This document shows, in pieces, positions 1-64,000 of a DNA stretch of 64,000 nucleotides. The position numbers were made by a program, and so were the translations under genes. Origin of the DNA: Erythrobasidium yunnanense (Eukaryota > Basidiomycota > Cystobasidiomycetes > Erythrobasidiales > Erythrobasidiaceae); contig BCJC01000006.1 of the NCBI GenBank assembly GCA_001600175.1, forward strand, positions 573,968-637,967, written 5' to 3'. Positions within the stretch are counted from its first letter, which is position 1; each line of letters opens with the position of its first letter. The notes under the pieces were generated by a model that did no database searches, was not told the DNA's origin, and was given only the letters and a program-made list of their open reading frames with translations.

Positions 1-786
1 CTGTGGAACACCATCAAGAAGGTGCTTGTCGTCATTCAGACGGAATTCATCGACGATGGCGACAGTGAAGGTGACGGCGAAGAAGGGGCGACTCTGGATA
101 CGGATGAGGACAGCAAGGACAACGGACAGCCAGCTGCTGAAAGCAGTGATGACAGCGATATCGACGAGGGCAGTGAAAGTCAGACTGGCGACGGTAGTAG
201 CGACGCAAGCGACATCTCCATGGATCTGGACGAAAGGCAGCCGCAGCTTAACCCTGCAAAGCGACTTGCAAGCAAGCAGGCTGACGACACTTTCGGTCCT
301 CTCCTGCGAAGTAAAGGCTTCTTCTGGCTAGCGACCCGCCCTACTTATGTGAGTTGTACAGCTTATACACGAGATCTCAAGCTGATGTCGAATTTCTAGT
401 ATGGCGAATGGTCACAAGCGGGAGTGATGTTAACGCTCTCAGCTGGTGGGTTCTGGTACAATGAAGTGCCTGAAGAACAGTGGGACCAGGATGCAGAGGT
501 GCGCAAGGCTATTCGTAAAGACTTTGAAGGGCCATGGGGAGACAGACGACAGGAGATCGTCTTCATCGGGCAGCAAATGCGCAGCGGCGGTGGTCAGGAG
601 CGCATTACGAAGGCTATGGATGCGTGTCTGCTAACAGATAAGGAGATGAAGGCCTTCAAGAAAGCCATGTCTGCAGAAGAGCGTGAGGAGCGCGAAGCCA
701 GATTGAACGAGATCTTCGAGGATGGCTTCGAAGACTGGCCTGATATGTCGCTCGATAGTCATGACCATGACGGACACACCCATTAG
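1..786 (+). CDS. CobW/COG0523-type GTP-dependent metallochaperone, C-terminal part (5' end outside window)
   Basis: Only the last part of the gene is present. Two exons (1-348 and 400-786) join in phase 0 across a 51-base GT...AG intron. The frame reads an Asp/Glu/Ser-rich linker and then a CobW C-terminal domain: GFFWLATRP before the intron, WSQAGVMLTLSAGGFWY and GDRRQEIVFIGQQM after it. This family inserts metal ions, in several cases zinc, into client enzymes using GTP hydrolysis; the GTPase domain would lie upstream of the window. The protein ends in a His/Asp-rich tail (DSHDHDGHTH), which fits metal binding. The family call rests on the C-terminal domain only; the subfamily (for example ZNG1-like) is not resolved. 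It converges on the SLA1 gene, with 188 bases between the two stops. Confidence 0.85.
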
Positions 787-974
787 AATACTTAGTCGAA
801 GCAGCTGTTACGTAAGGTCGTCTAAACCGGGAAACCTTCAGCAACTCTGTCAAGCTGTTGCGACAAGGTACAATTCGTGTTATTCTATGCTTTCACACCA
901 AGCTTCTGCCTCTGCGTGGGAACAGACGCGACCAGTTAAGACTACATGTACAAGCTACTTTCTACCATGTGATT

Positions 975-3900
975 TCAGTATTGCCGATAAGGATATCCCG
1001 TCTGCTGTCCATACATCATCGGAGGAGGTTGCTGTTGCATATATCCGCCGAACGGCGCGAATCCAGTTGGCTGAGCCTGGATAGGCTGCATTCCTCCCAT
1101 CTGGCCTCCAGCTGCGAAGCCAGTAGGCTGAGGTCTGAGTGAATCGTACTTCTGCTCTTGCTGAGGCTGCTGATCTGCTGGTTTCGCGAATTGCCCTGCT
1201 TTCATTGCAGCAAAGATGTTGGAAGGCTGGTATTCCGTCGAGGACGTAGATGATGCCGGGCCTTGCATTTGCTGAGGCGCTTGCTGCTGCGGCTGGTTGA
1301 ACATGCTAGGTGAGCCTGTTGGCTGTATTGACATTTGTGCCATTTGGTCTGCTCGAGCAAGAGTTAGTACTGAATACCGCTTTTAGCAGAACACACATAC
1401 TTGTGGGGTAGCCAGTCTGTTGAGGCATCATACCACCGCCAAATTGCTGCTGAGGTGCAAGCATAGAAGGCGCTGCCTGGAACCCTGTCTGCTGAGGCTG
1501 GAAACCAGTCTGCTGAGGTTGAAAGCCTGTAGGTTGTGGCTGGAAGCCAATTTGCTGTGGTTGGAACCCAGTAGGCTGAGGCTGGAACATCGAAGCTTGA
1601 GGCTGAGGTTGATACATGGCTGCTTGCGGCTGGAAGCCCGTTGGCTGAGGCACAAACCCAGTTTGTTGAGGCATCATGCCTTGCATGGGACTTGCTTGGT
1701 TGCGAGTAGGGATGTATCCCGTAAGTCCCGTCTGTGTTGGCACGAGTGGATTGAGCAATTGCTGATTGATAGGAATTGGGATAGGCGGTGCTCGAGGTAC
1801 AGATGGTTGGGCGTAATAGCCAGTCTGTTGAGGAGCCAGCTGATTGTCTTGTGCATATTGCTGCTGCTGCTGCTGCTGTTGAGGCAGTTGCGGAGCAGGC
1901 GCAGGAGACGCTGCGGCTTGTCTTGCTGGAGCAGCAGTGACGGGTGGACGACTATTCTTGCCAAGACCCATCGACTCTAGGTAGGCGTCTGTGAGGGCCT
2001 GAGCGTTCGATGCTTGGTTGGAAGACGCTGGCATGGCTGGAGTAGGCGACACATCGACCAAAGCAGGTGTCGCTGGCTTGGACGCAGGTTTGACCGTCCA
2101 TGCATCGTCATCGAATCCGCTGGCTACGGGTTGAGTCGAGCTAGACCGATTGGATGCCTCGCGGGTCGTATCTGGCGAAAGTCTGACGGGATCAGGCGTG
2201 GAAGTTCTCTCTATACCGGTCGATGACTTCGGTGTTGGTCTTCCCCTGCGAGTGTTCTTGACTCCGCCTTCTTTAGTTGTGAACAGACCAGATCCATCTC
2301 GACCAGCATTGAGCTCTTCTTGCAGTTTGCGAGCAAGCTCTTCGTCATCATCCATCTGATCCTCCTTTTCTTGCCGGACCTCCTTACGTGGCGGCTGAGG
2401 AGCCTCGGACGACTTGGACGCAGATGCACCTGGTCCAGCGGCAGTGGATCCATACTTGTTCTTGATATGCTTGCTGACTCTGATGATATCGCCTTCTCGC
2501 AAGCCAAGAGACCGTAGTGTGCCAGACTCGAGATCGGGTAGAATAGATTCGTCGATTCTGTCCTTTTCGAAGTTGTTGGCGTAGCGAGAGCAGTCATCCA
2601 CATCGCAGCCTGCGTTCAGGAACCATTCGAACCAATCTGTCTGACTCTTCTTGCCTCCAGGTGCGGCCTTGCTCCTATCGCGAACAGTCTCTGAGGGTGG
2701 TCGAGCCTTGCCTCTGTCGTCACGCTCTCTATCGCTCCCACGGTCTCTATCGCTGCGGCGCTCATCACCTCTGTCCCGGTCTCGCCTGTCGTCACCACGA
2801 TCCCGTCTATCATCGCCTCTATCGCGTCTTCTATCGCGGTCATCGTCTCGTCTAGGTCCCAGTCTTCTTCGTGTCATGTGCTCCAACAGCTTGAGATCGT
2901 CAGGCGACATCTTGTCGACGGGCACCTCGATGACCACGCCGTTTGTTTTGTGTAGACGAATCTTGTCGTTGTTTGGTCCGCTAAGACCAACGAACTCAGC
3001 TTCAACCTTGAATGCTCCGGTCTTATCTTTCCATATCCTAGTGCGCTCGCGAGAAGGCTTCGTCTTCTCGACGGGAGGAGAATGTCCGTTTCTATCTCGA
3101 TCGTAATCGCGCTCTCGTTCTCTCTGCTTTTCACGCTCGCGCTCGCGTTGACGATGTCGTTCTCGTCTTTCATCGCGCTCGCCTCTGCCGTCTCGCTGCT
3201 TGTCGGCGGCATCACGCATGGCAGGGCTCATGGGAGGTGGGCTTGGTGAGCGTACTCCAGCTTCAGGTGCAGGAGGGGGAACAGGAATAGGTGCAGGAGG
3301 AGGCGGAGAGACTGCGCTTCTCGGTGCTGGCGAGATAGCAGTAGCTGGACTGTCCTTTCTTCTTGGAGGAGGTTGCATAGCAGGCAAGCTGAAGCCTCTA
3401 GCTTCGTCTTCCAGTGCTCGAAGTCGCTTGCGCTCGCGATCCTTCCTTCTTTCCTCCTTTTCTTCCTCAGCCGCTTTTCTAGCATATGCCTCATCGTCAT
3501 CTGCACTAGCACTGGCTACCGCTGAAGCCGAGGCACCTCCCTCTTCTAGCTCGACATATGTAGCAGGCACTTCTCCCTCTTCACCCCGCTCATTCCGGAT
3601 CTTCCACCAATCGTCTTGGGAGTCGTCGATGACATAGACAGTCTCGCCTTCGACCATAGAGATCTCGTCTGTCCCAGCTGCTGTAAAGTCATAGGCTGCT
3701 ACTGCTTTCTTGCCAGAAGCTGCAACAGGGACTGGGGCAACCACAGCAGGTGGTCGAGGTGCCGCAGGCGCAGCTGGAGGAGGTGAAGCGAACGCTGGTG
3801 CGGGAGGCGCAGGAGGAGGAGGTGGTGGAGGAGGAGGAATAAAGGCTGCAGCCGGTGCTACTGGAGCACTTCTAGGTGGCTCTGATTCGTCGTCGTCGCT

Positions 3901-4835
3901 GTCGTCAGACGAGTCGCCGCCCATTCTTCTAGGTGGAGGAGGAAGCTTGAAACCACCTCCTGCAGCTGCAACAGGTGCTGGAGGTGCAGCTGGAGCGGGA
4001 GGTGCAGGAGGCGGAGGGGGAGGAGCTGGAATTGCTGCAGCTGCTGGTGCTGCTGCGGCGCCGCCCTGTCAGATGAAAGCTCGTCAGACTATTGATATAC
4101 ATGAGAGTGTTCGCTAGACCCACGTTTGCAGAGCTTCCACCGCCCTGAGTTACCGGAACATAGCACAATCAGCGATCTATTGCCTGACGAACCGGTAAGA
4201 TATACGTTTCCAGCCTTACCTCCAGGTCAAAGTATGTGCTAGGTGCGTATCCGACCTGTTTTGACGACTTTGAGCCGACGAGTGCCCACTCGCCGTCATC
4301 CTCGTAAAAGTCGTATGTAGCGTCTTCCGATATCGAGATCTCCTCCTCTGCAGTAGCTGTATAGTCGTACATTGCAGTGACCTGCTTCACGGGAGCGACG
4401 GGCGTCACATAGCTCGCTGGGACGAGACCTGCAGGCGCTTCGGAGGCTGACGTCCCGGCAGACGGGCTCTGCTTGGTTCGCACTTTCCACCAGCTGTGCG
4501 TAGATGATTTAGAAGTAGGATAGAAGTCAGTACAGGTTGCCCAAAGAGGAGCGCAGGCCCAGCGTCATGCAGCGAGTTCTGGGGAGTTCGGGCTGGCCTG
4601 ACGCTGGCCTGGCTGGCTGATGGTATTCCACGCACTCTGCATCGTCGTCCTCGAGAACGTAGAGCAGCTGATCCTCGTTAATATCGAGTTCTTCCTCGTT
4701 TGTCGCAGCATAGTCGTATTCCGCCTGGTCATTTCGGGACATCCCATCACAGCGGGAAAGCTACCTTTGAGCGCAGATCCATCAGAGATTGTAGGCTGTA
4801 CTGACCTTTACAAGGCCGATGTACGGCGTCGACAT
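975..4835 (-). CDS. SLA1: SLA1-type endocytic actin-regulatory adaptor
   Basis: Exons 4806-4835, 4636-4724, 4220-4493, 4124-4144, 1401-4065 and 975-1348 give 1150 residues. Three SH3 domains come first: one starting [12 protein letters not shown] right after the 10-residue first exon, a second at [14 protein letters not shown], a third at [15 protein letters not shown]. Then follow Pro-rich and Arg/Asp/Glu-rich stretches, the SHD1 homology domain ([15 protein letters not shown]), the SAM-like SHD2 domain ([20 protein letters not shown]), and a Gln-rich tail with many QPTGF/QQTGF repeats. In yeast Sla1 such repeats are Prk1/Ark1 targets and SHD1 binds NPFxD cargo, so a role at cortical actin patches in clathrin endocytosis is inferred. 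The fourth exon is only 21 bases. The start was chosen because [10 protein letters not shown] splices directly into the first SH3 domain. Confidence 0.93.
1859..1880. repeat. CTG/CAG microsatellite in SLA1
   Basis: A run of trinucleotide repeats on the + strand encodes a short polyglutamine tract in the Gln-rich part of SLA1 on the - strand. Its length may vary between strains. Confidence 0.8.
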
Positions 4836-5263
4836 CTTTGCGAACGACGCTGACTGCTTGCGACTTATGTGAGAATGCGAGCAGAAGCAAGCGGAGACCT
4901 ACGCTCGCTATAATCGGGCAATGACGATGACAAAAGTAGAACGAACACGCAGACGAGACAGCCTCACACCATAATGGTCTGTTCCGCTCAAAGTTCACGC
5001 TTAATCACAAAGCCTCTGTGCTTTGGGCTTGCGACAAGTCCTGACGGGAGGTCCTGATCGACCGGCAATCAGAGAGTCCCATATAGACTTTCCTCTGTTC
5101 TGCTGCTACAGTATCAGCCAGTCTCTCATAGAGTAGCAATCAGCAGAATAAGAGCCCTGTGATGGCCAACCCTTCTGCACCTCGATTCGGGATATATGCT
5201 ACAACAACACTTACGGACATTCCCGCCGATGACAGCTTGGCCCCCTTCAGATACAGAGTCTGT
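4836..5263. other. Intergenic: SLA1 upstream region and 3' flank of the FAD oxidoreductase
   Basis: No supported gene. Short open frames here lack family features. It should hold the SLA1 promoter and the 3' UTR of the neighbouring - strand gene. No clear regulatory motif was recognised. Confidence 0.5.
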
Positions 5264-6953
5264 TCACGAAGAAGACCGTCTAATTGCTTCAACGACCCTT
5301 TCTGCGCTCACCACGCACCCTTCCAACAGCGGAATGCCCTGGACAAGAACTGCCTCAGCTTCATATCCCATCTGAAGACATTCCTAGATGGTAGGTCACT
5401 CACCTCCGCCGCCCACGCCCCTACGAACCATATACCCTGTCCACCCTGCATGCTTCCCCTTTCACCTGGATGTAAGAACCCTTGTAACGCCCTCTTGCTT
5501 TCCCTCGTCACTATCGCCCTCTCGAATCTCTTTTTTGACACTATATACTCTTCAGGAATATCTACCGTCGGATTCGTACTTTGTAGAAGTGGTCTCCCCT
5601 TCAGAGTCGTCAACCGTGGATGGGCTACCGAGAGATCGTGCGTCGCCATGGTATAGCTCCTCGACACCTGTTTGGACACATCCATCTTCTCGATGCTATC
5701 GCATGACGGGTCCTGCCATGTGGCTATGTTGAGCATCCGCTTATTGGCAGTCACTTGCCCTATCGTGCTTTCACTGTCGTAGTGATTGACGACCACACTA
5801 TGTGTATATTTGAAGTGCTTGAGCGCATCTATCCGTCTGCGCTCTTGCGCCAGTAAAGCCTCGTCCTTCACAGGTTCGTCGCTTAATGACTTGTAATATG
5901 ATCGCATCAGGCTTACAGCCTGGTTCGCTTGCGTAGCGAATATGATATGGTCGAAATATCGTATTTGACCGGATGAGTCCTCTAGTTCCAGTTTACCAGG
6001 ATGTAATAGGCTTCTCTTCATGCTGACAAGTTCGCAGTCGAGATGCACCTGCTCTTCTCGCGATATATTTGCCAACAGAGCGTCTACCACAGTCTTGACG
6101 CCGCCTTTGACGGTGTAGTGTATCTGGCCGAATGTCTTGACAATATATTCCAGAAACCCGGCTGCGGGATAGTCGAGTAACTCTTCTGGAGAGCAGGTCG
6201 CCACGCAGGCGAAGAGAGGTATGAGAATATCTTCTGTGAATGATGACGGTATATACGTTCGCTGCAGAAAATCTGCAAACGTCGCTTCTGCCAGCCAGTG
6301 CGCTGATCGACTTTCCAGACGTCCGGAGAAATAGTGATATGAAGACAGTAAGAGGAGGTAGATGTATGAGATAGCGAAGAAGATAGTCAGGAGGAGGTAG
6401 TCGAAGATATGGAAGAGGAAGTCGAGGCTGTATACGGACAAGTCCGCGATACGAGGTAGACTGACAGGCCGCAGAGATAGGCCATTTTGTCCATTATATA
6501 TGAAGGTAGTCTTCTGGTGTAGCTGGGCAGACTTTCCTTGTGACATGGTCGAGTTGCTAAGTCCCCGCGGAGAAGAAAGCTTCATGAATGAGTAGGTAAA
6601 GTCTGTCCTTTGCAGCTGTATCCCGAGCTTCTTGTATAGTTGTAACAGATGTGAATAGTAGCCTGTAATTATCGCGTATAGATGCCTCAGCTTTCGTGAC
6701 TATACAGGACTCCGACAGCAGACGGACCACTCTGGACAGCTCGCATCGGGCTGTCGACTCTGTAGATGTTGCCATCTTGACCGCGTACGTCTATGGACGC
6801 TGCATCGAGACCTATGCGCGTGGATTTCTCGAAAAGCTCGACGTCGAACGATGCATCTTCCTGAGACAGGAGGTAGGCTGCTGTAAGCCCAGCGAGGCCG
6901 CTGCCTATGATGGCGACCTTGCGTCTGCGCTGTGAGCTATCTGCTGCTACCAT
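5264..6953 (-). CDS. FAD/NAD(P)-binding amine-oxidase-like oxidoreductase (COG2907-like)
   Basis: Exons 6728-6953, 5404-6662 and 5264-5338 encode 519 residues. A Rossmann dinucleotide-binding motif stands near the N terminus (KVAIIGSGLAGLTAAYLLSQ), followed by an acidic residue closing the second strand (VELFEKSTRIG). The segment VDSPMRAVQSGYYSHLLQLY and the C-terminal IWFVGAWAAEGIPLLEGCV match predicted NAD/FAD-binding proteins related to amine oxidases, whose C terminus closes over FAD. A strongly hydrophobic stretch of about 35 residues in the middle (around FHIFDYLLLTIFFAISYIY) suggests membrane association. The substrate is unknown. The ATG at 6953 was taken because the frame further upstream has no ATG. 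The donor of intron 1 (GTCCGT) is weak but gives an uninterrupted domain. The start lies 194 bases from the divergent COQ9 start. Confidence 0.78.
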
Positions 6954-7147
6954 ACCTTGATGAGCTTCATCCCAAAAGCAAGGAGAAGTCAAAGAAAGTC
7001 TCTTCTCTTTGCGCGCGCGGAGTTGCTTGGACCTCGATTTGACGATTTATCGTCAAAGTACTATGAGCTACTCTGCGTCAAGACGAGCTGCGAATGCGAC
7101 ATACAAACGTACAAGAAGATACGCTTCCACGTCTGCCGCAAGCCCTG
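6954..7147. promoter_or_regulatory. Shared upstream region of the FAD oxidoreductase and COQ9
   Basis: The 194 bases separate two divergent start codons and must carry both promoters if the start choices are right. An open frame on the + strand from 6960 crosses this region; it could be an upstream leader exon of COQ9, but no splice join supports that. Confidence 0.45.
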
Positions 7148-8044
7148 ATGTTCGGTGCGGCCAGACTATGACCTCGCCGTAGCAAGATCGCCTATCACAA
7201 GCTGAAACTCAGTTGATAGCTCGGAACTACTGAACGCTGCATTGAAGCATATCCCAGAATATGGATTCAGCGTGCGAACCCTCCAAAAAGCAGCTTCGAC
7301 CCTTCCCGCTTTCCAGAATCTAGCTACGACACCTCTAGCTATTGAACAACTATTTCCTTCTCCACCACCTCGTTCCATTCCTTCGCATTCCTCACTTTTT
7401 GCTGCTGTCAAGGGCAAAGCACCGGAGGCATCAATTGAGACAGAGCGATCTGGTCCTGTACGAGCATTGTTTGAGGCATGGGCGGAAGATAGGCGAGAAG
7501 CGTTGCAGAACACTAGCGAAGTAAAGAAGGGTCCAGATGGCGTGAGACAGGCATTGGAAAGGCGACTGGAATACAACTTGCCAGTATTGCCGTTTCTTCT
7601 AGAGGTGCGTCCCCATGCTATCACCGCTAGCAGATTCCTTGCTGATCAGTACTTGAGTAGGCTCTGCGGTCCCTGGTTGCGAAAGATCCCGCGCGCTTCT
7701 CACTGCCCTCCCTTTCGAGCTATACTCAGCATGCTCGAGCAATAGCCTACGACATCAAGAGCATGACCAAGGCAGATGTAAGGAATCCCCAAATCCTCCT
7801 ACAGACTCAATTAACTCATTTAGTCAACGAACAGACATCGCTCACCCGCCTAGCGACAGTCTATTCGCTAGCTGAAAGGTATCAGACGAGTCAGACAAAG
7901 CCTTCGATGCAACAGACTATGCAGACTGTCGATCGATTGCTTAAAACGACGGGTGAAGTAGATAGCACGATCAGAGACTCTCTGGAATTCGGGTCGTACG
8001 TAATGACGAGCTGGAAGAACATCTTCAAGTCGAGGGGTCTGTGA
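7148..8044 (+). CDS. COQ9: COQ9-type ubiquinone biosynthesis protein
   Basis: Exons 7148-7154 (7 bases), 7213-7604 and 7661-8044 give 260 residues. The family signature is near the N terminus: LLNAALKHIPEYGFSVRTLQ, followed by LFPSPPPRSIPSHSSLF. The C-terminal part has the conserved TRLATVYSLAERY helix and ends SWKNIFKSRGL. COQ9 is a lipid-binding, TetR-fold-like mitochondrial protein that presents quinone intermediates to COQ7. Two points are unsure. The modelled start leaves almost no mitochondrial presequence, so a further 5' exon may exist. The stretch 7778-7823 begins GTAAGG and ends in AG like an intron, but removing it breaks the frame, so it was kept as coding. Confidence 0.72.
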
Positions 8045-8541
8045 GACTCCTCGCGGTAATGTAGTCAATCAGTCATGTATGAAGTGTAGTCTTGACACCA
8101 CCCAAGTGTGGCTGGAGCATACTATTACTCCTTACTTCCTCGGCCTGGTTGAGTTCTATCTGTTCTGACAACAAAGCGCTTTTGCTATTTATTACAACAA
8201 TGATTTGGGCTTTGCCTATTTTCGGACCGATTACGTATGCACAAACACGCCTACCAAAACGATTACAAGCGCGTTCTCCTATGATGAGCTGCTATTTTCT
8301 TGTCTGCAAATGCGAGATGATAGTGTTGGGAACTGTCCAGACCCACTGTCCGCTCTTATCGTGCTCACGTATTACGACCCAGCTGACCCTGGCTATCGTA
8401 CGAGCTCTGATATTCTGTTGCGCTGATTACCATATTCGATGCGAATGGCTATGGAAGTGGAAGGACGTCCCCCTCTGAGTGTAGAGCTTCATGTACGAGC
8501 TCGGCACGGGTGCCTGCATGAGCATTTTGGGCAAGAGCTGC
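8045..8541. other. Intergenic between convergent COQ9 and the MBF-type factor
   Basis: A 128-codon open frame on the + strand (8092-8478) has no recognisable domain, is rich in Leu/Cys/Ser and lies in a 3'-to-3' gap, so it is not accepted as a gene. The stretch probably holds two 3' UTRs. Confidence 0.5.
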
Positions 8542-11500
8542 TTACGTTTCTGGCTCATCCTCCTGAGTTGAGCGGACTTTTGCCATGAAGTTCGATATTC
8601 TGCAAGGAAACATTCGAGATTAGTCACGTCAACCTACAATCACTAGTAGCCGGGCGAATTACCTCTGCAAGTCCATCGTCGCTCCCTGTCCGTCATCGCT
8701 TTCGAGCGCGATTATCAAGCTCGGCAGTAGTTGTTCAACATCCGCCTCGCTTTCCAGCCCTGTACATAGCTTGACTACTTTCCTAGCGTCCAACTCCAGT
8801 TCTCCATTATTGCCTCGCACAGCTTCTATGCGTTGCTTGAGCAGGTCCAGGACACGTTGATACCACAGTATCATGCGTCTGTATTGAGCTAGAACAAGCT
8901 GGCTTGATGGTGCTTGCTGAGAAGAAGAAGAAGATTGGCTTTGAGGTGGTGAGTCCGAGGGATCTTTAGGGTCCGCTGATATCGTAGTAGGCATATTGAC
9001 GGCTTGTAGCACACCGAGCGTACTACTGACGCCTCTGTGTTCGAAGGCGCCTCTCAAAATAGCAGGGCTTGCTGCAGAGCCTTCTATGCCTTCCTGACCT
9101 TGATCACTACTACTACCTTGATCGGTGCTGAAAGCAGGCTCTCCAGCCAGATTTGATCTACCCGTCCAATCGAATTTATCTTCATCCTGCAGTGCCTTCT
9201 CCAGATTCTTGATCCTCCACTTCGTCAACTCTACCGATTTCACTTTATCTCTAATCTCAGCTAGCGCTTTCCGTTGGTCTCCTAGTTCTTTGGTCGCTTG
9301 TTGTAGAGAAGCTTTCACGCGGTCTAGGGAGTCTGAGCGGTTCTGCGTTTCCGTCTTGAAATCTGAAGAGAGTGATGATAGAAGTGTAGTGAAAGAAGCT
9401 AAGATGTCGGACGAGAGTTGTTGGTGCGAGATACTCTGCGTCGCAGGCATAGTGCCTGACGCAGTGGTTGAAGTGGAAGATGACAGATTCTGGACGGCTC
9501 GTTCTGCTTCCGTAAGTGGTTTTAGGCCTTCTTCCAATAATCCAAAGTCTCCAGGTCTCAAGCCTAGCTTGTTGGCAAGACGCTGATCTGCACCTGCTTC
9601 TAGCAGTAAGCGGACAATAGACCGACTTCCTACTCTTGCAGCTATATTGAGCGCAGTATCACCATTCCAGTCTTGGGCATCTACAAACTCCTTCGTCCGT
9701 ATGGCGGGTATCTCTTCTGGGGTAGATTCGGTTCCTGTCACTTCTTCTTCCTCGGAAAGAAGCTGTAGTATGCTTTCTAAATAGTGACGCGCACTAGCTG
9801 ATCTACCCTTGATGCCCGCAACGAGCGCAATATGATGGAGGACCGATCTACCATCATCATCGACAATCCGCAGACTCTCTTTCAGACAACTCAACAAGCC
9901 TTGTTGCCCTTGCCCTTGCCCTTGCCCTTGCCCTTGCCCTTGGTTCTGCGACTGAAACGTCTCTGAATCATAGTTGTTCGTCACCAACACAGCGCGCATA
10001 AGAGGTGTTTCTCCAGATGAGTTCCCACGATGCGGCTCTGCGCCTAGATTTATCAATTGCTTGACGGTCTCTAACCGTGCGAGCGCGGATGCCCAATGCA
10101 GTGCTGTGTGATGCTGGTCGTCTAAAGGGGTATTTGGATCAAGATCTGCAGGGAAAGAAGCTATAATAGCACTCGTGTCTGGATCGCCCGAGGTTGACGT
10201 TGCTGCTGTTGGCGTAGGGTTCGGGTTGTTCGGGTCAGAAGAAGTAGATGTCGCTAATGGAGCAGTATTTTGTTCGGATAGGAAGAGGCTCATGAGGAGA
10301 TTACGATGATCTTGATTGACGATAGAGGTTTCTGGGAACTTGGACGCTTTCGAAAAGACTGTACTGCCCGACGCAACTGGCGGTTGTAGCGATTGTCTAT
10401 TCCTACTTGACGACGATAAGGCTGAGGATGATGAAGATGCTTGTAGCTGCGCTTGCGCCTGAGCGGGGTCGTCCGTTGCTGTCCGCTTGCGCTTGAGTGT
10501 ATTAGGCGAATTCGAAGCTGAAGCTGACGAAGCAGGCTTCTCGGCCCCATCTGTCGTATCTGCAGCCAGAGAAACATCCGTAGTGTTCTTTGCAATCTTT
10601 GTCTTCGTTGTTTGGCGCTGTAACCTTGGCTTCTTTTTGGCTGACTGAGGCCCGCTGCTCGCTGAATCTCCATCTTTCTGAGGCGCTAGACTGGATGTCC
10701 CGTTCACGCGCGTTGTAGGTACGAGAACTGATGACCCTGTCGTGGAAGATTGCTGTCTTTGTAGATTCGGCCTGGAAGATGTGGATTGGGCTTGCTGTTG
10801 TTGCTGGGAAGTCGAGGAGGAAGTGGATGATGAAAATGGATCTTGGAGAGGGACAGTATTGATAGTAGGGCTTCCTGCTCCCGCTGTTCCCGCTAGGCCA
10901 GAGAGAGGTGGAGGCGGCGGCGCCGGTTGGAAATCGATGAGCGGTTGTATCAAGCCCAGCACACCATATTCATCTGCCAGCTGTTGTCCATGATGAAATG
11001 GTATCCACGTCCCTTGGTATCTCCCATACCCGCCTTGCACCTTCTCAAACGGTATCTTGTCGGCACCTGTACTCTGTGCAATGTCTTTCTCGAGGATCTT
11101 TGTCCGTCGCCCTTTGTCTATTCCTGCTACTTTTAATATCTGCGTTGCGTTCAACCAGGAATCTGAACGTCGTCGCATCACGCCTATTCCGCGCACCATG
11201 AGCTCCCATACTGGGATGTTAGAGTAGACGGCCTAGAAACAAGCCCAGCATTAGTACAGGGTTCCTTCTAATAGTATACGATTGCTTACACCCAAGACAG
11301 TCGGGCTGTTCTGCATCTTTGAGGAAGAAGGTCCTGCTTGTTGTGAGTGCTGCTGCGCGAAGGGCTGATTGCTGCTTGTTGCGCTCGAGGAAAACTCCAT
11401 ATTGCTACTGTTCAGAGGTATCTCATTCGCTGGCTCTCCACTGCGACTGTTCTGGCGTGCTCCTGTCGTCGTTGCTCCAGCTCCAGCTCCAGATACGCTC

Positions 11501-11736
11501 ATCAACGATGGATCGAACATGTCGGCGTCGTTGTTGTTGCCGCTGTATGCTGCTGGACTTGAAGACTGCTGTCTTGCTCGCTTCTTCTTCGCTGGACTGC
11601 TCATCGGCCCTGCTGGATCCTGCGACGAAGGGGCCGTCGCTGTCGTGGTACTCGTCGCCGCATTTGGCGAGGCAGCTGGAATACTGTCGCCCTGCTCTCC
11701 AGTGCCAGCACCAGCTGTGCCAGCTTTCCTGGGCAT
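8542..11736 (-). CDS. MBF/SBF-type transcription factor with APSES (KilA-N) domain and ankyrin repeats (Mbp1/Swi4/Res family)
   Basis: Exons 11290-11736, 8663-11232 and 8542-8599 encode 1024 residues. After about 145 low-complexity residues comes the APSES DNA-binding domain (VYSNIPVWELMVRGIGVMRR, DSWLNATQILKVAGIDKGRR, EKVQGGYGRYQGTWIPF). A Pro/Ser/Gln-rich linker with a basic cluster (KRKRTATDD) follows, then ankyrin repeats (HHTALHWASALARLETVKQL, WNGDTALNIAARVGSRSIVR), a coiled-coil region and a C-terminal helical part. These factors bind MCB/SCB-type elements and drive G1/S transcription. The call is firm at family level; which paralog it is cannot be settled here. The protein also holds a Gln-Gly repeat encoded by a hexanucleotide array. 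Confidence 0.93.
9904..9939. repeat. Six tandem copies of TTGCCC (hexanucleotide minisatellite)
   Basis: Six perfect copies lie inside the MBF-type gene and encode alternating Gln-Gly residues between ankyrin repeats. Being in frame, copy-number change would not break the protein. Confidence 0.95.
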
Positions 11737-12037
11737 TCTCGTCGTCGCTTTCTTCCCTGATTTCCTCGCTGTTTTGGCGATGTCTTTCCGAGTTGTTTAT
11801 GCTGGTTGCGGGTCGATGACTTCGCGTTGAAGTCGTGTTAGAGGGTGTTACAGCCAGTCTTGAATGCTTTTCAAGAGTGTTATAAGACAGCTTTAAGGAT
11901 CCATCTGAGATTCAAGCAAGGTGTTGGGAGAAAGCTGAAAAGCCTAAAGACAGCCAGCTTGAGAGCTCGGCGACGTCGAGAAACTCGAAACTTCCAAGCA
12001 AGATGACACTGACATGATACATCAACGATGATAATAC
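11737..12037. promoter_or_regulatory. Divergent upstream region of the MBF-type factor and MON1
   Basis: About 300 bases lie between two divergent start codons. No clear consensus box was recognised by eye. Confidence 0.5.
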
Positions 12038-14292
12038 ATGACCATGGAAGGACCCCGCCCAGGCATTGCTGCTCGCCCGTCACTGCTGGCCATATCAAAG
12101 AACAAAGCAAGCTCGTCAGCATTGAGCGTCACTACTGGCACCACATCGCATGCATTGGAGAACAACAACGTAGAGCATATCGATGATGATGAGTGTCCTA
12201 AGCCTGGCGCTGGACCGCTGCTCCGCGATGACGGACCAGGCAGCCCGACCTCGCTAGATCATGCTAGTAGCAGCATATACAGCAAGAGAGACAGTCAAAG
12301 TATACTGAGCAGTGAAGAGTATGCCCATGTAGAAGCAAACAGTGGTACTTCAGACCCGAGGGCCATGCTGCGACAGCAACTCCAACGCAATGCGACATCG
12401 TCATCGTACCATAATCCTTTACCGACTCGATCAAGGAAGAACAGCTATAAGGGGAGTATAAGCAGTGTCCTGTCCACATCGCGGTCTGTCAAGGGCTTAA
12501 AAGATGCAGGTAATGCCGATTGTAGAGACCCCTATTCCAGGCTTGAGCGTTAAGTCCCGTCTGCAGATACTATTGCGCAAGATGACTTGTCCACATCCAA
12601 ATCGCAGAGGAATGTTGCGCCGAATCGAGGACGCCCTAACAAAAGGCGCTACTTTGTGCTCACTTCAGCTGGCAAGCCCGTGTTCGCAAGGTGGGTCTAT
12701 CTTGTTCGTCCTACTTGAGTTTACTTACGCTTTCCTCTTTCACAGCAACTCACGCTGGCCAGACGAACTCGTAGCCGATTCCGACACAGATCGCCAATCC
12801 TCCATCGATAAAGACGACGAAGAGTTCACCTCTTTAGTGGGCGTCATTCAAGCTATCATCTCTTTATATGCCGTAGAGAATGATAGGATACGATATATCG
12901 ATGCGGGGAAGTTGAAGATCGCTTTCTTCCTCAAGAACCCGATATACCTCGTCGCAGTAAGCGATTGGGGAGAGCCCGAGTCTGTGGTGTGTACACCCAC
13001 TTTTCTCTCATGACAATATCCGCTGACACGCCAATCGCAGCTCCGAACGCACCTCGAGTATCTCTACTTACAAATCCTCTCGACGACCACCGCCTCTCAA
13101 TTACAAAACATCTTCTCTAGGCGCTCAAACTTCGATCTACGCCGTATGCTACAAGGCACCGATGGAATGATGAATTCCCTACTTGACAATTTCCTTCCTT
13201 TCGATTTCCAAGCTCTATTGGGTTCATTGTCCGTTTTCCCCGTTTCTTCTGCTCTGAGGGGAGAATGCTCCGACGTACTCAAGCAACCCTCCTCTCCCTC
13301 TTCCTCTTCCTCGAAGAGGGTCTCAAGCACGACATCAGACAACGATATCCTCTACGCCATCCTCGTTCAGAAAACGACCATCATTACTTTATTACGACAC
13401 AAGACACACTCAATCCACCCTTCCGATCTGCATATTCTGCTAAATACAATAGAGAGCACGAAAGATCTACAAGTCCCAGGTTCGGAGAACTGGCTCCCTA
13501 TCTGTCTACCCAAATTCAATTCGAAAGGATTCGTTTATGCTTTCATAAGTTATTTCGGAAGGGAGGAAGATGGGAAAGAAGATGAGCGCGCGGAGGTAAG
13601 GGCACAAGGAGGACTGGATCTCGGAGTCATATTGATAACGAGCAATAAAGAAGGCTTCTTCGACATGCAAGCCTGGAAAGAGACCATAGCATCTCGCATA
13701 TTCTCCTCTCTATCTTCCTCTTCTGGCTCGTCGACAAGTCTATACGACCGTCTATTACCCGACCATACTTCCCATAAACCACTCTCTGCGTCCCTGCATG
13801 ACTTCGCACCGCGCATCACTTCGATCATCAGACACTGGATCTATAAATCCAAAATACACGTTCAGATCCTACAAGCTCCTTTCCAGCCTTCTTCTTCTTT
13901 GCTGTCGGCTGAAGAGTCACTCTATGACGACTTGAATGACAGGAAGCGGTTGATCACGCTGTATCAAGAAGCGAGAGATGCATTGCATCCTTCTTCACTT
14001 TCATACACTGGAAATGGAGCAAGTAGGAAAGCCCCAGCGGGCGCGAAGTTGATCTATGCCGTGGGAGAGCACGAGGCCGTGCTAGCTATCGTGAGCGTGT
14101 TCCCGCTAATACTTTCTGCGTTAAAATTTCCCGCTGATTGTGCGAGTGCAGACGAATGCAACGCACGAAATCTACCTCGCACTCCCGCCGCAAGTCCCCA
14201 AGAAAATGGCGACGGACGCTGCGCACGCGCTGGTGCGCTGGGTACAGAAGAACGAGTCAAGGTTCTTCCTCATTGGTGGACCGCATTTCTAG
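12038..14292 (+). CDS. MON1: MON1, vacuolar fusion protein (Rab7 exchange-factor subunit)
   Basis: Exons 12038-12509, 12582-12690, 12746-12986, 13041-14090 and 14152-14292 give 670 residues, all in consistent phase. The Ser-rich N-terminal region (about 170 residues) precedes the conserved Mon1 core starting at KRRYFVLTSAGKPVFA, then LVGVIQAIISLYAVENDRIR (first longin domain), RTHLEYLYLQILS and ILYAILVQKTTIITLLR. The C terminus (HALVRWVQKNESRFFLIGG) matches the end of Mon1. With Ccz1 it forms the guanine exchange factor for Rab7/Ypt7 on late endosomes and vacuoles. Exon 2 begins at 12582; this acceptor was chosen because it keeps the frame into KRRYFV while two nearer AG sites do not. Confidence 0.92.
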
Positions 14293-14588
14293 GTTCTCAT
14301 ACCGATGTGAGGCGAAACGGGATATCAAGGGGAAAGAAAGCCGGAAGTTCGCCAAACTTGTCCCAGGCAGGATATTCAGACCCCTCTCAAGTATCTGATA
14401 CACGGCTCGACAAAGCTGTTTTTTGGCCTCACCAGCCAATCAGCCTTAGCTGTAAACTCTGCGCGAATCAGCGGTCTTAGGTTATTTACAACAGACAGTC
14501 GATGAATGCATGAATAAATACAGAAAATCTACTGCTCAAGGGCCGAAAGCCACCTTCTAGCGAAGATATGATGGCTATGATAGCGCTT

Positions 14589-15307
14589 CTAGTCCCACAC
14601 TCTAGCTTCCAACACATATCTCTCAGGCGCCAGCCGCCGTCTCCTACAATACAACTTGCGTCTTCTCCCACTTTCAGTATTCCTCGCCGATTCTTCAACA
14701 CTCTGGATGGCTTGTATATTCTCCTTCGATGATTGGTCAATAGCTGCTGGTACAAAGAACATTTTTCGACCATGTTCCTGCGCGGTGCTTGACCAAGATG
14801 AGGGTGGAGACCATGACGAGGAGGATGATGAGGATGGAGATGATGAGGAATATGCAGAGGAGTATGATGATGCAGAAGAGCTGGGAGAGAGAGAGAAATG
14901 CACGATGGGAGGACGGCAGACATCCCAGCCACAGAGCTGGCCGTCCATCCCGTACATTGGTTGAGACAGCACCTGGACGACAGAATACCCAAGAAGCTGT
15001 TCGATCAGACAATCATGTCAGACTTGTCTGCGATTTCGTAGCATTCCTGAGATCGTACCTCAAGTTGCTTATCTTCGGCACTCTGGATCCGAGCCAGCGC
15101 GACGGATCGATAGGATGAGGAGGAATCCGTGCTTGCAGAGGACAAGGAGGTATCGCTCCGGCTAAGGCTTGGTGAGATGCTCATAGATGAAGACGGGGAC
15201 GCGACGACCATGGCGTCCGCTGTAGGCGTTTTGGGTGAAGAGGAAGATGCATGCCCGCTTGAAGATGACTTGAATAAGGATAGTCGTCTACTGAATATGT
15301 TCTTCAT
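14589..15307 (-). CDS. Unknown small protein, paralog 1 of a three-gene tandem family
   Basis: Exons 15059-15307 and 14589-14996 encode 218 residues. I do not recognise the family. The first exon is a Ser-rich, probably disordered region beginning MKNIFSRRLSLF, with no signal peptide or membrane segment. The phase-0 intron sits just before the conserved part, which runs LGYSVVQVL, DGQLCGWDVCRPP, an acidic/Ser loop, then RKMFFVPA, SKENIQAIQSVE, KLYCRRR, PERYVLEARVWD. The same order and intron position recur in the two genes upstream. The conserved domain is about 110 residues, with fixed Gly-Trp, Pro-Pro, FFVPA, LYCR and YVxEA elements. It converges on MON1 with a 296-base gap. Confidence 0.7.
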
Positions 15308-15714
15308 GGCTACTGAGCGTTGTACTGAGAGGTGGGGAAAGTAGGTCTGACAGGAGATGGAAGGGAGAAAGCAAGAGCCAACTTCTGAATCTACTTATAC
15401 GTTCTGTGTGCTGTGCTGCGTAAGCGACACATACACCTCTGAAAGATCTACAGCTGTCAAAAGTCGTTAGTCGCTAATTGCTAAGTCGCCCTGAGTCGTC
15501 TAGAGGCGGCTAAGCTGCGCGCAGCTTCGCGTATCCACGTACGGTATTCTAGATCTGCTTTCCAATCAGTGAAAGCAGGCTCTGCTATCAGATATCGTTA
15601 ATGACAGCTTCCGGGCTTTTGTACTGCGAGATTTCGGCCAAATTAACAGAATCGGGGAATAAAATTCTACCCATTGATGACAGTAGCTGACTAGCGTAAA
15701 ACAGCTCTTACAGC
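15308..15714. other. Intergenic between paralogs 1 and 2
   Basis: It should hold the promoter of paralog 1 and the 3' flank of paralog 2. It contains several AGTCG-type pentamers (15455-15505) and a 16-base perfect palindrome listed separately. No gene is supported. Confidence 0.5.
15512..15527. repeat. Perfect 16-base palindrome AAGCTGCGCGCAGCTT
   Basis: The sequence reads the same on both strands. It lies about 200 bases upstream of the paralog 1 start codon, so it could be a dimeric-factor site, but chance is not excluded. Confidence 0.6.
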
Positions 15715-16433
15715 TTATTCCCACGCTTTGGCTTCCAATACATAGCTTTCCGGCGATATGAAGCCTTTCCTGCAGTATAACCTCATTCTCCTTCCTCTGA
15801 AAAGCAACTCCATCGAATGATCCACTTTTCGTATAGCTTTCATGTTCACCTTCGAGATCCCTTCAATGGCGGGTACGAAGAAGATCTTGCGTTCACGTTC
15901 GTCTTCGCAAATAGAACATGATGATGCGATTGAGAAGGTGTTCGAAGAGGTATCGGAGGGAGAGCAGGAAGGGGCGAAATGTACAGTAGGAGGACGGTAT
16001 ATGTCCCAGCCGAGCAGTTGCCCATCGTGCGTTTCTACGCGACGATGGATCACATGTACTGATGAGTAGCCCAGCTGGACCTGCACAAACCTTAGATCAG
16101 TACGGCTGAACATACTTCATAGCAGAGAGGGCAGCATACCTCTGGCTGTCTCGTCTTCTTCTCATAATTGGCATATTGGAACAATCTTGCAGTACGGCTA
16201 TAGCTGTTATGGTCGTGCACAGAGGAAGAGGCGGACGAGTACGAGCTTCCAGATACTGAAAAGGATGAAGAGGAATCATTGCTGCTCTCGCTTTGAGCGG
16301 TATAATTGCGGACAGAGCTTGGGCGTGCGACGAGGGTAGTGTCTGAGGAGACCGTATCCGTCTTGGGCATCCGCACAACACAGGTTGTATCGGCACTACT
16401 GACTGAAGCAGTTCTGTTGAAGATGTTCATCAT
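15715..16433 (-). CDS. Unknown small protein, paralog 2 of a three-gene tandem family
   Basis: Exons 16140-16433 and 15715-16080 encode 219 residues, one residue longer than paralog 1. The start at 16433 (MMNIFNRTASVSS) was chosen because it matches the MKNIF start of paralog 1, although the frame is open further upstream. A Ser/Thr-rich N-terminal region ends at the phase-0 intron. The conserved domain follows: VQLGYSSVHVIHR, DGQLLGWDIYRPPTVHFAP, a Ser/Cys loop, ERKIFFVPAIEGISKVNMKA, RRMRLYCRK, PESYVLEAKAWE. Paralogs 1 and 2 resemble each other more than either resembles paralog 3. Function unknown. Confidence 0.7.
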
Positions 16434-17607
16434 GGGCTGTGTTGCTCGGTCTTTAGATGGCAGATGAGAATGGTGGACAATCAGGAATGAAATGGAAGAG
16501 ATAGGTGGAAGAGAGGAAGAGAGGAGCGCAAACGAATGCGGGATGAAGAACGAGGTATGTCTTTTGCGGACGTCAGCCAGCCAGCCAGATAGCTGGGCTG
16601 TACATCTGATTGCTCTACATTCGGAAAACATTTGGGAACTCTTGGATTCAAGGAAGAAATGGCGTACAGACGCGCAGAATGCGCCAATCTGCGGCTGTGC
16701 TGCCAGGCTACTTTCATTAGCTTAGTCTAAAGAAACAAGATTGTTTCCTTTTCGTTTGTCATTTTCGTTAAATCGCCAGAATGATGAAAGGCACTTATGG
16801 ATTTCGGGCAAGGCAAGAAATGTCGAGTGAGGAAATAAGCTCAAGCTCGCGTATGGTATTCCCTTACAACAAGTACTGTTGTAAGTACAAACCTGACATT
16901 CAGTACTGATAGCAGATATCATGACAAATTTTGAAACCGTGCCTGGAACTTGGCCTCTATATCCCGTAATTTTCCTGTATTATTGTACACCACACCTGCG
17001 TGCACTCACACCCGTGTATCTCAGGACTGCGCGCACCGTACTCGAGGGCCTGCTTCAATCTCTTCTGTCAAAGATGACAAGCTTGCTCCAACCATTTATA
17101 CCGTCAGAGACGCAGAAAGTTGCATGAAGACTTGCATCAGTCCTTATAGTGTAATGTACATCGGTAGCAATCGCATCGAGACGCGCTGCGAGACCATCGA
17201 GTCCGCCCGGTATGTTGTCGATGGTTGGCTTGTAGCTGAACGAGGGCTTGACTGACGGATTGGTATTCTCGAGAAAGACCTTGTTGTCGCCTTTCTGATC
17301 AGGATCAATTACTGAGGTTATATATGGAGAGGGAGCAGGGTAGACCGACGATTAGCATTACTGTAGTAGGCGAAACACTGACTAGGCATCGACAGCGACA
17401 TACACATCTGGTATAGGTCTCGGTGAGCGTTTCAAAGGCGATCCGATGTATCAGTATAAAGAGTGTTCGTTCGTCAGGTTGGTCAGAAAGCTAGAGAGGG
17501 TGAACATTTTGGATTCGGAAGAGATGCGCTACAATTGATACACGTGTTGATCAAGCAGCTATGTAAACAACACTTGCTTCCTATCAGAGGGAAGGGAAAC
17601 TGACCAC
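16434..17607. other. Long gap between paralogs 2 and 3
   Basis: It holds the upstream region of paralog 2 and an orphan coding-like frame on the - strand (listed separately). Short + strand frames at 16921-17255 show no family features. Otherwise nothing is recognised. Confidence 0.5.
17055..17351 (-). other. Orphan coding-like open frame, possible exon or gene remnant
   Basis: A 98-codon frame without ATG opens after a stop at 17352-17354. Its composition is protein-like: YPAPSPYITSVIDPDQKGDN, KVFLENTNPSVKPSFSYKPT, IPGGLDGLAARLDAIATDVH. Upstream, in the same frame, an ATG at 17507 starts MFTLSSFLTNLTNEHSLY and stops; beyond that stop the frame continues SPLKRSPRPIPDVYVAVDA and stops again near a GTCAGT donor-like site. 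No GT/AG combination I tried joins these pieces in frame. It may be a decayed host gene, or a gene with an exon I misplace. No family is recognised. Confidence 0.3.
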
Positions 17608-18364
17608 TCAATGCGTCCCTGGAATCTTTGCCTCCACCACATAATTATCCAACATCCACGTCTTTCTACAATACAGCTTCATTCTCCCTTCTTTATCATT
17701 CTCGACACTATGTATCGCTTTCATATTCTCTTTAGAGATCTCTTCGCTAGCGGGCACGAAGAATATTTTCCTGTCTGCGGATGGGAGAGGCTTTGTATCG
17801 GAGGGTGGGAGGACAATGTTCCACCCGTATAAACGGCCATCGCGTGTAAGAACGGGAACGTGCAGAACGGCCACTGGATGATGTCCTATTAAATGGTCCT
17901 GCGAAACGGTTTTGAATATCAGATAATGCCGTAACAGGCCGAAGAAAGGAAGCAGAGCTTACGGGCTCTTTCGCCCTGTGCCCACCACCGCCACCGCTTA
18001 GATTTCTGACCATTTTCGCAGCATTGAAAGTATTTGAGCTCGAAGCCTGTCCATGTGCATGCTTGGCATTGACACCAGCTGCCTCTTCATGTTGGTAGTT
18101 GAGCTTCTCCTCATGTGCACCATAGTGAGGATGTGCAGGTGTGGACGCTGCGCCTATAACACCGGGTCTTGCGCCGATATAATTGCTGAAGTCCCTAGCG
18201 ACGACAGGCGCTGCAGTATGCGGAGGAGGTGGTATTAACGCAGTCTGAGACGCTGCTGGTGAATAAGATGATGATGATCCAGCGCCTATACTGCTTTCTG
18301 CGGCTGTGGATAGTATCGAAGCGGTCGTTTTGGGCGATGTACCAAGACTTTGGACGTCCGTCAT
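17608..18364 (-). CDS. Unknown small protein, paralog 3 of a three-gene tandem family
   Basis: Exons 17963-18364 and 17608-17898 encode 230 residues. The N-terminal exon differs from paralogs 1 and 2: Ser/Ala/Pro-rich with a His-rich patch (HPHYGAHEEKLNYQHEE) and a Gly run. The phase-0 intron lies at the same place relative to the conserved domain, which reads LIGHHPVAVLHVPVLTRDGR, LYGWNIVLPP, RKIFFVPASEEISKENMKAI, RMKLYCRKTWMLDNYVVEAK. The loop between PP and KIFFVPA is shorter than in the other two. No signal peptide or membrane helix is seen. Function unknown. Confidence 0.68.
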
Positions 18365-18732
18365 GGCAGAAGTTCACAAAGGTAAGATATTGGTAGTTGG
18401 TCAGAAACTGATGTGTTGAGCGTTGTTAGCATTATGGTCGCTGCAGGCCTTCGTCATTTCGAAAGTGAAAGCTTGGCAACACCGCCCGGACGGCAAGAGC
18501 TAAAGAGACATTTGTCATTTGGACAAATCGGACAGCCAGAATGGCGAAATGAGATAACCTTACAAGGAGTACGGTATAAGCGTTGTCTGTGTACAAGCAA
18601 CAGGATCAACACTGACTAGTCGGAAAAGGACAAGGAAGCGATATGCAGTGAAGGAAAACTGAAGAAGCAAATGCTCGCTCGTACTTCCTGATCTTGCAGT
18701 CTGCGCTCTCCAGACCCCAGCACGTGCATTCA
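18365..18732. other. Intergenic between paralog 3 and FCF2
   Basis: Upstream region of paralog 3 and 3' flank of FCF2. No further feature recognised. Confidence 0.5.
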
Positions 18733-19749
18733 CTACCGCCTCGTCTTTTTACCACTTGATCCGCCTCTCTGTCCAAAAGTACCTTTGCGATCCTTTGCTC
18801 TCTTCTTCGCATATCCTCTACCTCCCGATTGTGCCTTTTGCTGAACTTCCGCATACTTCCTATTAACATATGCTCTTCCTTTATCGTCATCCAGTAGTCC
18901 CGCCATGAAAGTCGATCTCTTGGGTTTACTGCTCGGCGCTTCCATTCCCGCTCTTGGTCCTTTACTTGCACTATCATCCACTACATGGCCCATCTGGAAG
19001 TATTCGGGCATCTTCTTGTTCTCCCTCTTGCTCTGACCTCTCATGAACCTCTTAGGATCCATCGCATTACTCAAGCGTAGGGCTTGGATCTCCCTCTTCT
19101 CTTCATTGCTCAATGACTCCAACGTCCTTCGTGGCATGTCGAACCACCCTTTCGATACATCTGAACCCTGTTTCGAGGCTTTCTTGAATGATTTTGTAAG
19201 CTTGGCCCGTGGCATTTCCCCCCATTTATCGGTCACGCCGGAGAGGATGGGAAGGTCGTCAGGGTGTGTAGTGACTTGACGCGCTTTGCCTTTGTTAGAT
19301 GATAATGCGATATCAAAGACTTGAGACGCTATAGCAGGTTGTGTGAAAACAGCTGCTAGGCGGTTGTTGCTGCTGCACTCCCACGCAACAAACTGCGTCA
19401 GTCTCTTCTCTATATACATTATAGAAGTCAGATCAACGCACTCATCCATGTCTGCGAGGTTGACGTCTCCCAGTCCAGTTTGATCAACCACAGCTGCCAG
19501 ATCCAAGCTTGTCCCAGCTGCTCTTGCTCTTGCATTGCTCTTTGCAGCTTGCAGTAGTTGTTCGAGGTCATCATCGTCGTCGGAATCATCATCGCTGCCT
19601 TCAATGTCGCTATCTTGTTCGTCGCTCTCTTCCCCCTCCGAGGAAGACTGTGATGCAGTTGTCGACTGACTCGCCAGAGGGGAGGACACCCGGGGAATAG
19701 TAGTGACTCTGGATGTAGAAGTAGATCTGGATGTAGATGCAAATGCCAT
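18733..19749 (-). CDS. FCF2: FCF2-type pre-rRNA processing factor
   Basis: One uninterrupted exon of 338 residues. The Fcf2 domain is in the C-terminal half: MPRAKLTKSFKKASKQGSDV, GWFDMPRRTLESLSNEEKRE, IQALRLSNAMDPKRFMRG and PEYFQMGHVVDD, then a basic tail rich in Lys/Arg/Gly. The N-terminal part has a long Asp/Glu/Ser run (SDIEGSDDDSDDDDDLEQLL). Yeast Fcf2 is an essential nucleolar protein needed for early cleavages of the 35S pre-rRNA. The ATG at 19749 was preferred; an in-frame ATG at 19860 would add 37 residues and shorten the gap to the divergent gene to about 80 bases. Confidence 0.9.
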   Translation of the reverse strand: MAFASTSRSTSTSRVTTIPRVSSPLASQSTTASQSSSEGEESDEQDSDIEGSDDDSDDDDDLEQLLQAAKSNARARAAGTSLDLAAVVDQTGLGDVNLADMDECVDLTSIMYIEKRLTQFVAWECSSNNRLAAVFTQPAIASQVFDIALSSNKGKARQVTTHPDDLPILSGVTDKWGEMPRAKLTKSFKKASKQGSDVSKGWFDMPRRTLESLSNEEKREIQALRLSNAMDPKRFMRGQSKRENKKMPEYFQMGHVVDDSASKGPRAGMEAPSSKPKRSTFMAGLLDDDKGRAYVNRKYAEVQQKAQSGGRGYAKKRAKDRKGTFGQRGGSSGKKTRR

Positions 19750-19943
19750 GATTAAGATGATGGACGATGGAAGATGTTGGATTCCAGTCGACCCGTCAAA
19801 CAGCGTGCTTGCCTTGGATGATCTGACAGAATCCCAAGGGTCTCCTCTGCTCCAACTCATTCCCTTACTGCAACACTGCTACAATCTTGGATAGATATCG
19901 TCTACTACCCGCTGTGCTCGCTGTCAGAGCAGCCAGCAGCAAG

Positions 19944-22623
19944 ATGTCGACAGTATCGCGGTCTTCAAATGCAACAACCGCGTTCCATACAGCATTATCG
20001 AGAGCTACGAATGTATACGACGATGACCGTGTACACACGCCTGAAGACTATCAAGCTATGCTGGAAAGAGCAATGATGATGCAGAAACCATTCGACGAGA
20101 TCCCGTATGCCTGCAATTCCATATCTTCCATTTTCCACATACATACATCTCCCTATTCCATCCATCTTCCAGCTAGAATAGCAGCTTCCCATCCAGCTTG
20201 AACAGGCGTGACCTCGACTGACTTCTGTTCCTCGTTGTTATTGCTTCCAGATACGACAGATCGTCATCATCATCAAGACTATCACACAGCAGACTCGAAG
20301 CTCACACTCAGTCTCAGCAGCAATATGGCGGATCTTCCAGCAACCAGCTTAGGCAATCGAACGGATGGCTGGGCGCTCGAAATGTCCCCTTACAAGCGTG
20401 AGCGCCATTCTACACTTCTCTTTCCAGATCATCGCTGATTCGGGAGGAAACAGGCCCTCGCCAGCTCCATTCGACAGGAATGGTTCTGCATCTTCCTATG
20501 CAGCAGCAGCACCAAGTGCACGACCTATCAGTCCCACGCACTCTGTATCCTCCGTAGCTACTTCTCGAGGACCAGGAAGGCCCTCATCATGTTCCTACTC
20601 AGGCTCCGTCTCCGCGTCTTCCAACTATTCCACCTCTGCCCGAAACGGCTACCGCCCTCCCTCTTCCTCCTCTCCAGACGACAACGACCCCTCTCACAAT
20701 ACCACTAGAAACAGTGCTCGGCACAACTCCTCATCGTCCTCAGCCTATTCCTATTCTCATCAGAGCACCCACCCAGCACGCTCATTGACTTCACACGATA
20801 CGTCCCATAACATCCATGATGGAGCCCTCGCTGCTCTCGATGAGCCAGGAGCTGCTAATCCACTCTATAGAGCTGAAGCTCAAGCTCCTGTCGTAGTTGA
20901 TACAACAGGCTGGGAGAACGCTTTCCAGACCGCCTCAAACCAGGCGAATGGGAGAGGTGCTGCATCATCATCATCTTCGTCGTCAAATGACTTTGCTGCT
21001 AGATTAGCAGCCCTGAATGGATCGGGGAGAAGAGCTGGAGCTGTAAGGCCGGCTTCGCCTTCCGTCGCTTCTTCTACAGCAGATACATCGTACGAAGCTT
21101 CTGATGCAGGTACCGAGACAGGCAGTACTTCCACCGTCTCCAAAACGAGCGGCAGCAAAGGCATTCGCGCACGAAATCGTGAGATACTACGAAACGGCAG
21201 CTCGAGCGGTAAGAGCAGCAGTAAATCGAAAGGCACGGGAGATCCAGAGATGGATGAATTGATACAGAGTATCAAGAAGATGGAGATGAAGAAGCACATG
21301 TTGGAGAATGCACCCAAACCACCTGGGCTGAATGGGAATGCATGGCGCCTCAAACCCGACTCTTCCTCCTCATCGTTTCCACAACCTACATCTAGCCTCT
21401 TCCAGTCTTTCGATGATGATCAGAAGAAGAAGAAGAAGGCAGAACCTGTAGTTGGGCACCTCGTGTCTCCTGAATATCTAAAACAGCCAAGTGAGGACTA
21501 TCTAGCCATCGCACGCCGTTCTTCCCAATCATTACATATTAGCAGTCTATATGACAAACGACCGAAATTACTCGTGTTGGATCTAAATAATACGCTCCTG
21601 GCGAGGAAAAGAGCGACGAGCACAGGGGCGAGAAATGCTCATATGAGACCTTTCTTGTCGTCCTTTTTGGAATATATCTGTGGAGCGGACGAAGTGGATG
21701 GGAAACTATATAGAAGATTTAACGTGATGGTGCGTTGAACCTTCCTTGCAGCTGAGGAGAGGGACAGTTACTGATAAAGGCGGTCCTGCAGATCTGGTCG
21801 TCTGCACAGCCGGACAACGTAAAAGCTATGGTCGAAAGTATGGGTCTGCTCAAGACTGTCAGTGGAGGTCAAGCTCCTTTTCTGGTCGATGTCTGGGCTA
21901 GAGACTCCATGGACCTGACTGAAGAGACCTACAATGCCAAGGTGGATACGCTCAATCAACTTTTGAACTATATACTGAGGTTGTTCGATGCAGTTCCCCA
22001 CTATCAAAGACTTAAGCAAGATCTGGCGCGCTTTGACCTGGACAGCGCCCAGCAAGCAGAACCGAACTGAGCCTATCGATCTTCTAGGCGATCTAGACCC
22101 ATCCACTATCGAATCACCGATCCAGCACTGGTCACAATACGACACTATCCTAATCGACGACAGTGCCGGCAAAGCTTGCTTACAGCCCTATAACCATCTG
22201 CACATTCCTTCATGGAAGCCTTTCACGCCCGACAATTTCCGGCCCATGACGTCCATTAAGCCTGGAGATGACGATAATGTATTATTACAAGTCATAGGTA
22301 TGCTGGATCATTTGAGGTTGCAGAGTAATATCTCGGCGGCGTTCAGGAGTGGACGCTATGGTGGTATTGGAAGAACACCTGTTGGCCAGGAATGGAAGAG
22401 ATTGGGTGAAAACGTCCTGGAGAGAGCCGGAGTACAGAAGAGCCTAAACTTCGATAGGGATTGGGGAGATAGGATCCTGAGCGTGAGTTTGCCTTATCCA
22501 AAGGGTTCGATACAGCTGATGAATCGGGAAACGCAGGGAAGGGACCCGTCTCAGGCTTTGGCTGCTGCTCAACTTTATGGCATCGATATGCGTAACGGTC
22601 TAGGCAGGGTCGGCTGGAACTGA
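19944..22623 (+). CDS. FCP1/NIF homology domain (HAD phosphatase-like) protein
   Basis: Exons 19944-20104, 20251-20397, 20454-21729, 21792-21941 and 21994-22623 give 787 residues. The first 480 residues are low-complexity (Ser, Gln, Ala). The FCP1-homology domain then begins KLLVLDLNNTLLARKR and continues HMRPFLSSFLEYI, FNVMIWSSAQPDNVKAMVES, PTIKDLSKIWRA, YDTILIDDSAGKACLQPYNH. These are the HAD-phosphatase elements of the NLI-interacting-factor family. The first motif, usually DxDxT, reads DLNNT at 21580-21594, so the second catalytic Asp is Asn. It starts 194 bases from the divergent FCF2 start. Substrate unknown. Confidence 0.85.
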
Positions 22624-23025
22624 AGAAGTACTCTGATTGGGGGAGCCATTCTTCGTTTATCATCCTGAAAGGGCTATACTATCTGGAGAAGACACATTCC
22701 GGAGGGTCGATTTGTCGCTGCGCTGTAGCAGGAAGTATACGTATATACCACGTCTTTTCATTCCCGGTCGGGAAAACCCGCAGAAACACTTAGGTAGTCA
22801 AGGGAATGTGTAGCAAACTATCGTCTGCAAAGACAGGAGAATAAACAGTGGTGTTGATCCGAGGCCCAAACAAAATCCTAGCTACAATACCTGATCTGAC
22901 GCGACAAAAGGACTAAGCTAACAAAGCATACACTGATAACGCTAACATGGCTAAAACCCCCTGATTCCTCATCTCTTTCTCCATCCTTCTTCCAGGACGA
23001 AGAGCAAAATAGAAGTAAAGCAGTC
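22624..23025. other. Intergenic between two convergent genes
   Basis: About 400 bases of probable 3' UTRs. No gene or repeat recognised. Confidence 0.5.
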
Positions 23026-23642
23026 TTACTGCTGCTCCTGGGCATTCTTCTCTGCAGCTAGAGCTCGAGCTCGCTTCAAGTATGACTCTTCGGCGGGTGT
23101 TCGCTTAGCTTTAGGAGTCTGAGCAATGTCTTCCATGAAAGCCATGCGCTATAACCACCAAAGGATGATGAGTGCCAAATCGACATCTGATTCAGGTAAC
23201 GGCTTACAGGATCAGGGAGGCCGACTCTGCCTTTCCAGAAGTCTGCGTTGGGGGAGAACAGTTTGCTGTTCTGGTGCTGCGAACGTCGAGTATTTGTACT
23301 TAGCTCCTCGGCGGGGCAAAAGTCGAAGCGGAAGTCTTACCTGCTTGACGTTGTTCCAAGGCTGGCGGATCTTCTTGTTGACTACGACGTCTGGGCTGCT
23401 CGTGAGGTAGTAAGTCGCAAACGCAACGCTTCCACCGACCTAGAAACCGCCCAAACAAACGACAGGTCAGGCCACGTCGCGTTACCCAAACAAGACGAAC
23501 GGGATGCTCACGCCTAGTCCCATAGCTGCTGCCAGAGGGTAGAGAGCAGGGTTTGCTTTGAGGAATGCGACTGTCAACGTGCAATCGCTCCCGTCAGCCG
23601 GGAGACGCGAGCCTGCTGAGCTGAGGACTGCTTACGAGCCAT
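23026..23642 (-). CDS. NDUFA4/MLRQ-type mitochondrial inner-membrane subunit with C-terminal extension
   Basis: Five exons (23636-23642, 23512-23570, 23341-23439, 23208-23276, 23026-23148) encode 118 residues; the first coding exon is only 7 bases. The protein begins with a hydrophobic segment (ANPALYPLAAAMGLGVGG, AFATYYL) followed by SSPDVVVNKKIRQPWNNVKQ and KLFSPNADFW. That is the layout of the B12D/NDUFA4 family, whose members associate with cytochrome c oxidase or complex I. About 45 charged residues rich in Ala/Glu/Lys are added after the family core. All introns are 50-75 bases. Whether it acts in complex I or IV cannot be told from sequence. Confidence 0.72.
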
Positions 23643-24170
23643 TGTAGTGGTGCTGGAGGATTATTGAGTTGCTGAGAGCTACTTTGTCGTTGTTACTCGC
23701 GTTTGTATGGTCAAAAGCCAACCCTGCGCAGCTTAGAGCCAGAAAGGGAGGCCCAGCCCAGACCCCCGGTTTCTTCGGCCGGAGACAAAGCCGGGGAAAG
23801 GGTGGGCGGCATGAACTGGAATGAGACGCGTCGAATATGTAAGAGGATTGCAGAAGGTGCTGTGATACTTGATGTGATACACTTCCAGACGAAGCAGATT
23901 GTACTGCCGCCAGGATCTAACGCGTTGAAGCCTTTTGGGAGACAATGTCTGCACCCGTGTCAAGAAAGCCACTAGCTCTACTTTGCTTGAGTATGCTCGA
24001 GAAAGCGACCACATTATGCGATTGAACAGCGCCGGTAACCTTTCATGTCGAGGCACAGCAACCGGCAGGGTACGACAGCAATCACCACCAGGGTAGACAA
24101 TTGGTCAGCAGCAGCATCAACAGAGCTTCAGACATGTATCTCCTCGACTCTACATTAGTATACTGAGACC
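23643..24170. other. Upstream region between two divergent genes
   Basis: No supported gene; a 90-codon + strand frame (23703-23975) lacks features. Promoters of the NDUFA4-type gene and of the F-box-like gene are expected here. Confidence 0.45.
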
Positions 24171-25323
24171 ATGCGCCTCGAGGATCTGCTTTCAAACGTA
24201 AGTCAGGACCCTCCACCTCAAATCATCCGAAGAATCTGATACGCTTTCTTGACAGTCCATCATCGCGAAAGAAATCCTACAGTATACAGAAGCAGAAGCA
24301 TTAGCTAGCTTCTCACTGGTCTCCAAATTCACCAAAAGTCTCACAGAATGGCATTACGCCCATTCTCTGCGATGCGTCCTGGCTTCATACGTCGATAACA
24401 CAGACAACTTCTTGACGTGTCTCAGACATACGTGTGGATGTATCACTGGCTCGGAAGCGCTGAAGCTCCTCATGAACGATTATATGGCTTGCTGGAAGGG
24501 GGGCAGCGATAACTTCCCATAGAGAAGGAAAGCTGACTTCGAAGACAGGCCAAGGACATGGACATCTCAGTCCCGAAAGGGAAAGCCAGTATGCTCTGCT
24601 CGTACCTGGAGAAGTTTGAGGGATATGAACAGGAAGTAGCGGGACCATGCGAGACGCAGAGGACTGCGTATCATCAGCTTCTGAAAAGACAGCGCTTAGC
24701 GTCGGTTACGCGTCTGAAGAACCGGCGGGGCAGAGGTATAGACATCCTGGAGAGCGCCACGGCCGTAAGTTGGGGCTTGCCGCCTTAAGCTCCTATCAGT
24801 TTGAGCTGAAGAATCATTTCCCGTAGAGCTGCATCGCACCACTGTGCGACTTCCATTCAACAGCAGTCGTGAACGCCATCTTTCCGGATCGGATAACGTG
24901 TTTCTTCCCCTCTTACACGCTCCGGCATCGAACAATTCGGAACCTCGCTTTCCAGCGCAAGAAAGATGGACAAGCTGTTGCGAAATACCAAGGAAGAGGT
25001 AAGCTTGCCCAATCCCCTCTAGAGTACGATGATGCGGAGCTGTGTGAGGAGTGCGCATCGTTCAGCTCGGGAGCGCGTAGACGAGCGCTCGATGGCTGAT
25101 GCTCGGGTTTGTGTGCTTTGCAGGCTGGCAGCCGATTGCGAACACGATGATTGTCCTAGAGGAAGATCTGCTGTATGCAAACAGCTGGAGTATAGATGTT
25201 GGATCTGCAATGGCGAGAAGAAGGGAACGCGTTGATTCCCAAGAATGGGTCAGATTTTTCTTTACTTGGTATGTTCTGGTATGGCTGGAGTCTTTGGGAA
25301 GGATATGGAGAAGGCTGCTATAA
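24171..25323 (+). pseudogene. F-box-like protein of a basidiomycete family, reading frame apparently interrupted
   Basis: Exons 24171-24197 and 24256 onward encode MRLEDLLSN, an F-box-like start (KEILQYTEAEALASFSLVSK) and the ITGSEALKLL element, but reach a stop at 24520-24522. The homologous protein resumes in another frame from about 24549: KDMDISVPKGKASMLCSYLE, then exons to 24764, 24827-24998 and 25124-25323 with normal introns. Related proteins I recall carry an uninterrupted 'DLDIYVP' segment at this point. No GT...AG intron bridges the gap in frame and a GC...AG one does not fit phase either. A frameshift in a recently working host gene is the simplest reading; a sequencing error is possible. 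Confidence 0.5.
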
Positions 25324-25861
25324 GGGGTCCCCTAGAGGAAGTGCGAGAAATGAGCCTTGTAGATGCTAAAGTGGTCTCGGTGGTCACTTAACTTGAGGTC
25401 GAGGAGCCGGTCGTGCACGAGACTAGTACGCGTACGGAATGATAGGCACATTCAGAGCTATTGATGCTTCGTAAGAGCATCCAGACGCTGCATGTACCAT
25501 CAGACAAGGACACCAAGAACGTGCTTGACAGTCATATCCTCAGAATCGCGCATTGCGATAGAGATTGAGCACAGTGCTTGTGGGACAGTATTCAGATACA
25601 CCTGCCTGTGTCTTGTCGTATTGTGCGAAGGCTGACCCAAAAATACGAATACTTTTGGCACTTCCCTTCTTTCTGCCCGCTCTGGACTGCGCAACACTGC
25701 GAAGAAACCGGATGGCAGCGCCTGGACATTTCTGCTGGATCAGTGCGAGCCTGTTGACACGCCTCCAGCCCTAAGACAGCTTCCACGAAGAATCTGCTCG
25801 GTCCAGCTCTGCATGGTCGGGGTTTCAGCGTCCAGGATTTGCGAGGTCTGCGCAAGTCAGC
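25324..25861. other. Intergenic upstream of the CorA-type transporter
   Basis: No gene supported. Frames on both strands around 25500-25800 show no domain. Promoter of the downstream transporter is expected here. Confidence 0.45.
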
Positions 25862-28817
25862 ATGCGGACCAGCCATGATCAGCAGCATCAGGAGCCAGAG
25901 ATGGTTGAGATGAGGCAGAGGAGGGTCACTGTCAGCGTCAGCAACGTCCAGGAAAATGGTGGAAACGATGAAGGCGTTGGAATGGCCCGCCGACCAATTC
26001 AAAGAGATGATACTCCAGCAGGATCTTCCACGGTGCTAAATACTGATAGACCTATGCCTGCAAGTCCTTCGAAAGCTGCTGCAAATACCGGCCGTTATCT
26101 GGACTTCGATCATGCAAGAGAATTGCCGGATATACATGATCATGCGAACGGCTCTCTGCACCATGACCGCCCTCCCAGCGTTCATTCAATACCTCTACAG
26201 AGGGCTAGGTCGCACGGGAGAGATTCTATCCTCGAGATGGATCTAGCAGATGCAGCTATGGAACCCGCTTCTGCCGCAGAGATGGCAGATCCAGGTTTGC
26301 AAGAAAGAGAGCGCAGGAGGATGAGGAAGTACAACAGAAGGAGGCGGACACCCAGTATCAACTCTAGGCAGACGAAGAGGACAGTCCGTCATCGAGCCGG
26401 AGAGGCGCTTAAAGCCATAAAGGCAAGAACAAGACGTGATTCTTCATCTTCTTCGTCTTCCTCTAGTCGCTCAAGCTCTTCTTCCTCCGGATCGAGTTCT
26501 TCAACTGGTATCAACTGGCGCTTCTGGCGGCCGTCCTCCGCCTCTACCGTCTCGGACGACAGCTATATTCCGCCAGAGCCCACTTTCACGCTCTTCACAC
26601 CACGTCTAGCGAACAGCCTCTCTTCGGCCGTACCTTCAGAGCAAGATCTTGTCAATCTAAGCAGAAAGAAGTCAGTCCCCCATCCATATACCTCGAAATC
26701 GTCAGAACAGCGTGATCAGCAGCCTGGCATCCCAGCTGCTGCTCAAGTCTTTGATATACTGCCCTCGACCGTCCTTACGCCCTGTCTTGACAAGCTTCGC
26801 GAATTTTGGCTCGAAAGAGATCAGCAAGAAGGCCTTGGCGGGGATCTGGGAGAATCGCATACGACTCCCCCTCCTACTCTGGCTGTACCATCACGCCCGA
26901 ATTCGCGACCCGGCCTGAGCCGCAATAAGAGTGCCACGGCTAGACAGACTCCAGACATGCTCAAATACATGCCGACTCGCCAGACTCAGAATGCTGGGCC
27001 TGCGTGGTGGTTAGATATACAGTGTCCAAGTCCGGCAGACATGCGGCAACTTCGAAGGGTACGTATTCATGAAACCAGATCTGCTGTACTCCCTTTCTGA
27101 CCGAATGTCTGGGCAACAGGTCATACCTCTGCATCCACTGACGATGGAAGATATTCTTGCACAAGAGACGCGAGAGAAGATCGAGACGCACGAAGCGCTA
27201 GGATATTACTTTATCGCTTTTCGTGCGCTCGATGAGACGTATTTCCGCTATACCGAAGTCATTTCAACCAGCTCCGGCAGCAGTAAAGACTCTCCTTCTT
27301 CGTCCGAAAGAGGCTCGTTGAAAGAACACAAATCAGCCATGGACTTTCTGCCGAATTTAAAGGAGAAGAAAAGCTTTGAAGTTACTGAAGAAGCAGGCCG
27401 GAAGTCTATCCTTAGTAATAAGGCAAAAGACGACGAAGATAACTTCACACTGAGTGGAAAGCCGAAGAAATGGAAGGTCGAGATCGTGGAAGGCGCAAAA
27501 GAAGGTGTCGAAGGTGTGGGCGTTGGTGCTCTTAACGTATACTTTGCGGTCTTCGGGGATGGCATAATTTCGGTAGGTTCAGCTTCTTTGCGTACAGCTA
27601 GGGTACCAGCTAACATCGTCTATCCAAAGTTCCACTTCGATGACATCAGTAATCACATCAATCGTGTCAGAGATCGAATACAGCAGTTTGGGCTGTCCAG
27701 GAGCATTTCGTCTCGTAAGCCGGGCTGCTTCAGACTCGCCAATAAGATCACGCTAACCCAGCTGAATCCAGACTGGATCGCGTATGGCTTGATGGACTCT
27801 ATTGTCGACAATTTCTTTCCCCTTATCGAGTTCATCGAAACCGAATCCGACGATATCGACGAGTTCTTGGCGGACCCTCTCAGCGATCCTAGAATAACCG
27901 GACGCAGCAGTGGAGTCGTCATAGCAAACAGCGCCGTCAATACTACCGCGCGTCCCCGTTTCCTAGCTTTCAATGTTCCAACGTATATCGCAAGCCGTCT
28001 TCCAAAAATACTGCATAAACATCTGCATCCGCGTACATTCGGCAGCAGGGTATATGAAATGGAAAACCTAGGCAAGACTGCTCAGGTCTCTAAACCCAGG
28101 ACACTATCGAAAAAGGCTCTACGCGGGGTAGACGATAAGCTATACGATCGTGCAAAGATGCTTCATCGTATAGCTACTGCACGCAAGATCATCACCGCCA
28201 TGTCCAGGATGCTGGGACCGAAGCAGGATGTTGTTAGAGGGCTGCGGAAGCGTGTGAAGCAGGAGTTTACGTATGAAGCTGGACATAGACACGATATAAA
28301 CATCTACCTTGGTGATTTGCAAGGTGAGACAACCAAATCAAATGAGTAAAGCAAAGCATACTGAGCTTCTCATTGAGCAGATCACATCATTACGATGCAA
28401 CAGACCCTGAACTTCTTCGATACCATGCTATCCCACGACCACCCAGCATACCTGGGTATTTTGCGTTTAGCATACGAAGCCGCCAAGATCGGGAACGATA
28501 AAGCTATTGTTCGTCTTACGATCGTCACCATCACCTTCCTGCCCATCATGATTTTCACAGGTAATCTTGGCATCCCTACTCTGCCGACGCGGGTCAATCA
28601 GCTGAGCATTACTTCGACAGGCGCTTTCTCCTTGAATGTACAAGTACCACATAATGGTGTTGCCGGGACGCCCTTGAACCCTGATGGTAGTACAGCAAGC
28701 TACAAAGCCTTCGGAGGTGTACTAGCTGGTCTCATCGCCGTTGTCGGTCTCGTGATGCTGTACGTCTACTGGGCATTCCGAGATGCCCGCAAGAAGTATG
28801 AAGGAAGGCGCTTGTGA
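25862..28817 (+). CDS. CorA-type divalent cation transporter (Alr/Mnr2-like) with altered GMN motif
   Basis: Exons 25862-27058, 27120-27572, 27630-28323, 28381-28560 and 28621-28817 give 906 residues. About 380 N-terminal residues are Ser/Arg-rich and cytoplasmic. The CorA core follows: LHPLTMEDILAQETREKIET, FDDISNHINRVRDRIQQ, WIAYGLMDSIVDNFFPLIE, YLGDLQDHIITMQQTLNFFD. Two membrane helices close the protein (LTIVTITFLPIMIFTG and GLIAVVGLVMLYVYWAF). In CorA proteins helix 1 ends with the GMN selectivity motif; here the aligned residues are FSLNVQVP, so GMN reads SLN (28629-28637). The intron before SLN is phase 1, and reading through it also gives no GMN. The transported ion is therefore uncertain. 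Confidence 0.87.
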
Positions 28818-29023
28818 AGGCCCTCCATCCCCTTACAACATTGTACTGTTCAGGACACATAGAATCTTCCATCATTCAGATTAGAAGTAGAGTACCCGTC
28901 ATTTTATTCCTACTAGAGCCAGTGTCTGTGTACTATAACAAGCATCACCACCGTACGCATTCATCTAGTCACTGCAACAATGGCATGTACAATCTACTGG
29001 CAGGCGCAGGGGGCCAGTCTCAC

Positions 29024-30510
29024 CTATGCCACTTTCTTCTTCTTCTTGACCTGAAGCGTAGTAATGGCTTTTGGAGGATCCGGCCGCTTGAGGCTGTTTT
29101 CTGTACTCGCAACGACAGGATTGTCCACTTGTACTCCTCCGAAAATCTCGCTCTCGTAATCTTCTGTAGTCGTTCCTGCCCGCGTACTAGCCAACTTAAG
29201 GTCGTCTTTCCATCTCGTGTATGCTTCCGTAGCTTTGGCCATAGATGCGTAATTCACGTTATGTACGGCTGACCAGAGCCGCACGTACTTGTCGTATGGA
29301 ATCGAAGCTCGCGCCGGGCTTGGTGCAACCTGCTTTGGCGGTGTATCTGATGGCGGGTCAGACGCATCCTCTTTCTCCTGCCTATCTCGTACCACTACGA
29401 AGAAGCCTGCAACATGGCCCGCGCAACACTCCTGCCTTCCTCCCATGCACTCCCAGTACTCATCCACATTGACTGCGCGTAATCTGGATCGCTCTTGCAC
29501 TCTTTGCTTCTCCACTTCAGCCTTCTTCATCGCGAGCAGAGTCTCGCTAGAATCTGAAAGCTTGTTGAGCTGCTCCATGACTTCGTCGTAGTCTCCTTCT
29601 TCGCCTGCTGCCGATATAGTCGAGGAAGTAAGTGATGTGAGATATCTTGATTTCGGATCATCCTGGAAAGCTGGTATCAAGTCGTTGAGCGTTATGCTGC
29701 CGTCTGAAGGGAGAGGAAGGGGAGAGGGAATGACTGAATATGGGTGTCCGTACACCCAGCGAGGTGCTTTATCGTCGCTTGGCGCTGAAGCTGCTGAGAG
29801 TAATGGTATGCTTTCCAGATAGCTGCACCCTCCGAGTAGGTAATGAAGCTTGAGGTTGGCCTCGTATGGCTTTGCTGAATATACCTTGGCTGATGCATCA
29901 CCTAGTACACTACGCCACCATTTGCACAAGCCTTTATCGTCGAGTACCCGCTTGCCCTTGTTGTCTATGCTCCCCGGAAACAAGTACTGGTCCTGCGAGC
30001 GCGCAAAGACGTGGATGCGCAGGGACTTGGTGTCGTGAGGAGGATGTTCCAAGAAGTACTGTAAGAATGCAGTCGTTACTACGCGAGACGGTGCAGGCGT
30101 CGCATGAAGTCCGGTTGTATCGATCTTCGAGACGTAGAGTAGGGAAGTCGAGGTCGCCGGGACGGTGTATATTGCTACTTCTAGTCCAAAGATAGGCGCA
30201 TGGGATGTAGATTCTGTCGTCTGCTCGCTCGTCGACGCGCTTCGACAGATCCAATAAACATCAGCCAGCTTTCAAGACGGAAAAGCGTAAGTATTCACGT
30301 CGGATGCTGCGGCCTCTCTGCAAGTATGACGAGCAGATGTTCCTGGTATATCTTGATAGATGGATCAGAGGCCCAGGGAAAGAGAGCGTATGACCGTTTT
30401 GGCTGTGAGCGCAGGACTGAGACTTCAAAGTCGCGTTTCCCGCGAGCTTGCTGCTTCAGGACATCGACGAGGTAGTTCTTGAGTGATGGTACAGCTGGTT
30501 TATCCATCAT
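29024..30510 (-). CDS. RTT109: RTT109 histone H3-K56 acetyltransferase
   Basis: Exons 30299-30510 and 29024-30227 give 471 residues. Family signatures are LLYVSKIDTTGLHATPAPSR, LRIHVFARSQDQYLFPGS, LCKWWRSVLGD and WECMGGRQECCAGHVAGFF. Rtt109 acetylates newly made histone H3 with the chaperones Asf1 or Vps75 and supports replication-coupled nucleosome assembly; it is a fungal enzyme structurally similar to p300. The C terminus is basic (KKKKKVA). The intron acceptor giving the right frame ends GAG, not the usual YAG, so the junction near 30227 should be treated as provisional. The start codon is 65 bases from that of POP1 on the other strand. Confidence 0.9.
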
Positions 30511-30575
30511 CAAGAAATTGGATTTAAGCAGAGAGCGATCTGGTCATCCTTTGACTAACAAGAAGTCCAAAAGCT
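30511..30575. promoter_or_regulatory. Very short bidirectional promoter of RTT109 and POP1
   Basis: Only 65 bases separate the two start codons, so both 5' UTRs and core promoters must overlap each other or the coding regions. Confidence 0.6.
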
Positions 30576-33500
30576 ATGGCTGACGCTGACGCTGGCCCTT
30601 CGCGGCTCAAACGACCTCGCTATGATCAGAACAATCCTGCTGCCAGTATGCTATGGCTCCCGCCTGACCATCCAAGACCACATATATTCCCTATCTGATC
30701 TGATCATCTGTCGGCAAAAGGCACCTCGAAGTTACCCGCTATGCTCGACGTACAGAAGTTCTCGCTCGTATGCTGCTGTCCTTCCTCTGCCTCGTCCGAG
30801 CTATGTCTGACTCAGTTTGTCAGGCGAGAGCTGCTGAAATCACCAGCATGGAACGAGCAATGAAGGCTTCTCGGTACGCTCCATCTACTGCACATCATTG
30901 CAAGATCTGATTCGCTGTGACTGCAGCGACTCTGGCGCCCAGCGAGCTTTCCAGAGTCTGCCGCGACATCTCAGACGCCGAGCAGCGTCGCATCATATCA
31001 GGAGACTACCATACCGTCTGCGTGCAAAGGCAAAGCTTGAGGTAAGCCGATAGTCAGCGCCGAGCTAAGACTCTGATCACGCCCAACTGGGCTCCAGATT
31101 ATCAAAGAGCAGGGCAAAGTAATCAGTAAACGCAAGTTTCGCAATCTTCCCAAGGTCAAGAAATTCAAGCTACTGAATTCTACGAGGCTTCAAGTGCTAC
31201 ATAAACGTCAGAGTGAGTTCGAGACCATTATTGCATATGAGGATGACCTCGAGCAGGCTCATAGGTGACAAGGCCTGGCTGGAGACGCATATCTGGCATG
31301 CGAAGCGTATGAAGATGATCAATATATGGGGTTATCGTCTAGTAAGCATTGTATCGTCCGTCTAATCATGCCTCTGATCGTTCTTTGCAGTCCTTCACGC
31401 CTACCGAAAAATCCTTTCGCCCGTCCTACCGAGCTGCATTCCACGGTGTTCTACTACAGGACATCTCATACTATCAGACGATCGAGCTCACCGGGCAATT
31501 CCAAGCTCTTCAAACGATCCTAGCTATGATCTGCGATCCTGCCGCCGTTCCCGCTTCTTCAACCAGGTATTGCTGGGGCGTTCGCGAATGCTCTACTTCC
31601 ATATACTACCTCAATCGATATCCTTTCGGCCTCATTGGGCCCGCTACGATCATCTGGGCAGCTTCGACAGCTTCGGACGATCCTAGTGTTTCTAGACAGC
31701 TTTTCATCCGCTTTCATCCAGGCATACTCCTAGCTATGTCAAACACGGTCCAAGCAGCTATCGAGGCTTTCAGACGAATACCACCAGTGCAGCGGGATGA
31801 TGCTTATCAGGAGAAAGAGTCTCTCGATGTCAAGATGCACTTCAGAAGTCTATGTGCCTTCGAATTGACGGGACCTATGGCGACGGATGCGATAAAGGCG
31901 TGTCTCAAGCCTGTAGACAAGCAGGGAGAAGTGTTCAGAAAGGTATATTGTGCATACTTTGACTGCTCTTCTTGACAGATGGCTGAACTCGCATTGCGCG
32001 CCTAGGCATGGGAGAATCTACCTGCGCCTGCATCTGTTCCTCCTGGCACCATAATCTCGTTCAACGTCCATGATCCTCGCCTTACGTAAGTCAGCGCTTT
32101 ACTCAGTGGGAGCAAGTTACGTCTGCTCAGACTCACAGCGGTGGTCTTCTTTTCAGCTTCCCTCCCAAGCTACCGAAGAGTGCTAAAAGTCTAGGCAAAG
32201 CTGCTGCGATACAGCCTTCGCATGACTTAGCTGCGAATCCTCGTTTCTGGGATGCTGGAATCCGCAAGAAGTTGGAAGCTCCTCGGTACAGTAAGATACA
32301 GCTAGATGAGAGAAGAGAAAAGGTAAGCCAGTCAGCGAACACATATCGATCACTCCTCGCTAATAAAGGTACTAGCTACTCTTGCCTGGCACAGAACTCG
32401 CAGCGGAAGCCGATGATGACCGTGTACCTGTTCTACTCATTCAGAAATCCGTACAAAGCAACTATGTCACCGATACAACGGCATCTTCATCCTCTCTCAA
32501 GCCCGATGTCTCTCTAGCAGGCTGGACCATGCTCGTCCCCTCCGGCTGGGGCACAGCATTCTGGCATTCCCTAGTCTACGCCGATACGCGCGTAGGTGGC
32601 CTCCGTGAGAGAGCACAACAAGCATTCGAGACTGGTACACCGAATTTCCCCTCCGATTTCCCCTGTACGAGCGCTTATCGGAAAGACATGAAGACGAAAG
32701 CTGCGGAAGATGAGAGTAAATGGAGAAAGAGACCCGTCGCTAAGAGAGTCAATTATGCGAAATTGAAAATCGCCAGTCCGTGGCAGCCGGATTTCCAGAA
32801 AGTCGTGCAGAATACACTGAAGGAATCGCAGAAGCTACAACCGCCTATGGCGGGGGAGGCGGGAGCTATGCCGATGGACCAAGTTCAAGCTGAAGTCAAG
32901 CAAGATGGGAAAGCTCGGCATCCATGGCTGCTTGCTGGCCCCCTACTGCAGAAATACCTGAAGCTGCTAAGCGAGGCTAAGCTCAAGGTACACGATACGG
33001 AGAGCCAATTGATAGCTGCGAAAGCTCTTGAAGAGTTGATCAAGAAGGAAAAGGCCAAGCGTATGCCTGGTCGCTCACCAGACAATGCAGGGAAAGAGCC
33101 CAAGTCAGCTATCGAGGTCGGTATCGACGAGGACGACGAAGAGGACGATGACCCGTTCACGCATCTCGGCAATATCAACATATCTATACTGCTGGAGACA
33201 GCGCTCATCAGAGTTTCGTTGACGCCAGTCCGAAGAGGGAAACCAGACTTTAATGCACATATCTACAAGATGGATACAAGTCAGGGCAAGGACGTCCGTG
33301 CGAGTATTGCGGACTACAAGAAGGAGTCAGATCCGAAGAGGGTCATGCAGGCGATGCTGAGCAAGAAGGCAAATGGAAAGGGCAAGGCAGCAATAATTGA
33401 GGCGGATGGAGATGAAGACGATGCAGTGGAGGAGGATGAGCCAGAGGATGACGAAGATAATGAGGTACGCTCTGTCTCCACGGATCAGTAAGCAGCCTTA

Positions 33501-33823
33501 CGCTAAGCGGCCAAAATATAGACCTTCAAACCGCCGCCTGCGGATCAGAGCATTGGCTATGTCACGACTGGCGGCTTATCACTTGCACGAGGCCATGGTT
33601 TCGGAATAGCTAGTATCTCACTACTCTCGCTGCTGCGCATCATGAACGATGAGAGCAATCTGACGTAAGTCCCGCTTGGTTTCCAATGGCTTCTCTAACG
33701 CAACTGATGATCAACATTTACGTGTCCAGAAGTCTGCAGAACAAGAAGATCAAGTTGCTCGTATTGTATCGGAACATAAACAGTAAAGTCTGCAGACCTG
33801 CAACACTGCAGATTCTCGTATAG
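30576..33823 (+). CDS. POP1: POP1 subunit of RNase P and RNase MRP
   Basis: Twelve exons (30576-30645, 30721-30767, 30824-30873, 30927-31041, 31098-31212, 31265-31341, 31391-31942, 32006-32085, 32157-32322, 32376-33464, 33522-33664, 33730-33823) give 865 residues with all phases consistent. The N-terminal POP1 domain has SMERAMKAS, the basic motif RRRAASHHIRRLPYRLRAKA, and WLETHIWHAKRMKM. The central POPLD domain reads LVPSGWGTAFWHSLVYADTR and TPNFPSDFPC. Pop1 is the largest protein of the RNase P/MRP complexes that process pre-tRNA and pre-rRNA in the nucleus. The exon at 32376 starts at CTACTC because the nearer AG leads to a stop. Confidence 0.94.
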
Positions 33824-34007
33824 ACAGAACTCGGGAGATGCTATGTAACAATGCCAAGAAGGGGTAGTAGTAAGACAACAACGAAGAGGTACGAAGCGAG
33901 TGCCGAACGACACGATATGATGTAAAATGCTAGACTCAAGAAAGACGGGGGTCTATCAACAAATCTCCAAGCTAGAAGCGTCCATAGAGGATGCAGAGAA
34001 GACTTCA

Positions 34008-35457
34008 TTACTTCTGCACCAATTCCATCATTCTCCTCTCCAACCGCCTCTTATCCTCCGGATTCATGTTCATCCCCTCCAATTCGGCTTTAAAGCTTCT
34101 TGCCCAGTTCTCCCAATCCGTCTTACTCTTGCCCGGACTGAGCGTGCTCGGAGCATGGAATGTAAAGTCTCCAGCACTGCTATTACCGTTATTGTTGGAG
34201 TGATGCCCGAAGATGCGGCTGTTCAAGCTTGATGAACTCGTCTTTGCTTTAACGCGATTCGCACCCGCTACGATGGCAGCTTTGAACGTGCTGCTTGCTC
34301 CTCCGCCTCCTCCACTACCACCGTTCAATGTAGCAGCGCTTGGCTTGCGAAGCAGTTTTGAGGGAGATATAGTAGATTTGGACGCTGTGTTCTGGAGAGA
34401 TGGGAAGGGCACACTCGCATTCGTGCCAGACCTAGGTTGTAGGACTTCCCAATCTGCTTCTATAGCACCTTCTGCATTGTTGTTATCTGAGGAAGGAGGT
34501 GCAGAGCTTCCGGTAGTCTCGCTGTTCTTATCCACCGCTATATCGAGGACGCCGAGCGGGCTTCCATTCATCGAGTACGCTTGGATACTCTCGTTCCTCC
34601 TCGGCATACGTTTCGCAGTCTTGTTTCCATCGTTCGCGGTCACTGTCTTGCTGCTGCTCGTGAATATGGACCCTGAGCGGAATTGAGGTGTTTGAGGCAG
34701 ACGAGGGTTGATGGCGTATGGATTGACAGCGGAAGGTCTTGCTCTATAGATGAAGTTGCTCGTACTTGCTGAATTACTGCTGATGAAAGTCGATGAAGAT
34801 GCACGTGACCCAGCTGAAACGAGTCTGGGTCGAGATGCAGATCTCCCTATTCCCAAGCTATGACTGCTACTGGCTGTGTTGGTGCGTGATGGTGTTGGAG
34901 GTGCGGCTGTTCGCATGTTCTTGCGCGGTTTGGACGGTGAGCCAGCGTCGAGGTCGCTGTTGTTTATCTTTTCGGGGGATGCGTTAAGGACGCGTTTCCT
35001 GGCAGATCACAGCGTTAATGACATTCAGTCCATAGTATTGAATGGTGTATTACCGCTTCTTGACTGTCCTTTCTATATCCTGCTCGATGTCGTCCATGTT
35101 TCTTCTCACTTTCCCCTCGTTGTTGTGTTTCTCTACATTGTCGATGGATGCACCGTGTACTTGCAAGAACTGCGCTGCTGTCAGATGCGCTGCTGCTCCT
35201 TTGGCTAGTCTGGCCATCTCCCGCTCCAGCTGGCGTTTCAGCGTCGCCAGTCCTGCTGCCAGCTCATCCTCAATCATTCGACGACGCTCAGAGGCTGCGC
35301 AGGACACATCACAAGCATCAGATGCGTCTATTGTGACTATCTAGAAGCTGCAATTGCACCCACCCTCGAGGTCATAGTTGGCCAAGATTGCGACTGCTTG
35401 CTCGCTGTACGCTGTCGATGCCATCTGCATCTGCACTTCCACGTCCAGCTGAACCAT
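34008..35457 (-). CDS. Borealin/Nbl1-type chromosomal passenger complex subunit
   Basis: Exons 35364-35457, 35054-35294 and 34008-34998 give 441 residues. The N-terminal 110 residues are a long helix with the Nbl1/Borealin layout: EQAVAILANYDLE, ASERRRMIEDELAAGLATL, REMARLAKGAAAHLTAAQFL. This part forms the triple-helix bundle with survivin and INCENP homologs that targets Aurora kinase to centromeres and the spindle midzone. The remaining 330 residues are Ser/Asn/Pro-rich with basic clusters, and a charged helical end (WENWARSFKAELEGMNMNPE). Yeast Nbl1 is only the N-terminal part, so the long tail is more like animal borealin in layout. Confidence 0.72.
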
Positions 35458-35626
35458 GTTTGCTGTCTCGTATTGCTCTGGCTTCTTGCCTGTAGCCGGT
35501 TTGTGTTCGCGCTGATATCGAACAGAGGAGTGGCCAACGGAAACTTCGGAGATCTGAGACACACAAATATTTTGCAGATGATCAAAGGATGGATTGGCAG
35601 GTTGGTTCTGCTCCAATCACGACAAC
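35458..35626. promoter_or_regulatory. Divergent upstream region of the borealin-type gene and cytochrome c peroxidase
   Basis: 169 bases between two start codons. No specific motif recognised. Confidence 0.45.
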
Positions 35627-37054
35627 ATGCAAGAGTTCCACGACACGCCCAGCCTGGAACGATTCGACCGTGAGCTAACGATACAGAAGATTACCAAATC
35701 ATGTCCATCCTGCTCATACACAAAATGCCGTTCGCAGCCGTTCGCAAAGACATTCTAGGGATTCTCAAACAACCAGAAGTGCATTTTCCATCACCAGCAT
35801 CCATGGAAAATCACAAAATGAGCTGACGACAAATCGACAGTATGACGATGGAAGTGCAGGACCCGTCCTGGTCCGTCTAGCATGGCACGCATCTGGTACT
35901 TATGATCAAACGACAAGAACAGGGGGATCTCAAGGCGCTGGAATGCGCTACGAAGCGGAAGGAGGTAAAGTGACTTTCCTTTATATTCTCAGTATCGACT
36001 TTCCTGCTGATTCCCCTAAAAAGGTGACGAAGCGAATGCGGGACTGCAGCATGGTTTGTAATAACCCGCTTCCTTGTGTTGCCCTGATTTGCTGATATGG
36101 GCGGAAACTTCTGAAAAACAGCCAGGACATTCCTCGAGCCTATAAAGGCTAAGTACCCATTCATAACGTATTCAGAGTAGGGCACAAGCCTCTGCGTGGT
36201 TAGGAAGTTGCTGACCTGCTTCCTTTATCCCAGTCTTTGGACCCTGGCTGGCGTAGTTGCCATCAAAGCGATGGGCGGACCAGACATCAAGTGGAGGCCA
36301 GGTCGCACAGACTTCATGGATGATTCGCAAGTCCCTCCGAATGGCCGATTGCCAGATGCTGCTCAGGCTTCAGATCATATCAGACAGGTTCGTTCAGAAT
36401 CTGGCATAAAGGGGGTTTATCACGCTAATCTGAGGTCTTGCTGTAGGTATTCACTACACAGATGGGCTTTAATGACCAAGAGGCCGTCGCCCTTATCGGA
36501 GCGCATAATTTGGGGCGATGCCATTCGGATCGCAGTGGGTACGAAGGGCCATGGGTCGGTAGGTCCCTTTCATACAACTATTCAAAAGGATCCCAGCTTA
36601 TCTAAGTCCGTTTATAGGCAATCCCACACGTTTCTCGAACCTTTTCTTCAAGCAGCTTCTGAAGTTCAAATGGGAGAAGAAAATCTGGGACGGTCCTATA
36701 CAATATTCCAACACTTCCCTCGGCGAAGAGATGATGCTTCTTCCCACCGACATGGCCTTAATCGAAGACCCTATATTCAAGTCCTGGGTTGAGAAGTACG
36801 CCGAGGACAAAGAGCTGTTCTACGATCATTTCAGTAAAGCTTTCGCGAAGCTTATTGAACTGGGCGTGGATAGGAAGCATAATCCGTACGAGAGCGCACC
36901 GAAGAAAAATGATGAACCGGGAGCGAAAGGTGCGGGAGATGGAGAGGCACAGCCGCTGGCGGAGGAGAATGAGACGCATAAGAAGAGGGAGATGCAGAAG
37001 AAGAAGGGAGGTGGATGTCCCATGCATAGACCGGTCCTCAAAGCCAAGCTATAG
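35627..37054 (+). CDS. Cytochrome c peroxidase-type class I heme peroxidase
   Basis: Exons 35627-35669, 35687-35778, 35841-35964, 36024-36053, 36122-36176, 36234-36387, 36447-36558 and 36618-37054 give 348 residues. The distal heme side reads [14 protein letters not shown] (Arg, Trp and His in place), the proximal side [20 protein letters not shown], followed by the Trp used for electron transfer in cytochrome c peroxidase. The Asp partner sits in [14 protein letters not shown]. It reduces hydrogen peroxide with electrons from cytochrome c. There is no mitochondrial presequence, and a Lys-rich tail follows the catalytic domain ([17 protein letters not shown]). The first 45 residues are uncertain: the intron modelled at 35670-35686 is only 17 bases, too short for normal splicing, and the region between DYQI and [13 protein letters not shown] is longer than usual. 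Confidence 0.85.
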
Positions 37055-37376
37055 AATATATCGTTCCTGCATCTCTAGATTCAGTACAACTACGTTATAG
37101 ACCACTTCTGTCCTAGATTCTTAGTTGATTCCGAATAGAGTCCAGCATATCTAGATCAGATTACTAGTATTTAGACTATCGTTACCTCGGAATACCTACA
37201 GCATATCTAGATCGCACATACTAGTTATAGACCGCATCTCTATCAGAATATCTACAGCATTAGACTGATGCGGCCCGCGCACTGTCAACAGACCTTATCG
37301 ACTGTGCACGCCATTAACGAGGGTTTACAGAGAGTTTACAGAGGCGGGCGAAAGGCAGTGGACTGATAATTTAGAG
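37055..37376. other. Intergenic with short imperfect repeats
   Basis: The AT-richer gap between convergent genes holds AGCATATCTAGATC twice (near 37143 and 37200) and GTTATAGACC-type words twice (near 37094 and 37225). No gene is seen. Confidence 0.5.
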
Positions 37377-38900
37377 CTAACTCTTTTGTCCAGGTAAACT
37401 GTTGAGACTTGACGGCCCATCTTCGAGTAGTACCGCTCCAGGTATATCCTCCTCAGCCAGATAACCCAATTTCTCAGCCTGTACTGCTGTTTTCCTGTCG
37501 TTGGCTATCCGATCCAGGTCTGCTGAAGGCTGCTCTAGCATGACTCCACCAGGGATGGCATTATTTGTCATTTCGGCTAGCTTGGCTTCCTGTAGATCTC
37601 GTTGCCGTTCGAGCTTGGCGCGTACCGGCGAGGTAAAGTATGTAGGTGGTTTATCTCTGTTTGAACGCGCTCGCAAAGAGGGTGCTAAGAAAGGTCTTAG
37701 CCCTGAATCACGAAATGCACACTTAGCCGAACGTACCGATCGACACAGTATCATCTGTAGCTAGCGACTGAGTCCTTGTTTGCAAGGCATACTGTTGCGC
37801 AGGTGATGGAGCGTCATCATCCATGATAGAAGCCGTGTCATCTATGGTTGTCACAATATAGAGGCTTGGTGGACCCATATGCTCAGGAGTCGCTCGTACC
37901 GCAAAGTCTGCAGGAGACCTGGGCCCTTGAATCTCGCGCATTACTGGAGGGTCTTCTTTCGAGAAGTCCACTGCATCGCCCGCGTCTGTGTACCTAGATG
38001 CTCCGTTGCGAGTGGCGTTGCGAGAATGCCTCCGCCGACGGATGATGAACCACGCGACCAGACCTAGAAAGATGAGGAACAGGACGCTGGCTCCGACTGC
38101 TGCTCCGATAGTAGCGCCGGACACTCCAGACTTTCTGCTTTCTGCGCTTGCAGGAGCTGAGGTAGCGGCAGAAGCGGCGTCCACAGGCGCAGATATCGAA
38201 GGAGAAGGAGAGGCGGTAGCCGATATCGAGTCCGCCGCTGACAGTGGCCTGTACATAAAGTCCCTGAATTGCAAAGTCAGACTCGAATGTAAACATCTCA
38301 CGGAAGCTTACCAAACAACAGCTACCAGCTCTGGCGGCGAGTTCTTGATGAAAGTGATTGAATGCGAGGTCGGCGCCAGATCATTCTGCTCGAATACGAT
38401 GACGGTTTCGCCAGATACCGAGGCGTCGCGCCAAGAACAGTTGACGACGTGCTCGACACCGTCTAGAAGGAGCATTTCAATGCCTTGTGTCGAACTTCGT
38501 GTCGAACGCAAGGCGACATACGTGCCCTGTTGGTAAGTGGTTTAGCAATGATATTCCAGCGACCAAGCCGCGAGTGAGCTTACCTCGAAGCTGAAGGTTG
38601 CTGTAGCACCAGCAACGTTTGTGATATGACTGGCCTTGCCCTCCGTCAGCGCTGCAAGTTTAGGGTAGTAAGCGGATTGCATAAACATCGAAACGAGAAG
38701 TACCTACACCACTCCGGCGAATACTGGATTTGGGGATCGCTAGTCTGCGCATAGAGAATCTGTGCAGCGCTGTGTTGTTGAGAGTTAGCCCATTGGCCGT
38801 TTAGATCGTTCGCCTTGCAGGCGATTCACCATGGAATAGCGAGCAGAATAAGCGAGACTAGGCAGGACCTGCGGACTCTTGATGGGGATGAGAACAGCAT
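37377..38900 (-). CDS. Single-pass membrane protein with beta-sandwich-like ectodomain, tandem paralog 1
   Basis: Six exons (38830-38900, 38708-38769, 38584-38651, 38312-38526, 37737-38263, 37377-37702) give 422 residues. Exon 1 is a signal peptide (CLVSLILLAIP). The ectodomain begins QTSDPQIQYSPEW and continues GKASHITNVAGATATFSFEG, TYVALRSTRSSTQGIEMLLL, CSWRDASVSGETVIVFEQ, a layout I associate with basidiomycete surface proteins that have a galactose-binding-like fold. A Ser/Ala/Pro stalk leads to one membrane helix (GASVLFLIFLGLVAWFII) and an RRRRH stop-transfer. The cytoplasmic tail ends with two copies of an EK..L..(D/A)IPG(A/G)V(L/M)LE motif. Ligand and function unknown. Exons 2-4 have the same lengths as in the neighbour paralog. 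Confidence 0.78.
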
Positions 38901-39458
38901 CGTATCGCGCTGCCAAAGACGTTGTGCAAACGCTTCGCCCTTATGCGTATCGAGACATCCAGCAGCGTTCGTAGGGACAAGGCCGAGACCAAGCTGAACA
39001 CGCAGCTAGTAGGAGAGTACCGTTAATCTGAGCAAAGCAGAAATGTCCTCATCGCTCTTGCCCTTCATTGCGAAGCTGATCTCAAGGTGTGGATGGCAGC
39101 CGGCAGTCTTCTGTGGGAACTCAGCGACCTTATCGAAAGCAAGCCCGAGCTGGCTGTCAGAGCAGCGTGTATAATACCATTGCAGGCATCGCTACTGTAA
39201 GTGCTCCAGTCTCGGCTAAAGTGTGAATCGCAGCTGGAAAGATGACCGTTTTGCGTGAGTCCGTCACGATCCAATAATCGCGCTCGAGACAAAGCCGTTC
39301 TGACACCTCTCTCAATATCTGATTATTTCCTTTGCGAGGCCTAACACTATGTACTTTATACTGTACAACACCGTCTACGACTATTCACAGCATTACGGAG
39401 GTGTCTTAGGAGCAACATGCCTTACTGCATTCTTAACAAGGCTGATGCATATCTTACC
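38901..39458. other. Intergenic between the two membrane-protein paralogs
   Basis: Upstream region of paralog 1. A 75-codon - strand frame (39065-39292) lacks features. Nothing else is recognised. Confidence 0.45.
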
Positions 39459-41267
39459 CTAGCTTTTCTGTCTGAAGCCATGTCGAAGACTGGACGAAGG
39501 ATCCTCCAGTAAGACCGCTCCAGCAATGTCGTTTTGCATGAGGTGCGCGACCTTTTCATCCTGAACCGATCGCTTTCTCCTTGCTCCGAGGGCATTCAAT
39601 AAGCTGGGCGAGGGATCGTCTAGCAGTACTGCTCCTCCAGGCGTATCTTCTTCTTCCAAACGAGCCATCTTCTCATCCTGTACAGTTCGATTTCGCCCGC
39701 TGAATGCATTCATCAAAGTAGGCGAAGAATGTTCCAGGAGAACAGCTCCTGCTATGTTGCTGCTCGACAGATCGGCAAATTTGCCTTCCTGTAATTGCCG
39801 CTGTCCTGAGATGTTTACTTGATCCGTTGGAGATGATGAAGACGAAGAAGCATTGTTGTATGTCGTATTAATCGGATGATGGGCAGGTCCACCCATGGCT
39901 CGCGTTCTTGAGGTAATGTAGGTTGGTGGGCGGTCTCTGTTGGATTGTGCTCTCAACGACGGCGCTTTTAGCCACTAGCATTAGCGTGATGCCCGATAGC
40001 ACGATTCGTACTGGTCTTACCGATTGAGACGGTGTCCTCAGTCGCTTGCGACTGACTCCTCGTGTGCAAGGCATATTGCTGAGCAGGAGAAAGAGCGTCT
40101 TCGTCCAGCATAGATGCTGTATCATCGATACTTTTGGCCGGATAGGCATTCAAAGGGTACATATGCTCTGGATATCGCTGAATCGCAGCATAGTCTGTAG
40201 ATTGGCCTGGGTGTCCAGCTACGTTACGCATCATAAGAGGGTCTTCTTTCGCGCCAACACCACCGTGCTCGGAGTTGGGCTGTTGGGACATGAGACTGCG
40301 CATGCGTTTTCGTGTCCGCCTGAGTTTGCGGATCAGGAAGAAGAGAGCCAGAAGGACGAGGACAAGCACAGTCGCACCAACTGCCGCCCCGATAGTTGCG
40401 CCCGACACTCCAGACTTGCTGCTGCCCTTATCGGGCTCAGCTATGTAGATCGAAAACACAAAATCAGTGAGTCAGCCTTGTGAAAGGGGATGATCTCCTT
40501 ACATGCTATGCCACCGGCAGTCGGAGGCTATACAAACTGCATATATCAGCGCATCCATGCTTCTTATGTTCGTACTCACTGCAGTCGAGATAGCTCCCGA
40601 GATTGGTATGTACAGAAAGTCCCTAACTGCCAGCCTCAGCAGCCTTTACGCTTGTGAAGCTGACCGAGCTTACCAAATCACAGCGAGCGCCTCGGGTGGA
40701 GAAGTTTTAGTGAACTTGACCGAGTGCAGAGTAGGGCTCAAATCTCCAGCCTCGAAGACTATAACAGTGGTTCCGGACACGGAGGCATCTCGCCAAGAGC
40801 AGTTGACGAGATAGTCGCGCCCATCCAGATTGATACTTTCTATACCTTGAGTGGAGCTTCTTGTTGAGCGCAAGCCGACATACGTCCCCTTTTTCGATGC
40901 CCAAGAAAGCGAATCTCAACATAGGTTTTCCCGACCAGCAACACCAAAGAATCACCTCGAAGCTAAAGGAGGCTGTCGCACCAGTTGTGGTAGTGACATG
41001 ACTTGCTTTGCCCAAGGTCAGATCTGTTCAAGGCGTAGATGAGCGCATATCCAGGAAATGCTTGGTATGGAAGACTCACTCCACCCTGGCGAATATTGGA
41101 TGCGAGGGTCGCTTGTCTGTACGTAGACTTGCTGTGCAGCACTGTATATCGAACATCAGGATGAGGTCAGGTCCATGCCTTGCGAAGGCGCGCCAGAATC
41201 ACCAAAGAAGAGCCGGCAGTACAAGGGAGAAGTAGCAAATTTGACAGCCGCTCGGCCAGAACAGCAT
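39459..41267 (-). CDS. Single-pass membrane protein with beta-sandwich-like ectodomain, tandem paralog 2
   Basis: Eight exons (41203-41267, 41080-41141, 40956-41023, 40674-40888, 40580-40622, 40503-40527, 40021-40440, 39459-39964) give 467 residues. The signal peptide contains CYFSLVLPALL. The ectodomain parallels paralog 1: QTSDPRIQYSPGW, GKASHVTTTTGATASFSFEG, TYVGLRSTRSSTQGIESINL, CSWRDASVSGTTVIVFEA. The stalk is split by an extra intron that leaves a 25-base exon. One membrane helix follows (GATVLVLVLLALFFLIR) with a long basic stop-transfer. The cytoplasmic tail has three copies of the repeat found twice in paralog 1, each with (A/G)GAVLL(E/D). Role unknown; a sensor or cell-wall-facing receptor is conceivable but not shown. 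Confidence 0.78.
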
Positions 41268-41815
41268 GGTGGATCAGGCAGCCGCCGTGATTGTTGCAGC
41301 TCTGGGAAGTCGAGGTGTCGCAGCTAAAAGATCAGCAAGCGACAGAGGGCGCATCCTGCCCGTCCACGCTGACTGTGACACGCTTTGCATGCACATGGTG
41401 GACACGGATCGCTTCGTTCTTTGCGAAGCCGAATATCCGAGCTGGATCCCAGCCGAGCATCTTCTAAGACTTCTTGTCACTGCTTCTTCAGACATCTCTT
41501 CATCACGCTCGTTTGACAGCTGGTCGTGTAAAAGCTTGCATAGTGCTTGGTCGTCCGCGCAGTGGCTCGTACATGCTAGTCGACGCGGAAGAGTACGCGA
41601 GACGGAGTTGCTCAGAAGTCAAAAGGTACGACCACAGTAGCGAAAGCTGATAATCGACAGCAATCTATAGCAAGTTTGTAAATCTACTTGATTTTGCTGC
41701 CCTTCCTTCCCTTCTATCTCACCTGAACTGCCGCAAGTGTACCGGTATACCCTCAGAAGGCAGACTTGGACAGAGTCTAGCGAAGTGGGCATACCACTTC
41801 CGTACTAGTCTTCTT
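41268..41815. other. Intergenic upstream of membrane-protein paralog 2
   Basis: Frames on both strands (for example 41266-41640) have no recognisable domain. Promoter of paralog 2 and 3' flank of the next - strand gene are expected. Confidence 0.45.
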
Positions 41816-43103
41816 TCAAAGTACGTCGACATTCTTCCAGAAGTCTGTAGCTTTGAGGCGATACACGACCTCCGGCACTTCCGGCACTGACAAGTACATG
41901 GCAGTCTTGACCCCATACTTGCGCAGCGTCTGCTCTAGTTGTTGGTCCCCTGTAGTAATGAAAACTTGCCTTCTGCGAGGATCGTCTAGCAGGACAAAGT
42001 GGCAGAGGGAAACAAAGCAGGCTTCCAAGTGGGCTGGGGAGCCTTGTTCCGCCGACGGAATTGAGATACCTGCAGTGCATCTATCAGTCTACCAACCGCA
42101 TCTGAGCTGAACGAAAGTGAGACAGCTTACACAGACCGCCCTTGTCTACGTCGCCGTCGTTCTCAAGGCTGAGATTGTCGATTGCCTTCGAAGTCTGGAT
42201 CAGTACATCGATGCTGTACCGAGCCTGCGCTGTTGCGTCCTTCCTGCAGGACAGGCGGACGCCCTCGGCATTCTCTATCTTGATAGGCTCAAATTGTATG
42301 TATGCAGACAGGCTGGGACTGTATCTCGTGTAGATTGTATTGGTTGAGGGGCCGGAGTATATACGCGACGAATGAAGGCAGCTCCATTTGTCACCGAGGG
42401 AGGGAGCCAGGGGAGAGAGGAAAGTCGGGTCCAAGTAGGCGTAGAGTCCCAGTATTGTAGACGGTCCGATAGTCCGCGAAAGAAGTCCCAGACGCTGAAT
42501 TACTTGGTAGGCATCCCGATGCACTTCGTTGATGTCTGGTGGCCATAGAGTGATCGTCTGTGATGTAGCTTGACGACATATAACGGCGTATAGGCAGCTG
42601 ACGACAGCTCTCGACAGGCTCAGAGACTGAGCAAAATTGAGTGGCTGCTTGCAAGGATGCAATCGTATATCCCAACCAGGGTCGTGCCGGCGAGTCTGTT
42701 CCATGCTGCATATCATACCATCTACTTCGCAGCCAGCGGCCCTGTCACCGACGAGCTTGACAGTCGGGCAAGGCGTCAGAAGAGCGCGGAAGCTCGACGT
42801 ATCGTTATCTCCTTGCGTGAAAGGAACGACTTCTGACGGACCCTCTGCTGATGTCTCCTCGACCGGTTCGGTGTTCACGTCAGGAGGTTTCCAGTTCATG
42901 GAGTAGCTCGAAGAAAACTTTGTAGTGGAGGGAGGGAAGGAAGTGGTCGGCACTGCCTGACGGCCAGGTGGTAAGATGCCTGGAATGGGACCCATAGGTC
43001 GCGGGCTTCCAGTACCAAAAGAAGGAGCAGGAGTACTACTGCTAGGTTCTGCTGCTACAGCAGCCGTATCCTGTTCGGGCCGCCAATTCATCGAGTATGC
43101 CAT
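41816..43103 (-). CDS. Unknown protein with two YSMNW(R/K)P motifs and a possible PIN-like C-terminal part
   Basis: Exons 42131-43103 and 41816-42069 encode 408 residues. I do not recognise the family. The first 80 residues are Pro/Ser-rich and carry the same short motif twice: AYSMNWRPEQD at the very start and SYSMNWKPPD about 65 residues later. The middle looks folded (VKLVGDRAAGCEVDGMICSM, LSLSRAVVSCLYAVICRQAT). The C-terminal exon reads HLEACFVSLCHFVLLDDPRR, VFITTGDQQLEQTLRKYGVK, TAMYLSVPEVPEVVYRL. The pattern 'ITxDxxLxxxLxxxGVxT' resembles the end of PIN nuclease domains, but the other catalytic acids were not located, so this is only a hint. Confidence 0.6.
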
Positions 43104-43868
43104 GACCGCGTCTTGCCTTGTGACTTTATCGTGTTCGCATCAAGTGGTGTTCTCGCGCACAAGGCTCAATGAGGTAGCTTGAAGATGTCTAGATCCACGT
43201 CAAGTGCCAGCTTGCTTAGACGGTCCTGCGAAACAGCCGAAGGCAAGATGCAAACACGCTGGAATCTCAGAACGATGCCCAGCTGGACGAGCTGCATAGC
43301 AAACTGAGGTCGCTTCACGCAGTCAGTCATCAGATAGAGCCAGTATCACTGCATTATGCTGAAGAAAGCGCCTGTTCGCAGGTAACAATCGACATCCATA
43401 ACGACTCGCGAGCCCAGAACTCAATACTAGACAACACCGTGCGCTGGACCTTCCTTCCCCGTCCTTTTGACCTTTCTTACGCATGTTTCCTGCCCAGTCC
43501 TCCACTTTCGATTCCTTCTCAAGCTCCCTGACCAACTCTGCCAACCGTCTAGGCCGACATGTTACAAGTCAGCAAGGGCAAGGGCGGACGCTATTGTATG
43601 CGATAGGAGCAGTGTTTGTCCTCTTTGTCTGCTATCGGCTATTCCTGTAGCGATTATGGGTCAGTGTCAGTAGTATCAGTTGCGAAACTAAGTTACCACC
43701 ATCTACGGACAAGCGAACCACTAAAACGTGACGACAAGCTACTACTAATGTATATGCTAGGTACAGGGACTGTCGTTTATAAACTTTGCTGAAACTACGG
43801 GACAGACTATACGGTACCTTCAGCATGAAAACGAAATGTACGAATTAAGATCATTATGTAGCGACAGA
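43104..43868. other. Intergenic upstream of the unknown protein
   Basis: About 760 bases with no supported gene. Short frames on both strands lack features. It should contain the promoter of the 41.8-43.1 kb gene and the 3' UTR of the kinase. Confidence 0.45.
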
Positions 43869-46800
43869 TTACTCTTCCTCCTCTTCCTCCTCTTCTTCGA
43901 CAACAGTCGCTGCCGTGCGGAATGAGGCTCCTCTAGCGCCTTGACTGCCCTTCCAGGCGGGGCTACCTGTACTAGGTGCACTATCACCGCCTCTCACACC
44001 AAGGCCAGCGTACCGGCCTTCGCCGAAGATGGGAGTAGGAGTACTCGGACCAGGAGCGAGTGTGTCACGGCCAGAATTCGATACCCCCAGCCCTACAGTC
44101 CGCGAGCTTTGCGAGGGACTGCTCGTCGAGGCAGGCTGACGCCCTGTCCCTTGTCCGAAACCCCCGCTGTAGCTTTCCAGCTCCTCGTCCTCGTCTAGCC
44201 AGTCGCCCTCGCCATCGGGCTTCTTATTCTTGAACACATCGCGCAGCTTTGGCCGCTGACCTTCCGAGCTTCTACGAGCATGGTGCTGGAAGTGAGTACC
44301 GTTTGGCGTACCGAAAGGATTGACTACCCGATGGGCGGCGAATACAGCTGTTCCGTGCGCGGAAGACGAGCGTGCATGACTACTGTGGCTCGGACGTGCG
44401 GTATTGCGGTTATTGAAGGACTCGCTTGAAGGCCGTCTCTCCGACATCGGCCTACTTTGGGCAATGCCAGACTCTGCTGGAGGCACAGTCTGTTCCAGCT
44501 GAGAGCTGACCGCTTCCAGCAGCTGACCTGCATCTCCTGAAAGCTTGCGCAACGCTCGAGACCGCTCCGCCTGCACCTCATCTGGAGTGACGCTCTCTTC
44601 TTCGATTATGGTATCCTCAGCTTCAGCATGAACTGACATGGAAGACCGCCTGGAATCGCTTTCATGTACGGAGGAAGGGGCAGAAGTTTGATGTGACTGC
44701 GATAAACGATGTTTGTCATGCTTCGGCGTACTCAGGCGCTTGACTTGGGTGACAGCTGGCGTCCTGCGATATGCCGCAACCGGCGAGCCTGAGATCATGA
44801 CAGAACTCCTAGAAGCCGTAGAGCTTGTAGAGCTAGCTCTTCCATGCCGCTTTCTGGCTGCATTGTACATATCGGCTGTCGTCGGAGGCTGATGTGATTG
44901 AGAGGAGGGCGGTCTCGACTCGACTTCTCTGCCTCGATCGCCTGTTTCGCTCGTCGGCGTTCGCGCACCGTTGATACTGCTGAGCGAGGTCCGGCTGGCA
45001 TCACTGCGCCTACGCGAATGCCCTAACAGAGGTGAAGCTGGATCTCCAGGCATTACCCTCCTTGCGGATGTCGATGAGTTTCTTCGAGACATCGCGGCAG
45101 ATGGTGGACCGTTCGATGGCATACGAGCTATGGGTGGCCGCTTGAGAGGAGAAGGGGCATGCACCGTCGCCTTGCGGAGAGTGCCTGTCCTGGCTGAGGG
45201 TGAGTCGAGCGGCTCCGCCAGGACGGGGACCGACGATTGTCTGTAGCGCTTCGACTTTCGCCGATCGTCGTTGAACCAATGCCTGAAGCTGGAAAATAGA
45301 TTTTTCGACGATCGTGCCGCGCTCTTGTTCGATGCAACAGATGATCGGAGCGGATTTTGCTGATTTGGCGACTGTCCTGCTGCACTCTTGCCTGAGCCTG
45401 ACGCTAGACTGACGTCCGAACGCGAAGCAGACGACTCCGCTTTCGGAGTACTGGCTGGCAGAGTGGCAGGCTGTCTTACAGGTGAGGCTACAGGGGTCGT
45501 CAATCTGGCGCTGGCCCGACCTTCACTGTTTGTACTGCTGCTCAAGTCCGGCGACTCGTTACGGGTCGAGCTACTGCTGTCTAAGGCAACTGATTTTGCA
45601 CCCAGTAGCTCCTTCGAAGGCTTTTGCTCCAGAGTGGGCCTCGCTTCTGCGGGCTGGCTTCCAGATGCTTTCCTGCCGAACAAGGCTGAACCTAGTAGAG
45701 AAGGCGTCGACCTTCCAGCATCGCCGGTGCCCAATCTCCCTTCCGAGGCATTGCCTTCATCGGCTTTGTCTTTCTTCCCGACAGACACACCTAGTACCGA
45801 GCCAGCTCGCTGGAGCATGCTTACCGTACTGACTGAAGCTGAGCGCGGCTTCGTCTGGGGCGTTGAGCTTCTGGAAGTATCCGTCGAAGCTATCACCGAT
45901 TTTTTGAGCGTACTAGCAGCTGGATCAGACGGATTCTTGTTGAAGTTTGGCATTTGCGGCGGCGGACTGGGCGGTCTGTCTATCGATGGCTTATTTGGAG
46001 ACAAGGCCGGCGCGGATATAGACGACATCTTCCCTGCTGCTCCGACAGACAGCCTAGGCTTTCGAGGCGAAGGCGCATGTTCGGGACCACCATACTCTAC
46101 GCGGACCGGAGCTGCTTCGGCTGCAGATTCTGGTTGAGTAGCCAGAGGGGCGGACGGTAGCTCTTCCGACATTCTGTCTCCTGCTTTTTGGCTATCCTCT
46201 GTACTGGTATCAAAGCCGACCAAGGGTGTACGCCTTCCATGCGAAGCTAAAGACATTCTTCCCACAAATTGAGCTAAGCTATTCATCGAATCGCTTTTCT
46301 GAGGGAGTGACGATGCCGCTTCCTGTGCATCTAGCTCTTTCTGCTCAGCTTTCAGCTTCAGCATCCACCATATGGCGCCGCTGGCATCGCAGGCATCCGT
46401 TCGCACTGAGTGGATCATCTGCCCCGTGTCGAAGCCGAACAAGGATAGATTTTCGAGAAGCTGCGATTCAAGCGGAGTAGAGAAAGGAGCGGGGTAGGGA
46501 GCTGAGAGAAGGGCAAGAAAGTCTGGAAGAGCAGGTCCTTCGTCCTTGGGTAAGAGCCTTTCGGACATTGTACTACCAATCGACCGGCGTTTCGTACGTG
46601 ATGGCGTTCGCGAATGCGCTTGCATGGGCAAAGCAGGTGATCCGTAAGGCACGCCATCGCCTGGCAAAGGGCTAGGTAGAGGAAAGCGATAGCCAGTCGC
46701 TGGCGACTCTTGGTGTACTGCCATAGGTGTGCCAGAGTAGCGAGAAAGAGATAGAAGAGATTCGGATTGTGTAATGGTAGATTGGGATGTATTGCGATGT

Positions 46801-48265
46801 ATAGTCGATGGGCCGCTCCGATCAACGCCTTTGCCTTTGCCGTTCGAACGAGGACTGGAATCGCCGGAGTCTTGGTGCTCGTCAGCCGTAAGAGGAGTGC
46901 CAGATCGGCTGTTAGACATGCCATAGTCACTTTCAGACGCCGAAGCTGCTGAATGGTAGCTAGATGTCGAGGCTTCGGAATTGGCAGTTGAAGGCTCAGG
47001 CAAATGCAAGCCTGCGGATGTCGATCCATTTATCGTGGCTTCGGGTGTATCAGCAGGCGGCGATCCGCTTTCTTCAGGTATCGTAAGAGGGAGTGTATCG
47101 AATGTCTGGAAATAGTCGGCTGGTTGCGGACTCATCGTGTATGGCCGCGTAAACCAATTATGCCCGAGTATCTGGGCTATGCTAAGACGTTGCAGAGGTT
47201 CTTGCTGCAGAATGTTGCTTATGAGATCGCGAGAGTCTGACGAATCGACATTAGCTCTGCTGTTTCACAATAGTGACGTGACCATAAGTTACCTTCGCTC
47301 AGCCAGAGCGGCAGGTCATAATCTCCTGCGAGTATCTTCTGTTTCATAACCTCTTCATCGTCGTCATCGAAAGGTAGACTACCAGTAAGCAGCGTATATA
47401 GTACAACGCCGAGCGACCAGACATCGACCTCTGCGAACGTATTGTGAGCTGCGGCGCGATTGCTTCGCGAATATTTTCTTACCTTGGCCAGTGTACTTTC
47501 TGCCTGCTAGCATTTCCGGTGCAGCATAGCCAGTCGTCCCGCAATACGTTTCCATCAGGCGCCTCTGTTCGAACTCCCTGCCGAAGCCAAAGTCTGCGAT
47601 CTTGACGTTGCATCTTTCGTCCAGAAGTACATTCTCAAGCTTCAAGTCGCGATGCACCACGCCTTGCTGATGTATATGGCCTACGCCGAGGCAGAGCTGT
47701 CCAAACATGCGCTTCGCTTCTAGCTCATTCAATCTGCCCTTCTCGACTAGATAGTCGAACAGCTCTCCGCCCGCACAGAGCTCCGTGATGAGCCATATAC
47801 TGTTCTCGGTCGCGATGACTTCGAATAGTCGGAGAACATTTGGATGATGAAGTCGCCGGTGATGGTGAATCTCGCGCGTAAGAAGAGGTGGTGCTACAGA
47901 ACGTGGAATCTGCTTGATGGCGCATCGTTGCGACGTGAGCTTATTGACTGCAAGGCGTACTTTGCCGAAGGAGCCTGTAAATCATTGGCTTTAGCTCGAT
48001 ATGGACAGGCTTTCGAGCCTGGTATTGTGTAGTGTGTATATACCTTCTCCAATGACTCTTCCTAGCGTGTAGTTGCCGACAGTCTTGATCTGCGTCGAGA
48101 GCAGCGCGTTGCCCAGCTCCGAGTAGGCGTTTGTCAGCTGCGAACAAGAGCAGCTTTGCGCTCAGCTGGTATCCAAAGCATAATCTGAGTATTATGCACC
48201 TGCGCCTTCTGGCCTACGCTTCCTGAGTAGCTGTGACCGCCTCGCGAGCCGACTCTCCCGTGCAT
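43869..48265 (-). CDS. Large CAMKL-type serine/threonine protein kinase
   Basis: Exons 48200-48265, 48044-48137, 47483-47974, 47293-47430 and 43869-47236 give 1385 residues. The kinase domain fills residues 40-300: glycine loop GRVIGEGSFGKV, Lys in RCAIKQI, catalytic loop VVHRDLKLENVLL, IADFGFG (DFG), activation segment TYCGTTGYAAPEML, and VDVWSLGVVLYTLLTGSLPF. It closely follows Snf1/KIN-family kinases. A roughly 1000-residue Ser/Pro/Arg-rich tail follows, with one conserved segment (LLENLSLFGFDTGQMIHSVR, ASGAIWWMLKLKAEQKE) found after the kinase domain in fungal CAMKL kinases such as the Kin4/Ppk1 group. It ends in nine consecutive Glu. The start was chosen because MHGRVGSRGG splices cleanly into LTNAYSELGNALLSTQIKTV. 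Confidence 0.9.
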
Positions 48266-48305
48266 CTTTTGGTGGTAGCTATCTGCTTCGTTGTGTCGAT
48301 TCTTG

Positions 48306-48531
48306 CATGATACTACGTAAGGCGCGTAGCTAGTTGCTGATGATACGTAATGCAAAGCACTATACAGGTCGAAGTAGAGAGCAATCCGAGCGAATGGAAG
48401 AGCTAGCAGTGCCGGGACACGCCTCAAACAGACAGCCAAAGGCTTACATATGTTGCAACAGACGTGACAATCATCAGGAAGATGTATGGGCGACTTGTCC
48501 GAGCGTTTATGGACAGGGTTTAGAAAGGCCA
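48306..48531 (+). repeat. Diverged partial copy of the tRNA-Ser locus: upstream flank plus 5' half of the tRNA
   Basis: This stretch matches the reverse complement of 52570-52795. Shared words include GCAAAGCAC, ATACAGGTCGA, GGAAGAGCTAGCAG, GTTGCAACAGACGTGACAAT and GCGACTTGTCCGAG. The match ends inside the anticodon loop (GGGTTTAGAAAG); the 3' half with the B box is missing, so it cannot be a working tRNA gene. It lies in the 343-base gap between the kinase start and the aldo-keto reductase and probably overlaps the kinase promoter. Confidence 0.85.
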
Positions 48532-48607
48532 TGATGTAATTCAATCTTTGCATATAGGTTCTCACAAGGGCATGTAGTATTAGCCGACATTTCAGATAGA
48601 TTGCCGT

Positions 48608-49846
48608 CTATCCCTCGAGGGTATGCTTGACTTTGTCGTTATACCTTCCTCCCTTGACCTCGCTGGTTTCTACGAGCTGCCTGATCTCCTTGGACTCTTC
48701 CTGACTGAGAGTTACTGATAGTGCGCCTAAAGCTTCTTTGACGCCTTCTACTCTCGTTGAGCCAGGGATAGGGTAGATGAGCTATTTCAACATGTGCATC
48801 AGCTGCCCGAACATGCGGGTATTGGTCGGAATGGTTGCTTACATCGCTTTGAGCCATGAGCCAAGCTAGACAAAGCTGTGCGGGTGTGACGCCTTTCGAT
48901 TTTGCGATAGCCTCGATCTTCTCCACCAATTTGAGATTTGTCTCGAAATTGCCGGGCTGAAAGAAGCCCGATCAGCCAAAGAGCAGCTATAAGTCTTGCA
49001 TATTACCTGGAAACGGTCATAATGTCTTCTGTTGTCGCCTTCAGGTAAGTCCTCGAGCTTGCGAATTTGTCCTGTCAGGAAGCCGCGGCCTAAAGGCGAG
49101 TACGCTACAATCGGGATCTGCAATTCTTTGCAAGTTGCCAGCACGTCGTTCTGCTCGATGTCCATACTCCATGGCGAGTATCTAGTGTAATCTCAATTAG
49201 AATTGCTTTCCTTACAATCGATAAGCAAACATACTCGACCTCTACGGCGGCGATCTTTCCAATCTTTGAGGCGCGTCTGATGGTATCTGCTGACACCTCA
49301 GACAGACCAATGTCCTTGAAATGCCCTTCGCTCTGAAGCTTGACGAGCACTTTCATCGTGTCTTCTATAGATCGGCTTTTGTCAACGCGGGCCATCTCGA
49401 ACAGATCCATCTTCTTGACTCCCAAGATACTGTTGATGTTGGTGACAGACTTGCGCAGGTTCTCTTCTGATGCATCCGGAGACATATTGACGAGACCGCC
49501 TTTGACAGAAAGATACGTCTTGTCCTTGTATTCGGGATATTGGTTGTAGAATCTATTTAGGAGTTGTAGATTAAGAGTAGGCTCGCCGGTGCCGTAGAAT
49601 TCGCCAGAGTTCAGCATGATGGATCCTCCGTCGACCGCAGTGCGAATGGCTTCGAACGCTTGTTCATCGGGAGTCTGTGAAGGACCTCAGCATAGGGAGC
49701 GAGCTTATTAGATGACTTGCGCACCTGCTTTGGCTTCCAGGTGCTGCTCAAAAGTAAGCGGGTGCTTCTATGACGCGCAAAGACGAACTTCCGACGCACA
49801 AGTTCATCAGGCCGTAGCCTAGGCGGTTGTCTTTCGGAATGGGCAT
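48608..49846 (-). CDS. Aldo-keto reductase, pyridoxal-reductase-like (AKR8 type)
   Basis: Six exons (49800-49846, 49725-49743, 49235-49674, 49007-49181, 48843-48956, 48608-48781) give 322 residues, the usual AKR length. It begins [20 protein letters not shown], then [28 protein letters not shown] (catalytic Tyr), TYLSVKGGL (catalytic Lys), [52 protein letters not shown] and the NADPH-binding end [17 protein letters not shown]. This resembles yeast and fission-yeast pyridoxal reductases, which reduce pyridoxal with NADPH. The His common in AKRs is Arg here (MARVD), which I recall from that subfamily. Exon 2 is just 19 bases; without it the TWKPKQ strand is lost. Confidence 0.83.
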
Positions 49847-50136
49847 GTTTGCTTCGTAGGAGAGTTGGTGTTGGAGCAGATACAAGGGAGGAGCTGCTTA
49901 TCCAGCCCTAATTATAGGTCGAAACGTCAATCTTGCTGCTTCCACTCGTCGGAGCTTCAAGAGTTGGTAGTTCTACGATTTAGTACTCGTACTGATAGCT
50001 ATTCCACGGCTTGAAGCTGGTCTTGAACGAGTAGGAGCGCAGGCAGCACGTGAGCTTCTGGTTGAGCTTTCACTACATCGTTAGCTAGCGATACGACGAC
50101 CTCCGAAGGGACTCTGGCTGTTGACATCCATACGCA
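49847..50136. promoter_or_regulatory. Divergent upstream region of the aldo-keto reductase and TRM61
   Basis: 290 bases between two start codons. An open frame on the - strand (49999-50370) mostly overlaps TRM61 and shows no domain. Confidence 0.45.
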
Positions 50137-51732
50137 ATGGTCGAGAATGGCCATGCGGAGTCCGCCAAAGCGAGAAACATTTTTCTGCCAGCAAAGCAAG
50201 ATGCCGTTATTCAAGAAGGAAGCCTGGTCATGCTGTATCTGGTGCGGTAGAGGCTTCTTACACTGGAAGAACGTCAAGCTCATCAGAATGCGTAGTCCCG
50301 GGAGATGACCAGTGCGGTCATAGTCAAGTCTGGCGAATCTGTCAACACGCGATATGGACAGTACAAGCATTCAGACATTATTGGGAAGCGCTATGGCACA
50401 AAGGTAGCTCTAATACACTTACTATGCAAGGTAAAAGCCTGATCCAGGCTTTCAGATGCTGTCCACAACCGAGAATGGCTTCTGCTACCTTTTACGACCT
50501 ACGCCTGAGATCTGGTCTCTAGCACTTCCACATCGCACTCAGATCCTCTACATGCCCGACATATCCTTCATCACTTCCTATCTAGACATAAAGCCTGGCC
50601 AGAGAGTCATAGAAGCGGGAACCGGCTCGGGCTCTTTTTCGCATTCTTTGGCAAGGACAGTCGGCCAGAACGGCACAGTACACAGCTTTGAGTTCCACGA
50701 GGCTCGATGTGATCAAGCACGGCTTGAGTTTGCAAGTCACGGCCTGGACGGAATAATCCAATTACAACATCGCAATGTTTGTAAGGACGGGTTTGGAGAT
50801 GTAGAGGGCGTAGATTCAGGTGCGTGATACTGTTTCGCTCGCTCTGCTCGTCTTGACGTGGCTCTAGTCTTTCTTGATCTGCCGGCACCGTGGGAAGCGA
50901 TATCGCACGCCAAAAAGGCATTGGCTGTGAGTTTGATCTTAGAGCGTCGTGGACATTGCTGATGATCGCCAGGCCGATCGTATGACGCGGATATGCTGTT
51001 TCAGTCCATGTATAGAGCAGGTCATCAAGACGGTAGCAGCTTTGCAGGAAAATGGCTTTACCAGTGAGGAACCTCTTATTGTTTGCAGTTTCCGTGCTGA
51101 TTCCATGCACAGGTATCACAATGTACGAGACACTGATACGGCAGCAAGAGATCGTTCGTGATGTCCTGCCTACGGTAGATGACGCGATATCAAGGTTGAA
51201 AGAGATCGAGGAGAAGAAGCATAAAAGAAGGCTGATACAAGTCGAATCATCACGGAAAGCTCGAGAGGCGAAACTCAAGCGGAAAGCTGAGGAGATGGAA
51301 GGTGCTAAGGAGGGTGAAGCATCTGCTAAACGAATGAAGGAGGGCCGGGATGAGCCTGTCGTCGTCGAAGTACTTTCCAAAGAGCCAAAGGACGTAGAAG
51401 TGCCAGCAGAACCAGCAGAAAGCACGCCGGTGGCTCAAGAGAACGGATCGACTGCAGAAGTAGCGACAAAAGCACCTGCGCCCGCTCCAGGGAACGGTGC
51501 GCTGAAGGCAGCGCTATTGCCTGAGCGTAAATACTCGTCGACAAAGCCAGCTGTCCAATCGAGGGGGCACACATCCTACCTTACCTTCGCTTTCCTGATC
51601 CCGTCCAAAGTCGCTTCGCCGATGCCATCGCAAGCTCAACCACTGGCACAGACACAGGAGGAAGGTAGTGTACGAGACTCTTTCGCTAGCGAGTACTCGC
51701 AGGTGCGCACGCAGGATCTGATCGCCTTGTAA
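50137..51732 (+). CDS. TRM61: TRM61, catalytic subunit of tRNA (adenine-58-N1) methyltransferase
   Basis: Exons 50137-50241, 50296-50403, 50456-50819, 50868-50926, 50973-51063 and 51113-51732 give 448 residues. The N-terminal OB-like part (IQEGSLVMLYL, NTRYGQYKHSDIIGKRYGTK) leads to CYLLRPTPEIWSLALPHRTQ and the SAM-binding motif VIEAGTGSGSFSHSLART. The catalytic Asp region reads VFLDLPAPWEAISHAKKAL. With Trm6 it makes m1A58 in tRNAs in the nucleus. The C-terminal 200 residues are Lys/Glu/Ala-rich and longer than in yeast. The acceptor TAG before 50296 was chosen since earlier AGs run into a stop. Confidence 0.92.
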
Positions 51733-52531
51733 GATATTGATGCTATAGGAGCCACTTCTCGATGCTGTGCAGTAATGTTGACATAATATATATTCGGAGA
51801 TGGCTGCATACACTCTGCTTACAATGCCCAGGCCGATTTACGCTGCGCGGGACTTTACTATCTGCAACGGCATATGTCCGGCCTTTGTTCTAGGTTCCGC
51901 AGGAACCCTTCAAGATATTCCTGAGATCGGGGTATCCTTATGTGTATATCTATGTTGCCGATGCGGCCAGAACAGCGCTTAAAACGCTCGCACAGAAAAA
52001 AAGGTCTGTAGACCCGCCAAACATTTTTTTGGGCGCTCCCCAGGACTTACATCGCAGGAATTGAGGTTGTCTTGTAACGTATATAGTCATGCTTGAGCCA
52101 GAAAATGCCATCTGAGCGAGTTATGGGATGGAAGGTTTGGCCGTACATCGTACGGCCTGTGAGGCTGCCGCAGAGACTCGCAGGCAATTTTCTTTGACAT
52201 ATTTGGCATCCTGGGACGTGAAAGAAGCTGTTATGGGTGTGGATCGGGCCGCTAATAGTCTTCTAGACGAGATCTGGCTGATAGGGGCTCAGGCGATAGG
52301 GGTCTCTACGACCTGCAAAAGAACTCCCAGGCAGTTTTCCTTGGTATTGTTGTGATCAGCAGAGCGTTCCCAACACGTATATACGTCTCTCGCTGAACCG
52401 GCGTCCATATTGGGGGTTCTACGGAATTCTCAAAGTTTTCTGCCAAGGAGGGTTCAGCGGCCCTACGACATCGAACCGGGACAAAAAGGTAATCGTAAGA
52501 TGGAGAACAGAGGTGTTCGGAGCAAAAGGAA
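51733..52531. other. Intergenic between TRM61 and tRNA-Ser
   Basis: About 800 bases without a supported gene. A 75-codon frame (52128-52355) has no features. A-rich and T-rich runs occur near 51995 and 52027. Confidence 0.45.
52524..52527 (-). terminator. Pol III terminator of tRNA-Ser
   Basis: A TTTT run on the - strand starts four bases past the end of the tRNA, as expected for RNA polymerase III termination. Confidence 0.75.
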
Positions 52532-52612
52532 CGACGACTGCAGGATTCGAACCTGCGCGTGCAAGCACAAGGGCTTTCTAAACCCTCTCCATAACCACTC
52601 GGACAAGTCGCC
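52532..52612 (-). tRNA. tRNA-Ser (anticodon AGA), no intron
   Basis: Read on the - strand, GGCGACT at the 5' end pairs with AGTCGTC at the 3' end (one G-U), leaving discriminator G. The A box is TGTCCGAGTGG (52595-52605) and the B box GGTTCGAATCC (52543-52553). The anticodon stem AGGGT/GCCCT frames the loop TTAGAAA, giving AGA. A long variable arm (TGTGCTTGCACG, a small hairpin) is the class II mark of tRNA-Ser. It closely resembles yeast tRNA-Ser(AGA). CCA is not encoded, as usual. Confidence 0.96.
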
Positions 52613-52795
52613 ATACATCTTCTTGATGATTGTCACGTCTGTTGCAACTTATATGACCCTTCGGCTGTTTGTTTGGGGCGTTTCCCGGCACTCTGCTAGC
52701 TCTTCCATTTGCTCGGATTGCTCTTGACCTCGACCTGTATTGTGCTTTGCATCACGCAACAATCTGTCAGCTAGCTATCATGTAGTACTATGCCG
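52570..52795 (-). repeat. tRNA-Ser 5' half and upstream flank, counterpart of the copy at 48306-48531
   Basis: Its reverse complement aligns with the + strand at 48.3-48.5 kb over about 225 bases with scattered differences and small gaps. The alignment runs from the anticodon loop through about 180 bases upstream of the tRNA. Confidence 0.85.
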
Positions 52796-52994
52796 GACCC
52801 GATTGGAGCGGATAGGTAGCTTCCAGCGCACGGGAGGATCGGCTCGCGAGGACTTCGGATAGGACGTTGTATATGAGGGCACATAGTGTGGATATCTTGC
52901 ATAGAGCATATGAGGGATGATTGCAGTCCGAAGAGCTAGAGATCCGAAAGCTTGTCAGGTTTCTTCCTTCCGTCACAAACAAAAAAATGCATCC
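52613..52994. other. Upstream regions of tRNA-Ser and EXO5
   Basis: No gene recognised. The first 180 bases are the part duplicated near 48.3 kb; the rest should carry the EXO5 promoter, ending in an A7 run just before the start codons. Confidence 0.5.
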
Positions 52995-55127
52995 ATGTCA
53001 GACGCGGACGACGACCAGTACGACGACCATATTGACTGGGAGGAAGCCATCATAGCAGCGGATGCAGCAGATTCTGCGCGGAAACCAGAGAAAGCAGCCA
53101 GCATCGAGGAACAGCATAACGATCGTGACGCGGACACCCAGATTGCAGCAGCAGAGCTTCTTCTTCTGTACGATTTGCTGGAGCGTGAAGAGGCATCTAT
53201 ATCTGGGATCGGCGACATTGAAGACACGCTCGCAATGGCAGCTGCCCAAGCCGCGAAAGTCACAGGAAAGAGCTTATTCGACCAGTTCAGGTGCGCCGCT
53301 TGCGTGTACCATTATCGTAACTTAGACTGAGTCTATCCTACAGGAGAAAACGCGGGTTCCTCTCTGTCACAGACCTCAGTATGCGATCACCGCGACTCCG
53401 GAGAGAGCTTCACGTGTTAACGACGTCTACCAGCTGCGCCTGGAGGCTGGTGTGAAGTGCAATATGCGTACTCTCTTCTCGGTAGAAGAGAACTGAAGCC
53501 GGAGCAAAGGGTATTCGTGAAGCCTTCACACGATGAATCCTGCTGACCCCTTTTCAGCCAGATCGTATCGTAACTGCAGCAGGTAACGAGATCAAGGTAG
53601 TCTATTGGGCTGAGTCACCTCAGGACAAGCTAATAGCGAATTCAGGTCGACAAGAAGATTCAGGTTGCCCACGAGAAGATGCTCGAGAAAGGCCGACAAG
53701 TGCATAAGGTCTTAGAACGTGAAGTACATCCTGAGCAAGTCTATATCAAGACGCACACGAAGGCGGATGCGTGGGGCCTTCGGTGAGAATACCTCCGGTT
53801 GCTAACAAAACATGTCTGATCATGCTCTCAATTCAGAATATTCAACCAGATAGTCAGCCTGGCTACGCTCAAAGATGCCGGAAAGGCTCGCGAAATACCA
53901 GTGTTCGGCTTTATCGAAGACATCTTTGTGATGGGCGTCATGGATGAGATCGAACGGCGCCCGCTTCCGAGCCAGAAAGAGGGATCAGAGGAGACACCGC
54001 ACGTCAATAAGATATCAAATTACTTCTCTCCGACCAAATCAGCACCCCAGCAGCGGACAGAGGGTATCTACCTGGTTGATTCGAAGACGAGAAGGGTCAA
54101 CTCGATGCCACGTCCGTCGCACACCGTAGCAGTAGGTACAGCTCGGACAGGACATAACCTAGGCTGATCTCTCGCAGTCCAAGACTCAGCTCATGCTATA
54201 CAAGTACTTCTTTGACGCACACGCTCGCCAGACTTTCGACTGGCCTCGCTTCTACAGTCATATTGACATATCGGAGGATGAACCCTTTTCGTCAGCATTC
54301 ATCGAGCAGATCACAGCCATGGGACTGGATCCGAATTCTATTTCGACTCTTGGCGATCTCGCCAGGCAGGTGCAGGCTATGCATGCGGATATGGGCGCAC
54401 TCGAAGATGGCCTCGAGCTAGTCTATCGATGGCGCAGCGCATCATCTCCCTCATCTAGCCAGACGAAGACCAAGCGCAAAAGGCAGTCGCGAAAGAAGAC
54501 ATCGGAAACGGAAGATGCGGATCTGCAAAAGGCGATTGCAGCGAGTCTGGCCGACCAGACCCTGGATCAGCATGAAGCCGCAGCATCAGACCCCACGATC
54601 ACCTCTCGAAAGAGCCAAGGAGAGGCCAAGGCATTGGGCACAAAAGATTCTCCCGAAGTCCTGTCAAGTGATTCAGAGATGTCTGAGCCGGGCAAAGCTG
54701 CCGAAGCAGAGGCGTCTCCATCTGCACCGCCGACGAGTCAGCCCTTGGACACTGCAGCTATTGCAGCAAGGGCGGAAGAGGTCACCGAAGATCGAGTAGG
54801 AAGCATCATTGGCACGGAAAGGTTTCTTTACAACCAAGACAAGCTCTTCACGTACGTTAAGGACGCGATAGGCTTCTGGACGGGTCGTGTGAGTAAGTAA
54901 AGGTCGATGAAATTGATTGCGCTGACTGTCTGCTCCAGCCGCCAAGGGGAGTCAGCATCGATGAGGTCAATAAATGCAGAACCTGCGAGTTTCAGGTGAG
55001 CGTCTGCATATTATGCAACATTGCTACATACGTCCGACTGAAACTCCAAACGAAGGACGGCTGTGAATGGCTACAGCACAAGGCAGATGAGCATAGGGCA
55101 AATGTTGCTGCTCGAAAAGCACGGTGA
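52995..55127 (+). CDS. EXO5: EXO5-type exonuclease V (Fe-S cluster, RecB-like nuclease)
   Basis: Nine exons (52995-53290, 53344-53378, 53434-53510, 53558-53596, 53646-53782, 53837-54131, 54178-54888, 54939-54995, 55056-55127) give 572 residues. The order is LFDQFRRKRGFLSVTDLTAP, WCEVQYAYSLLGRRELKPEQ, GRQVHKVLEREV, IPVFGFIEDIFVMGVMDEI, YLVDSKTRRVNSMPRPS, SKTQLMLYKYFFDAHAR, then NKCRTCEFQ and CEWL near the end. The Asp in VMDEI and the DSKTR motif are RecB-like nuclease residues; four Cys (WCEV, CRTC, CEWL) would bind a 4Fe-4S cluster. Exo5 is a single-strand exonuclease: mitochondrial in budding yeast, nuclear repair in mammals. A 230-residue acidic Ser/Lys insertion precedes the last part. 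Confidence 0.91.
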
Positions 55128-55440
55128 AGCAAGACAGTGTTATATGATGCAATGCATGAGTACATACATGATGTTGTAGCACAATTCGCATGCCATGCTC
55201 TTACCGTTTCACAGCTTCTCGTCTGTTCGCCTTCCGACTGACCGCTCTTCGCGTCTGCATATTAGACCTCGTCTTTAGCCGACACACTATATTGCCTCGA
55301 GCTAGATCATCGCAGAAATCACACGCAATATCGCTTACCTACAGTTCATGCAGCCTTGTCTCTGCACAATGCGAGCAGATCCACTATTGCCCGATAGACT
55401 ACCTTTATTCTGTACCACCTACAAGAGGTAGATCCCCATC
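55128..55440. other. Intergenic upstream of the CYC2-like reductase
   Basis: About 310 bases; the overlapping frame from 55190 runs in another phase of the next gene and is taken as a shadow. Nothing else recognised. Confidence 0.45.
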
Positions 55441-56512
55441 ATGTCTCTCTTCTCCGCCTCATACTCTTTCTTCTGCCGAAGACAGGCGCCCTCCATCTAT
55501 CGCCGATGTCAAAGATGTCTATCTACGATTGTCCGGCGCCCCATATATGCAAGAAGTAGAGGACGACCTGTGCTTCTCTCTCTTACCGCCTTTCTTGCTG
55601 CATCAGGAGGCAGTTGGCTTTGGTTCCAGAAGAAAACGTCAAAACCTCTATGTTATAGCTATTTCATCCCTCTACCCCTTCATAGTATCACAAAACTCAA
55701 TAATGAAAGCTCTATCTTCGAAATAGAGCTGCCTTCCTCGCTTTTACCGCATCCTGCACTTTATCCAGAACCGACAGATACGCCGTTACAAGCGGTTTAT
55801 ATACGACAGCCGGAGCTACAGATACAGAGAGCATATACACCACTCTCTTTAGACTGCTTTGAGCAAGGCGGGAATGCGCAGAACAAGAGGCTGATCCGGT
55901 TCTTGGTCAAGCGGTATCACGATGGAGAGGTCTCTTCATACCTTCACCGCTTGAGGGTGGGCGACGATATCTTCGTGAGAGGGCCAGTGAGAACGTGGGC
56001 AATTCCAGAGCACGATGAACTTGTCTTTGTAGGTAACTTCACAGGAACTAAGGCCCTTCGCATACAGACTAATGAGACATGCATAGATTGCTGGAGGGAC
56101 AGGCATCACTCCTATAGTCCAGTATCTATCGCAGAGAGGCCAAACCTCAGCCAACGTCAAGCTTGTGTATGCTTCTTCAAACGCCGAAACCAGCCTGAGC
56201 AGGCATCTTCTGGCCGCACACCCTGGCCTATACGTCAAGGAAGTGTATGGGCGCCTCAGCGAAAGAGATATTGCGCAAGCAGTCGGCAGACCGTCTAGCG
56301 ACAAGCGGACCGTAATCATCGTTTGTGGGCCTGAAGGGTGAGTAGCCCGTCTCGTAGAAACACCGTCGAGCTGGCACTAAATCGCGAGATCTGTGTGTCA
56401 CAGGTTTGTGACTAGCTTAGCAGGTCCTCGCAGCTTGAATGCCGCACAAGAAAAGATAGGCGGCATCTTAGGCAATTTAGGCTGGGCAGCGAAGGAGGTG
56501 AAGAAGCTTTAA
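55441..56512 (+). CDS. FAD-dependent reductase of the cytochrome b5 reductase fold, probably mitochondrial and CYC2-like
   Basis: Exons 55441-56028, 56087-56337 and 56404-56512 give 315 residues. The Arg/Ser-rich start (MSLFSASYSFFCRRQAPSIY) looks like a mitochondrial presequence and is followed by a membrane segment (VLLSLTAFLAASGGSWLWF). The FAD-binding motif is RAYTPLS, the second domain has IAGGTGITPIVQYLSQ, and IIVCGPEGFVTSLAGP is near the NAD-binding end. The short length and membrane-plus-reductase layout recall yeast Cyc2, which supports heme attachment to cytochrome c; a b5 reductase is the alternative. The gene ends 113 bases from the convergent POT1-like gene. Confidence 0.75.
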
Positions 56513-56625
56513 CGATACAGGAGAGCAGTGTTACCTGTTGAAACGACTAGCATGGGCAATGCAAGTAATGATACAACGATTTTGTATCTCCTAATGCTGA
56601 ACTTTTTTGGTGACACTGCTACTGT

Positions 56626-59600
56626 TTATGCTGACCATGGTAGACCTTGTCCTTCCCGAACCAATGCAGTCTTGATCATTAACAATACGCCTTGCTTAGG
56701 GAAACTCCAGGCGCAGAAGTCGAATATCGGATTCGTGTCATTGTCCTCCGATGGGTTGTCGGTAAGCTTCTTCAACAAGGCTTGCGCTATGGGTAGATTG
56801 GCTTGCGTTGGTTGTAGACCGTTCATGAAGGCCTGATTAGTGATATTAGAGCCTGTCAGAGCAAAAACTCCAGAAGTCCGACTAACCAGATCAGGGTCTC
56901 TCTCGTCTACATGCACCCAAACGGTCATGTCGTTATTGGTGGCGTCTTTGCTGATGTCGCGTCCAGGCGGCTCCAACTCGATAGATAGTCCGAATCGCCA
57001 ACGTGTTGGCGTGAAACCACTTGCGATTTCGGGCGGGCATTGCTCGCAAGTAGTCGACCCGTACTTGAGACTACAGCGATAGAGCGCCCAGTATATCAGA
57101 GGACCCTGATCATCACTCGTGCAGGCAGACTTACAAATGCTGACACTTATTGCAGTGGTTTACGAGGATCTCGTCTAATGAGCGATCCACGGCCACGACT
57201 CTGCCTCTCAAGCGATACTGAGCGCTTTCTTTATTGTTTATGATGTCATTATAGCTGGCGACAGGTTCTGCTTGTCGTTTGCACTTTACGTAGTCCGCTT
57301 GAGCTTCTGCGAATCGATGAATAGACGGCTCAGACTAAGCGCACGAACCTCTAGAATATCATGCTTACTTTGCGGCTTTGCGCCAGAATCTTTCTTCTCT
57401 TCTGCAGATACTGTCGATGCTTGTTTCTCCCGTCTGTAGGAAAGGGTCAGCTTGAGAGCCAGGGCTGTCGAGTTGGGAAAGCTCACGGCTTCTGCAGGAC
57501 ATGCCACTCCGGATGTTCTTTATCGAGTACCGTCACTCTGAACTCGCCTTTACTGCCTATATTCCCCTCAACTATTTTGTACGAATTGCTCTTCTTCACC
57601 CTGATATTCTCTATGAACACTCTATCTCCTTCTTTGAGGTGCTTGATCTTGTCGACTTTCGTCGGACAGTCCCAGAAGGAGATGCTAAAGATTATTCGAT
57701 CAGATGGATAGGCCGAATGTTGGGTGTTGTCGAAGAGCAGTCTGTTTGGGTTGTAGTCTGTGACGAACAGCCTGACGGGACTTGAGTACGCATCGTATAC
57801 ATCCTCTACAATCTGACAAGGTCACCGGTCAGCGCGGGTAATCTTACTATATGAAGTTGAGACTTACTTCGCAATAGCAGTCAAAGAAGCAGGATGCGTC
57901 CGGCGGGTCTTTAGGTATCGTCAACTCGGACAGATTCAGTGTCTTCCTAGTCCTTGACAGTTTCTTGATGGGGCCCGATGCTTTAGTAGTGGAAAGACCA
58001 GCTGTAGGTTGCTTCGGGAAAGGGATATCGTTGCCGTCTCCTGCTGATACGGAATCGTAGCCAGAATCTGCGAAGCTGTTGTCTTTCTCTTTCTCTTCTT
58101 CAGCGAAACGAGCACCGAGATCTTGCTGTTCCAATGCGAAGAAAGCCTTTTTAGCTCTGAGTGTCAACGCATGCGCAAGTCAGCGAGCACGACGGTACAG
58201 AAGCATACGTGACTGACTCTAGCAGCTGTGTCTTCCTCAAATCTTCTTCGTTTTCCTTGATGATCCTCCACCCGAACTCGCGTCTTTTGGCATCGACCTT
58301 TCCCTCCCAAAACCCGCCATATGGCCTCACTTTCAGACCCGTGATCTCGACGATATTTCCCACTTCTCCTAAATCTCGCTTGATATGCTCCAATCGACTC
58401 GCAAAGTCACTCATGTGAAAACTGATAACGAAGAGGGCTCTCGCCGCTCCCGATGATATATCGTAGTAATCAGCTTCAGGATGAGGACGTAGTCTAGAGT
58501 GTGTGGAATAGTCCGAGACGTAGATCTCGAGAAATGGTCCGACCGGTTTAGGTGGAGCAACGATCTGCAGGGTGATATGGTTAGGCCTAGTTTCCCTTGC
58601 GTATTGCAGACACAGGAGAACGGAAGGGACTCACCGCCACCATACAATCGAAAAGGACTCTGGATGTCTCTTTCTCCTTGAGCGGGACGATCGGCTCCAG
58701 CTCGTTCAAACGCATGTATCGCGATACCTGTCTGATTGGCTGACAATACTGGACAGTGCTTGATCCCGCGTGGCTATCTAAGACGCCTTGAATTGTGTTA
58801 TTGTGCGAAGAGGAAGTGAAGTCTGAATGTATAGTGATGTTATGATTCTGGAGTCGCTGGACGTTCCACGTATGTAACTGTCTTGCGTCTGCGTACTCTT
58901 CAGGGCTGAGGATGTCAGCTTTGAAGTCTACAAACGGACCACCTTAGTCAGCTGCTAGCATTTTGTGTCGAGATATTCGCGCAGACAGAGGGAATGAGCT
59001 GACTTGGTGAAAGAAACATTGTCCCGCTACTACTGTTCGCCTGACCAGTCGGAGCTGAAGCTTTCGCTACAGCCCATACGCAGGCTGTATCTTGAGCAAA
59101 AGCCGTAATCTTGGCTTTACCTCTGAAATGTTGCACCTGACAACGGATTGTAGTACAAGATCAGCTGTTTAACCTCGTGTGGTGTGGTGGGTGACGGGAG
59201 ACACTAAGATCTCACCTTGATACCTCTGATAAGGACGACATCGCCTGCTTGTACATTACTCGGGACGCACTCCTGTCTAGGATGCATGAACGTGACCGTC
59301 ATTCCCTCTCCCTCACCATATCCGCCCTCTTCTCGTGAGAGACAGGACGGATCTACGATCTTGAAGCTTGACGAGTAATGGTTATGCGAGGTCATCTTGT
59401 TCTCATTTGAGTCTAGGGCGAGGCCGATGACGCTTACGGGCGTGCCCGTGCTTGCTTTACGCACGTCAGAAATGGTGGAATACCGATGCGACTGGATCTG
59501 TGACGATAGCAGACAGAGGGACACGCTGTCAGCTTGATCGTGGACTTGCGGAGGACGTGAAATGATTTACGTACTGCTGATACTGCTGGCACGACTGCCG

Positions 59601-60477
59601 AGGAAGCAAGGGTGTCGACCTGAGTAAAAGGAATTTGCTGCTGAGCGTCATCGAGAGGTCCCGAAGCACTCTCTATTCGTAGAGCGCTGGTCGTGCCCTC
59701 ATTCGTCTCGGTCGTATCGCTCATGATTCGTTGTCGTTCGCTAGCCGAGCTCGCAGGTGCAGGTGCAGGTCTTGGGCTAGTGGAAGTCGTTCTTTCCTCC
59801 TGTGGTTGTCTTAGAGGAGATCTTGGCGTCGCTTCTTTGTCTGTCACCTCCTGTTTCACCTCATTCTGCGCAGCCGCAAATCTTCTATACCTCTTCCATG
59901 TCTCTCCTACAGCCTCTCCTGCCTTACACACCCACACTTCACATCCTCTGCTAAAGACGAGCTGATTGTTTTCCGGTCCACTCGCGTCTTTGACAAGTTT
60001 GCCTTCTTTGAAAGCCAGACGGACGCGCTTGCCCTTGTCTGGAGATAGAGAGATGTCTTTGACAAGACTGAGAGCCCAGGCGCCTTGTAGGAGAATGGGA
60101 AGACGATGTGCTAGACCCGTATCAGGATCGTTTGAAATGAGGTCCAGATGGACGGACGCGCTAGATGTAGTGAAAGAAGAAGAGGAAGATGGAGTATACG
60201 GCAGAGCGTGAAGAAAGCCCTCTGCAATCAAGCGCTGGTCGAGTTTCTTTACATCGTCTAGCTGGATCATTGAGCTTCGAAAAGGAACAGCGCCTTCGTG
60301 TGCATCACATTTCTTGCGCTTCTTAGTTGCTAGCTGAACAGCTGCTTCTTCGTCGTTGTTTGCTCGCTTGTTGACGAGCACATTCGACGTGTTTACTTTG
60401 TTGATTTCGGCAAGGTGAGCATTGAGGGCTGCTTCTGGCGTTGTAGACAGCGCAGCGTTTGTTGCTTGTTCGTCCAT
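56626..60477 (-). CDS. POT1-type telomere single-strand-binding protein, unusually long
   Basis: Ten exons (59575-60477, 59216-59497, 59004-59136, 58635-58927, 58209-58564, 57868-58156, 57487-57812, 57369-57433, 57135-57306, 56626-57070) give 1087 residues. Residues 300-430 form a telomere-binding OB fold: ISDVRKASTGTPVSVIGLAL, SFKIVDPSC, VTFMHPRQE, GDVVLIRGIKVQHFRGKAKI. Two further OB-like stretches follow (FLEIYVSDYS ... VEITGLKVRPYGGFWEGKV, and VRLFVTDYNPNRLLFDN ... GDRVFIENIRVKK). The C-terminal part has two Cys pairs (CNKC and CEQC), like the zinc site of the POT1 third OB fold. The first 300 residues are extra, with a basic stretch (ATKKRKKCD) and one more possible OB strand set (LPILLQGAWALSLVKDISLS). 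Pot1 caps the 3' overhang of chromosome ends. Confidence 0.8.
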
Positions 60478-61870
60478 TGTCGTACGTCTTGCGTTGCTAC
60501 ATATATGCGAGGTGATGTTGACGTTGTCGAAACACGAGATTTTGGCAGAGACGAGAGCAAGACGTAACTTGTATGGTGTCGTAAAGCATGAAGGAGCTCG
60601 ACTACAACACTTGGAACAATAACATCTAGATGTACAGCGACAACGCATCGCGGCATCACAGGTCCAGCTGGCAGACTGGAATCGAGATGCAAACGATGTC
60701 TGGATGATACGCGTTCGATAACGACTCGCTCATCTCGTCTCGGCTTATGACTAGCGCATGTTACCATCCATTCTCTTAGAATCTCAACCGAGTCCTGAGG
60801 ATATCGACCTGATCTGAGCGTTTTAGACTGAGAGATCCCGAAGCTTGGGCAGCGCAGGAGCTTTGGCTAGACGCTGTAACGTCGGCCATCGATGCATCTA
60901 TTGACGTGGTGACATCAACTGAGTCTAGCCCTAGTCTTCAGTCTTAAGCACAGACGCCTGCCGTTTGATGTGGACAATAATGCAGACATGACAATTAGTC
61001 GCTAGGGGGATGAGAGGACCCAGAAGGAAACGGCGAGGTGATCTTGAGGTAGTAGACTCGTTTCTCCTTGTGGTTGTACTGTATGTTCTTGTTCTACACT
61101 TTGACTGTCGAGCGTCACTGCCCATCACCGCGAGGACATCCCATCGATTCATCGGGCGGAGAGTGGGCATGGGATACATGCGTGGGCTGAGGAGATAGAA
61201 GAAGAGACGCATTCCATCGCATCGCAGCTTGATCTTCGACTATCCTTCAAGCTCGAGGTGATCGTCCGGGACGCTCGAAGCTGAGAGATAAGACCTCGTT
61301 GTTCGGATTGTGGGTGCAGGACAAGAGCTGTCACTTCTCAATCGTATCACCATCTAATTATTCACTATCATTTCATGTCCCTCTGATCCTTGTCAGATCT
61401 GCAGAGTCCTCCTTGCGCCCTTATTTTCAGCACGCGAAGTTGCGGACGCGCTGGGTGAAAATTCCTGGACTGGATTGAGCAGGCGGATCCCTGGGACTTG
61501 CGAGAGCTCTACTATCTCTCTTTTGGTTCTGTTACAACTCGTATATCGAACCAATTACCCTGGCAAACTCTGAGTGTACCCGGCGGTCCATTCCTCAGCG
61601 AGGACGAAAGAAGAGGATCAACATTGGATTTGAAAGACGCGACAGGAGCAAGATCCGTCCATTCAAGCTGGCCTTGCAACAACCTTGTTCACTCTGCAAC
61701 TCGTAGAAGCAGTCAGCTGGCGTATTTGGACCGGACTGCGACGGACCTCTCTGGACGAGAAAGCGCTAGAGAAACGGCACCTTAGCGAGCGAGGGAGGGG
61801 GAGCGCATTCGAGCTAGGTAAACACTCTTGCTTCTGCTTTACACCAAATTGTTGTACTGATTGTGGTGCT
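60478..61870. other. Longest gap: divergent upstream regions
   Basis: About 1.4 kb between two divergent starts. Frames at 60931-61212 (-) and 61498-61785 (+) are short and show no domain. A large 5' UTR or a long promoter of the SH3 protein is possible. No RNA gene or repeat was recognised. Confidence 0.45.
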
Positions 61871-64000
61871 ATGCGCAGACAGTCTGTAGTCGCTGGCGAT
61901 TTTACGCGTGACGATAGCGACGACGGCGAGGAAAACACAACCACAATGGTCATCAAGGCAGCCTACAGCTTTCCCAGCAAGAGTAGTAGCTCTAATAGAA
62001 GAGACAGACAAGCATCATCAGGCTCGAATGATCCCTTCCACTACGACACCCTCATCACATCCGGCGACCGAAACAAGGAGCTGCCTTCACAACCTACAGA
62101 GAACGCTCGCAACAGCTCAGACGCGCTCGCAAACACTACTGCAACACTCTTTGAATACGTACAAGCCCTACACGACTATTCGGCACAAACTTCGGGATCG
62201 AATGTCTGCTTGTCATTCCAGGCGGGCCAGATTATCAAAGTACTCAGTAGAGACGTATCAGGATGGTGGGATGGTGAACTGGAAGGTAGAAGAGGATGGT
62301 TCCCTTCAAACTACGTGGTGCGCTTGCAATCCTTTTGCAGCAATGTTACGAATGTAGCTGAAATCAAGGGGTTCTCGCAGGCTGTGACGGCAGCTCCAGC
62401 GAGCGCATCATCGCTGCATCTACCACACCAACACCATGCTGCTGAGCCCATGCGACGCGCAGCTTCTTCTCCCGCATCCACCGTCTTCGCGAGCACCTCT
62501 ACCTCCTCTACCTCCCAAAATTCCAGCACGACGAGTCTTTTCGGCTCGCGTCCGGACTCTCCTCCCTTTGACAGTTCTCGAATACCTCAAGCCAACGAAG
62601 GTATAACGGCATCCATAATCCACGCCATTTCTTTACTTCAGAACGCAGTGCACAATAAACGATATTCGCACTATGGACCAGCAGCGACGTGCTTGATCGC
62701 ATCTGTGCGCTCTGTGCTTTCAGCTACAGACTGCCTAGCTAGGGAATCTGTGATATTGAGAACGCATCTGAATCTGTCGAGATTGAGGAAACAGATCCTG
62801 TCGAATCTAGCGAGTCTGGTTACCAAGGCGAGAGATATCTCGACGGCTACTGGTACAGGCATGAGTGATATCATGAGAAATGAAGAAGAGAAGGAAATGC
62901 TGGAGATGGCGCACAACGTCCTTGAAGCCGTGGAGCATTTCCTGGAAACGGCTGTCAAATGCGGTGTGCACGTCCCTTCTTCCGTACTCGATACAGCAGG
63001 TTCTCCTGAGCATTATCAGCAGAATGGCTCCTCTACGTCAAATCTGTCAGTCGCGGAGAACCATCTACAAGTCTCGCAACTCCTCCGATTAGAAGACATA
63101 TCTACTCCAAACCTCGATGCTTGTCTGCAGTTCTTTCCTTCGACCAGCGCAAGCGCAACTACAGATATTGCCGATTTCGCTACGTTTCCCGCTTCGTCTT
63201 CTTCATCTTCATCGGCGACGAAAGGGCCACAGAAAACGAAGAGTCTTGCGGATGTCAAGAGTCGAAGAAAGGCGTCAGAAGCTAGTAATGCAAGCAGTGG
63301 TGGATCCTCTTCTCATGGCTCGCAGGGGTCGATTACAAGACAGCACTACAGCCCACCTCCTCAGCATTCCGGCTTGCCTCAGAAGGCTTCTTCATCAGCA
63401 GCAGTTCCGGGGACCCAGCCTGGTCTATGGCGGAATGCAGCTCAGCAAGCAGCGATGCTTCGGCGACCTTCTATGCCTGCTGTATACACTACTTCGACGC
63501 TTCCAGCTCCCCTTCTTCCTTCACAACAACAGCCAGCCTGGCAAGCGAACGACTCGATAAGTTCCGTCGCGTCTTCCATCGTCTCACAGACTTCTTCTCC
63601 GCGTTCAATGACGCCTGCACTCTCTTCTCCGAATGCTCCCCTGCTTCCGGTAGAGGTATATAGGATGTTATCAAACATCCACGACACGCTCCTTTCCACC
63701 ATCGCAGCGCTGATAGGACACGTTCATGCGCATTCTCGATCTTCGCACTCTTCGTCATACGCGCATCTTATCGACATGACGCGCGAGACTATCGAGCGCG
63801 TCCGCGAAATCTTGCATATCGTAGATATCGTCCTGAATCTCCCTGCCGTCCAAGCTCAATCATCGTCGAACAGCTTGAAGAGTCTGCATAAATACAGAGA
63901 ATCGCTCTATCTCTCAACGACGTCCTTGGTCAACGCCGCTAGGAAAGCTACGGGTCCCATCGACGAGAATGACATAGACACGAAAGATCAAGCTGCCCTA
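61871..64000 (+). CDS. SH3-domain protein, N-terminal part, possibly a Cdc25-type Ras exchange factor (3' end outside window)
   Basis: The frame from the ATG at 61871 is open to the edge (710 codons). Residues 90-155 are an SH3 domain: FEYVQALHDYSAQTSGSN, LSFQAGQIIKVL, SGWWDGELEGRRGWFPSNYV. A long region follows with alternating Ser/Gln-rich linkers and helical parts (ASIIHAISLLQNAV, LRTHLNLSRLRKQILSNLAS, MLEMAHNVLEAVEHFLETA, YRMLSNIHDTLLSTIAALIG). An N-terminal SH3 followed by such a helical region is the layout of fungal Cdc25/Ste6 Ras exchange factors, but the catalytic domain is not in the window, so that name is inference. A GTGCGC site after NYV could be a donor, but no acceptor keeps the frame. 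Confidence 0.7.
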   Translation, partial: MRRQSVVAGDFTRDDSDDGEENTTTMVIKAAYSFPSKSSSSNRRDRQASSGSNDPFHYDTLITSGDRNKELPSQPTENARNSSDALANTTATLFEYVQALHDYSAQTSGSNVCLSFQAGQIIKVLSRDVSGWWDGELEGRRGWFPSNYVVRLQSFCSNVTNVAEIKGFSQAVTAAPASASSLHLPHQHHAAEPMRRAASSPASTVFASTSTSSTSQNSSTTSLFGSRPDSPPFDSSRIPQANEGITASIIHAISLLQNAVHNKRYSHYGPAATCLIASVRSVLSATDCLARESVILRTHLNLSRLRKQILSNLASLVTKARDISTATGTGMSDIMRNEEEKEMLEMAHNVLEAVEHFLETAVKCGVHVPSSVLDTAGSPEHYQQNGSSTSNLSVAENHLQVSQLLRLEDISTPNLDACLQFFPSTSASATTDIADFATFPASSSSSSSATKGPQKTKSLADVKSRRKASEASNASSGGSSSHGSQGSITRQHYSPPPQHSGLPQKASSSAAVPGTQPGLWRNAAQQAAMLRRPSMPAVYTTSTLPAPLLPSQQQPAWQANDSISSVASSIVSQTSSPRSMTPALSSPNAPLLPVEVYRMLSNIHDTLLSTIAALIGHVHAHSRSSHSSSYAHLIDMTRETIERVREILHIVDIVLNLPAVQAQSSSNSLKSLHKYRESLYLSTTSLVNAARKATGPIDENDIDTKDQAAL

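What the first reader, a model, noticed from the sequence alone, without database searches (positions are those of the whole stretch)
14589..18364. Tandem family of three unknown genes with a conserved ~110-residue domain
Three consecutive same-strand genes (218, 219 and 230 residues) each have one phase-0 intron at the same place. A variable Ser-rich exon precedes a conserved domain with DG(Q/R)L.GW(D/N), PP, (R/K)K(I/M)FFVPA, SK.N.(Q/K)AI, (K/R)LYCR and YV(L/V)EA. Paralogs 1 and 2 are closer to each other. I cannot place the domain in any known family. Local duplication with fast N-terminal divergence suggests lineage-specific expansion and perhaps functional diversification.
Basis: partly seen in the sequence, partly recalled or inferred. 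Interest (0 to 1): 0.7.

Follow-up and report, generated by a model that had tools for sequence, protein, structure and literature searches.

The report
Unknown four-gene fungal OB-like family
A fungus carries an unrecognised family of small proteins, three genes side by side and a fourth elsewhere, whose shared part is predicted to fold as a small binding barrel, and the two sites happen to lie next to the genes of two partner proteins that control delivery to the vacuole.

Summary
Three minus-strand genes (218, 219, 230 aa) each have one short phase-0 intron at the same place before a conserved domain. No significant Pfam, NCBIfam or PDB sequence match was found.

Best reading: small intracellular binding proteins with a low-complexity arm and an OB-like barrel; ligand unknown; a role with Mon1-Ccz1 possible.

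The parts
15059..15307 (-). Gene 1, exon 1: Ser-rich N-terminal part (83 aa)
   Evidence: ORF and splice model; similar to gene 2 exon 1, 0 of 500 shuffles
14997..15058 (-). Gene 1 intron, 62 nt, phase 0
   Evidence: GT...AG with both exons in frame; same place as in genes 2 and 3 and in the C5 model
14589..14996 (-). Gene 1, exon 2: conserved domain with a long Ser-rich loop (135 aa) and stop
16140..16433 (-). Gene 2, exon 1: Ser-rich N-terminal part (98 aa)
16081..16139 (-). Gene 2 intron, 59 nt, phase 0
   Evidence: Ends; phase counted from the ATG at 16433, since that script started one base early
15715..16080 (-). Gene 2, exon 2: conserved domain with a Ser-rich loop (121 aa) and stop
17963..18364 (-). 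Gene 3, exon 1: low-complexity N-terminal part (134 aa)
   Evidence: no detectable similarity to the first exons of genes 1 and 2
17899..17962 (-). Gene 3 intron, 64 nt, phase 0
17608..17898 (-). Gene 3, exon 2: conserved domain without the Ser-rich loop (96 aa) and stop; first row of the first structure model
12504..14292 (+). Context: MON1 (three Fuz_longin domains), convergent with gene 1, stop about 300 bp from the gene 1 stop. Coordinates span the pieces checked; the true 5' end was not determined.
   Evidence: Fuz_longin_1 43.4 bits; Fuz_longin_2 77.3 and Fuz_longin_3 69.2 bits after splicing the intron 14091-14151; only PF19037 match in the genome
18733..19860 (-). Context: ORF with the Fcf2 pre-rRNA processing domain, flank on the other side of the tandem
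   Evidence: PF08698 E 1.5e-20

Best explanation
Shown: an old, selected gene family with four members found in this genome, three in tandem, each with a phase-0 intron (a plausible one in the fourth) placed just before a conserved C-terminal domain. Predicted: the domain is a five-stranded barrel of OB type (b1-b2-b3-helix-b4-b5), with the Ser-rich loop of genes 1 and 2 inserted between b2 and b3. Inferred: these are intracellular, non-secreted binding proteins in which the barrel recognises a partner (protein, lipid head group or nucleic acid) through its conserved basic/aromatic strand b4 and neighbouring loops. The low-complexity first exon would be a disordered, probably phosphorylated arm that tunes binding and differs between copies. 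The partner is unknown. The adjacency of the two loci to MON1 and CCZ1 makes the Rab7/vacuole pathway the first place to look.
Confidence: 0.5

Rival explanations
1. The family serves the Mon1-Ccz1 Rab7 GEF: small accessory or recruiter proteins encoded next to both subunits, working like (not homologous to) the metazoan third subunit RMC1/Bulli by helping membrane recruitment.
For: The tandem abuts MON1, the only PF19037 match found in the genome. The fourth member lies about 400 bp downstream, same strand, of a gene whose spliced product matches Intu_longin_1 above cut-off (26.8 against 23.7 bits), is the only PF19031 match found in the genome (20.1 bits unspliced, below cut-off), and has Ccz1 (5ldd_B) as its only, weak PDB sequence match (E 0.42). 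RMC1_C was not found in this genome, in line with dimeric fungal Mon1-Ccz1 (PMC12383261, passages).
Against: One genome only; noticed after the fact. My rough arithmetic (about 7,500 genes and about ten partners of the flanking genes, both assumed) gives a chance near 0.3%, small but not decisive. Intu_longin_3 was not found (nothing rang in the controls). MON1 and CCZ1 are reported not co-expressed in Cryptococcus (PMC10901339, passages). No paper of the library holds OB-fold, Mon1 and Ccz1 together. The RMC1 search had no ringing control.
Confidence: 0.12
2. The barrel binds nucleic acid (single-stranded DNA or RNA), as many OB domains do, with the basic strand b4 as contact.
For: OB-like topology; conserved basic stretch around (K/R/S)L(Y/F)(C/A)R; PrgE, with a DNA-bound entry, among the matches.
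Against: Net charge of the four domains is only +1 to +4; OB folds also bind proteins and sugars (recalled); neither MON1 nor CCZ1 as neighbour suggests it.
Confidence: 0.18
3. The fold call is wrong: another small beta-rich fold, or a lineage-specific one, and the OB matches only reflect a common topology.
Against: Two models led by different members agree on element order, and by my recall the rows shown concentrate on one fold class across unrelated families.
Confidence: 0.3
4. The C5 copy is not a separate gene but the last exons of CCZ1, so that the domain was once a C-terminal part of CCZ1 and the tandem genes are its freed copies.
For: Same strand, about 400 bp from the CCZ1 stop in my splice model, whose last exon is uncertain.
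Against: The domain has its own ATG and a Ser-rich first exon like genes 1 and 2, and the 419 bp between hold two stops in each of the three frames. Routes through further introns were not worked out.
Confidence: 0.07
5. The tandem copies are pseudogenes or spurious reading frames.
For: No transcript data; small genes.
Against: Codon-position pattern of purifying selection in all six pairs and intact frames with usable splice sites in all four copies.
Confidence: 0.02

Closest known systems
OB-fold domains (for example eIF5A/EF-P/HEX-1 C-terminal, proteasome Rpt, PrgE)
   Same: Predicted order b1-b2-b3-helix-b4-b5, size about 80 aa, variable loop between strands
RMC1/Bulli, third subunit of metazoan Mon1-Ccz1
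   Same: Possible functional parallel only: genes adjacent to MON1 and CCZ1
   Different: RMC1/Bulli has a beta-propeller domain with a basic patch (PMC12383261, passages; its large size is recalled); the present proteins are about 100-230 aa with no RMC1_C match
Longin domains of MON1/CCZ1
   Same: Genomic neighbours; small alpha/beta domains
   Different: Predicted strand-helix order differs from the longin order (recalled), and the Pfam scan of the four members gave no longin match

Membership tests
OB-fold superfamily | Five-stranded barrel in the order b1-b2-b3-helix-b4-b5 | tested here: inconclusive
OB-fold superfamily | Profile match to a known OB family | tested here: not met
   Pfam: the four exon-2 domains gave only sub-threshold matches to RCC1_2 and RDM1; PDB sequences: none with A2, one at E 10 with A3
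OB-fold superfamily | Ligand binding on the face of b2-b3 and nearby loops | not testable with these tools
   Needs protein
Mon1-Ccz1 complex subunit | Physical binding to Mon1 or Ccz1 | not testable with these tools
   No complex prediction tool on hand; only gene adjacency is shown
RMC1/Bulli | RMC1_C domain | tested here: not met
   No such Pfam match in the family members; RMC1_C also not found in the genome, without a ringing control
Secreted effector | N-terminal signal peptide | tested here: inconclusive
   No hydrophobic leader by eye in four first exons; no predictor run
Viral or prokaryotic protein family | Relatives in viral or prokaryotic contigs | tested here: not met
   14 pattern stretches in viral contigs and 77 in genome contigs, none confirmed as a relative by tblastn; eukaryotic mobile elements were not searched

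The most novel reading that the evidence does not exclude
These are lineage-specific accessory subunits of the fungal Mon1-Ccz1 Rab7 GEF: tail-tuned OB-type adaptors kept beside both GEF genes, doing in this fungus what RMC1/Bulli does in animals.
Probability: 0.1. Interest if true: 0.72.

Novelty: new variant of a known kind. Interest (0 to 1): 0.42.

Why it matters
The domain matched nothing in the libraries searched here, so it adds a family to the unnamed part of fungal proteomes, with a testable fold. If the MON1/CCZ1 adjacency reflects function, it would point to unrecognised regulators of Rab7 activation in fungi, where the complex is described as a dimer, and would make the question of why animals need a third subunit testable from a second lineage.

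Tried and rejected
Sub-threshold Pfam matches are taken as chance: RCC1_2 (11 residues), DUF2719 (29) and DHHA1 (30), and RDM1 at E 0.15, extent not shown. The PDB search with gene 3 gave 13 matches at E 0.19 or worse: 11 UVR8 chains, aligned at 'DGRLYGW' (RCC1 repeats, recalled), plus 2kel and 6h1w. A weak place at C4:280027-280203 (E 0.3, 27% identity) shows none of the family's motifs. Apart from it, no fifth place was listed at E 10 or better with the four exon-2 queries or a consensus; the tool scores only its best candidates, so four is a lower bound.

Segmental duplication of the MON1 block as source of the C5 locus: 687 window ORF stretches against six pieces covering 57.5 kb around the C5 gene. 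With masking, 4 matches at E 1e-3 or better, the best (E 1e-10) being an SH3 domain on each side. Unmasked, the best is window 1309-4068 (the SLA1-like gene) at E 2.9e-11, not followed further. No shared gene order was seen, but the test is weak, since that tblastn missed the C5 member itself, which blastp finds at 43.5 bits.

Identifying the organism through an FKBP exon against PDB failed (best chains a 70 kDa isomerase, a wheat FKBP, FKBP2), so 'basidiomycete' is neither confirmed nor denied. The NCBIfam scan gave nothing. Literature: two papers opened by passages, PMC10901339 and PMC12383261. The other papers of the searches were seen as listings only; the gene-order search and the search by Cryptococcus locus numbers next to MON1 and CCZ1 led nowhere. 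The structural rows shown name no longin or Tubby-like chain; this does not exclude them.

Full report
What is there. The region holds three minus-strand genes in the order gene 3 (18364-17608), gene 2 (16433-15715), gene 1 (15307-14589), with 1174 and 407 bp between them. Splicing one GT-AG intron of 64, 59 and 62 nt gives proteins of 230, 219 and 218 aa; each intron is in phase 0 and sits just before the conserved part (the gene 2 start and phase were read, since that script began one base early). The first exons are low-complexity, Ser-rich in genes 1 and 2 (S+T 40% and 36%) and less so in gene 3 (20%). First exons of genes 1 and 2 are similar (0 of 500 shuffles reach the score), while those with gene 3 are not (123 and 95 of 500).

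The domain. Genes 1 and 2 carry a Ser-rich loop of differing length that gene 3 lacks. Identity in aligned codons is 50, 46 and 49% for pairs 1-2, 1-3 and 2-3; third codon positions agree at only 0.31-0.32, first and second at 0.57-0.72. Silent sites look saturated while the protein is kept: the duplications are old and the copies are under purifying selection. A recent burst is not supported.

A fourth member. Searching the genome (20.9 Mb, 10 contigs) with the exons finds one more convincing place, C5:602302-602559 minus (E 2.0e-4 from gene 2; 0.0013 from gene 3; not reported from gene 1); the reverse search returns genes 2 and 3 (E 8.4e-5, 0.00127). blastp gives 43.5 bits with gene 2, 35.8 with gene 3 and 21.2 with gene 1. 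A plausible model is a 96-aa protein: a 16-aa Ser/Thr-rich start, a 60-nt phase-0 intron at the same place, and an 80-aa domain ending at the same point. This intron has no stop inside and a length divisible by three, so its removal is an assumption supported by the shared position. A consensus query gave six matches, all in these four members. A place on C4 (E 0.3) shows none of the motifs and is set aside. Only the best candidates are scored by the tool, so four is a lower bound.

Known families. Pfam scans gave no match over cut-off for the family (six exon ORFs among 9 proteins; 4 members); NCBIfam gave none; PDB sequence searches gave nothing better than E 0.19. No relative was confirmed in the viral or prokaryotic collections. 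No eukaryotic collection was on hand, so the distribution of the family is unknown.

Neighbours. Gene 1 is convergent with MON1: first, second and third Fuz_longin domains score 43.4, 77.3 and 69.2 bits, the last two after splicing an intron at 14091-14151; the stop is at 14292, and it is the only PF19037 match found in the genome. The other flank is Fcf2. The C5 member lies about 400 bp downstream, on the same strand, of a gene whose spliced product (665 aa, my model) matches Intu_longin_1, the first longin domain of INTU, CCZ1 and HPS4, at 26.8 bits against a cut-off of 23.7. It is the only PF19031 match found in the genome (unspliced, 20.1 bits, below cut-off), and its only PDB sequence match is Ccz1 (E 0.42); Intu_longin_3 was not found (no ringing control). 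The spacer to the C5 gene holds two stops in each frame. On the other side lies GLE1. Beyond CCZ1 are ORFs with WD40 and RING-like domains, likely WDR59/Mtc5 (naming recalled).

Meaning of the adjacency. Mon1 and Ccz1 form the GEF of Rab7/Ypt7, dimeric in fungi and with a third subunit, RMC1/Bulli, in animals that mediates membrane recruitment (PMC12383261, passages, one of them from the abstract). That the two loci of one small family flank exactly these two genes is striking: with about 7,500 genes and about ten close partners of the flanking genes assumed, chance would give it in roughly 0.3% of cases (my arithmetic). It was noticed after the fact in one genome, and CCZ1 and MON1 are reported not to be co-expressed in Cryptococcus (PMC10901339, passages). 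I therefore hold it as a lead at 0.1-0.12. RMC1_C was not found in this genome, but no control rang. A copied block is not seen as the cause, though that test is weak.

Verdict. A real, old family of small proteins, four members found, with a predicted OB-like barrel and a variable, low-complexity arm; domain not in the libraries searched; function unknown but most likely binding, with the Rab7 GEF as the first candidate partner.

Noticed in passing
L024:2546-6508 (C5, beside CCZ1): ORFs with WD40 repeats and a zf-RING_16 domain, possibly one WDR59/Mtc5 gene of the SEA/GATOR2 complex, directly beside CCZ1: a second vacuole-linked neighbour at the C5 locus (naming recalled).
   Followed up: partly
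window 16434-17607: A 1.2 kb spacer between genes 2 and 3 without a clear gene; the genome searches listed no relic of a further copy in it.
   Followed up: partly
window 8659-11199 (-): KilA-N plus ankyrin repeat protein, probably an Mbp1/Swi4-type cell-cycle transcription factor (naming recalled).
   Followed up: no
window 1306-3924 (-): SLA1-like endocytic adaptor with SH3 and SHD1 domains.
   Followed up: no
window 61634-63997 (+): SH3 plus DUF7783 protein running to the window edge.
   Followed up: no
window 20365-22623 (+): NLI-interacting-factor-type phosphatase split over exons, with a long Ser-rich N-terminal part.
   Followed up: no
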